64,000 bases of DNA. Origin: Magnetococcales bacterium. GTDB lineage: Bacteria > Pseudomonadota > Magnetococcia > Magnetococcales > Magnetaquicoccaceae. The notes under the pieces were generated by a model, which saw nothing but the letters and a program-made list of their open reading frames with translations, made no database searches and had not been told where the DNA came from. The translations under genes and the position numbers were made by a program. How positions within the stretch are numbered: position 1 is the first letter of the stretch; each line of letters starts with the position of its first letter. Shown here in pieces: positions 1-64,000 of the stretch. Where the stretch lies: NCBI GenBank assembly GCA_015231755.1, contig JADGAZ010000002.1, positions 124,001 to 188,000 on the forward strand. The letters are read 5' to 3'.

Positions 1-441
1 CTGGTGGCGGGCAAACATCCGGTCAACCGATTGATCCTGAAAAAACTGCTGCTGGCACGGGGCATGGAGGTGATCGAGGCCAGTCAATGTCAGGTGGTGG
101 AGGCCATGGCCGAAGAGACCGGCCCGGCGGAGTTCGATCTGATCTGTCTGGACTGCTCCCTCTCCCCCACCGGCGGCGTGGAGGAGACCCGACGCCTGCG
201 GGCCATTCCCGGCATGGCCACGGCACCGCTTCTGCTGTTCGGCGGCGACGATCTACGGGTGCCCGGCGATCCCCCGGCGATCCAGATCCTGCCCAAGCCG
301 ATCCGCCGTTCCCAGGTGTATCAGGCGATCAATCTGGCCTTCAAGCTCCCCCTGGATGACACCACGGATCCCCTGCCCCCGGTCAACGGCGCAACAGAAC
401 CCGGAGAAACCGGCGACCCCGGAGAAACCGGCAACGCCTGA
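1..441 (+). CDS. Receiver-domain protein, C-terminal part (5' end outside window)
   Basis: The reading frame is open from the first base, so the N-terminus lies outside the window. The visible 146 residues look like a response-regulator receiver domain: a degenerate start (KHPVNRLI in place of the usual DDxxxNR), the phospho-acceptor region LICLDCSLSPTGG with a candidate Asp, and the conserved Lys in LPKPIRRSQV. A low-complexity tail rich in Pro, Gly and Thr follows. This layout is typical of the last receiver of a hybrid histidine kinase, though a free-standing regulator is possible. The acidic pocket at the start of the domain is weak, so it may be a poorly phosphorylated receiver. The next gene, purD, begins 114 bases downstream and is not functionally related. 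Confidence 0.6.
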   Translation: MVAGKHPVNRLILKKLLLARGMEVIEASQCQVVEAMAEETGPAEFDLICLDCSLSPTGGVEETRRLRAIPGMATAPLLLFGGDDLRVPGDPPAIQILPKPIRRSQVYQAINLAFKLPLDDTTDPLPPVNGATEPGETGDPGETGNA

Positions 442-554
442 AGACAAAGACTGGACTTCCTGGATTGATTTTGCTTCAATTTCAGATCCACTTCCCAACG
501 CCGCTTCCAAAAAGCACGCGGGAGGCGTTCCAACCGAGAAGAGGGCCACGAATC

Positions 555-1856
555 ATGGGCATGAAAGTATTGCTGGTCGGTAGTGGTGGCAGGGAACACG
601 CCCTGGCGTGGAAAATCGCCCAATCCCCGCTGGTGGAAACACTCTGGTGCGCGCCGGGCAATCCGGGCATCGCGGCCCACGCGATCTGCGTGAACATCCA
701 GGCCGACGCCCTGGAAGCACTGGTGGCCTTCGCGGTGGATCAGGCCATCGATCTGGTGGTGATCGGCCCCGAAGCCCCCTTGACCCTGGGATTGGCCGAC
801 TTGCTGCACGGAGTGGGCATTGCGGCCTTCGGCCCTTCCAAAGCGGCGGCGGCCCTGGAAGGCTCCAAGGCCTTCATGAAGGATCTGCTCGCCCGTCACG
901 CCATTCCCACCGCCGCCTATCGCACCTTCCGGGATCCGGAAGCGGCCTGGGCCTATATCCAGGCACAAGGCGCGCCCATCGTGCTCAAGACCTCGGGCTT
1001 GGCCGCGGGCAAGGGGGCCATCGTCTGCCAGACCCTGGCAGAAGCCAAAGAGGCCCTGGAGCGCATCATGATCCAGCGGGAGTTCGGATCCGCCGGCGAC
1101 GAAATGGTGGTGGAAGGATTCTTGCGGGGGGAAGAGGCGTCGCTGCTGGCCTTCGTGGACGGGGAACGGGTGATCCCATTGGCAGGCGCCCAGGACCACA
1201 AGGCGATCCGGGACGGGGATACCGGTCCCAACACCGGCGGCATGGGGGCCTACTCCCCGGCCCCGGCCCTGACCGACGCCCTGGTGAACCGGGCGGTGGA
1301 GGAGATCATCCTGCCCACGGTGCGGGCCATGGCCGCCGAGGGTTATCCCTACCGGGGGATCCTCTACGCGGGCCTGATGATCGACGGGGATGACCTGCAA
1401 ACCCTGGAATACAACGTGCGCTTCGGCGACCCGGAGTGTCAGCCGCTGCTGATGCGCATGCGTTCGGACATCGTGCCCTTCCTGATGGCCTGCGCCACCG
1501 GATCCCTGGCCGGCATGGCCATCGACTGGGATCCCCGCGCCGCCTTGTGCGTGGTCATGGCGGCGGAGGGCTATCCGGGCCACTATCCCAAGGGCGATGC
1601 GATCCAGGGACTGGATCAGGCCGCCGGGTTGGCTGGCGCATCCGCCGACAGCATGGTCTTTCACGCCGGCACCCGCCTGGAAAACAATCAAGTGGTCACC
1701 GCCGGAGGACGGGTGCTGGGGGTCACGGCCCTGGGACAAGGCGTGGCCGAGGCCCAACGCCGGGCCTATGAGGTGGTGCGGAGAATATCCTGGAAAGGGG
1801 TCCAGTTCCGCAGTGACATTGGCTATCGGGCCGTGGCCCGGGAACAGCAAGCTTGA
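555..1856 (+). CDS. purD: Phosphoribosylamine--glycine ligase
   Basis: GAR synthetase joins 5-phosphoribosylamine to glycine using ATP, the second step of de novo purine synthesis, in the cytoplasm. The 433-aa protein has the family length. It begins with the signature VLLVGSGGREHAL (about residues 4-16). The ATP-grasp region carries DTGPNTGGMGAYSPAP near residue 222, and the metal-binding segment NVRFGDPECQ lies near residue 286. The frame stays open upstream, but ATG 555 is chosen because the homologous region starts there and a GAAGAGGG ribosome site lies 9 bases before it; ATG 561 is also possible. purE follows 16 bases after the stop, so the two purine genes are probably co-transcribed. 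Confidence 0.96.
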   Translation: MGMKVLLVGSGGREHALAWKIAQSPLVETLWCAPGNPGIAAHAICVNIQADALEALVAFAVDQAIDLVVIGPEAPLTLGLADLLHGVGIAAFGPSKAAAALEGSKAFMKDLLARHAIPTAAYRTFRDPEAAWAYIQAQGAPIVLKTSGLAAGKGAIVCQTLAEAKEALERIMIQREFGSAGDEMVVEGFLRGEEASLLAFVDGERVIPLAGAQDHKAIRDGDTGPNTGGMGAYSPAPALTDALVNRAVEEIILPTVRAMAAEGYPYRGILYAGLMIDGDDLQTLEYNVRFGDPECQPLLMRMRSDIVPFLMACATGSLAGMAIDWDPRAALCVVMAAEGYPGHYPKGDAIQGLDQAAGLAGASADSMVFHAGTRLENNQVVTAGGRVLGVTALGQGVAEAQRRAYEVVRRISWKGVQFRSDIGYRAVAREQQA

Positions 1857-1872
1857 GGGCAACAAAAGAAAC

Positions 1873-2397
1873 ATGAACGCAGCGACTACCCCTCTGGTGG
1901 GGATTCTGATGGGATCCGACTCGGACTGGGAGGTGATGAAGGAGGCGGGCAAGGTGCTGCGCGACTTCGGCATTCCGTTTGAAATGAGCGTCACCTCCGC
2001 CCACCGCACCCCGGAACGCACCCACGACTACGCCCATTCCGCCTCTCAACGGGGGGTGCGGGTGTTGATCGTCGGGGCCGGAGCCGCCGCCCATCTGGCC
2101 GGGGTGGTGGCCTCCATCACCGATCTGCCGGTGATCGGCGTGCCCCTGTCGGCCACGGAACTGCAAGGCATGGACGCCCTGCTGGCCACGGTGCAGATGC
2201 CCGGAGGCATCCCGGTGGCCACCATGGCCATCGGCAAGGCCGGCGCCAAAAACGCGGCCCTGCTGGCGGCGCGAATTCTGGCCCTCTCCGATCCGGTTCT
2301 GGCGGAACGCTATCAGGCTTTCAAAAACCAAATGGCCGCCGAAGTGACCGCCAAACACGACGCCTTGCAAAACCGCTTGAAAGAAATCCATTTTTGA
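1873..2397 (+). CDS. purE: N5-carboxyaminoimidazole ribonucleotide mutase
   Basis: Class I PurE moves the carboxyl group of N5-CAIR to C4, giving CAIR, in purine synthesis. The 174-aa protein has the full family length and shows GSDSDWEVM near residue 15, the substrate-binding SAHRTPE near residue 42, and the glycine-rich [14 protein letters not shown] segment. It follows purD by 16 bases. The usual partner purK is not in the window. A run of eight A residues and a hairpin of the dispersed repeat family begin immediately at the stop codon. Confidence 0.96.
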
Positions 2398-2446
2398 AAA
2401 AAAAGAGGGGGTCTAGGGGATTCATCCCCCAGGGTTTTGACTTTCA
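2397..2446 (+). repeat. Dispersed hairpin repeat, copy 1 (short form)
   Basis: After eight A residues comes GAGGGGGTCT, then an imperfect stem AGGGGATTCATCCCCC and the tail AGGGTTTTGACTTTC. The same order of parts (A-run, GAG-S-GGGTCTGGG, hairpin, CCCAGG, TTTGACTTT) is found at 27245-27369 and at both ends of the trmL locus. It directly abuts the purE stop. On the minus strand the hairpin leads into a T-run, so it might work as a terminator in that direction. Confidence 0.75.
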
Positions 2447-2487
2447 AACCTAACATTTCCAATTTGATCACATCATCAGATCGCGCC

Positions 2488-3090
2488 ATGCTCGACGCCA
2501 TCGCCGCCTTGCACCAAGGAGAGGTGATCGGTCTGCCCACCGAAACCCTGTTCGGTCTGGCAGCCGACCCTTGGCACCCGGAAGCCGTGGCCCGTTTGAC
2601 CCGCCTGAAGGCCCGCCCCACAGACAAGGGCTTCATCCTGCTGGTGGCCAGACAAGAAGATCTGGCCTCCCTGGTGGAACCCCCCTCCCCGTTGGCGCGC
2701 TCCCTCATGGCCCGATTCTGGCCCGGCCCCCTGACCCTGGTGCTGCCGGCGCGTTCCGGCCTGCCCGACCCCATCACCGGAGGCAGTGGATCTGTGGCGG
2801 TGCGTCACTCGCCGGCCCCGGCGGTGCAAGAACTGCTCGCCCTGTGGCGTGGTCCCCTCATCTCCACCAGCGCCAACCGCGCCGGAGAGCCTCCCCCGGC
2901 CACCTCCCAAGAGGTGCGGGAGATCTGGCATTCCGAGGGGATGCTGGTCCTCGACGGCACCATCCGCCCCGACGCCCTCCCTTCCACCCTGCTCAAAATC
3001 ACCGCAAACCGGGCCACGCTGTTGCGCCACGGCGCCATCCCGCTGGAACAACTGCGGTCCTGGATTCCCGACCTGGAGGAGGCGGTGTGA
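2488..3090 (+). CDS. tsaC: Threonylcarbamoyl-AMP synthase (TsaC/Sua5/YrdC family)
   Basis: This enzyme makes L-threonylcarbamoyl-AMP from threonine, bicarbonate and ATP for t6A37 modification of ANN-decoding tRNAs. Within 200 aa the YrdC fold is shown by LPTETLFGLAADP near residue 16, the KARPTDKGF segment near residue 45 and LISTSANRAGEPPP near residue 123. It is the short YrdC type without the extra Sua5 C-terminal domain. The start is uncertain: ATG 2488 gives a sensible N-terminus, and TTG 2464 would add eight residues. Its stop overlaps the GTG of the next gene (GTGA), so it is probably translationally coupled to the HepT/MntA pair. Confidence 0.92.
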   Translation: MLDAIAALHQGEVIGLPTETLFGLAADPWHPEAVARLTRLKARPTDKGFILLVARQEDLASLVEPPSPLARSLMARFWPGPLTLVLPARSGLPDPITGGSGSVAVRHSPAPAVQELLALWRGPLISTSANRAGEPPPATSQEVREIWHSEGMLVLDGTIRPDALPSTLLKITANRATLLRHGAIPLEQLRSWIPDLEEAV

Positions 3091-3503
3091 TCGACCATGA
3101 ACAATTCCGCCTCGCGCTGATCCATCTGGAAAAACAGCTCATCAACCATCTGCATCTGCCCGACGATCAACCACCACTGATCCGGGAGGCGGTGGCCGAA
3201 TCGGTGATTCACCGCTTTGAAACCTGTTACGACGCCTTGTGGAAGGTGCTGAAACGCCATTTGCATGAAGAACTCGGCGTGCCGGACGTGCCCAACAGTC
3301 CCAAACCGATCTTGCGATTGGCCCATAAAAACGCCCTGCTCCCCTCTCCGATCGAGCAGTGGCTGCGCTACGCCGATGCCCGCACCGCCACCTCCCATGA
3401 TTACAGTGATACCAAGGCCCAACACGCCCTCACCCTGACCGGGCCGTTCCTGCGGGATGCCATCCGTCTTTACCAGACCCTAAGCGGACAAACCTGGAGA
3501 TGA
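3087..3503 (+). CDS. HEPN-domain toxin-like protein (HepT / nucleotidyltransferase substrate-binding family)
   Basis: This all-helical 138-aa protein begins at a GTG that overlaps the tsaC stop. Near residue 99 it carries RTATSHDY, which fits the RX4HXY catalytic motif of HepT-type HEPN ribonucleases. Adjacent sequence (KNALLPSPIEQWLRYADARTATSH) resembles the HI0074-like 'nucleotidyltransferase substrate-binding' family. Its stop overlaps the start of a minimal nucleotidyltransferase gene (ATGA), the standard HepT-MntA order. In the characterised systems HepT is an RNase toxin neutralised when MntA adds AMP to the Tyr of the motif; that Tyr is present here. The function is inferred from family and context. 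Confidence 0.85.
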   Translation: MIDHEQFRLALIHLEKQLINHLHLPDDQPPLIREAVAESVIHRFETCYDALWKVLKRHLHEELGVPDVPNSPKPILRLAHKNALLPSPIEQWLRYADARTATSHDYSDTKAQHALTLTGPFLRDAIRLYQTLSGQTWR

Positions 3504-3841
3504 CCACCAGCACCGCACCCCGCCTGGATCTGACCCACGACCAGCGCACCTTGCTGTTGAGCCTGCTGGCGCAGCATCTGCCCGGCGTCGAGGTCTGGGC
3601 CCACGGCTCCCGGGTCCAAAACCGGACCCGTCCCCACTCCGATCTGGATTTGATCCTCTTTGCCCAGCCGGAACAATACGATGCCGTCTCCCGCCTGATC
3701 GAAGCCTGCGAGGAGAGCCAACGGCCCTTTCGCGTCGATGCTTTGATCTGGGACCACCTGCCCCCGCGCTTCCACCCGCCGATCCTGGCCCGACACGTCA
3801 TCCTGCAATCCGGATCCTCTCCCACACTGAAAAATCTGTAG
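3500..3841 (+). CDS. Minimal nucleotidyltransferase, MntA-type antitoxin
   Basis: The 113-aa protein carries the minimal nucleotidyltransferase signature: GS at about residue 36, ten residues, then DLDL (the GSX10DXD pattern), and a later acidic residue in VDALIWD. This matches the MNT antitoxin family that AMPylates its HEPN partner. The gene overlaps the HEPN gene by four bases, so the two should be made in fixed ratio. A hairpin without a T-run (CCCGGAA 3848-3854, TTCCGGG 3866-3872) lies just after the stop. Confidence 0.87.
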   Translation: MTTSTAPRLDLTHDQRTLLLSLLAQHLPGVEVWAHGSRVQNRTRPHSDLDLILFAQPEQYDAVSRLIEACEESQRPFRVDALIWDHLPPRFHPPILARHVILQSGSSPTLKNL

Positions 3842-3962
3842 AACAAACCCGGAAAAAACATTGAATTCCGGGAGTCCCACATGGCACATTATCCGCATAT
3901 TGGACAACAGGCGTACAGTTGATGCCAGTTTTTCAAGAACGACCGCCATCCCAGGGTATCAC

Positions 3963-5804
3963 ATGTCGATTCCGCTGCCTCCGTCACACGCCCCGCACCC
4001 CCAGGAACCCGACGAATCGGCGCTGGAACACGCCATCAGGGTCGCCGATCACGTCTGGTGGGTGGGTCATCATTTTGTCGATGATCCGTTTCAATGCCAT
4101 CCCTATCTGATCGAGCACGGGGATCAATCGGTGCTGCTGGATCCCGGATCGGTGCTCACCTTTCCCACCACGTTGCGAAAAATCCAGGAGGTGGTACCCC
4201 TCTCCGCGATCCGCTACATCATCTGTCACCATCAGGATCCGGACATCACCGGCATTTTGCCCCATCTCGACACCCTGATCACCCGGGATGACGCGGTGAT
4301 CCTCAGCCACTGGCGCGCCAATGCCCTGATCAAACACCTCGGACTCCAACACCTGCCCCTGGTGTGCGTGGAGGAAATGGGCTGGAAACTGGATCTGGGG
4401 GGACGGTTGCTGCAATTCGTATTCACGCCGTATCTGCACTTCAGCGGCGCGTTCTGCACCTTTGATCCGGCCACCGGCACCTTGTTTTCCAGCGATCTGT
4501 TCGGGGGACTGTCCAGGGATACCCCTTTGTTCGCCCAGGACGAACAGGCCTTCGAGGCGATCCAGTTCTTTCACGAACACTACATGCCCAGCCAGGAGAT
4601 TCTGCGCCACGGCTTGGCCAACCTGGAAACCCTCCCCATCCGCCTGATCGCCCCCCAACACGGCTCCTTGATTCCGGAGCATCTGGTCTCTTTTGTCTTC
4701 GACCGTCTCAAGAATCTGGATTGTGGACTGTTTCTGCTCACCCGCACCAATTCCAACTTTCAGCGGCTGTCCAATCTCAACCGCATGCTGCGGGAGATGA
4801 TGCAAACCCTGATGGTCCAACGGGACTTCAGCGCCGTATCCAACCGCATTCTGGAACTGGCCAAACCCTTGATCCCGGTGATCGGACTGGAGTTCTACGC
4901 CCAGACGGAATCCGGGGATACCCTGTATCTGGCCCCGGAAAACAACTATCGGGGCACCCTGGTGGCCGCGATCCCCGCGGAGTGTCGGGTTTTTCTGGGC
5001 ATGTCGCGTCACCATTGGCAGCAGGATCATGTGGGGCCCTATCTGGTGGCCCCCTATCCCGGCAGCTCCCTCGCGCCAAGCAGAGAACCCATCGAACAGG
5101 GATTGATCCTGCCCCTGTTTTCGCCCCAGAACGACTTGGTGCAGGCCGTGGTGCTGTTCCGTCTGGCGGAAAAACTGGTGATCGATGACGAAATGGCCAA
5201 TATCCTCACCCAGTTGAGCATTCCCCTGGGGGTGGCCGTGGAGCGGGAAATCATCCTGCACATCATGGACCTGGAAAAGAAAAAAGCCTACGAACGTTCC
5301 ATCCGGGATCCTTTGACCGGACTGTTCACCCGCTATTACATGCAAGAGGCGATGAATCGGCTCTGTCGCATCCACGACCGGGATCCCCACGCCTCCATTG
5401 CCCTGCTGGCCTTCGACATCGACCATTTCAAATCGGTCAACGACACCTATGGTCACGCCATGGGGGATGTCACCTTGAAAAAGGTGGCCAACATTCTCAT
5501 CGACAGCATTCGGAGCGTGGATGTGCCGGTGCGGCTGGGGGGAGAGGAGTTCGTGATCTTTCTCATCGGCGCCCCGGAACACGTTTGCCTCGCGGTGGCG
5601 GAACGGATCCGGATGCGGGTGTCGCAACTCACCTTCGCGCCTCCGATGCACGAACGCACCATCACCATCAGTTGCGGCATTGCCCACCGCCAGACCGACG
5701 AAGCCATCGCCCACACCATGGAACGGGCCGATCTGGCCTTGTATCAAGCCAAAACCACCGGACGCAACAAAGTGGTGGTGGATCACATCGCTGCCTTGTC
5801 ATAA
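3963..5804 (+). CDS. ODP-like metallo-beta-lactamase domain fused to a GGDEF diguanylate cyclase
   Basis: This 613-aa soluble protein appears to link a di-iron sensor domain to c-di-GMP synthesis. The N-terminal beta-lactamase fold has candidate metal ligands in HHQDPD (about 88-93), the His of YLHFSGAF, the Asp of SSDLFGG (near 178) and the His of APQHG (near 231), the layout of flavodiiron/ODP-type domains. A middle region of roughly 270-430 looks GAF-like. The C-terminal GGDEF domain has an intact GGEEF (about 526), with RSVD five residues before it, the inhibitory I-site. Start ATG 3963 is chosen at the beginning of the conserved region; an in-frame upstream TTG exists. Sensing of oxygen or redox state is inferred from the ODP family. 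Confidence 0.87.
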   Translation: MSIPLPPSHAPHPQEPDESALEHAIRVADHVWWVGHHFVDDPFQCHPYLIEHGDQSVLLDPGSVLTFPTTLRKIQEVVPLSAIRYIICHHQDPDITGILPHLDTLITRDDAVILSHWRANALIKHLGLQHLPLVCVEEMGWKLDLGGRLLQFVFTPYLHFSGAFCTFDPATGTLFSSDLFGGLSRDTPLFAQDEQAFEAIQFFHEHYMPSQEILRHGLANLETLPIRLIAPQHGSLIPEHLVSFVFDRLKNLDCGLFLLTRTNSNFQRLSNLNRMLREMMQTLMVQRDFSAVSNRILELAKPLIPVIGLEFYAQTESGDTLYLAPENNYRGTLVAAIPAECRVFLGMSRHHWQQDHVGPYLVAPYPGSSLAPSREPIEQGLILPLFSPQNDLVQAVVLFRLAEKLVIDDEMANILTQLSIPLGVAVEREIILHIMDLEKKKAYERSIRDPLTGLFTRYYMQEAMNRLCRIHDRDPHASIALLAFDIDHFKSVNDTYGHAMGDVTLKKVANILIDSIRSVDVPVRLGGEEFVIFLIGAPEHVCLAVAERIRMRVSQLTFAPPMHERTITISCGIAHRQTDEAIAHTMERADLALYQAKTTGRNKVVVDHIAALS

Positions 5805-5934
5805 TCGACAACAGGCCGCATCATGAACACACCCGAGGGCACCTTGTGCCGGTTGCCCCAACCTTTGACCAACACGCCCACTCCCCAGGCAACGGGATAC
5901 CTCACGCCACCTCACTCCTTGGAAAAGCCCGGCC

Positions 5935-6861
5935 ATGTTGCAAAAATTGCGCAATCTGTTCCGTTCCCAACCCGCCCCCCCACGGGCCACCGCTTCCCTG
6001 GACCAGGCCATCCCCCTTCTCAAGGAACGGCTGCAACGACAAGAACCTTTTCAGCCCCGCATCATTCAGTTGGAAACCCGCTCCCGCTGCACCGGCCACT
6101 GTTCCTTTTGTCTGGCCTCGGTGGGCCGGGATCCCCGACCGGATCTGCTGATGAGCGAGACTCTGTTCGACAAAATCCTGGGGGAACTGGTCCAATGGGA
6201 ATTCGTCAATCGTTTGTCCTTGTACAACAACAACGAACCCCTCATGGACAAACGCATCACGGATTGGCTGCGCAAGGCCAGAAAGGCCCTGCCCCTGGCC
6301 TATCTGGAGCTGAAATCCAATGGCACCATCCTCTCCATGGACAAGATCATCGACCTGTTCGACGCGGGTCTGGACATGCTCTACATCAACGATTACCGGG
6401 ACGCGGAAGCCTTCGCCAAAGGGGAACACCGTCCCAATGTGGCCCGCATCTTGAAAGAACTGGAAGCCAGCCGCCGCTTCAAGGGTCACTTTGAGCGCAA
6501 CCATCATTTCCGACGGGTGATCGTCTCCTTGCGCAAGCAGGAAGAACACCTCAACACCCGGGCCGGCAGTTCCCCCAACCGGGATCCCCTGCCCGCGCCC
6601 TTGAACCTGCCCTGTCTGCGCCCCTTTGAACAACTGGCCATCAATCCCGCCGGACTGGTGACCCTGTGTTGCGACGATCTGCTGTTCCAGGAGCCTCTGG
6701 GGGACTTGAACCAGCAAACCCTGCCGGAAATCTGGCTTTCCAGCCCCTACGACCGGCTGCGCCTAGCCCTGCTGGAGGGCCAACGGGGCGTAAGGGTCAC
6801 TTGCTCTCACTGTGATTTTCGGGGATACTCCCACGAAATGCTGGCGGAATTGGGTGTCTGA
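5935..6861 (+). CDS. Radical SAM protein with SPASM-like C-terminus
   Basis: The 308-aa protein has the radical SAM cluster motif CTGHCSFC (about 52-59), so it should bind a [4Fe-4S] cluster and cleave S-adenosylmethionine. The C-terminal part holds further cysteines (CLRPFEQ near 227, CCDD near 245, CSHC near 290), a reduced SPASM-type auxiliary cluster domain of the kind found in enzymes acting on peptides or aminoglycosides. The substrate is unknown. Another radical SAM gene starts 37 bases downstream on the same strand, and the two probably form an operon ended by the terminator at 8491-8544. No precursor peptide gene is obvious beside it. Confidence 0.86.
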   Translation: MLQKLRNLFRSQPAPPRATASLDQAIPLLKERLQRQEPFQPRIIQLETRSRCTGHCSFCLASVGRDPRPDLLMSETLFDKILGELVQWEFVNRLSLYNNNEPLMDKRITDWLRKARKALPLAYLELKSNGTILSMDKIIDLFDAGLDMLYINDYRDAEAFAKGEHRPNVARILKELEASRRFKGHFERNHHFRRVIVSLRKQEEHLNTRAGSSPNRDPLPAPLNLPCLRPFEQLAINPAGLVTLCCDDLLFQEPLGDLNQQTLPEIWLSSPYDRLRLALLEGQRGVRVTCSHCDFRGYSHEMLAELGV

Positions 6862-6897
6862 CCTCAAGCATTCCCTCCCGCAACGGTAAACATAACC

Positions 6898-8478
6898 ATG
6901 GATATACTGCTCCTCAATCCCGAATACCGCACCCGCAACAACTATCCCTGGGGCATTCTCAATGTGGCCAGCCACCTCAAACGGGTGGAAGGGTGCGACG
7001 TGCGACTGATCGACGCCTCCCTGGACGGGGCCGATGCGGCCATGCGTCAGACGCTGGCCCTGCTGCCCCGGGTGGATGTGGTGGGAGTGGGGGCGATGTC
7101 CATCGATACCCCGTGGCTGAAAACCGTGGTGGATACAATCAAGGCGGAAAAGCCCTCCTGCCATGTCGTGGTGGGGGGTCCCCATGCCATGCTCTGCCCG
7201 GAACAGACCTGCGCTTATCCCAACATCGATTCCGTGGTCTACGGCGAAGGGGAAGCGGCCACCGCCGCCTTGCTGCGGGAACTGTCCAGCGAACAGCACG
7301 ATCTGGTACGGGTGCCCGGCCTCATCCATAAAAAAAACGGCGCACTGATCCGCAATCCAGCCGCGCCACCCGCCGGATTTTGCGATACCGCCTATGAACT
7401 CCTGGACGAACGCATTCAGGAGACCTTTGCCGATTACATTCAAGTGTTCGCCGGTCGCGGCTGCTCCTACAAGTGTTCTTTCTGCTTCAACTCCATCTGC
7501 GGCCTGAAAAAAGAAGAACGCCCCATGCCAGAAATCATGGAGGAGATCCGCGTCCTGAAACAGACTTACGGCATCAAGACCATCTATTTCCGGGACGAAA
7601 ACTTCTTCTCCGACAAGAAACGCGTCCTGGAGATGATCCGGTTGTATCGGGAGGGGGGATTCGATTTCCGCTGGCGGGCGCTGTGCCGGGCCAACTACTT
7701 TCACAAAAACTATATCGGCGAATCCCTGTTGCGGGAAATGGCGGGAATCGGCTGCGAATGTCTCAAGTTCGGCTTTGAATCCGGTTCCGAACGGATGCTC
7801 AAGGCCATCAAGAAAGGCATCAAACTGCAAAGCATCCACACCACCATCCAGGCTTTCACCCGCGTGCCGGAAGTCTCGCTGGTGACCAACTTCCTGATCG
7901 GCATGCCCGGCGAAACCCTCGAAGACTACAAACAGACCCTGGCCATGGTGGAATGGATCTACGACGTGCTGCCCTCCGCGGAAATCGTCGGTCCCCACTA
8001 CTATCGCATCTATCCGGGGGGAGAGTTGTACAATCAGATCGTCCAGATGGGCTACGCCTCCCCCGACAGTCTGGAGGGATGGGTGGCCCGTTACGAAGAT
8101 CCGGACAACCGGGGTCAGGCGGAAGGATTCGCGGATTTAGGGTTGAACTATCCCTGGATCGATCCGCGGTATCTGGACATCGCCCAGAACGCCCACTACA
8201 TGGCCAAACTGGCCAACAAACGCCAGTTGCTGGAATGGCCCCTCTACAAACGCATCCTGATGTGGCCGTTTTATTTCTCATCCCGCATGCGCATGCGTCA
8301 TGGATGGTTCAAAGGGCTGCTGTGGGAAATCACCCTGGCCCGCAAGCTCGAAAAATTCTCCATCTGGACCCTGCTGGCGGACAATGCCCTCTACGCCCGC
8401 CTGCAAGGAGCCGGATGGTATCAAAGCCTCAAAAAAACCCGTGGATTTCGTTATATGGTCAGCCGGGTGTTTCAGTGA
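6898..8478 (+). CDS. B12-binding-domain radical SAM protein
   Basis: The 526-aa protein starts with a cobalamin-binding-like Rossmann region (LLLNPEYRTRNNYPWGIL, then VVVGGPHAM and VVYGEGE), followed by the radical SAM motif CSYKCSFC near residue 189, and FGFESGSERMLKAI and NFLIGMPGETLEDY typical of the BchE/P-methyltransferase class. The helical C-terminal 120 residues are not recognised. Members of this class methylate or rearrange unactivated carbon or phosphorus. The B12-binding histidine motif (DxHxxG) is not evident, so cobalamin use is uncertain. It is the second gene of a two-gene radical SAM unit. Confidence 0.85.
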   Translation: MDILLLNPEYRTRNNYPWGILNVASHLKRVEGCDVRLIDASLDGADAAMRQTLALLPRVDVVGVGAMSIDTPWLKTVVDTIKAEKPSCHVVVGGPHAMLCPEQTCAYPNIDSVVYGEGEAATAALLRELSSEQHDLVRVPGLIHKKNGALIRNPAAPPAGFCDTAYELLDERIQETFADYIQVFAGRGCSYKCSFCFNSICGLKKEERPMPEIMEEIRVLKQTYGIKTIYFRDENFFSDKKRVLEMIRLYREGGFDFRWRALCRANYFHKNYIGESLLREMAGIGCECLKFGFESGSERMLKAIKKGIKLQSIHTTIQAFTRVPEVSLVTNFLIGMPGETLEDYKQTLAMVEWIYDVLPSAEIVGPHYYRIYPGGELYNQIVQMGYASPDSLEGWVARYEDPDNRGQAEGFADLGLNYPWIDPRYLDIAQNAHYMAKLANKRQLLEWPLYKRILMWPFYFSSRMRMRHGWFKGLLWEITLARKLEKFSIWTLLADNALYARLQGAGWYQSLKKTRGFRYMVSRVFQ

Positions 8479-8490
8479 GGGGAGGGGAAC

Positions 8491-8544
8491 AAAAAAACGC
8501 GCACGTCAGATCCCCTGATCGGATCATGGCGTGCGCGTTTTTTT
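8491..8544. terminator. Bidirectional intrinsic terminator
   Basis: A perfect 15-bp stem, AAAAAAACGCGCACG at 8491-8505 pairing with CGTGCGCGTTTTTTT at 8530-8544, encloses a 24-base loop. Both strands end in seven T. It lies between the convergent radical SAM gene (ends 8478) and glmS (ends 8561), so it can stop transcription from both sides. Confidence 0.92.
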
Positions 8545-8560
8545 AAATCGCGGATCCTGC

Positions 8561-10390
8561 CTACTCCACCGTCACACTCTTGGCCAGATTGCGGGGTTGA
8601 TCCACGTCGGTCCCCTTCAGAACCGCGATGTGATAGGCCAAAAGCTGCAACGGTACCACATACAGAATCGGTGCGGCCAACATGCCGCACTCCGGCATGG
8701 AGATGACATAATCGGCCTTGAACGGGGTCTCCTCGGGACCGGTGGTGCCGGTGATCACCACCAGACGCCCCCCTCTGGCCCGCGCCTCTTCCAGATTGCT
8801 CACCAGTTTGTCGAACAACGGATCCCGCGGGGCCACGGCGACCACCGGCAGATGGGCGTCGATCAAGGCGATGGGACCATGTTTCATTTCGCCGGCAGCG
8901 TAACCTTCGGCGTGGATGTAGGAGATTTCCTTGAGCTTCAAGGCCCCTTCCAACGCAATGGGATAACAGGTGCCCCGCCCCATGAACAAAAATCCCTTGG
9001 CATTCATGAAACGACCGGCAATACGATGCAGGAAGGCATCGTGGAGCAGTACCTGTTCCAGCCGGGCCGGCAGTCGCGTCAACTCCTCGACACTCTTTTG
9101 CTCCTCCTCCCGATCCAGACGACCCTGGGCCTTGGCCAAGGCCAGCGCCAGACAGGCCAGCACCATCAGTTGCGTGGTGAAGGCCTTGGTGGAAGCCACA
9201 CCGATCTCCGGACCGGCCTGGGTATAAAGCACGCCATCGGCCTCCCGGGCGATGGAGGATTCGGGCACGTTGACGATGGCCAGCACCTTTTGTCCCTGGG
9301 CCCGGCAAAACCGCAACGCCGCCAGGGTATCGGCGGTCTCACCGCTTTGGGAGATGACCACGGTCACCGCGTCCGGCAAAGACGGGGGTTCCCGATAACG
9401 GAATTCGGAGGCGATGTTGACCGTCACCGGCAGACGGGCGAGACGCTCGATCCAGTAGCCGGCCACCATTCCCGAATGATAGGAGGTGCCGCAGGCGATG
9501 ATGTTGACCGCCTTCACCGCGCTCAGATCCAGTTCCCCGTCCAGGTCGTGGAGATCCACCTTCTGATCCGCCGCGTTGATCAACCCCTTGAGGGTCTCCC
9601 CCAGCACGGTGGGCTGTTCAAAAATCTCTTTTTGCATGAAGTGGCGATAGGGCCATTTGTCCGTCAGGTCGGCGCTCACATGGGACAGCTTGACCGCCCG
9701 ATCCACCTGCAACCCGTTCAGATCGGTGATCCGAACCGACGTGCGGGTCAACACCGCCAGATCGTCATCGTTCAGATAGATCATGCGACGGGTGTAGGGA
9801 ACCAGCGGGGTGGCGTCGGAGGCGATAAAGTTCTCCCCCTCCCCGACCCCCAGAATCAACGGACTGCCGCGACGCACCGCAATCAGCAAGTCGCAGCCCC
9901 GGATCAGGATACCCAGGGCATAAGCGCCTTGCAAACGGCGGATGGCGGCACGCACCGCATCCGCCGGCTCCAGGCCCCGGTCCAGTTCCTGATCGATCAG
10001 ATAGGGAATCACCTCGGTATCGGTATCCGACGCAAACACCACCCCCTGAGCGGTCAACTCCCGGCGCAACTCCTGGTAATTTTCGATGATGCCGTTGTGC
10101 ACCACGGCGGTACGGCGGGACATGTGGGGATGGGCGTTTTGTTCCGTGGGGGGGCCGTGGGTGGCCCAACGGGTATGACCGATGCCCACCAGACCGGTAC
10201 GAGGGGTCTCCGCCAGCCGTGTTTCCAGATGGACCAGTTTGCCTTTGGAGCGGGTGATCTGGATCTCCCCATCCCGGCTCAAGATGGCGATACCCGCCGA
10301 ATCATAGCCCCGATACTCCAGCCGCTTGAGACCTTCCACTAAAATGGGCGTGGCGTTGCGTTCACCAATGACACCGATAATGCCGCACAT
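8561..10390 (-). CDS. glmS: Glutamine--fructose-6-phosphate aminotransferase (isomerizing)
   Basis: GlmS makes glucosamine-6-phosphate from fructose-6-phosphate and glutamine, the first step toward UDP-GlcNAc for peptidoglycan and LPS. The 609-aa protein begins MCGIIGVIG, putting the class II amidotransferase Cys at position 2, which fixes the start at 10390 although the frame stays open ten codons upstream. HTRWATHG lies in the glutaminase half, and two SIS domains follow (CGTSYHSGM and SQSGETADT). A GGGGAG ribosome site precedes the ATG. A terminator-like hairpin sits between glmU and this gene. No glmS ribozyme is seen in the short leader. Confidence 0.96.
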   Translation of the reverse strand: MCGIIGVIGERNATPILVEGLKRLEYRGYDSAGIAILSRDGEIQITRSKGKLVHLETRLAETPRTGLVGIGHTRWATHGPPTEQNAHPHMSRRTAVVHNGIIENYQELRRELTAQGVVFASDTDTEVIPYLIDQELDRGLEPADAVRAAIRRLQGAYALGILIRGCDLLIAVRRGSPLILGVGEGENFIASDATPLVPYTRRMIYLNDDDLAVLTRTSVRITDLNGLQVDRAVKLSHVSADLTDKWPYRHFMQKEIFEQPTVLGETLKGLINAADQKVDLHDLDGELDLSAVKAVNIIACGTSYHSGMVAGYWIERLARLPVTVNIASEFRYREPPSLPDAVTVVISQSGETADTLAALRFCRAQGQKVLAIVNVPESSIAREADGVLYTQAGPEIGVASTKAFTTQLMVLACLALALAKAQGRLDREEEQKSVEELTRLPARLEQVLLHDAFLHRIAGRFMNAKGFLFMGRGTCYPIALEGALKLKEISYIHAEGYAAGEMKHGPIALIDAHLPVVAVAPRDPLFDKLVSNLEEARARGGRLVVITGTTGPEETPFKADYVISMPECGMLAAPILYVVPLQLLAYHIAVLKGTDVDQPRNLAKSVTVE

Positions 10391-10418
10391 GGCTTCTCTC
10401 CCCTGTCGAACAATGAAC

Positions 10419-10447
10419 AAAAAAAGAGGGGAACCCCCTCTTTTATT
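10419..10447 (-). terminator. Terminator-like hairpin between glmU and glmS
   Basis: The stem AAAAGAGGGG (10422-10431) pairs with CCCCTCTTTT (10435-10444) around a three-base loop. The minus strand then reads seven T, so it should act on transcripts leaving glmU. It ends only 28 bases before the glmS start, leaving almost no room for a separate glmS promoter, so partial read-through may set the glmU/glmS ratio. Confidence 0.8.
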
Positions 10448-10470
10448 TTCAAGCGTCTCAAAAAAACGTA

Positions 10471-11847
10471 TCAGGAACGGGGCTTTCTCTTTTCCGACCA
10501 GCCCATGACATGAGTCTGATGGGAACGTGAGATGGCCAGGGAATCAGCGGGCACATCCTTGGTCACCGTGGTGCCCGCGCCGATGGTGGCCCCGGTTCCC
10601 ACCTGCACCGGTGCGACGAACTGCACATCCGATCCCACGAACACATGATCGCCGATCACGGTACGGTGTTTATGCACCCCATCGTAATTGCAAGTGATGG
10701 TGCCCGCGCCGACATTGACCCCGCTGCCCACCTGGGCATCGCCGATATAGCTCAGATGGTTGATCTTGGAACCCGCCCCGATGACGGACTTTTTGATCTC
10801 GCAGAAGTTGCCCACCTTGACCTTGCGGGCCAGACGGCTTCCGGGTCGCAGACGGGCATAAGGACCGATATCACAATCCGCCTCGATATCAGCCCCATCC
10901 AGATGGGAAAAAGAAAGAATCCGGCAATCCGCGCCGATCACGCTCTCCTGGATGTGACAATACGGGCCAATGGCGCACCCTGGTCCCACCACGGTTCCGG
11001 GGCCCAGCACCACATGAGGCTCGATGACCGTATCCATGCCGATGACCGCATCCGCCGCCACCCAACACGACGCCGGATCCACGAAGGTCACCCCTTGGTT
11101 CATCCAGTGGGCAATGCGCCGATCCCGGAAGGCCCGTTCCAACTCGGCGAGTTGGGCCCGGTCATTGACCCCGGAAAGGGCCAAGGCATCCTCGAACAGC
11201 AGCGCCGAAGCGCCACCCGAGGCGATGGCCATGGGCACAATATCCGGCAGATAGTATTCGTTCTGAGCGTTGTCGTTACCGAGAGCGCCGATCCAGGCGG
11301 GCAGTCGCTCCAGGGAGACACAATAAAAGCCGCTGTTGACTTCACGAATGGTCCGCTCTGGAGGCGAAGCATCCTTGTGTTCGACGATGCGCGACAGCGT
11401 TCCTGCCGCATCCCGCACCACGCGACCGTATCCGGCGGGATTGTCCAGCAGGGTGGACAGCACCGTCAACGCCACGCCCTGGCTGCGGTGATGGGTCAGC
11501 AAAGTTTCCAGAATCGGGGTGGTGATCAGGGGATGGTCGCCGTTGAGAATCAGCAACTCGCCGGTGAGGTTGTGCAGCACCGGCAGAGCGCACTGGACCG
11601 CGTGTCCCGTGCCCTTGCGTTCGTACTGCCGGACCCAGTGGATATCCGGAGCGGCCAGACTTTGTTCCACGGCCTCGGCCTGGAAACCGGTGACCACGAT
11701 GATGCGTTCGGGCCTGAGCCCCCGGACAGCCTGAAGGATATGCCACAACAAGGGACGACCGGCCAGGGAATGGAGCACCTTGGGAAGACGGGAGCGCATC
11801 CGGGTTCCCTGACCAGCGGCCAAGACCAAGACAGTACAGCGGTTCAT
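10471..11847 (-). CDS. glmU: Bifunctional UDP-GlcNAc pyrophosphorylase / glucosamine-1-phosphate acetyltransferase
   Basis: GlmU acetylates glucosamine-1-phosphate and joins it to UTP, giving UDP-GlcNAc. The 458-aa protein has the uridylyltransferase signature VLVLAAGQGTRMRS at residues 6-19, LNGDHPL near residue 100, and a C-terminal left-handed beta-helix with hexapeptide repeats from about residue 255, including the acetyl-CoA-site GTITCNYDG. ATG 11847 is chosen over an in-frame TTG three codons upstream. It lies 47 bases after atpC, and its GGGGAG ribosome site falls in the 3' arm of a 7-bp hairpin (11860-11892). Confidence 0.96.
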   Translation of the reverse strand: MNRCTVLVLAAGQGTRMRSRLPKVLHSLAGRPLLWHILQAVRGLRPERIIVVTGFQAEAVEQSLAAPDIHWVRQYERKGTGHAVQCALPVLHNLTGELLILNGDHPLITTPILETLLTHHRSQGVALTVLSTLLDNPAGYGRVVRDAAGTLSRIVEHKDASPPERTIREVNSGFYCVSLERLPAWIGALGNDNAQNEYYLPDIVPMAIASGGASALLFEDALALSGVNDRAQLAELERAFRDRRIAHWMNQGVTFVDPASCWVAADAVIGMDTVIEPHVVLGPGTVVGPGCAIGPYCHIQESVIGADCRILSFSHLDGADIEADCDIGPYARLRPGSRLARKVKVGNFCEIKKSVIGAGSKINHLSYIGDAQVGSGVNVGAGTITCNYDGVHKHRTVIGDHVFVGSDVQFVAPVQVGTGATIGAGTTVTKDVPADSLAISRSHQTHVMGWSEKRKPRS

Positions 11848-11859
11848 GGACACCAAGCT

Positions 11860-11892
11860 CCCCTGTTGTTGTCAGCCAATCATCGACAGGGG
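11860..11892 (-). promoter_or_regulatory. Hairpin overlapping the glmU ribosome-binding site
   Basis: In the atpC-glmU gap, CCCCTGT (11860-11866 on the plus strand) and ACAGGGG (11886-11892) are complementary over 7 bp with a 19-base loop. On the mRNA the arm nearer glmU contains the GGGGAG sequence eight or nine bases before the ATG, so folding would hide the ribosome site. There is no T-run, so it is not an ordinary terminator. Confidence 0.45.
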
Positions 11893-11894
11893 GA

Positions 11895-12308
11895 CTAGGC
11901 CTTCTGCCTGTGGAGAAGTTCCAGACAGGCTTGAGCAAAATCGATACGGGATTGCCAATAAGCGGTGACGGACTCATCCACCCCCGCGGCAGCCATATGG
12001 TTCTGGGCCTCGGAGCGTTCGAGTTTGATGGCTGGCTCGGAGATCTGCTCCCGGGAGAGCGCCCGTTCGGTGAGGATGGTCACCTTTTCGGGCATGACAT
12101 CGGCAAAACCACCCGCCACGACGAAATGCTTGGCGTCATCCCCATCGCCCACCGTGAGAATGCCGGGCTTGAGCAGGGTCACGAACGGGGCGTGACCCGC
12201 CATGACCCCGAAATATCCCTCGGCTCCCGGGGCGGTGACCAACAGGGACTCCTCGGAGAACAACAGCGCCTCCGGGGTGACGAGTTCCATTTGAATGACG
12301 ATGGACAT
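11895..12308 (-). CDS. atpC: ATP synthase epsilon subunit
   Basis: This is the rotor subunit of F1 that contacts gamma and the c-ring and can inhibit ATP hydrolysis. The 137-aa protein has the usual length, with the N-terminal beta-sandwich (LVTPEALLFSEE, then GYFGVMAGHAPFVTLLKPG) and a C-terminal two-helix region. It is the last atp gene of the operon, 12 bases after atpD. Confidence 0.95.
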   Translation of the reverse strand: MSIVIQMELVTPEALLFSEESLLVTAPGAEGYFGVMAGHAPFVTLLKPGILTVGDGDDAKHFVVAGGFADVMPEKVTILTERALSREQISEPAIKLERSEAQNHMAAAGVDESVTAYWQSRIDFAQACLELLHRQKA

Positions 12309-12320
12309 GGAATCTCCCTA

Positions 12321-14712
<2,392 letters not shown>

Positions 14713-14732
14713 GCGCCCGCCCCTTTATCGTG

Positions 14733-16268
<1,536 letters not shown>

Positions 16269-16274
16269 CGGCTG

Positions 16275-16814
16275 TTATCCTCTCAATTGTGCTTTTAGCC
16301 GGTTCAAATGGTTGCGTACGGAGTAATCCATCATCAGGCTTCCGATTCGCACTACGATGCCGCCAAGAAGATCGGGATCCACTCGGCTCTCCAAACGGAC
16401 CTTTTTGCCCGTCAATCTGGAAAGCGTGGTTTGCAGATCCTTGGCTTGGTGGGTGTCCAGGGGCGTGGCCGACTGGAGTTCGACGGTGATGCGTCCGCCA
16501 CGGGCTTCCATTTCCTGATGATACGCGTCGGCAATGGAATCAACAATGTCCATCCGCCGTTTGTCCACGAGCAGCTTCAGAAAATTGCCCAGGATGCGGA
16601 CCGGGGCCGCATGGGTGATGAAGGCATCCAGAGCGGCATGCTTGTGTGACGCGGATGCCGTCGGACTGGTGAGAAGAAGACGCAAGTCGGGAGTGGCGTT
16701 CAAAGTCTGCACAAAGTGTGCGAGACTCTCGCCTACGGTTTCCAATTGTTTTTCTTCGGAAGCCAGAGCCGCCAAAGCGGTTGCGTATCTTTTGGTCAAG
16801 GCAGAATTCAACAC
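16275..16814 (-). CDS. atpH: ATP synthase delta subunit
   Basis: This peripheral-stalk subunit joins F1 to F0. The 179-aa protein has the family pattern (LTKRYATALAALA near the start, LLVDKRRMDIV mid-way, and LLGGIVVRIGSLMMDYSVRN near the end). The start is GTG 16814, preceded by GAGGA. It is the first gene of atpHAGDC. No atpB, atpE or atpF is adjacent; the divergent neighbour is fxsA. A separate F0 operon is the arrangement known from many alphaproteobacteria. Confidence 0.95.
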   Translation of the reverse strand: MLNSALTKRYATALAALASEEKQLETVGESLAHFVQTLNATPDLRLLLTSPTASASHKHAALDAFITHAAPVRILGNFLKLLVDKRRMDIVDSIADAYHQEMEARGGRITVELQSATPLDTHQAKDLQTTLSRLTGKKVRLESRVDPDLLGGIVVRIGSLMMDYSVRNHLNRLKAQLRG

Positions 16815-17056
16815 GTTGGTTCCTCAAACTATTGAATATTTTGGTTGGAAAAATCGTATTGCCTCGAATGCAGGATTGAATACCATACCTTGGCGAGCGG
16901 TTCAACGGTTTCCGATGGATCGAATGTCGATTTCGCACATGCAGCAAAAAATTCGTCTGCCGTGGCGCCAAAATGGCCTTCCGGTGTACTCTAGTAGCCC
17001 TGTTGCCCAAAGTCACCTTATGAGCTTGGCCCACTCTTTGGAGCCGGAATACGATT

Positions 17057-17524
17057 ATGATGCACATCCCGATTTTGTTGTTCGTGATTCTGCCCTTTGT
17101 CGAGATCTGGCTGCTGATCTGGGTGGGCCATACCATCGGCGGCGGTCTGGTTTTTGTGTCGATTCTGGCCTCTGCCCTGCTGGGGGTGCAAATGATGCGC
17201 CACGCCGGCACCAGCACCCTGGCGTCTGCCCGGGAACACCTGATCCGGGGAGAGATCCCCGGCGAGGCGCTCCTGGATGGAGCCATGCGTCTGCTGGGGG
17301 GGGTGCTGCTGATCTTTCCCGGCTATTTAACCGACCTGATCGCCATGCCCCTGATTCTGCCTGTCACCCGCGCCGGGTTGCGCCGCTGGATTCTGTCGCT
17401 GCTGGAACGCCGCTTTTACGCCCCCCCGACCCATCCGGACCCGGCATCCGTGATCATCGAGGGGGAGGTGCTGTCCCATTCGGAGCCATCCCCGCGCCCG
17501 ACGGACACACATCATTCTTCATAA
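17057..17524 (+). CDS. fxsA: FxsA-family membrane protein
   Basis: The 155-aa membrane protein resembles E. coli FxsA (named for its effect on F exclusion of phage T7). It opens with two hydrophobic segments (about 5-20 and 25-45: ILPFVEIWLLIWVG, then GGGLVFVSILASALLG) and has a third around LLGGVLLIFPGYLTDLIA, where the FPGxxTD pattern is typical of the family. The polar C-terminal tail is variable. The cellular role of FxsA is poorly defined. It is divergent from the atp operon, and the 242-base gap must hold both promoters; I cannot assign them. Confidence 0.87.
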   Translation: MMHIPILLFVILPFVEIWLLIWVGHTIGGGLVFVSILASALLGVQMMRHAGTSTLASAREHLIRGEIPGEALLDGAMRLLGGVLLIFPGYLTDLIAMPLILPVTRAGLRRWILSLLERRFYAPPTHPDPASVIIEGEVLSHSEPSPRPTDTHHSS

Positions 17525-17599
17525 CGGACGCACCGGCAACACCCCACGGCACGTGGGTTACCCTCTTTAACCCCCGCAGAAGCAACGGAAATCCAATCC

Positions 17600-18706
17600 A
17601 TGGCGTCAAACCCAAAAAGAGTCTGGTGTGCGGTATCGGGGCACGGGTTTGGACACTGGGCGCAATTGGGACCGGTGATCAAGGCGCTCCTGGACCAAAA
17701 AGCCGATCTGACGATTCATGTCACCGGGGGCGTGCCCAGTCGCCTGATCGCCAACACCCTCCAGCACCCCTTCACCCACGATCCCCGCAACCGGGATGTG
17801 GGGCTGGTTCAGCCCGATCCGCTGCGGGTCGACCTCAACGGCACCACCCATGCCCTCCACGCCCTCCACCACCCGTGGTCCCGGCGCGTGGCCGAAGAAC
17901 AACAACTCATGAAAGCATGGCGACCGGACCTGATCCTGGGCAATATCCCCTATCTGCCCATGGAGGCGGGAAACCGTCTGGGAATCCCCACCGTAGCCCT
18001 CACCTCCCTCACCTGGGATCAGGTGCTGATAGCCTACTATCCCCCGGACGATCCGCAAGCCGCCGACTGGATTGGCACCATGCAAGCCGCCTACCGGCGC
18101 ACCACCCTGGCCCTGCGCATCACCCCGCCCTTGCCGGTTCACCCGTTTGCCGAAACCCTCACCATCCCCCCCATCACCACGCTAGGCACCCGCCGCCCCG
18201 TGGCGCTGCGGGAAGCCCTGGGGATCGACCCTGGGGACTCCCGACCTCTGGTGCTGGTCACTCTGGGTGGCATTCCGGCAGACAGTCTGCCCATCGCCGC
18301 CCTGACCATCCAGGCAGATTATCACTGGCTGGTGGACCAACCCCTCGCTCCGGACGCCGCCCCCCATCTCCACGCCTTGCAGCGGGTGGAAAGCTGGCCT
18401 TTCGCCGATCTGACCGCCTCGGTGGAGGCCATTGTCAGCAAACCCGGCTATGGCATGGCCATCTCGGCCACGGCCAATCGCGTGCCGTTTTTGTATGTGC
18501 GCCGGGGCACCTTTCCCGACGAACGCCCCATCGCCCAGTGGTGCGCCCGGCATGGCCGCGCCGCGGAAATCACTCCGGAAGCCTTCCGATCCGGCGCGTT
18601 CACCGCCCAACTCGCCACCCTGCTCCAACACCCGGCCCCCCCGGCCCCCGAGGTCAACGGGGCGACGGTCGCGGCGGAGTTGCTGGAGAAACGGTTTCTC
18701 GGATAA
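17600..18706 (+). CDS. GT-B-fold glycosyltransferase-like protein (family 28/MurG-like)
   Basis: The 368-aa protein opens with VSGHGFGHWAQLGPVIKAL, the pattern of GT-B glycosyltransferases and of the N-terminal half of L-arabinokinase-like proteins. The second half contains VLVTLGGIP and a donor-binding-like VSKPGYGMAISATANRVPFLYV near residue 280. Donor and acceptor are unknown. It follows fxsA by 75 bases and is convergent with the STAS/HATPase gene only eight bases away. Confidence 0.72.
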   Translation: MASNPKRVWCAVSGHGFGHWAQLGPVIKALLDQKADLTIHVTGGVPSRLIANTLQHPFTHDPRNRDVGLVQPDPLRVDLNGTTHALHALHHPWSRRVAEEQQLMKAWRPDLILGNIPYLPMEAGNRLGIPTVALTSLTWDQVLIAYYPPDDPQAADWIGTMQAAYRRTTLALRITPPLPVHPFAETLTIPPITTLGTRRPVALREALGIDPGDSRPLVLVTLGGIPADSLPIAALTIQADYHWLVDQPLAPDAAPHLHALQRVESWPFADLTASVEAIVSKPGYGMAISATANRVPFLYVRRGTFPDERPIAQWCARHGRAAEITPEAFRSGAFTAQLATLLQHPAPPAPEVNGATVAAELLEKRFLG

Positions 18707-18714
18707 CCCGCATC

Positions 18715-19995
18715 TCAATCCCCCTCCGAATCCGGAACATTCTCATCGATGATGAAATCGATGGTCTCACGGATCGCCGTGGTGGTGTTGCGGAACTTGA
18801 GTCGCTTGAACGCCTTGATCCCCAACTCCCGCACCACCTCGGCCAACAGGGCGTTCAGAAAACTGTGGGGCGCGGACTCTACGTCGGCAAAATCAAAAAT
18901 GACCACCTTGCCCTCGCGGGTCGCGGGCAAAAGTCGCCGGTTGCGGAATTGAATGGCCTCCTGCTTGTCTTCGGCGTACCGCCCGAAATAGTTGCTGAAC
19001 TGGATAGGGTACTCATTGGAGACGCCATTGACCGGTCCATTGCCGCCTTCTTTCGCCGCCGCTTCCCGGAATTCACTCATCATGCGTTGCAGGCTCAGAT
19101 TTTCCGAAAAATGACCCAACCGCAGCAGAATCAGCACAACCGTACCCGGCCAGAAAAATCCCAGCGTGCGTTTCGTCACATCCATGGGCGAAACGTGAAC
19201 CAATCCATTCCCGGATAACAAATACATATCCGCATGCAACTTGCGGATGATATTGCTGGAAATGAACAGACCCACTCCCGCATTGTTCTTGGCATCATAG
19301 GGACGATTCATCCCGAATGTGCCAGACACTTGAGGCTTCAACGCATATTCAATGGCGCTGGCATGATCCTCGAATGCGGGATAGGTCTGCTCCAGATGTT
19401 TCTTGATTCCGATCCCGAGATCGGCAATGACACAATGCAATTCATTGCGATCCTTGTACCAGGTCAACTGGACGATGGAAGGAATGGTACGCACCCTGTG
19501 ACCGGTTCGATTGGCAAGGCTGAAGGGTCCATGCTCAATAGTATTGTACAACAATTCCGAAACAATGTATCTTAGAGTGTTCTCATATTCAATATTGAAA
19601 CCTTTCAAATAACTTCCGATGCTGGACATGGCCAGAAGAAAATCTCTCTGATTGCGAATAGCGATCAAAGGTTTGAATGGATCCCCTCTGAAATTCTCAT
19701 TTTCATTATACAAGACTTGCGACCACCCGCGCGCGCCCATGAGTGACCACATATGTCCAGGCGTCCCTTTGATGAATTGGGATTGGATGGTCAGCTTCTT
19801 TCCAAGCAGTTTCTGTTTCCAGATGTAGGGCACAAGCAGGGCAAGCGACTGATAATTCGCTTTGCGACAGGTATCCAGATCAACCACCAACTCGTGGTCC
19901 GGAAATTCCCACACAAAGCGACTCAGGACCGCATCAAAATCGACAATTCCTTGATTCCTGAACGAAAAATATTCAGGAAGTTTCAAGATCTGCAT
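18715..19995 (-). CDS. STAS-like / HATPase / STAS-like (DUF4325-type) regulatory protein
   Basis: Three parts can be seen in 426 aa. Residues 1-80 look STAS-like (ELVVDLDTCRKANYQSLALL). Residues about 135-265 form a GHKL ATPase module with N-box ELLYNTIEHG (147-156), G1 box DLGIG (192-196) and G2 box NAGVGLFIS (238-246). Residues about 325-425 resemble the STAS-like DUF4325 domain (VVIFDFADVESAPHSFLNALL). Known pairings of such domains act as anti-sigma factor kinases with their antagonists; carrying both in one chain suggests a self-contained switch, but no sigma factor is adjacent. There is no phospho-acceptor histidine domain, so this is not a typical two-component sensor. Confidence 0.68.
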   Translation of the reverse strand: MQILKLPEYFSFRNQGIVDFDAVLSRFVWEFPDHELVVDLDTCRKANYQSLALLVPYIWKQKLLGKKLTIQSQFIKGTPGHMWSLMGARGWSQVLYNENENFRGDPFKPLIAIRNQRDFLLAMSSIGSYLKGFNIEYENTLRYIVSELLYNTIEHGPFSLANRTGHRVRTIPSIVQLTWYKDRNELHCVIADLGIGIKKHLEQTYPAFEDHASAIEYALKPQVSGTFGMNRPYDAKNNAGVGLFISSNIIRKLHADMYLLSGNGLVHVSPMDVTKRTLGFFWPGTVVLILLRLGHFSENLSLQRMMSEFREAAAKEGGNGPVNGVSNEYPIQFSNYFGRYAEDKQEAIQFRNRRLLPATREGKVVIFDFADVESAPHSFLNALLAEVVRELGIKAFKRLKFRNTTTAIRETIDFIIDENVPDSEGD

Positions 19996-20056
19996 TCTTT
20001 ATCCCGCGCTTGGCGATTGCCTGTCATAGACAATCGCCAAACGGCCTCCTCATGAT

Positions 20057-20353
20057 TCAATCCTCGATGATATCCCCGCGCATCGCATCCTTGTGCGCCA
20101 CGGGCAACACCCCTTCGTCGCCGTCATCTGGATTGTAAAACGCCCGCACCGAGCCGACCCGGCCCATGGAGTTGAACAGCGAATTCCACCCCTTCACATA
20201 CATGGGACACTCGTCATTGAAACAAACGAACATGAAATCACTGACAAATCCCATTCCGTCCCCACAGAAATTATGTCCGGCGGCAGCCCATTTCCGCATG
20301 GCCACACCACAATGGGGACAGTCGTACTGGGTGGCTCCAATCACCTTGCTCAT
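20057..20353 (-). CDS. Small zinc-ribbon-like protein coupled to alaS
   Basis: This 98-aa acidic protein has five Cys: CPHC at 12-15, C30, and CFNDEC at 44-49, which could bind Zn together with nearby His residues. The C-terminus is rich in Asp and Glu. I do not recognise the family. Its ATG overlaps the alaS stop (ATGA), so it is translated as the last gene of the flhB-recX-alaS unit. A role with AlaRS is possible from coupling alone but is not shown by the sequence. Confidence 0.72.
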   Translation of the reverse strand: MSKVIGATQYDCPHCGVAMRKWAAAGHNFCGDGMGFVSDFMFVCFNDECPMYVKGWNSLFNSMGRVGSVRAFYNPDDGDEGVLPVAHKDAMRGDIIED

Positions 20354-23004
20354 ACCAATTTCTCCTCGATCCAGGCCGTAGCCACGGCCAATGCCTCATT
20401 GAGCGCCTCGGGACGGGTACCGCCCCCCATCGCCATATCCGGACGGCCTCCTCCCTTGCCACCCACCACAGGAGCCACGGCCTGCATCCACTCTCCGGCC
20501 TTGCAACGCCCCGTCATATCCTTGGTGACCCCGGCCAACAAGCTCACCTTGCCCTCTTCGGGCAGTCCCAGAAAAATCGCGCCGGAACCAAGCTTATCCC
20601 GGATCCGATCCGCCAGATCCCGCAACCCCTTGGCATCCACCCCGGAAACCCCGGCCACCAAGTAGCGCAGGCCACCCTTTTCTCGGACACGACCCAGCAA
20701 CTCGTCCACCGTGGAACCGGCCAGGGCGGATTTGGATTTCTCCAGTTCCCGCTCCAACTCGGCGCGTCGGGTCAGGAGTTTCTCCACACCCGCCAGCGCC
20801 TCGGCAGGGGGCAGTTTCAACAAGCCCGCCACCCGTTGCAACAGCCGGGCATCCGTCAGAAAGCTCTGTCTGGCCCGCTCGCCGCACACCGCCTCCAAAC
20901 GTCGCACCCCCGCCGCCACCGCCGCCTCGGAGACGATGCGCATCAGGCCGATATCCCCGGTGCGGGCCACATGGGTGCCGCCACACAACTCCAACGACGG
21001 CCCCAGCCGCACCACCCGCACCCGATCCCCGTATTTTTCGCCGAACAGGGCCATGGCTCCGGCGCGGATCGCCTCATCCGGGGTCATCACCTCCGTGATC
21101 TGGGCCGCATTGTCCAGAATCGCCCCGTTCACCAGGGATTCGACCCGTTCCAGCTCTTCGGGGGTCACCGCCTGATAGTGGGAGAAGTCGAAACGCAACC
21201 GCTCCGGTCCCACCTGGGATCCGGCCTGTTTCACATGCTCGCCCAGCACCTGCTTGAGGGCCCAGTGCAGCAGATGGGTGGCGGAGTGGTGCCAACGCAC
21301 CGCGCGCCGCCGGGTTGCGTCCACGGTCAAAGTGACCGCATCCCCCACCGCCAAGGTGCCCGAGGCCACCCGCACCTGATGCACGATCAGATCCGCCACA
21401 GGCCGACGGGTATCCGTCACCTCGCAACGGGTCTCCCCGGCCACGATCCAGCCCGCATCCCCCACCTGTCCCCCGGATTCGCCATAAAAGGGGGTCTGAT
21501 CACACACCACTCCCCCCTCCTCGCCAGCATTCAGGGACAACACCAATCCCCGCCCGCTCACCAGCGCCCGCACCCGGGCCGTGGCGCTCTCGTCCCCGTA
21601 ACCCACGAAGGAGACCGCTCCCCCATCGGCCAGAATTTCGTGATAAACCGCCGCGATCCCCTCATCCCCGGAGCCGGACCAAGCGGCCCGGGCCATGGCC
21701 TTCTGACGGGCCATGCGTTGCTCGAACCCTTCCATGTCCAGTTCGATGCCCCGATCCCGCAGAATGTCGGCGGTCAGATCCACCGGGAAGCCGTAGGTGT
21801 CGTAGAGGGTGAACACCACCTCCCCATCCAGACGATCCCCGGCCTTGAGGGTGGCGGTGGCCCCATCCAGGAGCTTCATGCCGGAACCCAGGGTGGTGAC
21901 GAAACGACGCTCCTCGTTTTCCACCACCGTGCTGATCGCCTGTTGCTGGGCGACCAGTTCCGGGTAGACCCGACCCATCTTGTCCACCAGGGTCGGCACC
22001 AGACGAAACAGAAACGGCTCCTCCGTGCCCAACAGCCGACCATGACGCATGGCCCGACGCATGATGCGCCGCAGCACATACCCCCGTCCCTCGTTGGAGG
22101 GCAACACCCCGTCGGCGATCAGAAAACCCACCGCCCGGATGTGATCGGCGATCACCTGCAACGAGATGGTCTCCCGGGACATCCCTCCCCCGCTGTCCGT
22201 GGCACGGGTCACATCCGGCTGTCCGGTCCAACGGGCCGCCGCCTGCATCAAAGGCTGGAACAGATCCGAATCGTAGTTGTTGGTGCGTCCCTGCAACACC
22301 ACGGCGAGCCGTTCCAGACCCGCTCCGGTATCGATGCAGGGTCTGGGCAAGGGGGTCAGGGTGCCGTCGGCGCTGCGGTCGTATTGCATGAAGACCAGAT
22401 TCCAGATCTCCACGAAGCGGTCCCCGTCCTGATCCGGGGTGCCGGGGGGGCCACCGGGAATGGCGGGTCCGTGATCATAGAAGATTTCGGAACAGGGACC
22501 GCAGGGACCAGTCGGACCCATGGACCAAAAATTGTCGCTGGTGGCGATACGGATGATCCGCTCCGCGGGCAGTCCGAGGGTGTTGTGCCAGATGTCGTAG
22601 GCTTCCTGATCTTCGGCGTAGACCGTCACCAGCAGCCGATCGAGGGGCAGACCCAGTTCACGGGTCACGAACTCCCAGGCCAGAGGGATGGCCTGCTCCT
22701 TGAAATAATCCCCGAAGGAGAAATTTCCCAGCATCTCGAAAAAGGTGTGATGGCGCGCGGTGCGACCCACGTTTTCCAGATCGTTGTGTTTGCCCCCGGC
22801 GCGCACGCATTTTTGCACACTCACCGCTCTGGGATTGACACGACGCTCCCGACCGAGAAACACCCCCTTGAACTGGTTCATGCCCGCGTTGGTGAACAGC
22901 AGGGTGGGATCGTTGTCGGGCACCAGACTGGAGGAGGTTACCGCCTCATGTCCCTTGCTTTGGAAAAACGACACAAAACGGTCGCGAATGTCATCAGCCG
23001 TCAT
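20350..23004 (-). CDS. alaS: Alanine--tRNA ligase
   Basis: AlaRS charges tRNA-Ala. The 884-aa protein has the full set of domains: class II catalytic core (LLFTNAGMNQFKGVFLG near 40, GPTGPCGPCSEI near 160), the editing domain with HHSATHLLHWALK and the zinc-site CGGTH, and the C-Ala domain ending in a Gly-rich stretch (GGKGGGRPDMAMGGG). The start ATG 23004 (MTADDIRDRF) is chosen over an in-frame upstream ATG because the homologous region begins there. recX lies 63 bases upstream and the zinc-ribbon gene overlaps the stop. Confidence 0.97.
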   Translation of the reverse strand: MTADDIRDRFVSFFQSKGHEAVTSSSLVPDNDPTLLFTNAGMNQFKGVFLGRERRVNPRAVSVQKCVRAGGKHNDLENVGRTARHHTFFEMLGNFSFGDYFKEQAIPLAWEFVTRELGLPLDRLLVTVYAEDQEAYDIWHNTLGLPAERIIRIATSDNFWSMGPTGPCGPCSEIFYDHGPAIPGGPPGTPDQDGDRFVEIWNLVFMQYDRSADGTLTPLPRPCIDTGAGLERLAVVLQGRTNNYDSDLFQPLMQAAARWTGQPDVTRATDSGGGMSRETISLQVIADHIRAVGFLIADGVLPSNEGRGYVLRRIMRRAMRHGRLLGTEEPFLFRLVPTLVDKMGRVYPELVAQQQAISTVVENEERRFVTTLGSGMKLLDGATATLKAGDRLDGEVVFTLYDTYGFPVDLTADILRDRGIELDMEGFEQRMARQKAMARAAWSGSGDEGIAAVYHEILADGGAVSFVGYGDESATARVRALVSGRGLVLSLNAGEEGGVVCDQTPFYGESGGQVGDAGWIVAGETRCEVTDTRRPVADLIVHQVRVASGTLAVGDAVTLTVDATRRRAVRWHHSATHLLHWALKQVLGEHVKQAGSQVGPERLRFDFSHYQAVTPEELERVESLVNGAILDNAAQITEVMTPDEAIRAGAMALFGEKYGDRVRVVRLGPSLELCGGTHVARTGDIGLMRIVSEAAVAAGVRRLEAVCGERARQSFLTDARLLQRVAGLLKLPPAEALAGVEKLLTRRAELERELEKSKSALAGSTVDELLGRVREKGGLRYLVAGVSGVDAKGLRDLADRIRDKLGSGAIFLGLPEEGKVSLLAGVTKDMTGRCKAGEWMQAVAPVVGGKGGGRPDMAMGGGTRPEALNEALAVATAWIEEKLV

Positions 23005-23067
23005 GATCACCTCGATGCGGCCCGCGCCGTCCATGCGGAGCGGGCTTGATAAAAGATATCCTGAAAA

Positions 23068-23547
23068 TCAATGAATGCCTCCATCCAGGGCAGCCTGGAT
23101 CACCTCCGGATCAAATCCCCGCCGCGCCAGAAACGCATAACGTCTGCGGCGTTCCCGAAAATCCGACGGTTCCCATACACCCTCCGCGCCATAGTGGCGA
23201 CGCAACGCCTCTTTGGCCCGCGATACCGAATCCGATTCCTCTCCGGCCTCCCGCAACGCCTGGGTGACAAGCGCCGCGTCCAGACCCAAAGAGCGCAATT
23301 CGGCCCGGATCCGCCCTTCTCCCCATCCCCGTTCCAGCCGCACCCGCACCCGGGAGGCGGCGAAGGCCGAATCGTTCAGATAACCCAACTCCCGACAGCG
23401 GGCCAACACGCCGTTTATCTGCGCTTCGGTGGCGCCCTGACTTTTCAGTCGCCAAGCCAACTCCTGCTCTCCATAGCTGCGCCGGGCCAGCCAGCGGAGC
23501 GCCTGGGCATAACAGGTTTCAGCCGTCATGCCTTCCGCGGTCTCCAT
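23068..23547 (-). CDS. recX: Regulatory protein RecX
   Basis: RecX binds RecA filaments and limits recombination and SOS activity. The 159-aa protein has the three-helix repeats of the family (AQALRWLARRSYGEQELAWRL, then LGYLNDSAFAASRVR and YAFLARRGFDPEVIQAAL). The ATG at 23547 overlaps the flhB stop (TGATG) and is preferred over the GTG one codon upstream. recA itself is not in the window; recX beside alaS is common in proteobacteria. Confidence 0.92.
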   Translation of the reverse strand: METAEGMTAETCYAQALRWLARRSYGEQELAWRLKSQGATEAQINGVLARCRELGYLNDSAFAASRVRVRLERGWGEGRIRAELRSLGLDAALVTQALREAGEESDSVSRAKEALRRHYGAEGVWEPSDFRERRRRYAFLARRGFDPEVIQAALDGGIH

Positions 23548-24617
23548 CACCGCCGCATGCCCCGCAGACCGTACACATAGGCCAGCACCTCGGCCACGGC
23601 CTTGAACAGCTCATGGGGAATCGCCCGATCCAGATCCACATCCTTGAACAAGGTACGCGCCAATGGTGGATTCTCGACAATCGGCACCCGATTGCCCCGG
23701 GCGGTTTCCCGGATCCGTTCGGCCACCCGCCCCCGACCTTTGGCGATCAGCTTGGGAGCGGCCATCTTGCCCTGCTGATACAGCAAGGCCACCGCCACAT
23801 GGGTCGGGTTGGTGATCACCACATCCGCCTTGGGCACTTCGGCCATCATGCGTCGCTGGGCCATCTCCCGCTGGATCTGGCGAATGCGGCTTTTGACCAG
23901 CGGATCGCCTTCCATCTGTTTGAGCTCATCCTTGACCTCCTGCTTGGTCATGCGCAAGGCTTTGGTATGCTCGAACTTCTGGTAGATGTAATCGAACAGC
24001 GCAAAGGCCAAAAAAGCCAGAGTCACTTTCCACAACACAGCCAGGGAGTCTTTTCCCAAGGCCATGGTCACCTGCTCGATGGAGGTGGCCGTCCAGCCCA
24101 TAATCTCCGGCAGACTCCCGCTGATGGACTGGTAGACCACCAGGGAAATGATGGACATCTTGAGGACGGACTTGAACAGATCCACCAAAGAACGGGTGGA
24201 AAACAAACGCTTGAGTCCGGTCCAGGGATTGAGCTTGGAAAATTTTGGGGTCAGGGGTTCCAGGCTGAACAAAAATCCGTGCTGAACCACCGAACCGAAA
24301 AACGCCATCGCAACAAAGACCAACAAGAACGGCGCCATATCCACAAGCATACTCAGCAAGACCCCGTCCATCAACACCGCGACCCCCTGTTCGGTCAAGT
24401 CGTCGCTGATGGCTCCGCCCAGAAAAAACCGCATTTTCTCCTGAAGGGCATTCCAGAACGCCCCGCCGTGAAAATAAAAGACCCCCGTGGCCCCGAGCAG
24501 CAACAAAGCGGTGCCCACTTCCCGGGAGTTGGCCACCTGTCCCTTGTTGCGGGCATCCCCCAGCCGCTTGCCCGTGGGGTCTTCGGTCTTGGAATCGTTG
24601 TCGGCGTCTTCGGCCAT
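23547..24617 (-). CDS. flhB: Flagellar export switch protein FlhB
   Basis: FlhB is an inner-membrane part of the flagellar type III export gate that switches substrate class after self-cleavage. The 356-aa protein begins with EDPTGKRLGDARNKGQ, the normal FlhB N-terminus. Four hydrophobic segments span about residues 30-210. The NPTH autocleavage site lies in VITNPTHVAVALLY near residue 266. ATG 24617 follows a GAGGGAG site. No other flagellar gene is in the window, so it is separated from the main export genes, though the gene is intact. Confidence 0.95.
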   Translation of the reverse strand: MAEDADNDSKTEDPTGKRLGDARNKGQVANSREVGTALLLLGATGVFYFHGGAFWNALQEKMRFFLGGAISDDLTEQGVAVLMDGVLLSMLVDMAPFLLVFVAMAFFGSVVQHGFLFSLEPLTPKFSKLNPWTGLKRLFSTRSLVDLFKSVLKMSIISLVVYQSISGSLPEIMGWTATSIEQVTMALGKDSLAVLWKVTLAFLAFALFDYIYQKFEHTKALRMTKQEVKDELKQMEGDPLVKSRIRQIQREMAQRRMMAEVPKADVVITNPTHVAVALLYQQGKMAAPKLIAKGRGRVAERIRETARGNRVPIVENPPLARTLFKDVDLDRAIPHELFKAVAEVLAYVYGLRGMRR

Positions 24618-24865
24618 GACGCGGCGTCTCCCTCGAACGCGGCCCAACCATTAAGAGAAACCTTTCATCCTTTCGACACGGTTGCTGCCCTTAAAATAAC
24701 CAGCAGACCCGTGTCCAGCGGATTATTGTAACTCCTTTGCCGCATTATCGAAAGGGCAGCCGTCCAGCCATCTTGCAAAACCCGATCCCCGGCACCCCGG
24801 CTGATCACATCCAGCGCAACGGTACCGCGAATCGGGTCAGCCCCCGTGACGTGATCCGGTTTTGA

Positions 24866-25423
24866 TCAGCGCCCGTAATGGCCTGTGAGTCTGGCATGGG
24901 CCAACGAGTTGGCATTCACCAGATAGCCCACCAGGGAGGCGGTGGCTCCCGACGGGACCTCCAACTTTTCGACCTTGAGGGCATGCAGGGTGAAATGATA
25001 CGGGTGTTGGCCATGTCCCACCGGAGGACAGGGACCGCCCCAACCCGGCGCTCCGAAGTCGGTTCCACTCTGTTTGGCGCCCGGAACCATGGCGGAGCCA
25101 TCCCCCTTGCCCGCACCCTGGGGCAAGGCCGTCACCGAGGCCGGCAGGTCATACACCACCCAATGCCACCATCCGGCCCCGCCCGTGGGGGCGTTCGGAT
25201 CATGGACCAGCAGGGCGAAACTTTTGGTCTCCGGAGGTGCGCCCTTCCAGGCCAAAGCCGGGGAGATGTTCCCGCCGTCGCAGCCAAATCCCTTGAAAAT
25301 AAACTTCTGGTCAAAAGTCCCCCCGTCTGGCAGGTCGGCGCTGGTCAATTCCATGGCTCCGGCCCCGCCGACCATTCCCCACACCAGACCCGACACCATC
25401 CACCCCATCCACCACTTTTTCAT
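24866..25423 (-). CDS. YbhB/YbcL-family (PEBP-like) secreted protein
   Basis: The 185-aa protein begins with a signal peptide (MKKWWMGWMVSGLVWGMVG, cleavage probably after AGA near 23). The rest is a phosphatidylethanolamine-binding-protein-like fold, with FGCDGGNISPALAWKGAP, HDPNAPTGG and WWHWVVYDLP, the conserved ligand-pocket segments of the bacterial YbhB group, and the late GPCPPVGHGQHPYHF. Function is unclear in bacteria; the signal peptide places it in the periplasm. An AAGGAG site precedes the ATG. The 248 bases between it and flhB show no further gene. Confidence 0.88.
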   Translation of the reverse strand: MKKWWMGWMVSGLVWGMVGGAGAMELTSADLPDGGTFDQKFIFKGFGCDGGNISPALAWKGAPPETKSFALLVHDPNAPTGGAGWWHWVVYDLPASVTALPQGAGKGDGSAMVPGAKQSGTDFGAPGWGGPCPPVGHGQHPYHFTLHALKVEKLEVPSGATASLVGYLVNANSLAHARLTGHYGR

Positions 25424-25561
25424 GCCGCTCTCCTTGGTTTTCGATTCCTGACGATTCGGTCACCCAGCCCCCAGGCTGCTTCCACCCCATGAAAAATATG
25501 GTACACTCAACCGAATGTACACGCCATCCACAACCCGAACGGCCACTTTTCGCGTGCAGCC

Positions 25562-26398
25562 ATGACCGAATCCGACTCCGATCACACCCACCGCAAATAT
25601 CTGGCCCTTCAGGAACACCTGAAAACCCTGGGAACGGTTCTGGTGGCCTTTTCCGGCGGGGTGGACAGCACCTTCTTGGTGCGGGCCGTGCAGGAGGCGG
25701 GAATCGCCCATCTGGCGGTCACGGCCCGTTCCCCCACCATGCCGGCGCGGGATCTGGCGGATGTCCTGAATCTGGTGCAACAGTGGAATGTCCAGCATCG
25801 ACTGATCGACAGCGACGAAATCAACGATCCGAACTTCGCACGCAACGCGCCGGATCGCTGTTTCCACTGCAAAAGTGATCTGTTTGGACGATTGACCGAA
25901 CTGGCCAAAGAGGAAGGATATGCCCACGTTCTCGACGGCAGCACCACCGACGACTTGAACGATTACCGACCCGGCATGCAGGCCAAAAAACGCTTCGGGG
26001 TCTCAAGCCCCCTGCTGGAAGCCGGACTGACCAAAGCGGAAATCCGTCAACTCTCCCAAAAAAAGGGGCTGACGACCTGGAACAAGCCCGCCTCCCCCTG
26101 TCTGTCGTCGCGGATTGTCTACGGCGAACCGATCCGGGTGGAGTCCCTGCGCATGGTGGAACAGGCGGAAAACGGTCTGCGCGCCCTGGGATTCACCACG
26201 CTGCGGGTACGCAAACAAGGTGAGACCGCCCGCATCGAACTCACCGAACCGGAGATGTCCCGACTGTTGGAGACAGGCTTGCGCCAGCAGGTGAGTCAAA
26301 TCGTGCGCGCCTGCGGTTTTCAGTTCGTCACCCTGGATCTGGAAGGGTTCCAGAGTGGCAAACTCAACCGTTCCCTTCCGGTGATATCGGCGGGATAG
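25562..26398 (+). CDS. larE: LarE-family ATP-dependent sulfur transferase
   Basis: LarE makes the thio groups of the nickel-pincer nucleotide cofactor from adenylated P2CMN. The 278-aa protein has the PP-loop SGGVDST at 31-37. Cysteines at about 100 and 103 (RCFHCK) and 180 (PCLSSR) match the three-Cys arrangement of LarE forms that use a [4Fe-4S] cluster, rather than the single sacrificial Cys of the Lactobacillus enzyme. larB and larC are not adjacent, so the acceptor in this genome cannot be confirmed; a related sulfur-insertion role is possible. Confidence 0.87.
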   Translation: MTESDSDHTHRKYLALQEHLKTLGTVLVAFSGGVDSTFLVRAVQEAGIAHLAVTARSPTMPARDLADVLNLVQQWNVQHRLIDSDEINDPNFARNAPDRCFHCKSDLFGRLTELAKEEGYAHVLDGSTTDDLNDYRPGMQAKKRFGVSSPLLEAGLTKAEIRQLSQKKGLTTWNKPASPCLSSRIVYGEPIRVESLRMVEQAENGLRALGFTTLRVRKQGETARIELTEPEMSRLLETGLRQQVSQIVRACGFQFVTLDLEGFQSGKLNRSLPVISAG

Positions 26399-26413
26399 CC
26401 GGTTTCCCCCGGA

Positions 26414-27091
26414 TCAGCCGCACTTGGAATAGCCGCACTCCAGACAGGTATCGCAGCCGTCGAGACGGGTCACGGAAAGCTGACCGCATTTGGGACACTG
26501 GGCATTGCCCAATCCACCCCGTTCCACCACCGCCTGACGCTTGGCCGCCAATTCCGGGGATATTTCAGGGGGTTGCATCATGCCGATTTTCATCAAATGG
26601 CGTTCGATGCACTCGCCGATCTCCGCCACCAGACTGGGCATATACTTGCCGCCGGGCTTGAAATAGCCACCTCTGGGATCGAAAACCGAACGCATCTCCT
26701 CCACCAGAAACGTGGCGTCCCCCCCATGCCGAAACACGGCGGACATCACCCGGGTCAGGGCCACGATCCAGGCAAAGTTGTCCATGTTCTTGGAATTGAT
26801 AAAAATCTCAAATGGACGCCTTCTGCCGTTGACCACAATATCGTTGATGGTCACGTAAAAGGCATGCTCGAACAGCGGCGTCTTGATCTTGTAGGTGCTT
26901 CCCTCCAGATCCTCCGGGCGTCGCAGCACCGGCTGCAACTGGATCACCTCCGCCATCGGCTTGGAGGCCTGGGTGGTGGGTTCGGGTTCCGGCTCGGGGG
27001 CGGGCGCCGGGGTCGGTGTCGAAACCGCCTCCTCATTTTTTTTGGCCGCCACCTCGAATCCCACAATCTTTTTCTGGATCTTGACCGTCAT
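26414..27091 (-). CDS. nrdJb: Class II ribonucleotide reductase small part, TSCPD-domain protein (NrdJb-like)
   Basis: The 225-aa protein has a short basic N-terminus, a Pro/Glu/Ala linker (about 25-45), then a TSCPD-like domain (TPLFEHAFYVTINDIV, MDNFAWIVALTRVMSAVFRHGGD) and a Cys-rich end (CPKCG, CDTCLECG, C). The final cysteines are those that re-reduce the active site in B12-dependent reductases. In many bacteria this module is fused to the catalytic chain; here it is a separate gene, as in the nrdJab arrangement. The start MTVKIQKK at 27091 is chosen. It follows nrdJa on the minus strand across a 293-base gap that holds the inverted repeat pair. Confidence 0.84.
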   Translation of the reverse strand: MTVKIQKKIVGFEVAAKKNEEAVSTPTPAPAPEPEPEPTTQASKPMAEVIQLQPVLRRPEDLEGSTYKIKTPLFEHAFYVTINDIVVNGRRRPFEIFINSKNMDNFAWIVALTRVMSAVFRHGGDATFLVEEMRSVFDPRGGYFKPGGKYMPSLVAEIGECIERHLMKIGMMQPPEISPELAAKRQAVVERGGLGNAQCPKCGQLSVTRLDGCDTCLECGYSKCG

Positions 27092-27244
27092 CGAAAATTC
27101 CTCGTCAAAAATACCCACGCCAAGCCACACCGGATTCCTGAAATCGACCGGCAGGGCTCTTCCGCCCGATTGTCGACCAGATCACAGCAAGATTTACGCC
27201 GGAACGCGCCACGTTAACCCGTGCCCCAAACAATCAAACCATTG

Positions 27245-27294
27245 AAAAACAAAGAAGGGGTCTGGGGAATTCTTTCCCCAGGAATTTGAATTTA
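27245..27294 (+). repeat. Dispersed hairpin repeat, copy 2 (short form)
   Basis: This copy reads AAACAAAGAAGGGGTCT, then the stem GGGGAATTCTTTCCCC, then AGGAATTTGAATTT. It is inverted relative to copy 3, 26 bases away, so the two together make a long hairpin on either strand. Compared with the other copies, the G-to-A change in the left arm is matched by a C-to-T change in the right arm. Confidence 0.75.
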
Positions 27295-27320
27295 ATCTTT
27301 AAAAAACAATTTTTTCTTTT

Positions 27321-27372
27321 AAAGTCAAATTCCTGGGGGATGAATCCCCCAGACCCCCTCTTTTTTTTCAAT
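27321..27372 (-). repeat. Dispersed hairpin repeat, copy 3 (short form)
   Basis: Read on the minus strand: ATTGAAAAAAAAGAGG, GGGTCTGGGGGATTCAT, CCCCCAGGAATTTGACTTT. It begins 12 bases after the nrdJa stop. On the plus strand the hairpin runs into CTCTTTTTTTT, a T-run. With copy 2 it forms a roughly 120-base inverted structure in the nrdJa-nrdJb gap, which may lower transcription of nrdJb or protect mRNA ends. Confidence 0.75.
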
Positions 27373-27384
27373 AGTGGGTGCAAC

Positions 27385-29511
27385 TTACAGCTTGCCGTAA
27401 TAGCCCTCCTTCAAGGCATCATAGAGATTGGCGGCGGTGTGCAGTTCGCCGTCGTACTCCACCTCCTCATCCCCCCGCAGTTCCACGGTTTCACCGTTTT
27501 CCAACGTAAAACGATAGGTGGTGTTGGCCAGATCCTGATTCTTGACCAAAACCCCCTGAAACGCCTCGGGATTGAAACGGAACGTGGTGCAACCCTTCAA
27601 GCCGCTCTCATAAGCTTTGAGATAGATATCCTTGAAGCGGTCAAACGGAAAATCCGTCGGCACGTTGATGGTCTTGGAGATGGACGAATCGATCCATTTC
27701 TGGGCGGCGGCCTGAATTTCCACATGATCTTCCGGCGCGATGGCGCTGGCATCCACGAAATTCTCCGGCAGTCGCGCCGCCTCATCGTTGACATACGGAT
27801 CCGCCAACGGATTGATCAAGGTGCGATAGGCGAGCAACTCATAGGAGAAGACATCGATTTTTTCTTTGGTTTTTCTCCCCGCCACAATCACATTGCGGGA
27901 ATATTTATGGGAAAAACTCGGCTCGATGCCATTGGAACAGTTGTTGCCCAGGGACAAGGCGATGGTCCCGGTGGGGGCGATGGAGGTGTGATGGGTGAAA
28001 CGACAGCCGTGTTCGGCAATCCGCTGACGCAACGCCGCCGGAAACTGGGCCATGTAATGGCTGTATTGGGCCAGCAACACCCGCCCCGGCACCCGATCCC
28101 CCACACGAATGCCATCCTTGACCATATGGGGACGCTTGGCCATCATCACCTCGTCCACGGTGAACAACTCCTCCATGATCGGGGCCGGACCCTTTTCCAG
28201 CGCCAACTCCACCCCGGCCTCCCAACCGACGATGGCCATCTCCCGGGCCACCTGCTCGGTGAAACGGACCGACGCCCCATCCCCATAGATCATGTTCAAC
28301 ATCACGATGGCCGAACCCAATCCCATGAAGCCCATGCCATGACGCCGCTTGTGGGCGATTTCGGCGGCCTGGGGGGCCAAAGGCAGACCGTGGATCTCCA
28401 CCACGTTGTCGAGCATGCGGGTGAACACCCGCACCACCTCCCGAAACCGGGGCCAGTCGAACCCGGCCTGGGGGGTGAAGGGATGATCCACGAACCGGGT
28501 CAGGTTGATCGAACCCAGCAGACAGGCTCCATGGGGGGGCAAAGGCTGTTCGCCACACGGATTGGTGGAACGGATCTCCTCGCAAAACCAGTTGTTGTTC
28601 ATCTCGTTGACCTTGTCGATGAGAATGAACCCCGGTTCGGCGTAGTCGTAGGTGGAGGTCATGATCAGATCCCACAACCGCCTGGCGGGCAGCCGGCGAT
28701 AGACCCGACAGGCCACCTCTCCCCGATCGTTGGTGCGGTAGGGCGGAGTGGTCACCGGCCAGGGGCGATAGACCAGCTTCACCTGCGGATCCTCCAGTTC
28801 GCTGGGATTGGCGGGAAAGATCAAATCCCACTCCCGATCCTGTTTCACCGCCTCGATGAACGGCGCGGTGATCAGACAGGAGAGATTGAACTGACGCAAA
28901 CGGCCATCCTCCCGCTTGGCGCGGATGAAATCCAGCACGTCGGGATGGGAGATGTCGAAAGTGGCCATCTGGGCCCCCCGTCGTCCCCCCGCCGAGGAGA
29001 TGGTCTTGCACATGGCGTCGAAGATATCCATGAACGACAACGGCCCCGAGGTGCTGGAGCCGGCCCCGGCCACATAGGCCCCCCGGGGACGCAGGGTGGA
29101 AAACTCATAGCCGATGCCGCATCCGGCCTTGAGGGTCAAACCCGCCTCCCGCACCATGTCGAGGATATCCACCATGGAGTCCCGGACCGTCCCGGACACG
29201 GTACAATTGATGGTGCTGGTGGCCGGTTTGTGGGCGCCGGCTCCGGCGTTGGAGACGATCCGCCCTCCCGGAATCGCCCCCTGCCGCAAGGCGTCGAGGA
29301 ATTGCGCCTCCCACCGGCCCCGACTCTCCGGACTCTCCACGCTGGCCAAGGTCGCGGCCACCCGTTGCCAGGTCTCCTCCACAGAGGCATCCACCGGCTC
29401 GCCGCTGGAACGCTTCAGGCGATATTTGCTGTCCCAGATGGACAACGAAGCAGGTTGCATGGCGATCCCTTCCCGGGAAACCCCATGATTGTCGGCAGCA
29501 CGATTGGACAT
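27385..29511 (-). CDS. nrdJa: Adenosylcobalamin-dependent (class II) ribonucleotide reductase, catalytic chain (NrdJa)
   Basis: This enzyme reduces ribonucleotides to deoxyribonucleotides with B12 as radical source, without needing oxygen. The 708-aa protein shows TSTINCTVSGT with the first redox Cys near residue 104, LKAGCGIGYEFSTLRPRG, SSAGGRRGAQMA, and the radical-site finger loop NPCGEQPLPPHGACLLGS near residue 317. ATG 29511 is chosen for its AAGGA site seven bases before; ATG 29547 (12 codons longer) and ATG 29460 are alternatives. The TSCPD part is split off as nrdJb. The leader upstream may be structured (see 29512-29866). Confidence 0.95.
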   Translation of the reverse strand: MSNRAADNHGVSREGIAMQPASLSIWDSKYRLKRSSGEPVDASVEETWQRVAATLASVESPESRGRWEAQFLDALRQGAIPGGRIVSNAGAGAHKPATSTINCTVSGTVRDSMVDILDMVREAGLTLKAGCGIGYEFSTLRPRGAYVAGAGSSTSGPLSFMDIFDAMCKTISSAGGRRGAQMATFDISHPDVLDFIRAKREDGRLRQFNLSCLITAPFIEAVKQDREWDLIFPANPSELEDPQVKLVYRPWPVTTPPYRTNDRGEVACRVYRRLPARRLWDLIMTSTYDYAEPGFILIDKVNEMNNNWFCEEIRSTNPCGEQPLPPHGACLLGSINLTRFVDHPFTPQAGFDWPRFREVVRVFTRMLDNVVEIHGLPLAPQAAEIAHKRRHGMGFMGLGSAIVMLNMIYGDGASVRFTEQVAREMAIVGWEAGVELALEKGPAPIMEELFTVDEVMMAKRPHMVKDGIRVGDRVPGRVLLAQYSHYMAQFPAALRQRIAEHGCRFTHHTSIAPTGTIALSLGNNCSNGIEPSFSHKYSRNVIVAGRKTKEKIDVFSYELLAYRTLINPLADPYVNDEAARLPENFVDASAIAPEDHVEIQAAAQKWIDSSISKTINVPTDFPFDRFKDIYLKAYESGLKGCTTFRFNPEAFQGVLVKNQDLANTTYRFTLENGETVELRGDEEVEYDGELHTAANLYDALKEGYYGKL

Positions 29512-29866
29512 AAGACCATCCTTAAGAGAATAATAATATTCTGACATTCTAAAACCACTAACAAACGGAATGCTTCTCAGCCTATCATCAAACCCGCCCC
29601 ATGGGACAAGAGAACCCTTGCAGGCCAGAAGCCATCAGTCCATGCCCCCCTGGACAGAAATACCGCAAACGGGGGCAACGATTCCTCCCCTTATGGGAAA
29701 CATCCATTTTGAAACATACCTTTGTATTAACGAAAATCACGCAAACCGATCAATTTTTAATTGCATCCAAGAAAACTGATGGTACCATACAATCTTTCGA
29801 TAAATAAACTCCCGGTTCCCCAGCGACCCTGCCGCACTCCAAACATCAAGAAGGAAACGCCCAGAA
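29512..29866. promoter_or_regulatory. Intergenic region with candidate structured leader of nrdJa
   Basis: This 355-base gap separates the divergent nrdJa and rhodanese genes. On the minus strand, TTGCCCCC (29671-29678) can pair with GGGGGGCAT (29642-29650), and GCATGGAC with GTCCCATG allowing one bulge. The block at 29580-29700 is G+C-rich while its flanks are A/T-rich, as expected for a folded leader. The cobalamin-riboswitch B12 box (GCCACTG) was not found. An RNA motif called nrdJ has been described upstream of such genes; I cannot test the match by eye. Promoters of both genes must also lie here. Confidence 0.35.
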
Positions 29867-30532
29867 ATGAACATGCCCCACATCATGAAGTTACTGTTCG
29901 TGGTTATGGCACTGGTGCTGGTCTCCCCACAAGCAGGCGAGGCAGGGCCTGTCAACATCACCAAGGATCTGGCCAAGTTCACGGTTCAGCACGGCAAACA
30001 GCAGGTGACGGTCCAACGCAACCAGGATACCCGTGCGGTCATCGAACCGGATTTCGCCAAGACCTCCCGCAACTGTCCGCCGTTTTGCATTCAGTCCATC
30101 GATGCGGCCCCCGGGGTCAAGACCATCGGCGAGTTGGAACTGATCCAGTTCATGATGCAGGAAGTCAACAAGGGGACCGGTCTGCTGATCGACGCCCGCA
30201 CCCCGGACTGGCACGCCCAGGGCGTGATTCCCGGTTCGATCAACATCCCCTACACGGAACTGGCCCCCTCTTTGGGCTCCAATCCCATCGAAACCGAAAA
30301 CGCGCTGAAACGAACCGGAGCCGTCCACTCTCCGGACGGGGGATGGGATTTCACCAAGGCGAAAAAACTGGCCATTTGGTGCAACGGTCCCTGGTGCGGA
30401 CAATCCCACGCGGCCATCCAGGGTCTGATGGAGCTGAACTATCCCGCCGACAAGGTCTTTTACTACCGGGGAGGTATGCAGATGTGGAAAATGTTCGGCT
30501 TCCCGGTGGTACCGCCAGCCGACGAAAAATGA
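29867..30532 (+). CDS. Periplasmic rhodanese-like protein
   Basis: The 221-aa protein has a signal peptide (LLFVVMALVLVSPQAGEA, cleavage near residue 27) and a rhodanese domain: LLIDARTPDWHAQGVIPGS near 107 and the active-site loop WCNGPWCGQSHAAI near 170, which holds two Cys (about 171 and 177) instead of the usual one. KVFYYRGGMQMW is the standard C-terminal rhodanese segment. A pair NCPPFC near residue 67 adds two more cysteines. It may handle sulfane sulfur or thiols in the periplasm; the CX5C loop would also fit a redox role. Confidence 0.85.
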   Translation: MNMPHIMKLLFVVMALVLVSPQAGEAGPVNITKDLAKFTVQHGKQQVTVQRNQDTRAVIEPDFAKTSRNCPPFCIQSIDAAPGVKTIGELELIQFMMQEVNKGTGLLIDARTPDWHAQGVIPGSINIPYTELAPSLGSNPIETENALKRTGAVHSPDGGWDFTKAKKLAIWCNGPWCGQSHAAIQGLMELNYPADKVFYYRGGMQMWKMFGFPVVPPADEK

Positions 30533-30616
30533 TCCGCAACCGGATCCGGCGCGCCGACGAAACACTGACGCCTCCGCCAGGGCGCATCAACGCATCAAAC
30601 AAAACCCGTACCAAAA

Positions 30617-30660
30617 GCAAAAATCTCCCCCCGGGACGACAGACCCAGGGGGAGACTTAT
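30617..30660 (-). terminator. Intrinsic terminator
   Basis: TCTCCCCC at 30624-30631 pairs with GGGGGAGA at 30648-30655; an inner GGG/CCC adds to the stem. On the minus strand the stem is followed by ATTTTTGC, giving a T-run downstream of the 30722-31405 gene. It lies between convergent genes and may also weakly stop the rhodanese transcript. Confidence 0.65.
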
Positions 30661-30721
30661 CCCGAACAGGGAAGCCGGCGCCAAGCGACGCCCAAACCAA
30701 CCGGACTCCCCCGCACCACGC

Positions 30722-31405
30722 TCACCACAACTCCACAGCCCCCTCCTCCTGAAGGCGGGGATCCCGCAATCCGCCGGGAAGCTGCAATTTACGCCGTTCC
30801 CCCTCCCGCAGTTCCAGACAGGGATAACGGCCATACATTTTTTCCAAGGACTCGATCACCCGCTCCTCGGCGGAAAAAATGCGCACCGCCCACGCCAACT
30901 CCCACAACCGCCAATACTCCTGACGGCATGAACTCTGACGCCGCCGGGACTCTCCGGCCAAGGCGCAACGGGATTCCAGACTGAGCATGTCCCGGGAGAG
31001 CTGATCCACCGCATCCGACTGGGCGATCAGGTGTTCGGCGGCCCGGGCCTTGGGCTCCCGTTCCTTCATGGCCTGAATGGTGTGCAGCAAAGCCTGTTTC
31101 ACGAAGGGACCGAAAGGCTCCACGGCCAGACGGGCATCGTTGGTCGCCTCTCCGAGCTGACGGCGGGCATCGATGAACCGCTCCAGCCCGATGTTGCCGA
31201 ACACCTCGCACAACGGATGAAACAGCCCCCGTTCCGCCAGTTCCATCATCACCCGCACCGCGGGATCCTGATGCAAGGAGACAGGCAACACCCCGACCAG
31301 GGACTTGCCGCACACAATGTCGTAACGCAACGACCCATCCCCCCTCATGAGCGGTGCCAGTTCCACCGGCACCGTTTCACCCGCGTCTCCTTGCGCTGCT
31401 TCCAT
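30722..31405 (-). CDS. Unknown protein, third gene of PPDK-like/GAPDH unit
   Basis: I do not recognise this 227-aa protein. It is soluble, largely helical, and charged, with RYDIVCGKSLVGVLPVS near residue 27 and FGPFVKQALLHTIQAM near 100. It has four cysteines, a high Arg/Glu content and no signal peptide. ATG 31405 is chosen because AGGGAGGG precedes it. It starts 38 bases after the GAPDH stop and ends the three-gene minus-strand unit, so it may act on or with its neighbours. Confidence 0.65.
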   Translation of the reverse strand: MEAAQGDAGETVPVELAPLMRGDGSLRYDIVCGKSLVGVLPVSLHQDPAVRVMMELAERGLFHPLCEVFGNIGLERFIDARRQLGEATNDARLAVEPFGPFVKQALLHTIQAMKEREPKARAAEHLIAQSDAVDQLSRDMLSLESRCALAGESRRRQSSCRQEYWRLWELAWAVRIFSAEERVIESLEKMYGRYPCLELREGERRKLQLPGGLRDPRLQEEGAVELW

Positions 31406-31443
31406 GTTCAACCCTCCCTCTTGAAAGTGCGGATTGCCGGTAT

Positions 31444-32688
31444 TCAAATCATCTGGCTGGCGACATGATCCGTCAAGTCTCCCAGCATGTTGGCGTAGCT
31501 GCCCAATTCGTTGTCATACCATCCATAGACCACCACCTGGGTCACCGGAGCCTCCAGGGTATGTCTGGGGAGGCTGGCCAGCATTTCCAGGATCTCCGGC
31601 GACAGACCCGGCACCCGATCCAGATTCAGCCGGATGAAGGCGGTACGGGTATGGGTCTCCTGACCTTCGATCACCGTGGCCGCCTTGGGAAAACCGATCA
31701 TGTCCGACGAGACGTTTTGCATCTCCGAATAGGCCAGATAGTTCCGGTACGCCCCCTGGGCGGCCTCCTGGTAGATGCCGTTGATGTCGGAGCGGTTGAT
31801 GGGACGCTCCCGGCTTTCGGACTGGAGATTCAAGGTGAGGATGGTCAGGGAGCCGGTGGTGGTGGGGACACGGACCGATTCGGCCATGAAACCCACATCC
31901 CCCATTTCCGGCAATACCAGCCGCAACGCCTTGGCCGCGCCGGTGGTGGTCAGGATGATGTTGTTCATGATGCTGCGGCTTTTGCGCAGATCCTTGGCTC
32001 CCGCCGCCGGCACCGCGTCCAGCACGGTCTGACTGCTGGTGGAGGCGTGGACCGTCACCATGGAGGCGGACAGAATCCGGTCCACCCCGAAATGATCCAT
32101 GATCGGCTTCATCATGAACGAAAGACAGGTAGTGGTACACGAAGCCGCCGAAATCAAGGCGTGACGGGCGGGATCATAGGCCTCTTCGTTGATGCCCATC
32201 ACCGTGGTCACGGCGTCGTCGGGCATACCGAGTCCCTGGCTTTTCACCTTGAAGGGCGCGGACAGCACCACCTTGCGGGCGCCCGCCTGCAGATGACCCC
32301 GCAACGCCCCTTCCGGCGCGTCGAAAGAGCGGGTGGGATCGATGAACACGCCGGTGCAATCCACCACCAGTTGCACATCGTTTTCCCGCCAGGCAATCTC
32401 TCTGGGGTTGCGTCCGGCCCGCAGAAACCGTACCGGCACGCCGTCGATGGTCATGGTTCCGGTGGCCTCATCGAGATTCTCGATGACCCGTTGGCCGCGC
32501 ACACCGTGCAGATACTGGGTCAAGCGACCATACGTGCTGTCCTTTTCGACCGTTTCCGCCAGATCTTGAAGATTTGCGCCCACTTCGCGGCCCAGATTGA
32601 CCACGATTCCGGAAAAGCGCTTGCGCGCCACATGGGTCCACAAGGAGAGCTTGCCGATGCGACCCATGCCATTGATACCCAATTTCAT
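31444..32688 (-). CDS. Divergent glyceraldehyde-3-phosphate dehydrogenase
   Basis: The 414-aa protein has the GAPDH fold: KLGINGMGRIGKL at the N-terminus for NAD binding, the catalytic Cys in SAASCTTTCL near residue 182 and the catalytic His in VTVHASTSSQ, with WYDNELGSYANML at the C-terminus. Normal enzymes read SNASCTTNCLAP, so both flanking Asn residues are replaced, and the chain is about 80 residues longer than usual. It may be a specialised dehydrogenase or work in the reverse direction. It follows the PPDK-like gene by 26 bases. ATG 32688 is chosen at the Rossmann start. Confidence 0.84.
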   Translation of the reverse strand: MKLGINGMGRIGKLSLWTHVARKRFSGIVVNLGREVGANLQDLAETVEKDSTYGRLTQYLHGVRGQRVIENLDEATGTMTIDGVPVRFLRAGRNPREIAWRENDVQLVVDCTGVFIDPTRSFDAPEGALRGHLQAGARKVVLSAPFKVKSQGLGMPDDAVTTVMGINEEAYDPARHALISAASCTTTCLSFMMKPIMDHFGVDRILSASMVTVHASTSSQTVLDAVPAAGAKDLRKSRSIMNNIILTTTGAAKALRLVLPEMGDVGFMAESVRVPTTTGSLTILTLNLQSESRERPINRSDINGIYQEAAQGAYRNYLAYSEMQNVSSDMIGFPKAATVIEGQETHTRTAFIRLNLDRVPGLSPEILEMLASLPRHTLEAPVTQVVVYGWYDNELGSYANMLGDLTDHVASQMI

Positions 32689-32714
32689 GACTGATTCTCC
32701 CGATAAGAATTGAC

Positions 32715-35700
32715 TCACAAACCCACATCACCCGCCCAGACCGTGGCCACCGGATGCCACCCCTTGTACAACAACCCCCGGTTGCCGTCGATGCTGATGG
32801 GGTCTCCATATTGAATGACTTCGCCATCGATTTCGCAGCGGCTGGAACTTTCCCGCACCACCAGCAACTCGCATCCCACCACACAGGTCTTCTCCAGACG
32901 GGCCGCGACGATGGCCGCGTGGGAGGTCTGGCCGCCCCGGGCGGTCAACAGGCCATCCGCGGTGGAGATCTCCCGTATATCCTCCGGCACCGTATCATAA
33001 CGGATCAGGATCAAAGGCGCATCCGGATCCTTGGCGTGCATGCGTTCGATCTCTTGCATGTTGAACACCGCCAATCCGCACAGCACGCCGCCGCTGGCGC
33101 CGATCCCCTGGGTCAGCAGGCTGGAGCGCAGCTCCGGGGAGTCCAGAAACACCGCCCGCACCGCGTTGCGTCCCTTGGCGGTGACCATATCCCGGGTCTG
33201 GAGGAAAAAAAGATTTTCCACCCCCGGACCATCAAATGTAAACTCCATTTCCTGATGGTTCCAGCCCCTCTGGAGGATCAACCTTCTCGCAGCGCAACGC
33301 AAGGCGTCATAAATCTCCGGGAATCGGGTTTCCAGACAGGTTTCCGGATCCCGGCGGTCATAACGGCACTGTTCCAAGGAGATGGCATCCGTGGAGACCA
33401 ATCCACCCACGATATCCTCCCCCTGATCCCCGGTGGCGTAATCCCCCCACAACACCACCCGATCCAGTTTGCGGTGGGGATGGGCGGTGAAAAACACGCC
33501 GGAGCCGGATTGACGATGTAAATTGCCGTAGACCATGCGTTGCAGCACCACGGCGGTACCCCAGTCGTCGGAGATGTTCATGATGCGCCGGTACTCTCTG
33601 GCCTTGGGGAGGTTCCAGGAGTCCATCACCTGATTGATGGCGGCCTGCAACTGTTCCCAGGGATCTTCCGGGATCTCGATGCCGATCCGGCGGGAGGTGC
33701 GGTGGTATTCCCGGGCCAGATCGGCCATTTGTTCCGGGGTGAACTCCCGTTTCTTGCGCACCCCGCAACGCCGTTTGGCCTGACGCATCAAGTCGGTGAA
33801 CAATCCCCGGTTGACATCGAAGGTCATGCTCCAGGACTGGACGAAGCGCCGATAGTTGTCCCAGGCGAAAAAGGCATTGCCCGACCACTCCGCCAACCCC
33901 TGGACGATGGATTCGTTGATGCCCACGTTGTGGATGGTCTGCATCATGCCCGGCATGGAGATCAACGCGCCGCTGCGCACCGACAGCAGCAGGGGATTGC
34001 ACTCCCCGCCGAAGCGCAGACCGGTCTCTTCTTCGATGTCGTGGACCCGTTCCCGCAGACGCTGGGTGAAGTCCCGACCCGCCAGGGAATACGAACGCAC
34101 CACCTCTTGACAGCGGAAATATTCGGTGGTGGTGATCACGCCGGCGGGCACCGGCAGACCCATGGCGGCCAGTTCGGTGAGGTTGAATCCCTTGTTGCCC
34201 AGATGGATCAGATCCCGCACCCGGGGATCCGGATCGTGGATGGGACAAAACAGCTTGGCCGGGTCATAGGTCATCAACTTGTTCATCAACTCGCCGGGCA
34301 GTTTCCCCTCCTGGCGGGTCAGAATGCGTAGAATGCGCGACACGAAACGATCGAATGCCTGCAAGCCGAAGGTTTCGGCGATCAGATCCCGCATGAAGGA
34401 TTCGGTGATCCGTTCCAGGGTGACCGCGCCTTCGGCATCTTTCAAGGCGGCATAACGGGGCACCATGGCCAGATCCGGAATCATGGGCACGATCACCGCC
34501 AGATTGTCCCGGTGGTGGATCACGTAGTAGGCGTGGATGATCTCCTTGATGGCGTCGGAGAAGTTGCGGAAGATGTCCAGGTACTGGTGAAAGGAGAACT
34601 GGTTGAGCTCCAGAAAACGCATCAGCACCGCCCGCAGGTTTTCCAGCCGCCGCGAGGAGACCCCATCCAGTTCCAAGGCCCGCAGATAAAACTGCATGTA
34701 CTTGTCGATCCTGAAAAAGGCCGCCCGGGTGATGAACCCTTCCGGGATCCGGTCCACCAGCCGTTCCAGGTGGACATTGGCCATATCCTCCAGTCGGAAC
34801 AGCAACGACAGGGAGTCGAACTTGCGTTCCTGGTAGCGTCCGTAGACCGAGGGGATATCCACGGCGATGTGGCGCTTTTGATAGATCTCCTCCATGGCCG
34901 GAAAGGTTTCCCGGCTCAAGATCACCAGTTTCAAGGATTCCATGGCCCCCAGCAGGGCGTTGAGCCGGATGTCGTCCCGGGTTTCGCCGGCTTCCAGCAC
35001 CTCCGCCAGCCGCTCCATGCCCTCGATTTCCGACTCTCCGGCCTTGCGCACCAGGGCCAGCACCCCGTGACGGCTGGGATGGTATTTGTGATCGAGCAGG
35101 CGATACAGACGGGTCAGCAGGAACACCCGACGCCGTTCTCCCTCCGGGGTGTCGGTCAACTCCAGGATGGTGCGTTCGATGGTCTCCAGGGGCAGGGTGA
35201 GCAGACTGGCGGGATCCTCGATGGCCAGGGTCAAGAAGAGATGGCGCGTCACCTGGTGAACCCCGTCGAACCAGGGTCCGGGGGCCTGGATCGCCTCCAG
35301 GGCCGGGGCGGAGACCAGTCCCGCCAGACGCGACTTCTCCCCGGAACGCCAAAAGTCCAGAATGGCCCGCACCAGATCCACCATCAGGTTGGTGCTTTCC
35401 ACGTGGCAGGCCTTGCGCAGGAAGTGGATCAGCCGATCCTGACGTTTGGACAGTTCATCGAGTTCGGTGGAGACCACCCGCAATTCGCCTTCGGCACCGA
35501 TTTCGTTGTAATAGACCGGCAGCAGACGGGCAAACTGCTTGACCAGATTGAACACCGGGGCCACATCCCCGTTGAGCAGGCGGGTGACCTCCTTCTGGAA
35601 CAGGTCCGTATCCCGGATCAAGGTGCCGGAGAGCTTGAGATTGATGATCAGGGCCGACAGCAGGGTGGAGCACCATCTGGGGTTCAAGTTGATCAGGTTG

Positions 35701-36971
35701 AGCCAGACGCGGATGTTGTTCAGGTGGGCGGGATTGCAGATGGGTTGCCAATCGCTGCCCACCCCGGTGACGGAACGGTATTGAAAGCCGAAGCGGACCG
35801 CCTGTTCCAGAAAGGCTTCCACCAGTCGGCTGTTGTCCCGCTTGAACACCTCGATGCCCAGCGCCTCGATGCACTGCAAGGCGGTGTGGGGATATTTGAC
35901 CACATTGGCCTTGAGAAAGGCGAAGGTCTTGAGAAACGACTCCCGCAGCTCCTCATAACTTTGTTTGAGTTCCACCAGATGGGCCAAAGCGCGATTGATC
36001 TCCCGCAAGGTCTCCTCGTGGATCATGGAAAGTCCATCGGTCTCCAGGATGTGGAACAGAAAGCGCAGTTTGCGTCCTTCGGCGAGTTGTTCGGAGTCGG
36101 TGGTGTGTTCCACGCCGATCTGGAAGCGTCCCAGGGCGTCCGCCGCCTCCCGGTAGCCCCGCACGATATCGAGATAGGAGGGCAACAGGGCCAGTCGGGC
36201 GATCAGGGAGGCATCCGGCTGCTCTTTGGCCAGGGTGTACAGCTCCTCGCGGGCGGTACGCAGGGCGCGATGGGAAATGGCGTCGCATTCGTGATGCCCC
36301 CGCACCGTGTACCAGAGGGGATCGGCCTGGTCGAGCCACAGATCATAGGTGGCCGAAAGGGAACGGATGGCCAGCAATCGGCACAATTCGGAGTCGAAGG
36401 GCACGGCCCGGTCATTGGCCAAGGCCCGTTCCAACAGACGGATCAGGGTGCGTCTCAGGGGGTGATGGCTTTGGGAGAGGATCAGCAGGCGATCCGTGGA
36501 GAGTCCCGCCAGTCTGGCGAGCATGCGGTTCATGGCCGGGGCGTACTCGGAGAACCGTTCCGGCGCGATCAGGTTGGCCTGTTTTTCCAGATAGGCGGTC
36601 AGTCCGTCGAAGGCCATGCGGGTGACGTTGGGCTTGTTGACCTCCTCCACCGCCTGCAAAAAAAACTCCCCGAACAAAGAAAAGCTCTCCGGACCCCGGG
36701 GATGGGTGCTGTAGCGAATGGCGTTCTTGAGGACGAACCCCTTGAGTTCCGGAAGAATCAGCAGCCAGTTGCGAAACGGATGGTTGAGTTCCCGCAACAG
36801 CCGTTCCAGATCCTTGAGGATCCCGGCAAACCCCTGAACCACCTCCAGCAGCAGGCTGAACCGGGGATCGATGACCACCCGATCCACCGCCGTGAGGGCG
36901 AGATTGGCGCGCAGGGCATTGGATTCCGGCCAGGATTGACCAGCCGTATCCTGTCGGGTCACCATGGTCAT
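32715..36971 (-). CDS. Giant PEP/pyruvate dikinase-like protein lacking the PEP-binding barrel
   Basis: The roughly 1418-aa protein has two parts. The first 900 residues are helical and not recognised. From about 925 it carries the pyruvate-phosphate-dikinase ATP-grasp (LGNKGFNLTELAAMGLPVP, SVRSGALISMPGMMQT near 1000, QGEDIVGGL), then the phosphohistidine swivel domain with GGQTSHAAIVAARLEK near 1347. The chain ends soon after, so the C-terminal TIM barrel that binds PEP or pyruvate is missing. It could autophosphorylate on His and pass phosphate to another protein or a small molecule. ATG 36971 has an AAGGAG site; ATG 36965 and ATG 37040 are alternatives. It is the first gene before GAPDH. 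Confidence 0.8.
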   Translation of the reverse strand: MTMVTRQDTAGQSWPESNALRANLALTAVDRVVIDPRFSLLLEVVQGFAGILKDLERLLRELNHPFRNWLLILPELKGFVLKNAIRYSTHPRGPESFSLFGEFFLQAVEEVNKPNVTRMAFDGLTAYLEKQANLIAPERFSEYAPAMNRMLARLAGLSTDRLLILSQSHHPLRRTLIRLLERALANDRAVPFDSELCRLLAIRSLSATYDLWLDQADPLWYTVRGHHECDAISHRALRTAREELYTLAKEQPDASLIARLALLPSYLDIVRGYREAADALGRFQIGVEHTTDSEQLAEGRKLRFLFHILETDGLSMIHEETLREINRALAHLVELKQSYEELRESFLKTFAFLKANVVKYPHTALQCIEALGIEVFKRDNSRLVEAFLEQAVRFGFQYRSVTGVGSDWQPICNPAHLNNIRVWLNLINLNPRWCSTLLSALIINLKLSGTLIRDTDLFQKEVTRLLNGDVAPVFNLVKQFARLLPVYYNEIGAEGELRVVSTELDELSKRQDRLIHFLRKACHVESTNLMVDLVRAILDFWRSGEKSRLAGLVSAPALEAIQAPGPWFDGVHQVTRHLFLTLAIEDPASLLTLPLETIERTILELTDTPEGERRRVFLLTRLYRLLDHKYHPSRHGVLALVRKAGESEIEGMERLAEVLEAGETRDDIRLNALLGAMESLKLVILSRETFPAMEEIYQKRHIAVDIPSVYGRYQERKFDSLSLLFRLEDMANVHLERLVDRIPEGFITRAAFFRIDKYMQFYLRALELDGVSSRRLENLRAVLMRFLELNQFSFHQYLDIFRNFSDAIKEIIHAYYVIHHRDNLAVIVPMIPDLAMVPRYAALKDAEGAVTLERITESFMRDLIAETFGLQAFDRFVSRILRILTRQEGKLPGELMNKLMTYDPAKLFCPIHDPDPRVRDLIHLGNKGFNLTELAAMGLPVPAGVITTTEYFRCQEVVRSYSLAGRDFTQRLRERVHDIEEETGLRFGGECNPLLLSVRSGALISMPGMMQTIHNVGINESIVQGLAEWSGNAFFAWDNYRRFVQSWSMTFDVNRGLFTDLMRQAKRRCGVRKKREFTPEQMADLAREYHRTSRRIGIEIPEDPWEQLQAAINQVMDSWNLPKAREYRRIMNISDDWGTAVVLQRMVYGNLHRQSGSGVFFTAHPHRKLDRVVLWGDYATGDQGEDIVGGLVSTDAISLEQCRYDRRDPETCLETRFPEIYDALRCAARRLILQRGWNHQEMEFTFDGPGVENLFFLQTRDMVTAKGRNAVRAVFLDSPELRSSLLTQGIGASGGVLCGLAVFNMQEIERMHAKDPDAPLILIRYDTVPEDIREISTADGLLTARGGQTSHAAIVAARLEKTCVVGCELLVVRESSSRCEIDGEVIQYGDPISIDGNRGLLYKGWHPVATVWAGDVGL

Positions 36972-37179
36972 CTCCCCGACTCCGCAAGGAGTGGCTGGAA
37001 GAACGGGAATTTCCTTTTCATAACGCCTCCGAGTTGTCATACTTGACGGTGGTGGCTGTAATCGCGGTCACCGGCAGGGTGGTTCGGCTTTGGGAACATC
37101 ATGGATCTTTTTTCTGGAGCGAGCATATTGGAATCTCCCCTCAACCACAACTCGGATCCCGGAAAATCGGTGTCAAGCC

Positions 37180-37608
37180 ATGCCCCGCATACGCATCAGT
37201 GAAACGGTCCGTTTTGCCCCGGAGCAAATGTACGCCCTGGTGGTGGATGTGGAGCGGTATCCGGATTTTCTCCCCTGGTGCGCCACAACCCGGGTCTGGG
37301 ACCGGACCCCCACTCAGTTCATGGCCGAAATGACGGTCTCTTTCAAGGGCATCCGGGAGACCTTCCGCACTCTGGACATCGTGGATCCGGGCAAACGCAT
37401 CGAAATCAACCTCAAGGATGGACCTTTCAAATATCTGGCCAGCATTTGGACCTTCGCGCCGGACCCCAAGGGAACCCGAGTGGATTTTTTCATCGATTTC
37501 AGCTTTCAGAGCCGCATGAAGGAAATGATCATGGGGCCGGTCTTTTCCGAAGCCTCCAGACGCATGCTTGAGGCCTTCAAAGCCCGTGCGGCTGTCGTTT
37601 ACCGTTAA
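37180..37608 (+). CDS. COQ10/RatA-like START-domain protein (first of a tandem pair)
   Basis: The 142-aa protein matches the polyketide-cyclase/START fold of COQ10 and RatA: ISETVRFAPEQMYALVVDVERYPDFLPW at the start, AEMTVSFKGIRETF in the middle and the C-terminal helix EASRRMLEAFKARA. Bacterial members carry or sense ubiquinone-like lipids, or (RatA) inhibit ribosome assembly. The true start is ATG 37180; the frame is open upstream. A paralogue with the same core pattern starts 31 bases downstream. Confidence 0.87.
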   Translation: MPRIRISETVRFAPEQMYALVVDVERYPDFLPWCATTRVWDRTPTQFMAEMTVSFKGIRETFRTLDIVDPGKRIEINLKDGPFKYLASIWTFAPDPKGTRVDFFIDFSFQSRMKEMIMGPVFSEASRRMLEAFKARAAVVYR

Positions 37609-37639
37609 CCCTTCCAGCCCATAAAGATCCACGACGCTC

Positions 37640-38071
37640 ATGGCCCGACATACTTCCACCACCCTGGTCCCGTTCACGCCGGAACAGATGTACACTCTGG
37701 TCGCGGACATGAACCGTTACCCCGAGTTTATTCCCTGGATTGTCAAATCCCGCAAATACGATGAACGCGATGATCATTTTATGTCAGAAATGACTTTCGC
37801 CTTCAAGGGGTTGCGAGAAACCTTCCACACCGAGGACCGGATCGTGCCCAACGAGCGGATCACGATTCAACTGGTATCCGGTCCTTTCCGCGATCTGGAG
37901 AGCGAGTGGCGTTTCTCGCCGGCGGACGAGGGGACGCGGATTGATTTTTTCATTGCCTTTTCATTCAAGAACCGTCTGTTGGATTTGACCCTCGGACCTT
38001 TGTTCGGGGAGGCCTCCAAGCGGATGGTGGAAGCATTCAAACAACGAGCCATGGAGATCTATCGGAAATGA
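37640..38071 (+). CDS. COQ10/RatA-like START-domain protein (second of a tandem pair)
   Basis: The 143-aa protein is a clear paralogue of its upstream neighbour: FTPEQMYTLVADMNRYPEFIPW, SEMTFAFKGLRETFHTEDRI and EASKRMVEAFKQRAMEIYRK align throughout. The pair probably arose by tandem duplication. Its stop overlaps the start of the SurA/DsbA-like gene (ATGA), so it is translated with that gene. Confidence 0.87.
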   Translation: MARHTSTTLVPFTPEQMYTLVADMNRYPEFIPWIVKSRKYDERDDHFMSEMTFAFKGLRETFHTEDRIVPNERITIQLVSGPFRDLESEWRFSPADEGTRIDFFIAFSFKNRLLDLTLGPLFGEASKRMVEAFKQRAMEIYRK

Positions 38072-39066
38072 ACCTCTTGAAAAGTCGTATCCACCCACGT
38101 TGGTCTTTGGCGCCTTTGGGAGCGGTGTGTCTGATGCTGCTCGCGCCGGCGGTCCAGGCCGAACCTGTGGCCAAGGTGGGGAGTTGGTCGCTCTCCTTGG
38201 AGGAGGTGGATCGCGCTCTGGCTGTCAAGATTCACGAGTTGCGGGAGACCAAGATCCGGGAGATGGTTTTGGAGCACATTCTCACGGTGAAGGGTGCGGC
38301 GGACAAGGTCGCGCCGGAGCAGGTGGTGGAGAAGTTGATGGGCAACGTGCCCGCGCCGAGCGACGCCGAGGTGAAAGCGTTCATCGAGAAAAACAAGGAT
38401 CAGTTGCCCAACAACGGTGCCGGTTTGGAAGAGCAGGTCAAGGAGCATCTGTTGGACGAGGCCAAGAAGGAGGCCGAGGGCAAGGTTCTGAGCAAATTGT
38501 TGCAGCAGTATGAGCCGGAGATTCTGCTCAAGGCGCCGCGTTTCACGGTGACGGGGCCGGAGGATTTATCCAAGGGTGATGTGAAGGCGCCGATCACCAT
38601 CATTGAGTTTTCCGATTTCGAGTGTCCTTATTGTCGGCGTGCGCAAGCCACCTTGAAAAAGGTGCAGGAAGCGTATGGTGACAAGATCCGGATGGTCTTC
38701 CGTCATTATCCGTTGCCGTTCCACACCAAGGCGCCCAAGGCTTCGGAAGCGGCCCAGTGTGCGGCGGATCAGGGCAAGTTCTGGCCCATGCATGATTTGT
38801 TGTTCGAGGACAAGACCAATCTGGACGTTCCGGATCTCAAGAAGGCGGCCAAGAGTGTCGGGTTGGATCAAGCGGCGTTTGACAAGTGTTTGGAGAGTGG
38901 CAAGCACAATGCGCGGATCACCACGGATTTGACCGAGGGCAAGAAGTTGGGTGTCACGGGTACGCCGACCTTTTTCATCAATGGGGTGCGGGTGGTGGGA
39001 GCTCAGCCTTTTGACAAGTTCAAGAGTGTGATCGACGAAGAATTAAAAGAAAAAGAGAAAAAGTAA
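38068..39066 (+). CDS. Periplasmic DsbA-type thioredoxin protein with SurA-like N-terminal region
   Basis: The 332-aa protein has a signal peptide (PLGAVCLMLLAPAVQA, cleavage near 31), a charged helical region to about residue 155 that resembles the N-terminal part of SurA-like foldases, then a thioredoxin fold of the DsbA/DsbG type with active site CPYC at 186-189 and cis-Pro in TGTPTFFING. It belongs with periplasmic disulfide enzymes. It overlaps the second COQ10-like gene. The terminal Lys/Glu run ends close to copy 4 of the repeat. Confidence 0.86.
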   Translation: MNLLKSRIHPRWSLAPLGAVCLMLLAPAVQAEPVAKVGSWSLSLEEVDRALAVKIHELRETKIREMVLEHILTVKGAADKVAPEQVVEKLMGNVPAPSDAEVKAFIEKNKDQLPNNGAGLEEQVKEHLLDEAKKEAEGKVLSKLLQQYEPEILLKAPRFTVTGPEDLSKGDVKAPITIIEFSDFECPYCRRAQATLKKVQEAYGDKIRMVFRHYPLPFHTKAPKASEAAQCAADQGKFWPMHDLLFEDKTNLDVPDLKKAAKSVGLDQAAFDKCLESGKHNARITTDLTEGKKLGVTGTPTFFINGVRVVGAQPFDKFKSVIDEELKEKEKK

Positions 39067-39072
39067 GCACTT

Positions 39073-39237
39073 ACTATTGAAAAAAAAGAGCGGGTCTGGG
39101 AGATTCCTCTCCCAGGGTTTTGCCTTTGCCTTTCAAGCGCGCTTTACAAACAAGCTTTTTTCGCGCCGTTTGCGAAAAAAGCGCAGCGCGCAGCCTTGGC
39201 GGCATCCGTTTTTCGCTTTTTGAAAAACGGATGCCGC
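39073..39237 (+). repeat. Dispersed hairpin repeat, copy 4 (long form), left arm of the trmL inverted pair
   Basis: Positions 39073-39198 match the reverse complement of 39890-40015 at all but two of 126 positions. The module holds an A-run, the stem CTGGGAGATTCCTCTCCCAG, an 11-bp stem GCTTTTTTCGC with GCGAAAAAAGC around GCCGTTT, then a terminal hairpin (39199-39237): GCGGCATCCGTTTTTC, a seven-base loop, and its exact complement. It begins seven bases after the stop of the DsbA-like gene. Confidence 0.88.
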
Positions 39238-39304
39238 GTATCGCCAAATCCCAAACCGCCCCCCAAAAAACCGCCCCCAAAACCCACCAATCCCCCGCTC
39301 CCTC

Positions 39305-39775
39305 TCACACCAGCCCCCCAAACCCCACCTGCCTGGAAGCCTCATACAATACCACCGCCACACTCTGAGCCAGATTCAAACTCCGCGCCCTGGGATGCAT
39401 GGGAATGCGCAACAGACGGTCAGGAAACGCCGCCAGCAACTCCGGCGGCAAACCGCTCCCCTCGGAACCAAACAAAAACCAATCCCCCGGTGCAAACGCA
39501 TACTCCACATGAGTCCGGGTCGCCTTGGTGGTGGCCGCAAACAGGCGTGCGTCCGGAGGCAATTGCCCCTGAAAGCCACTCCAGTCGTTCCAGCGTCGCA
39601 CCGTGGCCCACTCCCGGTAGTCCATGCCCGCACGCCGCACCCCCGCCGCGTCCAGACGAAATCCCAAGGGGCCAATCAAATGCAACTCCGCCCCCGCCGC
39701 CGCGCAGGTACGCAACACCGCTCCGGCGTTCTGGGGTATTTCGGGTTGGTGCAGGACGATACGCAAGGGTAACAC
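39305..39775 (-). CDS. trmL: tRNA (cytidine(34)-2'-O)-methyltransferase
   Basis: TrmL methylates the wobble ribose of tRNA-Leu. The roughly 156-aa protein matches the SPOUT family from LRIVLHQPEIPQNAGAVLR at the start through HLIGPLGFRLD, WFLFGSEGSGLP and RIPMHPRARSLNLAQSVAVV. No ATG lies near the N-terminus; GTG 39775 or TTG 39766 gives the right length, and an upstream ATG at 39892 falls inside the flanking repeat and is rejected. The gene sits about 70 bases from the terminal hairpin of the repeat on each side, as if bracketed. Confidence 0.88.
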   Translation of the reverse strand: MLPLRIVLHQPEIPQNAGAVLRTCAAAGAELHLIGPLGFRLDAAGVRRAGMDYREWATVRRWNDWSGFQGQLPPDARLFAATTKATRTHVEYAFAPGDWFLFGSEGSGLPPELLAAFPDRLLRIPMHPRARSLNLAQSVAVVLYEASRQVGFGGLV

Positions 39776-39846
39776 AGGCGGATCCAGAATCGTTGAGGGG
39801 GATGGAGGCCAGGAAGTTCGCACGCTTTGGTTGGGGGGCAAGGTAC

Positions 39847-40015
39847 GGTCTGGTCTGTTTTTCAAAAAACGAAAAACAGACCAGACCTGCAAGGCTGCGC
39901 GCTGCGCTTTTTTCGCAAACGGCGCGAAAAAAGCTTGTTTGTAAAGCGCGCTTGAAAAGCAAAGGCAAAACCCTGGGAGAGGAATCTCCCAGACCCGCTC
40001 TTTTTTTTTAATAGT
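39847..40015 (-). repeat. Dispersed hairpin repeat, copy 5 (long form), right arm of the trmL inverted pair
   Basis: The block 39890-40015 repeats copy 4 in the opposite orientation with two mismatches over 126 bases. It ends in its own hairpin at 39847-39887: a 17-bp perfect stem (plus strand GGTCTGGTCTGTTTTTC) with a seven-base loop. Outer stem bases differ from copy 4 (GGTCTGGTCTG against GCGGCATCCG), yet both arms match each other, and the TTTTTC cap is kept. It lies in the leader of trmL. Confidence 0.88.
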
Positions 40016-40053
40016 TTTAACAGGTTTAACAGGTTAATAGTTGGAAAATGGAC

Positions 40054-40093
40054 AAAAAAAAGCACTCGACCGAATGGGCCAAGTGCTTTTTTT
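40054..40093 (-). terminator. Intrinsic terminator of tRNA-Asn
   Basis: AAAAAGCACT (40057-40066) pairs with AGTGCTTTTT (40082-40091) around a 15-base loop. The minus strand then reads eight T. It lies six bases beyond the tRNA 3' end. Confidence 0.88.
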
Positions 40094-40098
40094 GAATC

Positions 40099-40174
40099 TG
40101 GCTCCCCGGCCCGGACTCGAACCAGGGACAAGGTGGTTAACAGCCACCTGCTCTACCAACTGAGCTACCGGGGA
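40099..40174 (-). tRNA. tRNA-Asn (anticodon GTT)
   Basis: The minus strand folds as a 76-base tRNA: acceptor TCCCCGG with CCGGGGA, D-arm TAGCTCAGTTGGTAGAGCA, anticodon stem GGTGG/CCACC around CTGTTAA, T-arm with TTCGAGT, discriminator G and an encoded CCA. The anticodon GTT reads Asn codons. An intrinsic terminator follows. Confidence 0.97.
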
Positions 40175-40255
40175 ATGAGCTCGAAAAAATAATGGATCAC
40201 GCAGTGCAAGTCAAGCACTATTTTCAAAAGGATTCATTTTTGATCCGCAAACGCC

Positions 40256-41695
40256 TCACTCCTCCAACTCCTCCTTCTTCTTGCGCAACCGCTGATTCAA
40301 CGCCTGACGGGAAATCCCAAGAAAATTGGCCGCCACCCCCTGATTGCCTCCCGCACGCCGCATGGACTCGACAATCAAATCAAACTCCACCTCCTTCAAC
40401 GTAGGCAAACGACCCGTCACCCCGCGAAACCATCCACTCCCCTCCATCACCATCGGCTCGGAAACCAACGCCACACCCCCCACATTGGCCCGAATCGACT
40501 TGCGCAACGCCTCCATGGGCAAAACCTCCCCCGGACCAGCCCGCGCCACCGCATCAAAAATCATGGCGCGCAACTGCCGGGCATTGCCCGGATAATGCCC
40601 CGAAGCCAACAAGGCAAACAAACCAGCCGGAGTCTCGGGAATCTCCCGACCCAGACTCTGAGCCGCCTCGGCCAGAAAATGACGCGCCAAAGGCACGATA
40701 TCCTCCAACCGCTCCCGCAACGACGGCACCTCGATCCGATGCACCTGCAACCGGAAATACAAATCCGAACGAAACCGCCCCTCGGCCATCATCCCTTCCA
40801 GATCCCGATGGGTGGCACACAAAATCCGGGCATCGCTGACCCGCGGCACGTCGGAACCCAAAGGATAATATTTCCGCTCCTGCAACAGACGCAACAACTT
40901 CACCTGGGAACCCTGCCCCAGATCACCGATCTCGTCCAGAAACAACGTCCCCCGGGTCGCCTTGGCGATCAATCCGGTACGGTTCTCCTCGGCCCCCGAA
41001 TAGGCCCCCTTCTTGTGACCGAACAAGGTATCGGAAAACAACGCGTCATCCAACCCGGCAGCGTTGACCGGTACCAATTCTCCACTCCGACCACTGACCC
41101 GATGGATCGCCTCGGCGATCAACTCCTTGCCCACCCCGGTCTCACCGGTGATCAACACCGGCTCGGTGGTGGGCGCGATGGACTCCACATACTGAAAGAC
41201 CGCCCGCATCTTGGGACTGACCGTCACAATGGATGCAAATGCGTCGGCATGCTCCAACCGTCCGGAAAGCAACGAACGCTTCAACGCCCCCACCTGACGC
41301 CGCAAGCCCCGCCACTCCAACGCCTTGCGCACACACGCCACAAACCGGTTCTCCTCCACCGGCTTCACCAGAAAATCAAAAGCCCCATCCTTCATGCACC
41401 CGACCGCCGTGGATACCTCGTCGGTGGCGGTCATCACGATCACCGGCGTCTCGGGATGACGCTGCACAAGACGCGGCAACAACACATCCCCGGACAAATG
41501 CGGCATGACCAGATCCAACACCACGGCACAAACCTCCTGCCGCTCCATCAAAGGCAACAACGCACGACTGTCTTCCAACGTGACAATCCGCCCCACCCCG
41601 GCGCCACGCAACACAAAAGAGGCGGATATCAGGATCGACGGATCATCGTCCACCAAAACGATCAAAGGCTCTTCCGGCAAGGCGAGGGCGTTCAT
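40256..41695 (-). CDS. Sigma-54-dependent response regulator (NtrC type)
   Basis: The 479-aa protein has a receiver domain (VLVDDDPS near 14, phospho-acceptor D61 in VVLDLVMPH, VKPVEE near 112), an AAA+ activator domain (Walker A TGETGVGKE, Walker B GTLFLDEIGD) and a Fis-type helix-turn-helix at the end (AANFLGISRQALNQRLRKKK). The sigma-54 contact loop reads GAYSGA instead of the usual GAFTGA, a mild change. ATG 41695 overlaps the stop of the histidine kinase gene (ATGA), so the two form a cognate pair. Its target promoters are not shown. Confidence 0.93.
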   Translation of the reverse strand: MNALALPEEPLIVLVDDDPSILISASFVLRGAGVGRIVTLEDSRALLPLMERQEVCAVVLDLVMPHLSGDVLLPRLVQRHPETPVIVMTATDEVSTAVGCMKDGAFDFLVKPVEENRFVACVRKALEWRGLRRQVGALKRSLLSGRLEHADAFASIVTVSPKMRAVFQYVESIAPTTEPVLITGETGVGKELIAEAIHRVSGRSGELVPVNAAGLDDALFSDTLFGHKKGAYSGAEENRTGLIAKATRGTLFLDEIGDLGQGSQVKLLRLLQERKYYPLGSDVPRVSDARILCATHRDLEGMMAEGRFRSDLYFRLQVHRIEVPSLRERLEDIVPLARHFLAEAAQSLGREIPETPAGLFALLASGHYPGNARQLRAMIFDAVARAGPGEVLPMEALRKSIRANVGGVALVSEPMVMEGSGWFRGVTGRLPTLKEVEFDLIVESMRRAGGNQGVAANFLGISRQALNQRLRKKKEELEE

Positions 41696-42888
41696 GGGAC
41701 AGCTCCGGGAGGACGATGACGGGGCAGATGGATCGTGACCGTGGTGCCCTGGTCCGCGTTGGCGGCAAAATGAATCGTGCCACCATGATTGCGCACAATC
41801 AACGCCGAAATGGACAACCCCAGTCCCGTACCCCCGTTGGCCCCACGGGTGGTGAAAAACGGCTCGGTCAACTGGGATAAATGCTCGGGGGCGATGCCGC
41901 TCCCCTGATCTGCCACCGTGACCACCACCCGCTCCGCATCCGGCGCGTCGTTTTCCAAACCGGCGCGAATCCGTACCTGACGACTCCGCGCCGGCAACGA
42001 CTGCAACGCGTTGAGAATCACATTGATGAACACCTGCTCCAACTGACGGGAGTTGCCCTGCACCGTCACCCCGCCCTTGACGCACCACAACTCACAATGA
42101 TCCGTATGCTTGCGGATCTTGTGGTTGAGGATCATCAACGCCGCCTGCAACGGTTCCTGAAGGTCGAAAACTTCGTGCAGACTCTCTGCATCCCGTCGCG
42201 CCAGATGTTTGAGATTCTCGACAATGCTTTTGACCCGCAACGTGTTGAGACGAATCTCCTCGATCAAGCCGGGCAAGGCGGCGCGGGCCTCGTCAAAAGG
42301 CAACCCCCCCAGGGCATACTCCCCGTTGTTCAGACGATACTCGTCGAGAATCGGCGTGGCGTCTTGCCAGCTTCGGGCCAGCAACGAGGCGTTGAACAGG
42401 ATGGCATTGTTGGGATTGTTGATTTCGTGAGCAATGCTGGTGGCCAACACGCCGATGGTGGCGAGTCGGGCATGACGGATCGTCCGGGCCTGGAGAATGC
42501 GCGCCTCGGTGACTTCGGTGGCGATGATCAACGCCTCGTCCACCCGCTGCCGACCCGGACGGGGAATCAAACGCATCTCCCACCAGACCGCGTCCTCGGT
42601 GGGGTATTGAAACCGGCTCCCCTCACCGGCACGAAACGCCCCCCGAATGGCCCGACGAAACCAGGGACGCACCAACAGCGGCACCAGCAGCGTGACATCC
42701 CGTCCGATCATCTCCGCCGGAGCAGGACCATTCATGGGACGACTCATGAACAAAATACGGCGCTTGCGATCCACAGTCAGGATCACATCCGGGGAATCCT
42801 GAAAAATATGCTCCGGTTGTTTGCCCCCCCGCGGAGACTTCCGTTTGCCGGAAGCGTCTCCCCCCGGATGACGCGCCCCCGGTTTCAT
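41692..42888 (-). CDS. PAS-domain histidine kinase
   Basis: The 398-aa cytoplasmic protein has a PAS domain (about 25-130: IFQDSPDVILTVDRKRR), the HisKA motif ATSIAHEINNPNN with the phospho-acceptor H154, and the HATPase domain (N box VFINVILNALQS, G1 VADQGSGIAPEHL, G2 GGTGLGLSISA). No transmembrane segment is seen, so it senses an internal signal, perhaps through the PAS pocket. It overlaps the sigma-54 regulator. NnrS lies upstream, so nitric oxide stress is a possible signal (inference only). Confidence 0.92.
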   Translation of the reverse strand: MKPGARHPGGDASGKRKSPRGGKQPEHIFQDSPDVILTVDRKRRILFMSRPMNGPAPAEMIGRDVTLLVPLLVRPWFRRAIRGAFRAGEGSRFQYPTEDAVWWEMRLIPRPGRQRVDEALIIATEVTEARILQARTIRHARLATIGVLATSIAHEINNPNNAILFNASLLARSWQDATPILDEYRLNNGEYALGGLPFDEARAALPGLIEEIRLNTLRVKSIVENLKHLARRDAESLHEVFDLQEPLQAALMILNHKIRKHTDHCELWCVKGGVTVQGNSRQLEQVFINVILNALQSLPARSRQVRIRAGLENDAPDAERVVVTVADQGSGIAPEHLSQLTEPFFTTRGANGGTGLGLSISALIVRNHGGTIHFAANADQGTTVTIHLPRHRPPGAVP

Positions 42889-42904
42889 GATCGGCTCTCC
42901 CCGC

Positions 42905-43642
42905 CTATTCCCCGACCGGAGGCTTCAACAGCGTGAACAGATGAGCCGTCTGCCAAGCCCGCTCGGCGTTCAGGGTGGCCGCGGAGACACCATTGGCGGT
43001 ACGCTCCGCGTCCCGGGGATGAATCCCCTGCGCCTTGGCCTCGGCCATGGCGCTCTCCCAGGCCGCCGCGGCCAGGGCCGAACGGGCCGATCCCGCAGCC
43101 GCCCAGGCAGCCATGCCCGCGCTGTTCCAGGCAAGCGCGCCATAAGCGGCAATGGCCGCATCCCGGGCCGCCCCGTCCACCAGACGGGAGGCACTCCAGG
43201 CGCCGGCGGCGATCCATTGGGCCTCCGCCACATTCCCGCTGTTTTCCAGCAGTTCCCGGGCCTTGGCCAACGCCTCACCCACCCGGGTCTCTTCAGGCAG
43301 CGCCATTTCCAACACCGGCAAGGCGCGCTCCGCGCACACCACCGCGAACTCCCGCGCCACGGTCGGGTTCCATCCTTCCATGGGATGGACCAGCCGGGCC
43401 TCCTGGAAGATCTGATACTGCCCGGAAAGAAACGACTTGCCCCTGCCTTCGGCCACCCAGATCACCGGCCCGAGCCACTCCACCAGATCCGCGGCGCGAC
43501 ACAGATGATAGCCGCGCACACACGGCGACAATCCACCATGGACAACCGGCATCCAGGAGCCGTCGGTATTCCAGCGACCCGACCCCCCGTGACAACAGAC
43601 GCCATCGTCCCCCAAAACTTTATAGTATACCTGATCGCTCAT
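42905..43642 (-). CDS. Unknown Ala/Trp-rich protein with DUF7666-like N-terminus
   Basis: The roughly 245-aa protein begins with a conserved-looking domain (QVYYKVLGDDGVCCHGGSG, then CVRGYHLCRAADLVEWLGP) that resembles DUF7666-type proteins known from phages and scattered bacteria. The second half is an Ala-rich helix set with spaced Trp and Arg (AIAAYGALAWNSAGMAAWAA). It has several Cys and His in the N-terminal part and no signal peptide. The start MSDQVYYK at 43642 is preferred for its AAGGTGA site; ATG 43648 is possible. It lies between nnrS and the histidine kinase. Function unknown. Confidence 0.62.
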   Translation of the reverse strand: MSDQVYYKVLGDDGVCCHGGSGRWNTDGSWMPVVHGGLSPCVRGYHLCRAADLVEWLGPVIWVAEGRGKSFLSGQYQIFQEARLVHPMEGWNPTVAREFAVVCAERALPVLEMALPEETRVGEALAKARELLENSGNVAEAQWIAAGAWSASRLVDGAARDAAIAAYGALAWNSAGMAAWAAAGSARSALAAAAWESAMAEAKAQGIHPRDAERTANGVSAATLNAERAWQTAHLFTLLKPPVGE

Positions 43643-43663
43643 GAGCATTCACCTTGATCCGGA

Positions 43664-44875
43664 TCATCCGGCCTGGCCATCCGGTCGCGGCGCGGACAGA
43701 ATGGGTAAAATGATCCTGCAGAATAACAGATAAGCAACGATCCACAACCCCCCGGCAAGCCAAATCCCGGTTTCGGGCGCCCCGGACACCCAAAAAACCC
43801 GCGCCAGAGCGGCTCCGGTCATGATCAGGAACGCCCCAGTCAAAACCCGGGATGGATTATTCAAGGGACGACCGGTATGGGCCAACGCGATGCGGGCCAT
43901 GATCCCCAGGGTGAACAGTCCCATGGCGCCGACCGTCAAGGCGTGTACGGCGGTGGTGTCGTTCAACAGACCGGTGAGCCGGGCCACACCCCGCAACAGC
44001 AATCCCGCCACCAACCAAAGGTATCCCAGATGCAACACCCAAAGCAATGGTGTTCCGAGGGTCTTGTGTCCATGCCAGCGGGCCAGACGCACCCCCTGCA
44101 CGCTTCCGGCGGCCAGAAAGATCCAGCCTGCGCCGTTTTCGACGGGCCAGAACAGATCCGCCAGCACCACCAGGGTCAGGGTAACGGCTCCAGCGATTTC
44201 CAAAGGGGGGGAAATGGCGAAAGAGGGATCCTCGCCACGGGCTTTCAGGGCGTCCCGGGTGAACATGGGCATGATGTGGCCACCGGTCATGGCCAGAAAG
44301 AAAACGATGGCATTCACCCCGAGCATCACCCCGGTCCGGGCGCTCTCCCGGGTCCAGGCCAACGCTTCCAGATGGGTCAGCAGGTCACCGACAGCCATCA
44401 GCGCCACCAGCACCGGAAAAATGCGATGGACCCGATTGCCGGTAAACCACAAGGTGGGCGTCAGGAAATAAAGAAAACCGGCAAAAAAACCCACATCGGC
44501 CACAGCCTGGACCCAGGGAGGGAGGCAGCAACCCAGGAGCGCGGCCCCCCGCCCCAGCAGCCAAGCGATGACCAACGCATTCAGGGGCAATCCGGTCAAA
44601 GGAGGAGTTTTCGACCATACTGGCGTGGCGGAGAGCAGAAAACCCGCCGCCGCCGCGGACGTGAAGCCGAACAGCATCTCATGGCCATGCAGCTGGATCA
44701 CGGACCAGGGGCTGTGCAGAGGGATCCACCCGGCCAGAAAGGCCAACCAAGCGGCCATGGCCGTCACGGACCAGATTCCGGCCAGGGTGAAAAAAATCCG
44801 GAACCCCTGGAGCAACAGGATCCCCAAGGGGGTCATGGGTTCCGTTCCACCGGCCAGACGGGGAAAAAGTTTCAA
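43664..44875 (-). CDS. nnrS: NnrS-family membrane protein
   Basis: NnrS is a heme- and copper-containing membrane protein associated with nitric oxide metabolism in denitrifiers. The 403-aa protein is highly hydrophobic with about ten to twelve membrane segments and conserved His in LHGHEMLFGFTSAAAAGFLL and MTGGHIMPMFTRDAL, both typical of the family. TTG 44875 has a GGGAG site; ATG 44836 is an alternative start. The kinase/regulator genes downstream may control it. Confidence 0.9.
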   Translation of the reverse strand: MKLFPRLAGGTEPMTPLGILLLQGFRIFFTLAGIWSVTAMAAWLAFLAGWIPLHSPWSVIQLHGHEMLFGFTSAAAAGFLLSATPVWSKTPPLTGLPLNALVIAWLLGRGAALLGCCLPPWVQAVADVGFFAGFLYFLTPTLWFTGNRVHRIFPVLVALMAVGDLLTHLEALAWTRESARTGVMLGVNAIVFFLAMTGGHIMPMFTRDALKARGEDPSFAISPPLEIAGAVTLTLVVLADLFWPVENGAGWIFLAAGSVQGVRLARWHGHKTLGTPLLWVLHLGYLWLVAGLLLRGVARLTGLLNDTTAVHALTVGAMGLFTLGIMARIALAHTGRPLNNPSRVLTGAFLIMTGAALARVFWVSGAPETGIWLAGGLWIVAYLLFCRIILPILSAPRPDGQAG

Positions 44876-44967
44876 GCATCTCTCCCACGTGGGTCATTTT
44901 TGCCCGGGAAACCCGGCATATCATTCCAGGGGTCCGGAAGGTCATCCGGTAGCCCCCGTTGGAACGA

Positions 44968-45201
44968 TCAGGCCGCGGTATTCATGGAGAGACGTTGCTG
45001 GGCCGCTGCGGAGAGGGTGACCCGATAGGCCGAGGAACGCACCTGGGAAACCACGGGATCACCGATGCTCGCGCCACTCTTTTCCCCCCGGCTCTGGGCT
45101 GCGACGGTTCTGGCTTCCTTTTCGCGGTTTTGTTGTTGCAGTTGGGTGGCGGTTTGCACGGCCCGTTGAATCAAGAATCCGGCGGCGCTCAGAATGTCCA
45201 T
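44968..45201 (-). CDS. Small unknown protein
   Basis: This 77-aa protein has a helical start (MDILSAAGFLIQRAVQTA), a charged middle and a Ser/Ala-rich end. I do not recognise it. ATG 45201 is supported by a GAGGAG site eight bases before; upstream in-frame ATG 45246 lacks one. It is basic and has no membrane segment. It lies alone between nnrS and a 506-base gap, so its function cannot be guessed from context. Confidence 0.5.
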   Translation of the reverse strand: MDILSAAGFLIQRAVQTATQLQQQNREKEARTVAAQSRGEKSGASIGDPVVSQVRSSAYRVTLSAAAQQRLSMNTAA

Positions 45202-45439
45202 GGTGCGACTCCTCACGATCAGGAGGTTGGGTTTCAAGTTCACCATCGGCCCGGAAAATCCGACGACCGATGGATATACTCAAAGCAACATGCATGCCAA
45301 TGGAGATTCCAACCAAACATTCACTGCAAACAACCCGACTTGACAAGAATGCGGCAGATGGGGTTGTCAAAATTCCAAGATCACACCTGGACCCCCATAC
45401 CCGCCATCCGCACAACGCCAAAACCACACCAGGCGCAAC

Positions 45440-45461
45440 CAATCAAAACCCGATCAAGAAA
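45440..45461 (+). repeat. 22-bp direct repeat, first copy
   Basis: CAATCAAAACCCGATCAAGA plus AA is identical to 45539-45560; the spacing is 99 bases. Only two copies are seen and no spacer array exists, so it is not a CRISPR. Confidence 0.8.
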
Positions 45462-45538
45462 AAATCCCGCTCCAGATCAAAAGCATCTATTTGATATCAA
45501 AACAATAAACATACACATATGCCATCCTGCCCGCACGT

Positions 45539-45560
45539 CAATCAAAACCCGATCAAGAAA
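45539..45560 (+). repeat. 22-bp direct repeat, second copy
   Basis: Identical to 45440-45461. The two copies lie downstream of the AlbA/RecG-like gene, 148 bases beyond its stop, and could be a regulator site or the remains of a small duplication. Confidence 0.8.
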
Positions 45561-45707
45561 TATCCAACCAAGCAGGCGATCGGGACGGAGGCCATGACGC
45601 TTTTTGAAATCCCAAACAGCCCGGTTGCCATCACCAACCGCCCGGACAGCCCACTTCCCAACGCAACCCTAAAAACGCCATCACAACCCGCACCAGAAAT
45701 CGGCATA

Positions 45708-47198
45708 TTATGCCCACCAGGCCGGAACATATCCGGCTCTGGGGTGCTCGGGATCAGCCGGCTTGATCAGTCCGGCCGCCAAGGCTTTCTGGAGCACCCC
45801 GGATGCCATGGCGGCATTCTTCTTGTCGATGCCAAACCGCTCACACAAGGTGGCGTTCTTCATGCGATCACCGCTGAGACACTTCAATACGGCATGGTGA
45901 TAACAGGCCCGAATCCGTTCATCCTGGGTCATGTCGGCAAAAGAACGCGGTCCATAAAGAACGACCTGCATGGAATCCTCGCCGACACGAAACAATGGCG
46001 GCGGCAATTGAAACAGCTCGACTTGCGCGATCACCTTGTCCAAACCACTCCCCTGCTCCTCGCACAGACGCATGCGACGCATCAAGGCAGCCAAACTCTC
46101 GTTCCGGGATCTGGGAGGCAGATCAATCATGCGATCGGCTTGCATGAGCGGCTTGCCCGGATTGGTGATTTCGATTCGATCCGAAAACAACTCAATCGAC
46201 GGTCCGGTTCCACTCACGGTCATGTCTTGGTGGATCAAGGCGTTCACCAGCAATTCCCGGATGGCCAACGCGGGAAACAAAGGATGCTCCTCCCGAAATG
46301 CCTGACCGATATGCTCGTTTTGGGGCAGCAATCCATTAAGGTATCCTACCCACTCCTCAAAACCGGCCGCATAACCCTGAATCCAATCCCGCCTGTGGGT
46401 GACGGTCCTGGTTCTGTCACGCCCGTCATACGCCACGAAACGCACCGCTTTGCGCGCCAACGAAGGATCGAATTTCCTCATATCCCGTGCAAACAGAATA
46501 GCACCAAGATTGGTGATATTCCAACGCGCGCCCGCATCCCGACCGATCAGGCGATCGGCTTCCAATCGCTCTAAGATTCCAGCGCGACTGTCTGGACGCG
46601 GTTGACCGGTCAATTGCAGGTATTTGGAATCATCCAGAAGATCCAGAACCTCCTCAGACGTGACATACCCTTGAGCCATCCCATGCTCCCAGGTATATGG
46701 ACGCAAACGCTCAATCAAGGCGTGATAATGAACCGGATGATCCGTCAGATTCGTCGTGGCGCTGCCGATACGAATAAAAGGTGTCCCTTTGAACATCACC
46801 GGGGCCAGCAAAGCGGGCGGGATCTCCAGAATGACCACCCGTCCATCCGGATGGTCCACAACCCGAAACTGAAAAGCGACACTGGACTGCAACGCCTGAT
46901 TCAGCCAAATCGCCAGCCCCTGGTTGCCCACCTTGCCACCATCGGGATCAAACGCAGAACCCACCACCCGATGGGTTGAATCGTCGATTCCCCACAGCAC
47001 ATAAGCGCGCTCCCGATCCTCCAGCCGACAGGAGTTGGCAAGAGCGGAGGCAAGCCTGCCGATCATCTCGGGATGGGTATTGTCCTGCTTGAATTCGACC
47101 CAGGGGGTTTCGTTCGGCAAGGCCCGCAGATCGTTGATCAGGTCGATGTCACGTTCCCGACCCGCGTCTGGCCTGTTTGCGTTTTCAATGGTGGGCAA
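45708..47198 (-). CDS. AlbA (Schlafen-like) / RecG-type transcriptional regulator
   Basis: The 496-aa protein starts with an AlbA_2-type domain (WVEFKQDNTHPEMIGRLASALAN near 33, YVLWGIDD, PFIRIGSATTNL), then a RecG-like ATP-binding C-terminal part with LVNALIHQDM, IEITNPGKPL and EEQGSGLDKVI, and a winged helix at the end. These proteins often regulate nearby genes or act in phage defence. The start is TTG 47198, supported by a perfect AGGAGG six bases before it; that site lies inside rnd, whose end overlaps the first 14 bases. ATP and DNA binding are inferred from the family. Confidence 0.85.
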   Translation of the reverse strand: MPTIENANRPDAGRERDIDLINDLRALPNETPWVEFKQDNTHPEMIGRLASALANSCRLEDRERAYVLWGIDDSTHRVVGSAFDPDGGKVGNQGLAIWLNQALQSSVAFQFRVVDHPDGRVVILEIPPALLAPVMFKGTPFIRIGSATTNLTDHPVHYHALIERLRPYTWEHGMAQGYVTSEEVLDLLDDSKYLQLTGQPRPDSRAGILERLEADRLIGRDAGARWNITNLGAILFARDMRKFDPSLARKAVRFVAYDGRDRTRTVTHRRDWIQGYAAGFEEWVGYLNGLLPQNEHIGQAFREEHPLFPALAIRELLVNALIHQDMTVSGTGPSIELFSDRIEITNPGKPLMQADRMIDLPPRSRNESLAALMRRMRLCEEQGSGLDKVIAQVELFQLPPPLFRVGEDSMQVVLYGPRSFADMTQDERIRACYHHAVLKCLSGDRMKNATLCERFGIDKKNAAMASGVLQKALAAGLIKPADPEHPRAGYVPAWWA

Positions 47199-47844
47199 AA
47201 ATATCCTCCTCCTCCCAGCCCGCCAGATCCAACGCCACCCGCTGGGGCAGAAAACGCATGCAGGCCAAGGCCAGTTCCAGCCGGCCTTCCCGTTGCAGCA
47301 TGGCCTCCAGACGCGCCTTGAGGGCCACCAGATGGATCACATCCGACGCGGCGTAGGCGATCTGTTTGTCCGACAGGTGTTCGGCGGCCCAGTCCGAGGA
47401 TTGTTGTTCCTTGTTCATCTCGATGCCGAGCAGCTCGGAGGCCAAATCCTTGAGGCCGTGACGATCCGTGAAAGTGCGGGTCAGCCGCGAGGCGATCTTG
47501 GTGCAAAAGACCGGTTGGATCTCCACCCCCAGCCAATGTTTCACAGCGGCCACGTCGAAACGGGCGAAATGGGCAATTTTTTCCACCCGGTCGGACTCCA
47601 AAACCTCCTTGAGGCGCGGCGCCTGGAAAGAACGGGTCTGCACCAGGGTGATCACTCCCGCCTCGTTGCACATCTGCACCAGACACAGACGATCCCGCCG
47701 GGTTTTCAATCCCATGGTTTCGGTGTCGATGGCCAGATAACGGCTCTCCAGGTAACAACGTTGACGCTCGGGATCCAGATCATCGAGCAATACCACGGCC
47801 TGGCCGGGCAACGGACCCGCATTCGGGGCGTGTTGGGTGGTCAT
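47185..47844 (-). CDS. rnd: Ribonuclease D-like 3'-5' exonuclease
   Basis: The 219-aa protein is a short RNase D lacking the HRDC domains. The DEDDy catalytic set is visible: D and E in YLAIDTETMG near 40, D in IAHFARFDVAA, and the YAASD motif (Tyr and Asp) near 165. Its last 14 bases overlap the AlbA/RecG-like gene and provide that gene's ribosome site. Start ATG 47844. Confidence 0.9.
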   Translation of the reverse strand: MTTQHAPNAGPLPGQAVVLLDDLDPERQRCYLESRYLAIDTETMGLKTRRDRLCLVQMCNEAGVITLVQTRSFQAPRLKEVLESDRVEKIAHFARFDVAAVKHWLGVEIQPVFCTKIASRLTRTFTDRHGLKDLASELLGIEMNKEQQSSDWAAEHLSDKQIAYAASDVIHLVALKARLEAMLQREGRLELALACMRFLPQRVALDLAGWEEEDIFAHH

Positions 47845-47982
47845 GTGATTCAAGCTCCGTGGAAAAAATGATGGAGTGGGTATCCTCGGGAAACGATATG
47901 ATGTTAGAATAACGCAAGCGGTTGGTCGGAATCCAGGTGTGCGTGTCAAAATTTGCAAATCAAAAAAAGAGGATACGACAAA

Positions 47983-49272
47983 ATGGCGGAACGGGATCTT
48001 TACACAAACGAACAGTTGGCGAAAATCCGCGCAACCTTGTCGGACGCCTTGGGAGACAACGCGCGTCAAGCCCTGGACAACCTGGACCATCGCTTCGTCG
48101 CAGCCAGCGACACACCCGTCAACGCCCCGAACCAAAAAGGCGGCACCGGGGGACGGCGAGGCGGAGGCATGTCCTCCGACTACGAAGAGGAAAAAAAACC
48201 CTCCGTGGATGTGGAAGGGGTGATCCAGGAAGGCCGCCTGAAAAAAATGCTCGAAACCCTGGGAAAAATCCAGGAGGAACCGGCTCAGGTACGCACCATG
48301 GTCGCCGAAATTCTGCGTCACAAGGAAGTCAAAGCCTTCCACATGGTGGACGCCATGTCCAAAGTGACCAACGATGTGGAACTGGTCAACGCCCTGGCCC
48401 ATGGCATCGTCTCCCACAAGGGGGTCAATCCGCTGATCGACGGTCTGCGTCACGCCACCATCAGCCCGGAAGCGATGAAATCACTGGCCATGGGCGTGGC
48501 GGAACAAGGCACCATCAACCATGTGATCCGGGCCATCGCCACGGCGCCCCCCAACCAGCCCGAGGCGGAAATCATCTGGGCCATGGAAGTGATGGGACGC
48601 GGCACCATGGAACAAATGCTCGAAGCCATCAAGCTCATGGCCAACGACTCCCCGGGCACCACCATTCTGGCCACCGGAATCGTCAACCGCAAAGAAATCG
48701 CCATCGAACCCCTGGTTCGTTCCCTCACGGCCACCAAGGGCAACGCCAAAGCCACGGCGATCCTGGCCGTGGCCCTCACCAAACTGGCGGATACCGCCTC
48801 CCTGGTGACCCTGCTGGAAAAATATGTCACCGACGACACCGACGCCGGCGAAATCCTGACCGCCAAACTGGTACAACGCAGCCTGGACGAAAAAGACAAA
48901 AACCGTCCCAAACTCATGGCCAAGGCCGCCCGCATGATGCGCGCCAACTCCATGGCCGGAAAAATCCTCACTTGGGGCATTGTCCAGCAGGGGGATCCCA
49001 TGCAACTGGAGGCCTCCTACCAACGCATCAACCACCCTGTCGGCAAACAGATTCTGGCCTGCGGCATCGCCAAGAAGCTGTCGGCCATTCAGGCTCTGCG
49101 GCTGCTGGGGGGGGATTATTTCAAGCTCTCGAAGATGCAGGCCACGGCGGACACGGCCATACGCGAGGCCAAACAACGCTACGAGTGGATCATCTACAAC
49201 ATGCTCGGCGAAGTGCCGGAGTCGCAAAAACCGGCCATGTCGGCCCGGGAAGCCCTGGCCAAGGGGTTGTAA
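47983..49272 (+). CDS. Unknown alpha-helical repeat protein (HEAT-like)
   Basis: The 429-aa protein opens with a charged region (residues 1-90, with a Gly-rich GGTGGRRGGG stretch), then consists of repeating helical units such as ALAHGIVSHKGVNPLIDGL, AIATAPPNQPEAEIIWAM and ILATGIVNRKEIAIEPLV, about 35-40 residues each, as in HEAT-like solenoids. Such proteins usually bind partners. I do not recognise the family. ATG 47983 has a GAGGA site nine bases upstream. The end is convergent with trpA, 46 bases away. Confidence 0.7.
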   Translation: MAERDLYTNEQLAKIRATLSDALGDNARQALDNLDHRFVAASDTPVNAPNQKGGTGGRRGGGMSSDYEEEKKPSVDVEGVIQEGRLKKMLETLGKIQEEPAQVRTMVAEILRHKEVKAFHMVDAMSKVTNDVELVNALAHGIVSHKGVNPLIDGLRHATISPEAMKSLAMGVAEQGTINHVIRAIATAPPNQPEAEIIWAMEVMGRGTMEQMLEAIKLMANDSPGTTILATGIVNRKEIAIEPLVRSLTATKGNAKATAILAVALTKLADTASLVTLLEKYVTDDTDAGEILTAKLVQRSLDEKDKNRPKLMAKAARMMRANSMAGKILTWGIVQQGDPMQLEASYQRINHPVGKQILACGIAKKLSAIQALRLLGGDYFKLSKMQATADTAIREAKQRYEWIIYNMLGEVPESQKPAMSAREALAKGL

Positions 49273-49318
49273 GGCCATCCAGACTCTCTGCTGGGCAAGT
49301 CTCGGCCCGCGGACGGTC

Positions 49319-50119
49319 TCACCCCGAACGCAACCCCTTGAAAAAATCACCGACCGCCTCGGCTCCGTCTTGCAGATGGATCTCCAAGGCGGCGGTGCCG
49401 ACCACGGCAATCTCCGCCTGACCCGTCAGGGAACGAACATCCTCCGGGGTACGCACTCCGAATCCCACCGCCAGAGGGGCGGTGGTGGCCATGCGGCAAC
49501 GCCCCAGAAAATGATTCAATGCGCTGTTGAAATCGGTACGGGTACCCGTCACCCCCTTGCGGGCCACGCAATAACACAGCCCTGCGGCCCATTGACCGAT
49601 CTGGTTCAACCGTTCATCCGTGGAGGTGGGGGTGAACAACTGGATCCAGTCCAAAGACTCCAGACGACACCAAGCCATGGGTTCCGCGGCCTCCTGGGGG
49701 GGCCAGTCCGGAATGATCAATCCCCGCGCCCCCAGTTCGGCGGCCCGCCGGATGAACCGTTCCACCCCGTAGGCCATGAGAATATTCCCATAGGTCATGA
49801 TCAAAAACGCCACATCAGGATGACGCTGCACGCATTCGGCGGCGAAGGCCAATCCTTCGGCCACCTGAAAGCCCTGATCCAAGGCCGCCTGATTGGCGCG
49901 GGCAATGACCGGTCCATCGGCGATGGGTTCGGAAAAGGGGATTTGCAGCTCCATCAATTCCACCCCTGCGGCGGCCATGGCATCGATCACCCGCCGGTTT
50001 TCGTCCAGGGAGGGATAACCCAGCACCAGATGGGACATGAGCAGAATGGGCAGTTGCCCGTCGGCGGTCCGCCGGGCAAGGCGCTGACGGATGAAGGGTT
50101 CCAGGGTGGTATGAGACAT
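49319..50119 (-). CDS. trpA: Tryptophan synthase alpha chain
   Basis: TrpA cleaves indole-3-glycerol phosphate and passes indole to TrpB. The 266-aa protein has the family features: catalytic Glu in VELMELQIPFSEPIADGP near 50, ALDQGF, TYGNILMAYGVERF and RKGVTGTRT. Start ATG 50119 is chosen. trpB lies eight bases upstream, so the pair is co-transcribed; trpF and trpC are not in this window. Confidence 0.95.
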   Translation of the reverse strand: MSHTTLEPFIRQRLARRTADGQLPILLMSHLVLGYPSLDENRRVIDAMAAAGVELMELQIPFSEPIADGPVIARANQAALDQGFQVAEGLAFAAECVQRHPDVAFLIMTYGNILMAYGVERFIRRAAELGARGLIIPDWPPQEAAEPMAWCRLESLDWIQLFTPTSTDERLNQIGQWAAGLCYCVARKGVTGTRTDFNSALNHFLGRCRMATTAPLAVGFGVRTPEDVRSLTGQAEIAVVGTAALEIHLQDGAEAVGDFFKGLRSG

Positions 50120-50127
50120 CCGGGTGT

Positions 50128-51360
50128 TCACTCCTCGATGGTGGAATAGCTGGCAGCCTTGTGACGGATGAAGCGGCGCCAACCCGGATCGTCGAGGGCG
50201 TCGGCGATGGTGAAGATGTCCTTGTCGCCCCGTCCGGAAAGATTGATGATCACCACCGCCTCATCCGGCAGGGTGGGCAGTTCCTTGAGGGCCTGGGCCA
50301 CCGCATGACTGGACTCCAAAGCCGGAATCAGCCCTTCGGCCCGCATCAACTCTTGCAACGCGGCCACCACTTCGACGTCGGTGGCCGCCTCGAAGCGTAC
50401 CCGGCCCGTGGTGTGCAGATGGGCCAGAATCGGCGAGACGCCCACATAGTCCAGACCCGCGGCCACGGAGTGGGTATCGCGCATCTGGCCATCGGCGTTC
50501 TGGAGGAAGAAGGTCTTGTAACCCTGGGCCATGCCGACGGTGCCCGCCCCGGAAGCCAGACGGGCGGCGTGACGACCGGTTGCCAGTCCCTGTCCACCGG
50601 CCTCGACTCCCACCAAGTTGACCTCCGGATGGTCCAAAAACCCCTGAAAGATCCCCATGGCATTGGAGCCGCCCCCGACGCAGGCATAGACATGGGTGGG
50701 CAGACGCCCTTCGGCGGCCAGGATCTGACCGCGGGCTTCGCTGCCGATGATGGATTGAAACCAGGAGACCATGGCGGGAAACGGATGGGCGCCGCAGGCG
50801 GTGCCGAGCAGATAATGGGTATCGTCCATACTGCCGACCCAATCCCGCAACGCCTCGTTGACCGCGTCCTTGAGGGTTTGGGAACCCGAGGTGACCGGCA
50901 CCACCTTGGCGCCAAGCCGTTCCATCCAGAAGACGTTGGAACGTTGTCGTTCCACATCCTCGGCCCCCATGTAGATCACGCAGTCGAAGCCCATGCGGGC
51001 GGCCATGGTGGCGGTGGCCATGCCGTGTTGACCGGCTCCGGTTTCGGCGATGACCCGACGTTTGCCCATGCGTTTCATGAGCAGTCCCTGGCCCATGACG
51101 TTGTTGGCCTTGTGGGCGCCGGTCTGGTTGAGGTCTTCGCGTTTGATGTAGACCCGCCGTCCATACCGTTGCGACAGGTTCTCCGCGAAGGTCAACGGCG
51201 TGGGGCGTCCCGAGTAGTTTTCCATGAGGCGGACGTAGGCGTTCCAGAACTCCGGATCCCCCCGGGCCGCTTCGTAGGCCGTGGTCAGACGCTGAAACGT
51301 CTCGTGGAGGATTTCCGGGATAAAAGCCCCGCCGAAGTCGCCAAAATAGCCGGTTTTCAT
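50128..51360 (-). CDS. trpB: Tryptophan synthase beta chain
   Basis: TrpB joins indole to serine using pyridoxal phosphate. The 410-aa protein shows the PLP-binding Lys in GAHKANNVMGQ near residue 84, ETGAGQHG near 106, and the phosphate loop GGGSNAMGIF near 230. It begins with GDFGGAFIPEIL. A GGGAG site and the palindrome GTGACACGTCAC precede the start. It is the first gene of trpBA on the minus strand. Confidence 0.96.
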   Translation of the reverse strand: MKTGYFGDFGGAFIPEILHETFQRLTTAYEAARGDPEFWNAYVRLMENYSGRPTPLTFAENLSQRYGRRVYIKREDLNQTGAHKANNVMGQGLLMKRMGKRRVIAETGAGQHGMATATMAARMGFDCVIYMGAEDVERQRSNVFWMERLGAKVVPVTSGSQTLKDAVNEALRDWVGSMDDTHYLLGTACGAHPFPAMVSWFQSIIGSEARGQILAAEGRLPTHVYACVGGGSNAMGIFQGFLDHPEVNLVGVEAGGQGLATGRHAARLASGAGTVGMAQGYKTFFLQNADGQMRDTHSVAAGLDYVGVSPILAHLHTTGRVRFEAATDVEVVAALQELMRAEGLIPALESSHAVAQALKELPTLPDEAVVIINLSGRGDKDIFTIADALDDPGWRRFIRHKAASYSTIEE

Positions 51361-51373
51361 GCATTGCTCCCAA

Positions 51374-51385
51374 GTGACACGTCAC
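51374..51385. promoter_or_regulatory. Operator-like palindrome upstream of trpB
   Basis: GTGACACGTCAC forms a 5-bp inverted repeat around AC, 13 bases before the trpB start and 72 bases before the divergent protease gene. Its position would allow control of trpBA. No cognate regulator is known from the sequence. Confidence 0.25.
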
Positions 51386-51456
51386 GCCGAGTGGGCTACT
51401 ATAGCGGTTCGACGGTTGGTGCGGAAGTGTTCCAGAACGGTGGACGACATAAATCC

Positions 51457-52158
51457 ATGGCCCCTGCAACCGGCATCCTGCATCTTGGCGACCACGCCAT
51501 GCCCTACACCCTGGTGCGCCATCCCCTGCGCACGCGCCTGAGTCTGCGCGTGACCGCCGCGGGTGTCATCGAGGCCCGCGCCCCGTTACGCATGGGCACG
51601 CCCCTGGTGGAGCGGTTCATTCGGGAGCAGGCCGACTGGCTGCTGTCCACCCGGCATGCGGCCCTGGAAAAACGTCCCGCCTTGGCGGACGGCGCCCTGT
51701 TGACCCTGCTGAACGAACAACTGACCCTGCGGGTGGTCGCCGACGGCACCCGGGTGCGACGGGCAGGCTCCATCCTGCACGTCCCCGCCCCCCTGACCCC
51801 GGACGGGCTGGAGGCCACCTTGGAACGGTGGTATCGCCAACAGGCCCATACCCATCTGACCACCCGTCTGCGCCTCTGGGCCGAGGGGATGGGGGTCACG
51901 GTCCACAAACTGACCATTCGCGGCCAATCCACCCGCTGGGGAAGCTGTTCGTCCAAAGGGGCCATCAGTCTCAACTGGCAATTGATGCTGCTGCCCGCCC
52001 GGGTGGTGGACTACGTGATCGTCCATGAACTGTGCCACCGCCACGAGATGAACCACTCCCCGGCCTTCTGGGCCAGGGTGGGAGCGGTGCTGCCGGAGTA
52101 TGAACGGTTGCGGGGGGAGCTGAAGCGGGCACGGATTGGGCATCATCAGATCTTATAA
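51457..52158 (+). CDS. YgjP-like metalloprotease (M48/DUF45 family)
   Basis: The 233-aa protein has the zinc-protease motif HELCHRHEMNH near residue 190 and WGSCSSKG before it, the YgjP/WLM-like (DUF45) pattern. No signal peptide or membrane segment is seen, so it is cytoplasmic. The physiological substrate of this family is not settled. ATG 51457 is chosen; ATG 51499 would also fit. Its stop TAA overlaps the stop of the convergent nuclease-like gene, both ends lying in TTATAA. Confidence 0.84.
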   Translation: MAPATGILHLGDHAMPYTLVRHPLRTRLSLRVTAAGVIEARAPLRMGTPLVERFIREQADWLLSTRHAALEKRPALADGALLTLLNEQLTLRVVADGTRVRRAGSILHVPAPLTPDGLEATLERWYRQQAHTHLTTRLRLWAEGMGVTVHKLTIRGQSTRWGSCSSKGAISLNWQLMLLPARVVDYVIVHELCHRHEMNHSPAFWARVGAVLPEYERLRGELKRARIGHHQIL

Positions 52159-52701
52159 GAGCTTTTTGATTGCAACCCGCTCACCAGACTGTGTACACTC
52201 GATTTCTCTATATTCTTGAGGAGTATGATTGGGTTTTCGAGGTGTTGCGACAAGAGGCCGTGTCGGCTTTTTAGGAAGAAGTGGTTCCCTTGCCAAACAA
52301 AAGACAACGAATCTCCTCTTCAGACCATCCAGAACCGATGCATCATAAAACCGCTTTAAAATACAATGGCAATAGTCTAAAAAACAGGATGAACTTACAA
52401 ATTTATTCACAATATCACCATTATCAAAAGATGTCGATTTCAATTCGACAAAAACCAAATAATCTTCTCCATTATAAGTTGTCATAATAACAGCATCACA
52501 AACTTTCTGATGAGTACCATCCAACAGATATTGGGTAAATCTTTTGCCAACATCTGCAAAAAACAGAATCGACTCATCGGTCTGCAAACCTTCAATAACT
52601 ACCTTTTTCATCAGAGTTGATACATCCATTTCAAACACTTCAAGGCAACGTTGATGCGCTCGCTCAATCTTGCAGATTTTACCAAGAGCCTCAAATTTCA
52701 T
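52153..52701 (-). CDS. PD-(D/E)XK-type nuclease-like protein, partner of the ATPase
   Basis: The 182-aa protein has a pattern expected of the restriction-endonuclease fold: an Asp at 69 (KVCDAVI), 16 residues, then VELKS with E86 and K88 on the next strand. This fits D-X(n)-EXK of PD-(D/E)XK nucleases; a basic, Pro-rich tail follows (about 140-170). The start overlaps the ATPase stop by four bases (ATGA). The DNA is A/T-rich here (16 G/C in the 60 bases from 52381, against 36 in the 60 from 51961), unlike the neighbours, suggesting transfer. It could also be a non-catalytic partner. Confidence 0.64.
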   Translation of the reverse strand: MKFEALGKICKIERAHQRCLEVFEMDVSTLMKKVVIEGLQTDESILFFADVGKRFTQYLLDGTHQKVCDAVIMTTYNGEDYLVFVELKSTSFDNGDIVNKFVSSSCFLDYCHCILKRFYDASVLDGLKRRFVVFCLAREPLLPKKPTRPLVATPRKPNHTPQEYREIECTQSGERVAIKKLL

Positions 52702-54095
52702 GCGAGATCCACTCCAAATTCCAGGATTTCCTCCTGAATTCGGTTCATCTTCAAAATGCTTTCATCAAAATCTTTCACCTCAATACCAAGCATCGCGCTG
52801 ACATCAGCAGCAGTAAAGGTATTCACACGACTTCTTTTAGAATTACCCGGTAGCAACGTCAATGCCGGACCGGCATTGTAAACCCGTATCTGATCCACAG
52901 ATAAAAGCTCATCGCGATGATAACCATGTTTCGTCATCACCAGCACCCGCAACGACTCTTCAAGATGATTCATCATGATCAATGTATTCAACTCCTTAAT
53001 CAAATAATCACTGTGCGTGGTCACGAATACCTTGATCCCGCAATTCACGAGGCGCACAAACAAACGCGCCAACAGACGCTGATTTTCGGGATGAAGATTG
53101 ATTTCCGGCTCGTCCACCATAAGCATTTCACCAGGCTGGGCCAAATGGCGCAAATACAGGCCAATGGAAAGCAGGGATCGAACCGCGCTGGAGCTTTCGT
53201 TCATAGTCAATCGGCTGGCACGATTTTTCTGCGGCACAAAGTATAATTCGCTTGACACGACACGATACTCACCACCAATCAACGCATGAAAATCCGCCAA
53301 CAGATCAGGATGCTTCTCTACCAAAAAACTGTCATTCTTGACAATACTCTCAAAATCTCTTGTAAAATCGACATTATCTGTAACCGGAAATGGATAATAA
53401 TTATACGCTTTCTTCATCAATTCAAACACATCCAAATCCTTTCCCATATTACCCATCTGTTCCAAAAGCCGATTGCGGGCAAAATCCAACTCTCTCAAGA
53501 AAATGGCCGCCCCGGTTCGTTCCGCACTGGCCATGAAGACCGATGGCAACACAGGAGAAAGAAACAGATCCAACAGCGCATCGTTGATCATGCCCTGCAT
53601 CGCTTGAACAGAAATAGTTTTCTGCTCCCCTTCTTGCAACCAGAAAATCTCAAGAGTGGTTTCATTGGACTTTTTCCAAAAACGGATCAAATCTTTCGTA
53701 CTGGATTTAAAATTTTTCTCAAAGGCCCGGTCCAACCGGATTGCACTCTCCGCAATCTCCAACCTAAACTGAGAACCTAAAAAACGCTCAGGACGAGAAG
53801 CAAAGACCTTGTGAAGACTGTTCGAATAACCCTGGCATCCATTCTGAATCGCCACTCCGACATTTTTACTGATCTTCTGCAAATCAATCTTTGTTGAACC
53901 TTGCTTCATTAACAAATCGATATGACGCGTGTCGAAGGTTATTTTTATGAATTGGCGCCACAGTTTCAGAAATCCATAGAAAGCATAGACCGCATAGGTC
54001 TTCCCTGTATTGTTCTTTCCACAAATAATGGTCAGATCGCCAATCTCAAAATCAGCAATTTTCAGCACACCCAAATCATTCAAAAAAATCTTCAT
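52698..54095 (-). CDS. ABC/OLD-type ATPase of a putative defence pair
   Basis: The 465-aa protein has Walker A CGKNNTGKTYAVYAFYGFL at about 25, a signature-like SSAVRSLLSIGL near 307, Walker B GEMLMVDEPEINLHPEN near 335 and the H-loop TTHSDYLIKEL, the order seen in SMC/OLD-like ATPases used by many anti-phage systems. A helical coiled region lies between. There is no TOPRIM nuclease domain, so it would need a partner; the overlapping small gene supplies a nuclease-like one. A/T-rich composition sets it apart from the chromosome. Confidence 0.83.
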   Translation of the reverse strand: MKIFLNDLGVLKIADFEIGDLTIICGKNNTGKTYAVYAFYGFLKLWRQFIKITFDTRHIDLLMKQGSTKIDLQKISKNVGVAIQNGCQGYSNSLHKVFASRPERFLGSQFRLEIAESAIRLDRAFEKNFKSSTKDLIRFWKKSNETTLEIFWLQEGEQKTISVQAMQGMINDALLDLFLSPVLPSVFMASAERTGAAIFLRELDFARNRLLEQMGNMGKDLDVFELMKKAYNYYPFPVTDNVDFTRDFESIVKNDSFLVEKHPDLLADFHALIGGEYRVVSSELYFVPQKNRASRLTMNESSSAVRSLLSIGLYLRHLAQPGEMLMVDEPEINLHPENQRLLARLFVRLVNCGIKVFVTTHSDYLIKELNTLIMMNHLEESLRVLVMTKHGYHRDELLSVDQIRVYNAGPALTLLPGNSKRSRVNTFTAADVSAMLGIEVKDFDESILKMNRIQEEILEFGVDLA

Positions 54096-54224
54096 GGCGC
54101 ATCACCCCTGCAAATCAACCATTACCCAGGAAACCAGTATAATAAAACAAGAAAGCCATGTCCACACAAACTCTTGAAGACCACCCCTTCCCCCCACCGG
54201 ATTTTTTGGGCAAACTCTGTCGTC

Positions 54225-55436
54225 ATGGACGATCTGCTCTTTCTGGCCCACCGCATCCCCTATCCGCCGCGCAAGGGGGACAAGATCCGCTCGTATCATC
54301 TGTTGCGGGCGCTGTCTGCGCGCTATCGGGTGCATCTGGGGGCCTTCGTGGACGACGCCGCGGATGAAACCCACGCCGCCACCGTGGCCGGAATGTGTCG
54401 CGGGGAGACCCGACTGGTGCGGCTGGATCCCTGGCGGGCCAAACTGCGCGCCCTGCGGGGCCTGGTGACCGGCGAGGCGCTGACGCTGCCCTACTATGAC
54501 CATCCCGACATGCGGGGCTGGGTGGCGGAGATGCTTCACAGGCATCCGATCCGTCGGGTGGTGGTCTATTCGGCGGCCCCGGCCCAGTTCGTGGAGGAGA
54601 TCGATCCGACCATCCGCCGGGTGATGGATTTCGTGGATGTGGACTCGGCCAAATGGGCCCAGTACGCCAAACGACGCTCCGGGCTGGCCCGCTGGCTCTA
54701 CCGACGGGAGGCCCGCACCCTGCTGGCAGCCGAACAGGCCATCACCGCCCGTTTCGATGCCGTCCTCTTTGTCAGCGAGCCGGAAGCCGGACTGTTCCGG
54801 GAACAGGCTCCCGAGTACGCCGCGAAGATCGGATTCTGGGAAAACGGCGTGGATCTGGACTATTTTTCCCCGGACACACCCTATCCGGATCCCTACCAGC
54901 CCGGCGATCTGCCTCTGGTCTTCACCGGGGCCATGGACTACTGGCCCAATGTGGACGCGGTGTGCTGGTTCGCCCGCGAGGTGTTCGCCCCCCTGACGCG
55001 CACCCTGCCCCGGGCCCGTTTCGTGATCGTGGGAGGACGCCCCACTCCGGAGGTGATGCAGTTGCAATCCATTCCGGGCGTAACGGTCACGGGCAATGTG
55101 CCGGATGTGCGCCCCTGGATCTTCTGGGCCAAAGCGGCGGTGGCCCCCCTGCGCATCGCCCAGGGAATCCAGAACAAAGTGCTGGAAGCCATGGCCCTGG
55201 GCAAACCGGTGCTGGCCACCTCCAAGGCCATGGAGGGGATCCGTCACGATCCGCCCCTGGCCCGCTGGGTGGCGGACACGCCGGAAGCGCTCCGGGCCAA
55301 AGCCGCGGATCTGCTCTCCGGCGGGGACGAAGACGGCACCCATCCTCCCTGCGGTCCCCTCGGACGGGAAACGATGCAACGCAACTACCACTGGGAACAC
55401 AATCTGGCCCGCGCCCTGGCCGCGGTGGCGGGTTGA
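54225..55436 (+). CDS. Glycosyltransferase, XrtA/PEP-CTERM-system type (TIGR03087-like)
   Basis: The 403-aa protein starts LLFLAHRIPYPPRKGDKIRS, the hallmark of the exosortase-associated sugar transferase family. It has a GT-B layout: acceptor half, then VFTGAMDYWPNVDAV near 225, VIVGGRPTPEV and the C-terminal GIQNKVLEAMALGKP near 315. The sugar and acceptor are unknown. ATG 54225 is chosen. The next glycosyltransferase begins four bases after its stop. Confidence 0.85.
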   Translation: MDDLLFLAHRIPYPPRKGDKIRSYHLLRALSARYRVHLGAFVDDAADETHAATVAGMCRGETRLVRLDPWRAKLRALRGLVTGEALTLPYYDHPDMRGWVAEMLHRHPIRRVVVYSAAPAQFVEEIDPTIRRVMDFVDVDSAKWAQYAKRRSGLARWLYRREARTLLAAEQAITARFDAVLFVSEPEAGLFREQAPEYAAKIGFWENGVDLDYFSPDTPYPDPYQPGDLPLVFTGAMDYWPNVDAVCWFAREVFAPLTRTLPRARFVIVGGRPTPEVMQLQSIPGVTVTGNVPDVRPWIFWAKAAVAPLRIAQGIQNKVLEAMALGKPVLATSKAMEGIRHDPPLARWVADTPEALRAKAADLLSGGDEDGTHPPCGPLGRETMQRNYHWEHNLARALAAVAG

Positions 55437-55439
55437 GCC

Positions 55440-56552
55440 GTGCGCATCGCCCATCTGGTCCATCGCCTCGACATCGGCGGACTGGAGACCGTGGTGGCCA
55501 ATCTGGTCAACGGTCTGCCACAGGAGCGGTTCGAGCACGCAGTGATCAGCCTGACGGAAATCACCTCCTTTCGCCATCGGATCCACCATCCCCGGGTCAC
55601 GTTTCACGCCCTGCATAAAAAACCGGGAAAGGATCTGGCGGTTTGGGTCCGGCTCTGGCGGTTTTTGAGGGCGTGGCGACCGGATCTGGTCCACGCCTGC
55701 AATCTCGCCACGTTGGAAGCGGCCATTCCCGCCCGACTGGCGGGAGTACCCGGTTTCATCCACGCCGAACATGGCCGCGACACCCACGATCCGGATGGCA
55801 CCAAAGCCAAATATCTGCTGCTGCGCCGCCTGCTCACCCCCTGGGTGGATGCCTTTGTGCCGGTCTCCGGGGATCTGGAACGCTGGATGCGTCACACGGT
55901 CAAAATTCCCCCCCGCAAGATCCATCCGATTCTCAACGGGGTGCCGCTGCCCCCGCCCCGACCGGATCAGCCGGAAGAGACCCGCTCCGGCCCTTTCACC
56001 ATCGGCACCGTGGGACGGATGTGGCCCATCAAGGATCATCTCAACCTGATGAGGGCCTTTCAGCGGTTGTGTCAACGTCTGCCTGAAGCGCCGGTGCGTC
56101 TGGTGATCGTGGGGGATGGTCCGGAACGTCCGGCGGTGGAAGCCCTGGCCGCCCGCTGCCACCTGACGGATCGGTTGCAAATCACCGGCTGGCAAACCGA
56201 CGTGCTGCCCTTTTTGCATGGCTTCGACCTGTTCGTCCTGCCCTCCAAGGCGGAAGGAACCCCCTTGACCCTGCTGGAAGCCATGGCGGTGGCGCTGCCG
56301 GTGGTGGCCACCCGGGTGGGGGGGGTGCCGGATCTGGTGATCGAAAACCACACCGGCCATCTCGTCCCCCCCAACGACCCGGAGGCCCTGGCGGAAGCGA
56401 TGCTGGACTATCTTTTGCATCCGACCCAAGGCCGCCTCCATGGCTTGGCCGGACGCCAACGGGTGGCCACCCGCTTCTCCCTGGAAGGGATGATCGGGGC
56501 CTATCAAAAATTGTTCGAGGGGTTCCTGGTTACGAAAGATCAAGATTCTTGA
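55440..56552 (+). CDS. Glycosyltransferase, XrtA/PEP-CTERM-system type (TIGR03088-like)
   Basis: The 370-aa GT4-type protein begins IAHLVHRLDIGGLETVVANL, typical of the second exosortase-associated transferase. Donor-site features are IGTVGRMWPIKDH near 182, VIVGDGPERPAVE near 222 and PSKAEGTPLTLLEAMAVALP near 267. Start GTG 55440 lies just after the previous stop. It should add a sugar to a polysaccharide or lipid carrier. Confidence 0.86.
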   Translation: MRIAHLVHRLDIGGLETVVANLVNGLPQERFEHAVISLTEITSFRHRIHHPRVTFHALHKKPGKDLAVWVRLWRFLRAWRPDLVHACNLATLEAAIPARLAGVPGFIHAEHGRDTHDPDGTKAKYLLLRRLLTPWVDAFVPVSGDLERWMRHTVKIPPRKIHPILNGVPLPPPRPDQPEETRSGPFTIGTVGRMWPIKDHLNLMRAFQRLCQRLPEAPVRLVIVGDGPERPAVEALAARCHLTDRLQITGWQTDVLPFLHGFDLFVLPSKAEGTPLTLLEAMAVALPVVATRVGGVPDLVIENHTGHLVPPNDPEALAEAMLDYLLHPTQGRLHGLAGRQRVATRFSLEGMIGAYQKLFEGFLVTKDQDS

Positions 56553-56658
56553 CAATTCTCTTTTTGATTTTTACCGTCGGTGGGGCTATTCTCAAAAGAA
56601 CCCTGAACCATCCCGCATGAACCCATTGTCGCTGCCCGCACGGGCAGGAGAGTTTGAC

Positions 56659-57168
56659 ATGTCCCAATCTTCCGACCCGATCCCGCACAGCCCGCCACCC
56701 GAGGGCGCGGATCCGGATGCCAACGCGGCAAACCAGACCCCTCCCGGTGATCTCCGGCGACGGCGTTTGCTCAAGGGGCTGATCGGTGTCGGGGTCTCGG
56801 TTCCGGTCATTCTCACGCTGCAACGGGATGCCCTGGCCAAATTCGGCAGTCAGCAGGCCTGCATGGACGAAATGCCCGATGCCACCACCATCGGCGACCC
56901 CTGCCAATCCGCCGCGGATGACTGGATCCGGGCCAGTCGCAGCACCTTTTTCGACTATACCAACCAAACCGGCGTCCTCACCGGCGGCTCCGGCGGAACC
57001 AGCGATCAGTGTCTGGTCTATTTCGATCCGGACAACGGCTGGTTCGACCACACCGCCAGCGCCACCAACTCCTATGGCAAAACCGCCGGATACAAGGCGG
57101 TCACAAGCTCTTGTTGGTTCTCTTTCCACAACTCGGGCAACACCTCCGGCATCACAGGGCATCCTTGA
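56659..57168 (+). CDS. Tat-type secreted protein, likely client of HPr-rel-A cluster
   Basis: The 169-aa protein has a long polar N-region, a twin-arginine-like signal RRRRLLKGLIGVGVSVPVIL at 33-52 and the segment PVILTL at 49-54. The mature part (about 62 onward) is small, acidic and Gly/Ser/Thr-rich, with four Cys (68, 82, 118, 152) that could form two disulfides. No PEP-CTERM anchor is present. Its stop is overlapped by the TTG of the PqqD-like gene. The partnership with the kinase and chaperone is inferred from position. ATG 56659 has a GGAG site eight bases upstream. Confidence 0.65.
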   Translation: MSQSSDPIPHSPPPEGADPDANAANQTPPGDLRRRRLLKGLIGVGVSVPVILTLQRDALAKFGSQQACMDEMPDATTIGDPCQSAADDWIRASRSTFFDYTNQTGVLTGGSGGTSDQCLVYFDPDNGWFDHTASATNSYGKTAGYKAVTSSCWFSFHNSGNTSGITGHP

Positions 57169-57458
57169 ACACCCCATTCAACGCGCCGTGGCGTTGGATG
57201 GCTCCCCACGCCGCCCATTGGCTCCGGGAGCCGTTCGGAACAAGCCATCTGCTGTTCAATCCCGCCTCCAACGAAACCCATATTCTCAACGACTTGGCCA
57301 TTGCCACCTTGGAACAGTTGCAGCAGGCGCCGGCGAACGGGTCGGAACTCCTGGAACGCCTCGGCCTCGACCCGCAGGATCCACAGACCATCCAACCCTA
57401 CGCCCGCCTGTTGCGGGATCTGGATCTGCTCGGTTTGATCATCCCCGTGGACTCATGA
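57165..57458 (+). CDS. HPr-rel-A system PqqD-like protein
   Basis: The 97-aa protein fits the PqqD-like family: WRWMAPHAAHWL near residue 9, HLLFNPASNETHILNDLA near 30-47, then helices LEQLQQ and LLERLGL. Such proteins bind leader parts of substrate peptides. TTG 57165 overlaps the previous stop; ATG 57198 is a shorter option. Its stop overlaps the start of the kinase gene (ATGA). Confidence 0.78.
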   Translation: MNTPFNAPWRWMAPHAAHWLREPFGTSHLLFNPASNETHILNDLAIATLEQLQQAPANGSELLERLGLDPQDPQTIQPYARLLRDLDLLGLIIPVDS

Positions 57459-58381
57459 GAATTGGTGACCTGACCCCGGATGCACTGGCCCATCGGCTCC
57501 TCACAACCGGAGTGCGTTGGCAGGCCGGACCGTTCGTGACCCGGCTCCACAGCGACGCCCGGGATTTTTTCGATCCGTTTCACCGGTTGTATGGCGCCCA
57601 TCGTCTGGTGGAAGCCGACTCCGGCGAGGTCACGGATTTTCACATCGGTCTGCGGCGCAGTCGGGGGGTGCGCCGCTGGTGGCGTCCCCAGGTCTTCTTC
57701 GATTTGGATGGCCCCACGGAACTGGCTCCCTTTCCCCTGGATCACGCCCTGCCCCTGTTCGAATGGGGCTTCAACTACGGCATCGCCCGTCGCTCCAATC
57801 AATATCTGATGCTCCATTCGGCGGTGGTGGCCCGGGGGGATCGGGCGTTGATCCTGCCGGGTCTGCCGGGATCCGGCAAAAGCACCTTGTGCGCGGCGCT
57901 GGTCTCCCGGGGATGGCGGCTGTTTTCCGACGAGTTCGCCCTGGTGCGTCCCGAAACCGGCAGGGTCCATCCGTTGCCCCGTCCCATCGCCTTGAAAAAC
58001 GCCTCCATCGGCGTCATTCGCGCTTTCAACCCCGAGGCGCTCATCGGCCCGGAGTTTCCCAAAACCCGCAAGGGACGCGTGGCCCACATGCAACCTCCGG
58101 CAGCCAGCGTCCACGCGGAAATGGAAACCGCCCGCCCCACCTGGGTGATCACCCCGAAATTCCAACCCCTGGCCCCGGCGGAACTGGATCCCATGGCGTC
58201 GGATCACGGTTTCATGCGTCTGGCGAGCCACTCCTTCAACTACGAGCTGCTGGGGGCGCGGGGATTTGCCACCGTGGCGGCGCTGACCCGGGCCTGTCGA
58301 TTTTTCGAGCTGACCTATGGGGATCTCGCCGAAGCCGTGGCCCTGCTGGATGCACAGACCCTCCCCGGAGAGACCCCATGA
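57455..58381 (+). CDS. HprK-related kinase A
   Basis: The 308-aa protein resembles the C-terminal half of HPr kinase: P-loop GLPGSGKSTLCAALV at 135-149, then FSDEFALVRPETGRVHPLPRPIAL. HPr kinase-like proteins phosphorylate Ser in HPr or, in some lasso-peptide clusters, the peptide itself. Here HPr is absent. ATG 57455 overlaps the PqqD-like stop and its own stop overlaps the next gene, so the set is tightly coupled. Confidence 0.83.
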   Translation: MRIGDLTPDALAHRLLTTGVRWQAGPFVTRLHSDARDFFDPFHRLYGAHRLVEADSGEVTDFHIGLRRSRGVRRWWRPQVFFDLDGPTELAPFPLDHALPLFEWGFNYGIARRSNQYLMLHSAVVARGDRALILPGLPGSGKSTLCAALVSRGWRLFSDEFALVRPETGRVHPLPRPIALKNASIGVIRAFNPEALIGPEFPKTRKGRVAHMQPPAASVHAEMETARPTWVITPKFQPLAPAELDPMASDHGFMRLASHSFNYELLGARGFATVAALTRACRFFELTYGDLAEAVALLDAQTLPGETP

Positions 58382-59502
58382 CCATCGATGGACACCCTCC
58401 GGCGGAATGGCTGTTGCGGGCATGGCGCACGCCCGGCTCTTTGGCCGCCATGGGGGTGGAAACCCAGGATCTGGTGCTGCGTCTGGCTCGACGCAGCGGT
58501 CTGCTGGCCGGATTGGGTGCCAGGATGGAACAAAGGGCCAATCTGGAAACCCTCCCCCCCCGGATCCGGGATATCTTTGAAGGGGCGCGGGTGATCGGGG
58601 CGGATCGGGAGCGGTCGGTGCGCTGGGAGGTCAACCGCATCCAGCGGGCCTTTCACGGCAGCGGATTGCCGGTGATCCTGCTCAAAGGAGCGGCCTATCA
58701 TCTGCGGGAGCTGCCCATGGCCAAAGGCCGACTCACCGCCGATGTGGACATTTTGCTTCCGGAAACCGATCTGCCCCTGGCGGAACAACGGCTGCGGGCC
58801 CACGGTTGGGTCACGGCCACCCAGGATGCCTACGATCAACGCTATTATCGGGAGTGGATGCACGAACTGCCCCCCATGCGTCATCGGCTGCGTCTGAGCG
58901 AACTGGATCTGCATCACGCCATTCTGCCTCGCACCGCCCGACTCCATCCGGACTCCGCCCGACTCTTCGAACGGGTGCAACCCGTGGCGGATCACCCCGG
59001 AGTCTGGACCCTGTGCCCGGAGGATCTGGTGCTGCACGCGGTGGTGCATCAGTTCCACGACGGGGATTTCAGCCGCATGGGGCTGCGGGATCTGTTGGAT
59101 CTGGATGGGCTGTTGGACTACTATGGCCAACAGGAGGGATTCTGGGAGCGGCTGGTGTCCCGGGCGGTGGTGCTGAATCTGACCCGCCCTCTGGATCACG
59201 CCCTGCGTTGCGCGGCGCGATTGTGCCACACCCCGGTTCCGGATGGGGTGCTGTGGGCGGCGCGTCAGGCTTCTCCGGCCTCCTGGCCGGTGCGATTCCT
59301 GCTGGATCCCCTGGTGAAACAGACCATCCTGCCCCGCCACCCGGATCAACGCCGATCCGATCCCTTCACGGCCCTGGCGGCATGGTGCCTGTACATCCGT
59401 TCCCACTGGCTGCGGATGCCCCCTCAACTTCTGCTTCCCCATCTGGCCCGCAAATGGGCCAGACGATGGCATCCCGATGTGTGGCATCGCCGGACTGTTT
59501 GA
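58378..59502 (+). CDS. Nucleotidyltransferase-family protein of HPr-rel-A cluster
   Basis: The 374-aa protein carries LLKGAAYHLRELP near residue 101 and TADVDILLPETDLP near 120, the pattern of the uncharacterised nucleotidyltransferase family (PF14907-like), in which the Asp pair would bind metal. The C-terminal helical part has many Arg/Trp. It overlaps hprK-like on one side and the amidotransferase by 26 bases on the other. Function unknown, but similar genes accompany PqqD/HprK-like sets. Confidence 0.78.
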   Translation: MTIDGHPPAEWLLRAWRTPGSLAAMGVETQDLVLRLARRSGLLAGLGARMEQRANLETLPPRIRDIFEGARVIGADRERSVRWEVNRIQRAFHGSGLPVILLKGAAYHLRELPMAKGRLTADVDILLPETDLPLAEQRLRAHGWVTATQDAYDQRYYREWMHELPPMRHRLRLSELDLHHAILPRTARLHPDSARLFERVQPVADHPGVWTLCPEDLVLHAVVHQFHDGDFSRMGLRDLLDLDGLLDYYGQQEGFWERLVSRAVVLNLTRPLDHALRCAARLCHTPVPDGVLWAARQASPASWPVRFLLDPLVKQTILPRHPDQRRSDPFTALAAWCLYIRSHWLRMPPQLLLPHLARKWARRWHPDVWHRRTV

Positions 59503-61384
59503 TCGGGTCGCGACGCGACCCCTGGACGCGGCCCGTCTGGACCGCATGAACCACGCCCACAGCCACCGGGGTCCGGATGGCGCGGGGAGCTGGAGCGGAC
59601 CCGGTGTGGGTCTGGCCCATCGACGACTGGCGATCATCGACCTGGAAGGCGGCAGGCAACCCTTGACCAACGAAGACGGCTCGGCATGGCTGGTCTTCAA
59701 CGGAGAGATCTACAATTTCCAGGAACTGCGCCAGGAACTGCTCCACCTCGGACACCGGTTCACCACCCGCTCGGATTCGGAGGTGATTCTGCACGCCTGG
59801 GAGTCCTGGGGGGTGAACTGTGTGCAGCGACTGCGGGGCATGTTCGCCTTCGCGGTGTGGGATCAGGCCAGTCACAGCCTGTTTCTGGCCCGGGACCGCC
59901 TGGGGATGAAACCCCTGTACTACGCCGAACTGGCGGACGGCTGGGTGGGCTTCGCCTCGGAACTGGGGGGCCTCACCGCCGCGAGCGATACCCGGCGGCC
60001 TTTGTCCATGCCGGCGGTGGAAAGTTTTTTCGCCCTGGGCTACGTGCCGGATCCCCTCACGATCTATCCGGGCATCCACAAGCTTCCCCCCGCCTGTCAT
60101 TTGTGGATCCGCAACGGCGCCCCCCTGCCCCAGCCGGCGCGTTACTGGGAACCGCGTTTCGAGTGTGATCCCGCTTCCCGTCTCACCCCGGAAAGCGCGG
60201 CCCGAGAACTGCTGGAACGATTGCGGGAGTCGGTGCGGTCGCATCTGGTTTCGGATGTGCCGGTGGCCACCTTTTTATCCGGCGGGATCGACTCGTCGGC
60301 GGTTTCGGCCCTGATGGCCCAGGCCTCCGCCACCCCCCCGGAAGCCTGTACCGTCTCTTTCGCCGATCCCCGCCACGACGAAAGCGGCTACGCCACCCTG
60401 GTGGCCCAACGTCACGGCCTGCGCCATCATCTGTCGCAAGCCGACCCGGCCCGCTTCGATCTGCTGGACCGGCTGGCGCGTCACTTCGGGGAACCCTTCG
60501 CCGATCCTTCCGCGCTGCCCACTTGGCTGGTGTGCGCTCTGGCCCGTCAACACGCCAAGGTGGTCCTCTCCGGGGATGGGGGGGACGAAAACCTCGCCGG
60601 TTACAGCCGCTATCGTTTTCTCATGGCCGAAGAGGCCATTCGCAGCCGTCTGCCTCTGGGGCTGCGACGGTTGATCTTCGGTCTGCCGGGGCGCTGGTAT
60701 CCCAAACTGGATCGGGCGCCCCGCTGGCTGAGGGCCCGTTCGACCCTGCGCTCGTTGGGCAAGGGGTGGGTGGAGGCGGCCTTCCAGTCGGTGGAAATCC
60801 TGCCGGAAGATCTGCGCCGGGAGCTGTTCAGCCCCCAGGCCCGACGGGAGTTGCAAGGCTTTCGCGCCGAGGAGACCTGGCATCAATACGCCGAAAACGC
60901 CCCGGAACACCCCTTGTCCCGGTTGCAGTATCTGGACCTCAAGGGATTTCTGGCCGGACGGGTGCTGGTGAAGGTGGATCGCACCAGCATGGCCCATGGC
61001 CTGGAAGTCCGGGCGCCGCTGCTGGACTATCCCCTGGTGGAGTGGCTGGCCAGCCTGCCGCCCGAATGGAAACTGCATCACGGGGTGGGCAAACATCTGT
61101 TCAAGGAGGCGCTGCGTCCCTTGCTGCCTGCGGAGATTCTGTTCCGACCCAAGCAGGGCTTCAATCTCCCCCTGGCCACTTGGCTGCGGGGGCCGTTGGC
61201 CCAACCGCTGCGGGAACGGCTGCTGGGACCGACCCTGGCGGCCACAGGGTTGTTCGAGCCCAAAACCTTGCGGCGACTGGTGACCAGCCATCTATCCGGC
61301 AGTCATGACTTCTCCGCTCCGCTCTGGGCGCTACTGATGTTTGAATCGTTCACGCGCCAGCACACACACAACAACCAATATTAA
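59477..61384 (+). CDS. XrtA-associated amidotransferase (asparagine synthase-like)
   Basis: The 635-aa protein has an N-terminal class II glutaminase domain with Cys2 (MCGIAGLFD), HRGPDGAG and LVFNGEIYNFQEL, then the AMP-forming synthetase domain with PP-loop LSGGIDSSAVSALM near 267 and SGDGGDEN. It fits the exosortase-A-system amidotransferase type. It could amidate a sugar or a protein side chain. The start is within the previous gene. No exosortase gene is in the window. Confidence 0.86.
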   Translation: MCGIAGLFDRVATRPLDAARLDRMNHAHSHRGPDGAGSWSGPGVGLAHRRLAIIDLEGGRQPLTNEDGSAWLVFNGEIYNFQELRQELLHLGHRFTTRSDSEVILHAWESWGVNCVQRLRGMFAFAVWDQASHSLFLARDRLGMKPLYYAELADGWVGFASELGGLTAASDTRRPLSMPAVESFFALGYVPDPLTIYPGIHKLPPACHLWIRNGAPLPQPARYWEPRFECDPASRLTPESAARELLERLRESVRSHLVSDVPVATFLSGGIDSSAVSALMAQASATPPEACTVSFADPRHDESGYATLVAQRHGLRHHLSQADPARFDLLDRLARHFGEPFADPSALPTWLVCALARQHAKVVLSGDGGDENLAGYSRYRFLMAEEAIRSRLPLGLRRLIFGLPGRWYPKLDRAPRWLRARSTLRSLGKGWVEAAFQSVEILPEDLRRELFSPQARRELQGFRAEETWHQYAENAPEHPLSRLQYLDLKGFLAGRVLVKVDRTSMAHGLEVRAPLLDYPLVEWLASLPPEWKLHHGVGKHLFKEALRPLLPAEILFRPKQGFNLPLATWLRGPLAQPLRERLLGPTLAATGLFEPKTLRRLVTSHLSGSHDFSAPLWALLMFESFTRQHTHNNQY

Positions 61385-61499
61385 CACTCATTCACACATT
61401 ATTTTACGCGCAGTTTTCTTGCAAACCCTCCCCAAAGCACGTATCCTCCTTCGGGTTTGCATGCCAGTCACTCTGAACGGGAGGGGGAATCGTTCCAGC

Positions 61500-63173
61500 A
61501 TGGACGAGGCGGAGATAGGCATTCCAACATCCATTCCAATCACGACAGGATCCCGCATTCTGCGCGGACGCAGCCTGTTGTTTCCAATCGTGGGACTGTT
61601 GATTCTGACGGTCCTGGTCACCATGGGTGTGGGATATTTCATCAATTATCCCTTCCTCTACGAATCCTTGCACAACAAAGCCCGCATCGAAAACGAGGCC
61701 CGGGCCGCCCAGATCGGCTTTCATGTGGATCACGAGGCCGGGGGGCTGATGCAACTGGCCCATGTGGTCTCCCGGGATGGAGAACTGCAAGAAGCCCTCA
61801 CCCTCCACGCCCAGGACTTCAACCGTCTGATGCGCAAAGTGCTGTTTCTGGCCGAAACCATTCATGGGGTGGATCTGGTCGGGGTGATCGATCCGGAGGG
61901 CAAAACCCTGTTCAGCACCGAAGGCTCGGACACGGACGACGCCTTCCCCAAAGAAACCCTGCAAAAAAGCCTCAAAAGCGGTGGCCATCTGCTGGCCACC
62001 ACCATCAACCAACGCTGGTCCATCGTGGCCATGACCCCCATCATGGTGCAACGCAAAACCGTTGGCATTCTGCTGTTGGGTCGCTGGATCCATCCGGATC
62101 TGGCGCGACGCTCCAGCACCGAAGGCTCGGTCAATATCGCCATCGGCGGACCAGCCGACATGCTGGCCAGCACCTTGGACGCCACGGAATGGCCGGTCCC
62201 GGATCCCGCCCGGATCCGCACCTGCCTGAATACCACCACCCCCATCACCCAACTGATCGAAGAGTATCGGGGACTCTACTACTCCCCCATGCTGATCGTG
62301 GGCAAACCCTTCTGTCTGATCCTGCCTCTGGATACCGGTTCCATCCGCATCACCTTGCAAGATCACGGGGTGCGTCTGGCCTGGTCCTCCCTGATCATCA
62401 TTTTGATGATTCTGGCCTTGGGATTGACCGTCCACTTCCTGATTTTGCAACCCCTGAACCGCCTGCGCAACAAGGCGTTGATCCTGGTGGAGGTGTGCTC
62501 CAACCAGAAATTGCAGGTTCCCCAGTTGGTCAACGTGGAAAAAGGCAACGAAATCCAAATCCTCGATCAAGCCTTCGAGACCGCATCCACCGCCATCTAC
62601 TCCTACATCGGAGAGTTGCACCACCAAAAGGAACGTTTCGAGGACATGGCCATCCGGGATCCCCTCACGGGTCTGGGCAACCGGAGACTGTTCACCCAAC
62701 TGGTGGAAAAATCCCTGGCCGTCTGTCATCGCTATCAGCGGCGCATGGCGGTGATGTATCTGGATCTGGATCATTTCAAGCCGGTCAACGACACCCTGGG
62801 ACACGACATCGGCGATCTGTTGCTCAAGGAGGTTTCCGGTCGACTGAAGCACGCCCTGCGGGATTCCGATGTGGTGTTTCGTTTGGGCGGGGACGAATTC
62901 GCCGCCTTGTTGCCGGAGTGCGCCGAAGGGGAGACCGCCCGTCTGCTGGGAGAGCGACTCATTCAGGATGTGGCGCGTCCGTATCTGCTCAAGGGACATG
63001 ATTGTGTCATCGGGGTCAGTGTGGGGGTTTCCATCTATCCGGATCACGCCACCACACTGGAAACCTTGCTCAAACACGCCGACGTGGCGTTGTATGCCGC
63101 CAAGGAGGCAGGACGGGGTGTCTGCCGTCTGCACGGCGACCCCCCCAACCAATCCCCCACCAGCCACCACTAA
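61500..63173 (+). CDS. Membrane-bound diguanylate cyclase
   Basis: The 557-aa protein has two membrane segments (about 27-50 and 296-318) enclosing a periplasmic sensor region of double-Cache type, a HAMP-like linker, and a C-terminal GGDEF domain (RDPLTGLGNRRL near 385, GGDEF at 463-467). RDSD lies five residues before GGDEF, so the product-inhibition I-site is intact. It makes c-di-GMP in response to an outside ligand. ATG 61500 with a GGGAGGGGG site is preferred; ATG 61461 is possible. Confidence 0.91.
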   Translation: MDEAEIGIPTSIPITTGSRILRGRSLLFPIVGLLILTVLVTMGVGYFINYPFLYESLHNKARIENEARAAQIGFHVDHEAGGLMQLAHVVSRDGELQEALTLHAQDFNRLMRKVLFLAETIHGVDLVGVIDPEGKTLFSTEGSDTDDAFPKETLQKSLKSGGHLLATTINQRWSIVAMTPIMVQRKTVGILLLGRWIHPDLARRSSTEGSVNIAIGGPADMLASTLDATEWPVPDPARIRTCLNTTTPITQLIEEYRGLYYSPMLIVGKPFCLILPLDTGSIRITLQDHGVRLAWSSLIIILMILALGLTVHFLILQPLNRLRNKALILVEVCSNQKLQVPQLVNVEKGNEIQILDQAFETASTAIYSYIGELHHQKERFEDMAIRDPLTGLGNRRLFTQLVEKSLAVCHRYQRRMAVMYLDLDHFKPVNDTLGHDIGDLLLKEVSGRLKHALRDSDVVFRLGGDEFAALLPECAEGETARLLGERLIQDVARPYLLKGHDCVIGVSVGVSIYPDHATTLETLLKHADVALYAAKEAGRGVCRLHGDPPNQSPTSHH

Positions 63174-63193
63174 AAAAAGGGGGGTCACCCCTT
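63171..63193 (-). terminator. Terminator overlapping the DUF1804 gene stop
   Basis: AAGGGG (63177-63182) pairs with CCCCTT (63188-63193) around a five-base loop; on the minus strand seven T follow. It includes the DUF1804 stop codon and the stop of the plus-strand cyclase. Confidence 0.65.
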
Positions 63194-63757
63194 ATCCATC
63201 TCCCGCACCAGTTCCGCGCCGAAAGGCTCCAAAATCTCCACCAGCACGCCGAGATGCTCCGGATACCGCAGCCGGACAAATTCGGCCTGACGCTCCAAAA
63301 CCCAACGGGCCACCGCCAGACGTGACAACTCCGGACTGGCCTTGCCCAGGGCGCGCAAGGTGCGGTCCAGGGCCTGGGAGAGTCGGGACAAGGCTTCCAC
63401 CCGTTCCAACGGCTTGACCTCTCCCCCCTTCACCGCCTCCACCGCCTCTTTGTGCAATCCCAAATAATCCTCCAGCAAGGCGCTCACCAGCCGCTCCCGC
63501 CGATTGCCCACCAGGCAGGCCGCCGCCTGATCCCATGGCCCGGAAGACGGGTTCACCTCCCAGTCCACACCCTGTTCCCGATCCCCGGCACGCCACCGGC
63601 GGGCGGTGCTTTCGGCAATGCCATGTTCCCGCGCCGCCTTGGCCAGATTGCCGCCGTTGTCCCGGTAGGCCATGCGCACGGCATGACGCATCGTCTCGCC
63701 GGATCCTGAACTTCTGATTTCGTCCGCGACATTTTCAACACAGGTATTATTTTTCAT
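63185..63757 (-). CDS. DUF1804-family protein (Mu-like phage small-terminase/gp27-like)
   Basis: The 190-aa protein starts with a helix-turn-helix (AVRMAYRDNGGNLAKAAREHGIAESTARRWRAGDREQG at about 26-63) and continues with the helical DUF1804 pattern (VEALSRLSQALDRTLRALGK, SPELSRLAVARWVLERQAEFV). In Mu-like phages this protein sits at the start of the packaging genes. It may mark a prophage edge or an orphan gene. ATG 63757 is the longest start; ATG 63691 begins at the HTH. No other phage gene is visible before the window ends. Confidence 0.77.
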   Translation of the reverse strand: MKNNTCVENVADEIRSSGSGETMRHAVRMAYRDNGGNLAKAAREHGIAESTARRWRAGDREQGVDWEVNPSSGPWDQAAACLVGNRRERLVSALLEDYLGLHKEAVEAVKGGEVKPLERVEALSRLSQALDRTLRALGKASPELSRLAVARWVLERQAEFVRLRYPEHLGVLVEILEPFGAELVREMDKG

Positions 63758-64000
63758 GGATCCTGTTCCGTATCAAGGTCATTTACAGTCTCCTCTGCAC
63801 GATAAATCCTTGATGATCCTATGAAAAAAAATACCCGCCCAAAAGGTGAAGGAGTTCGGCGCGCCATCCCCCCCACGCAAGAATCCGTGTCTTTTGCAAC
63901 AAACCCCGTTACCTTTCAACACAATCTTATGCTATTCTAAAAAAGCATCTTCAATCGGTCTGTCAACCGCGTCCCACCACCGTTCACGACAGCATCAACC
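63758..64000. other. Window end, no gene recognised
   Basis: These 243 bases at the edge are A/T-rich in the middle and show no reading frame I trust on either strand. They should contain the promoter of the minus-strand DUF1804 gene. I see no phage attachment site or repeat. Confidence 0.5.

Follow-up and report, generated by a model that had tools for sequence, protein, structure and literature searches.

Organization and composition of the gene pair

The window analysed in this work, a stretch of 64,000 nucleotides from a Magnetococcales genome, carries two adjoining genes on the minus strand, referred to here as A and B. Gene A (52698-54095) encodes an OLD-type ABC ATPase of 465 amino acids, assigned to the PDC-M47A/PD-T4-4_A family from its open reading frame, PADLOC and Pfam matches, sequence motifs and AF2/Foldseek modelling. 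Gene B (52153-52701) encodes a PD-(D/E)XK-like nuclease of 182 amino acids of the PDC-M47B/PD-T4-4_B family, assigned from PADLOC, a held-out HMM, conserved residues and an AF2 model. The stop codon of A and the start codon of B share the motif ATGA at 52698-52701 (minus strand), so that both protein lengths and the four-base overlap are as given in an earlier note on this DNA; translational coupling of the two genes through this overlap is possible. A candidate sigma-70-like promoter, TGGACA-17-TATACT, lies upstream of A at 54136-54164 (minus strand) and matches 10 of 12 consensus positions, sites of this kind being no commoner than chance.

On one side the pair is flanked by a YgjP-like metallopeptidase gene (Pfam), which follows trpB and trpA, and on the other side by glycosyltransferase genes. 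The hexamer TTATAA at 52153-52158 is common to the stop codons of B (minus strand) and of the metallopeptidase gene (plus strand) and forms one edge of the cassette, as judged from the sequence and from a related genome in which the site is empty (G149, below). No integrase was found among the open reading frames neighbouring the pair and no notable flanking repeats, as a transposon signature, at the cassette edges, in agreement with the earlier description of the pair as standing alone at its locus.

The pair differs in composition from its surroundings, with 42.1% G+C vs 60.4% in the remaining window, and a recount of the segment 52381-52440 gave the 16 G/C of 60 reported before. It is the sole strongly A/T-rich stretch of such length in the window, all stretches of 1943 nt outside it having at least 53% G+C. 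The G+C content at third codon positions (GC3) is 0.50 for A and 0.31 for B and about 0.8 for the flanking genes. The second lowest-G+C patch of the window (18715-19995, minus strand, about 48%) encodes a protein of 426 amino acids that ends in a STAS-like DUF4325 domain at its C-terminus and has, judged by eye, a histidine-kinase-like ATPase segment.

When the pair was compared with its copy in the sister genome of the same genus (G069), dN/dS was 0.27 for A and 0.32 for B, which shows that A and B are genuine genes kept by purifying selection. The dS values (0.11 for A, 0.18 for B) are lower than that of the neighbouring glycosyltransferase gene (0.34), which may reflect a later exchange or merely the different composition.

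Family assignment and conserved residues

The ATPase motifs named in the earlier note, i.e. Walker A GKNNTGKT, Walker B MVDEPEINLHPE and the H-loop TTHSDYL, are all present in A. The motif residues are G26, N28 and K32 (Walker A), R193, S302 (signature), D328/E329 (Walker B) and H361 (H-loop), and they (including K32, R193, S302, D328, E329 and H361) are invariant in an alignment of 13 homologues. Residues 1-458 of the 465 match the PADLOC models PDC-M47A (596.5 bits) and PD-T4-4_A (503.7 bits), the match to the AriA model being far weaker (82 bits only), and A also matches Pfam AAA_15 (4e-23). For the AF2 model of A (pLDDT 83.7) the best Foldseek matches were PtuA, with Rad50 and AriA within the top 50.

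The best model match of B was PDC-M47B (4.6e-13, 47 bits), followed by PD-T4-4_B (2.6e-9), the PADLOC B models scoring 35-47 bits overall. No Pfam or NCBIfam family was matched by B, a sequence profile search of the PDB found nothing, and Pfam searches with 19 B homologues returned scattered weak single matches only. Residues D69, E86, L87 and K88 stand at the positions claimed before, and the active-site pattern is conserved: in an alignment of 19 B-type partners E24, D50, D69 and K88 do not vary and position 86 is occupied by E or D, and a second set of 14 homologues, headed by IMG/VR sequences, shows the same for D69, K88 and position 86. Identity of B to other family members is about 14-26%. 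The AF2 model of B (mean pLDDT 76) places D69 before a strand at 70-76, then a strand at 79-88 ending with E86-L-K88, a helix at 94-119 and a strand at 128-136, and this predicted order of secondary structures is that expected for a PD-(D/E)XK core. Foldseek searches with B gave weak, non-significant matches to FokI, BsmI, Cap4, Bse634I and other restriction-type nucleases (best E=0.011), with no significant match in the PDB and BFVD.

The linkage of the two genes was followed through homologues from whole genomes, plasmids, phages and IMG/VR with HMMs for A and B built without the window pair and without its sister. In the window these held-out HMMs found A with 494.6 bits and B with 87.3 bits (E=2.3e-25), each as the sole match. 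At loci where A scores above about 220 bits, B adjoins it wherever the locus extends far enough (the loci L080 and L081 are fragments ending before the position of B). A B-type partner is absent at generic OLD-ABC ATPase loci below about 170 bits, namely L003 and L027-L036 (eleven, from relatives) and L063-L067. The locus L018 is a contig-end fragment. One locus with a low-scoring A (L062, 126 bits) has an adjoining B, which belonged to the B training set. Since many of the positive loci were used in HMM training their scores are not independent, and the window and its sister constitute the held-out test. A homologues with an adjoining B-type partner occur on plasmids, in phages and prophages and on chromosomes. 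The 19-member B set matches both PDC-M47B and PD-T4-4_B, which suggests that PDC-M47 and PD-T4-4 are one family.

With a nearly full-length ATPase match and an adjoining gene that matches the B model, the pair is a member of the PD-T4-4/PDC-M47 family. The earlier note had read the locus as an OLD/ABC-type ATPase with a PD-(D/E)XK-like partner, likely an anti-phage module, and had proposed it as a candidate new defence system matching none recognised. The first part holds, given the conserved D69, K88 and E or D at position 86 and the order of elements in the AF2 model. The novelty does not: a profile match to a named system had been set beforehand as its refutation, both proteins match the PADLOC models of PD-T4-4 and PDC-M47, and the same architecture has been published for PD-T4-4 (PMC9519451) and, in PMC12137116, for WonAB and for 'OLD-ABC ATPase + novel REase' operons. 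The reading as a novel system was rejected because of these matches and this literature.

Distribution, mobility and insertion site

Homologues of A (E<=1e-30) occur in 12 of the 398 genomes of the phylum, a patchy distribution, and the pair in the window is a cassette-like insertion. In G149, which belongs to the same genus, the metallopeptidase and glycosyltransferase genes have their matched parts separated by 91 nt and the cassette is absent between them; in G177, also of the same genus, about 1.1 kb of unrelated sequence is located at the cassette site. In the sister genome the pair again adjoins the glycosyltransferase gene at the equivalent position, on a contig that ends within the metallopeptidase gene. 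The gap between these two genes may be an insertion hotspot. The insert of G177 (L093, G177:C129:7000-11500) possibly contains an Rpn/PD-(D/E)XK transposase-like gene, as judged by eye.

Homologous A+B pairs were also detected on small plasmids and in a Vibrio phage of the Peduoviridae, where the pair lies between a recombinase gene and that of the CI repressor. Two small ColE-like plasmids (4.8 kb in E. coli and 4.3 kb in Klebsiella; L038, NZ_CP051743.1, and L039, NC_009652.1) have as annotated genes essentially those for replication (rop, HTH protein) and the pair. A distant pair adjoining a resolvase gene on the E. faecium plasmid CP003352.1 (L044, 3001-4931; A 228 bits and B 36.5 bits with the held-out HMMs) carries the family into Bacillota. 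Searches of E. coli genomes with the DNA of a prophage homologue gave no match and with that of a plasmid homologue matched two plasmids; WonAB DNA was not found in viral contigs when these were searched by two published primers.

Proposed mode of action and relation to known systems

The pair belongs to a defence family whose action against phages is already established in E. coli and V. cholerae, and is not a new kind of system. We consider it quite probable that it is an anti-phage system of the PD-T4-4/WonAB type (PADLOC PDC-M47), in which a PD-(D/E)XK nuclease licensed by an ATPase acts through abortive infection; for the complex, the trigger, the nuclease activity, its substrate and the abortive outcome we infer from the relatives. 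Protein A would dimerise around ATP and hold B in a complex, acting as the sensor of infection and as the licence for B, a small nuclease with a predicted catalytic core of D69, E86 and K88, probably assisted by E24 and D50. Upon infection A would activate B, an essential nucleic acid would be cleaved and growth would stop.

In WonAB both genes are needed, overproduction of WonB is lethal only with ATPase-competent WonA, and the effect of WonB is a halt of translation with genomic DNA intact, rRNA or tRNA being suggested by the authors as the target (PMC12137116). ATPases structurally similar to A act with tRNA nucleases in Septu (PMC13096335) and in PARIS (PMC12409363). Because of these relatives the likeliest substrate of B would be host RNA (tRNA or rRNA) rather than DNA. 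The cited literature describes no substrate for PD-T4-4, hence the translation-arrest step is taken from WonAB alone. B is distant both from the PADLOC B models and from other family members, so its substrate may differ, and we tentatively raise the possibility that the divergent B of this subgroup is specific for one RNA of the host or of the phage, e.g. one tRNA, which would be an unusual substrate for the PD-(D/E)XK fold and a target unlike those of WonB and PD-T4-4_B.

The substrate is also the point at which the strongest alternative departs. Within the same family B might be a DNA nuclease that degrades the DNA of the phage or of the host, with A as the sensor of phage DNA (or of its ends), as in Gabija or the OLD nucleases. 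The fold is mostly that of DNases, restriction enzymes acting on DNA head the weak Foldseek matches of B and the fold of A resembles Rad50 and SMC heads, but WonB, the closest experimentally studied relative, spares genomic DNA, and the similar ATPases of PARIS and Septu drive tRNA cleavage, which leaves DNA cleavage an unlikely reading, if one to be taken seriously. It is improbable that the genes are an addiction module of the toxin-antitoxin kind in which A is the antitoxin, serving the maintenance of a plasmid or locus instead of phage defence: they overlap, and on the small ColE-like plasmids such pairs are nearly the sole annotated cargo besides the replication genes, but PD-T4-4 was obtained by selection against T4 (PMC9519451), and the toxicity of WonB requires WonA and its ATPase, which rules out simple sequestration for WonAB (PMC12137116). 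A housekeeping operon of DNA repair with no role against phages is scarcely credible, in spite of the ordinary neighbours (trpA, trpB, the YgjP-like gene, glycosyltransferases) and the pair at the same site in the sister species, since most genomes of the phylum lack A, the site in G149 is empty, the composition is foreign and relatives reside on phages and plasmids.

Under the favoured assignment to the PD-T4-4/WonAB type, a defence family that has been dissected by experiment in WonAB now extends to a Magnetococcales genome, and the divergent homologues gathered here fix which residues of the nuclease are conserved. What the PD-(D/E)XK partner cuts is a directly testable question of the whole family, in which the window copy is not special.

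The similarity to other ATPase-nuclease systems is limited. Gabija (GajAB) likewise has an OLD-type ATPase within a two-gene defence system, with a Toprim nuclease fused in GajA and a UvrD-like helicase as GajB (PMC10952713); A has no Toprim match and its partner is not a helicase. Septu (PtuAB) and PARIS (AriAB) use a related ATPase fold as the sensor with a nuclease partner, but this is an HNH (PtuB) or Toprim (AriB) protein as opposed to PD-(D/E)XK in B, which has no HNH, Toprim or DUF4435 match in Pfam, PADLOC or NCBIfam. Membership in Gabija, Septu and PARIS was rejected because there is no Toprim, HNH or helicase partner.

The best model for both proteins is PDC-M47 of PADLOC 2.0 (A 597 bits, B 47 bits), a system that is a computational candidate only. 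PD-T4-4, recovered from an ICE-like element by selection against T4 in E. coli, has demonstrated anti-phage activity (Vassallo et al. 2022, PMC9519451) and the same two genes in equal order, A matching PD-T4-4_A over residues 1-458 and B matching PD-T4-4_B. The E. coli cassette sits on a mobile element, whereas the window pair has neither an integrase nor a surrounding element, and its B is divergent and scores higher on PDC-M47B, by comparison of profile models. WonAB, from WASA-1 of V. cholerae, was related by its authors to PD-T4-4 and to the 'OLD-ABC ATPase + novel REase' operons of Krishnan et al., a group whose members differ, as the authors note, in the inserts of the ATPase, in extensions at the C-terminus and in some cases in the nuclease (PMC12137116). 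WonB (16.1 kDa) is shorter than the 182-aa B, and K34, R182, E300 and H333 of WonA are equated with the motif residues of A on the basis of the motifs. WonAB and the window pair share the same arrangement, in which the gene of an OLD-type ABC ATPase precedes that of a small nuclease of a PD-(D/E)XK variant (PMC12137116 for WonAB).
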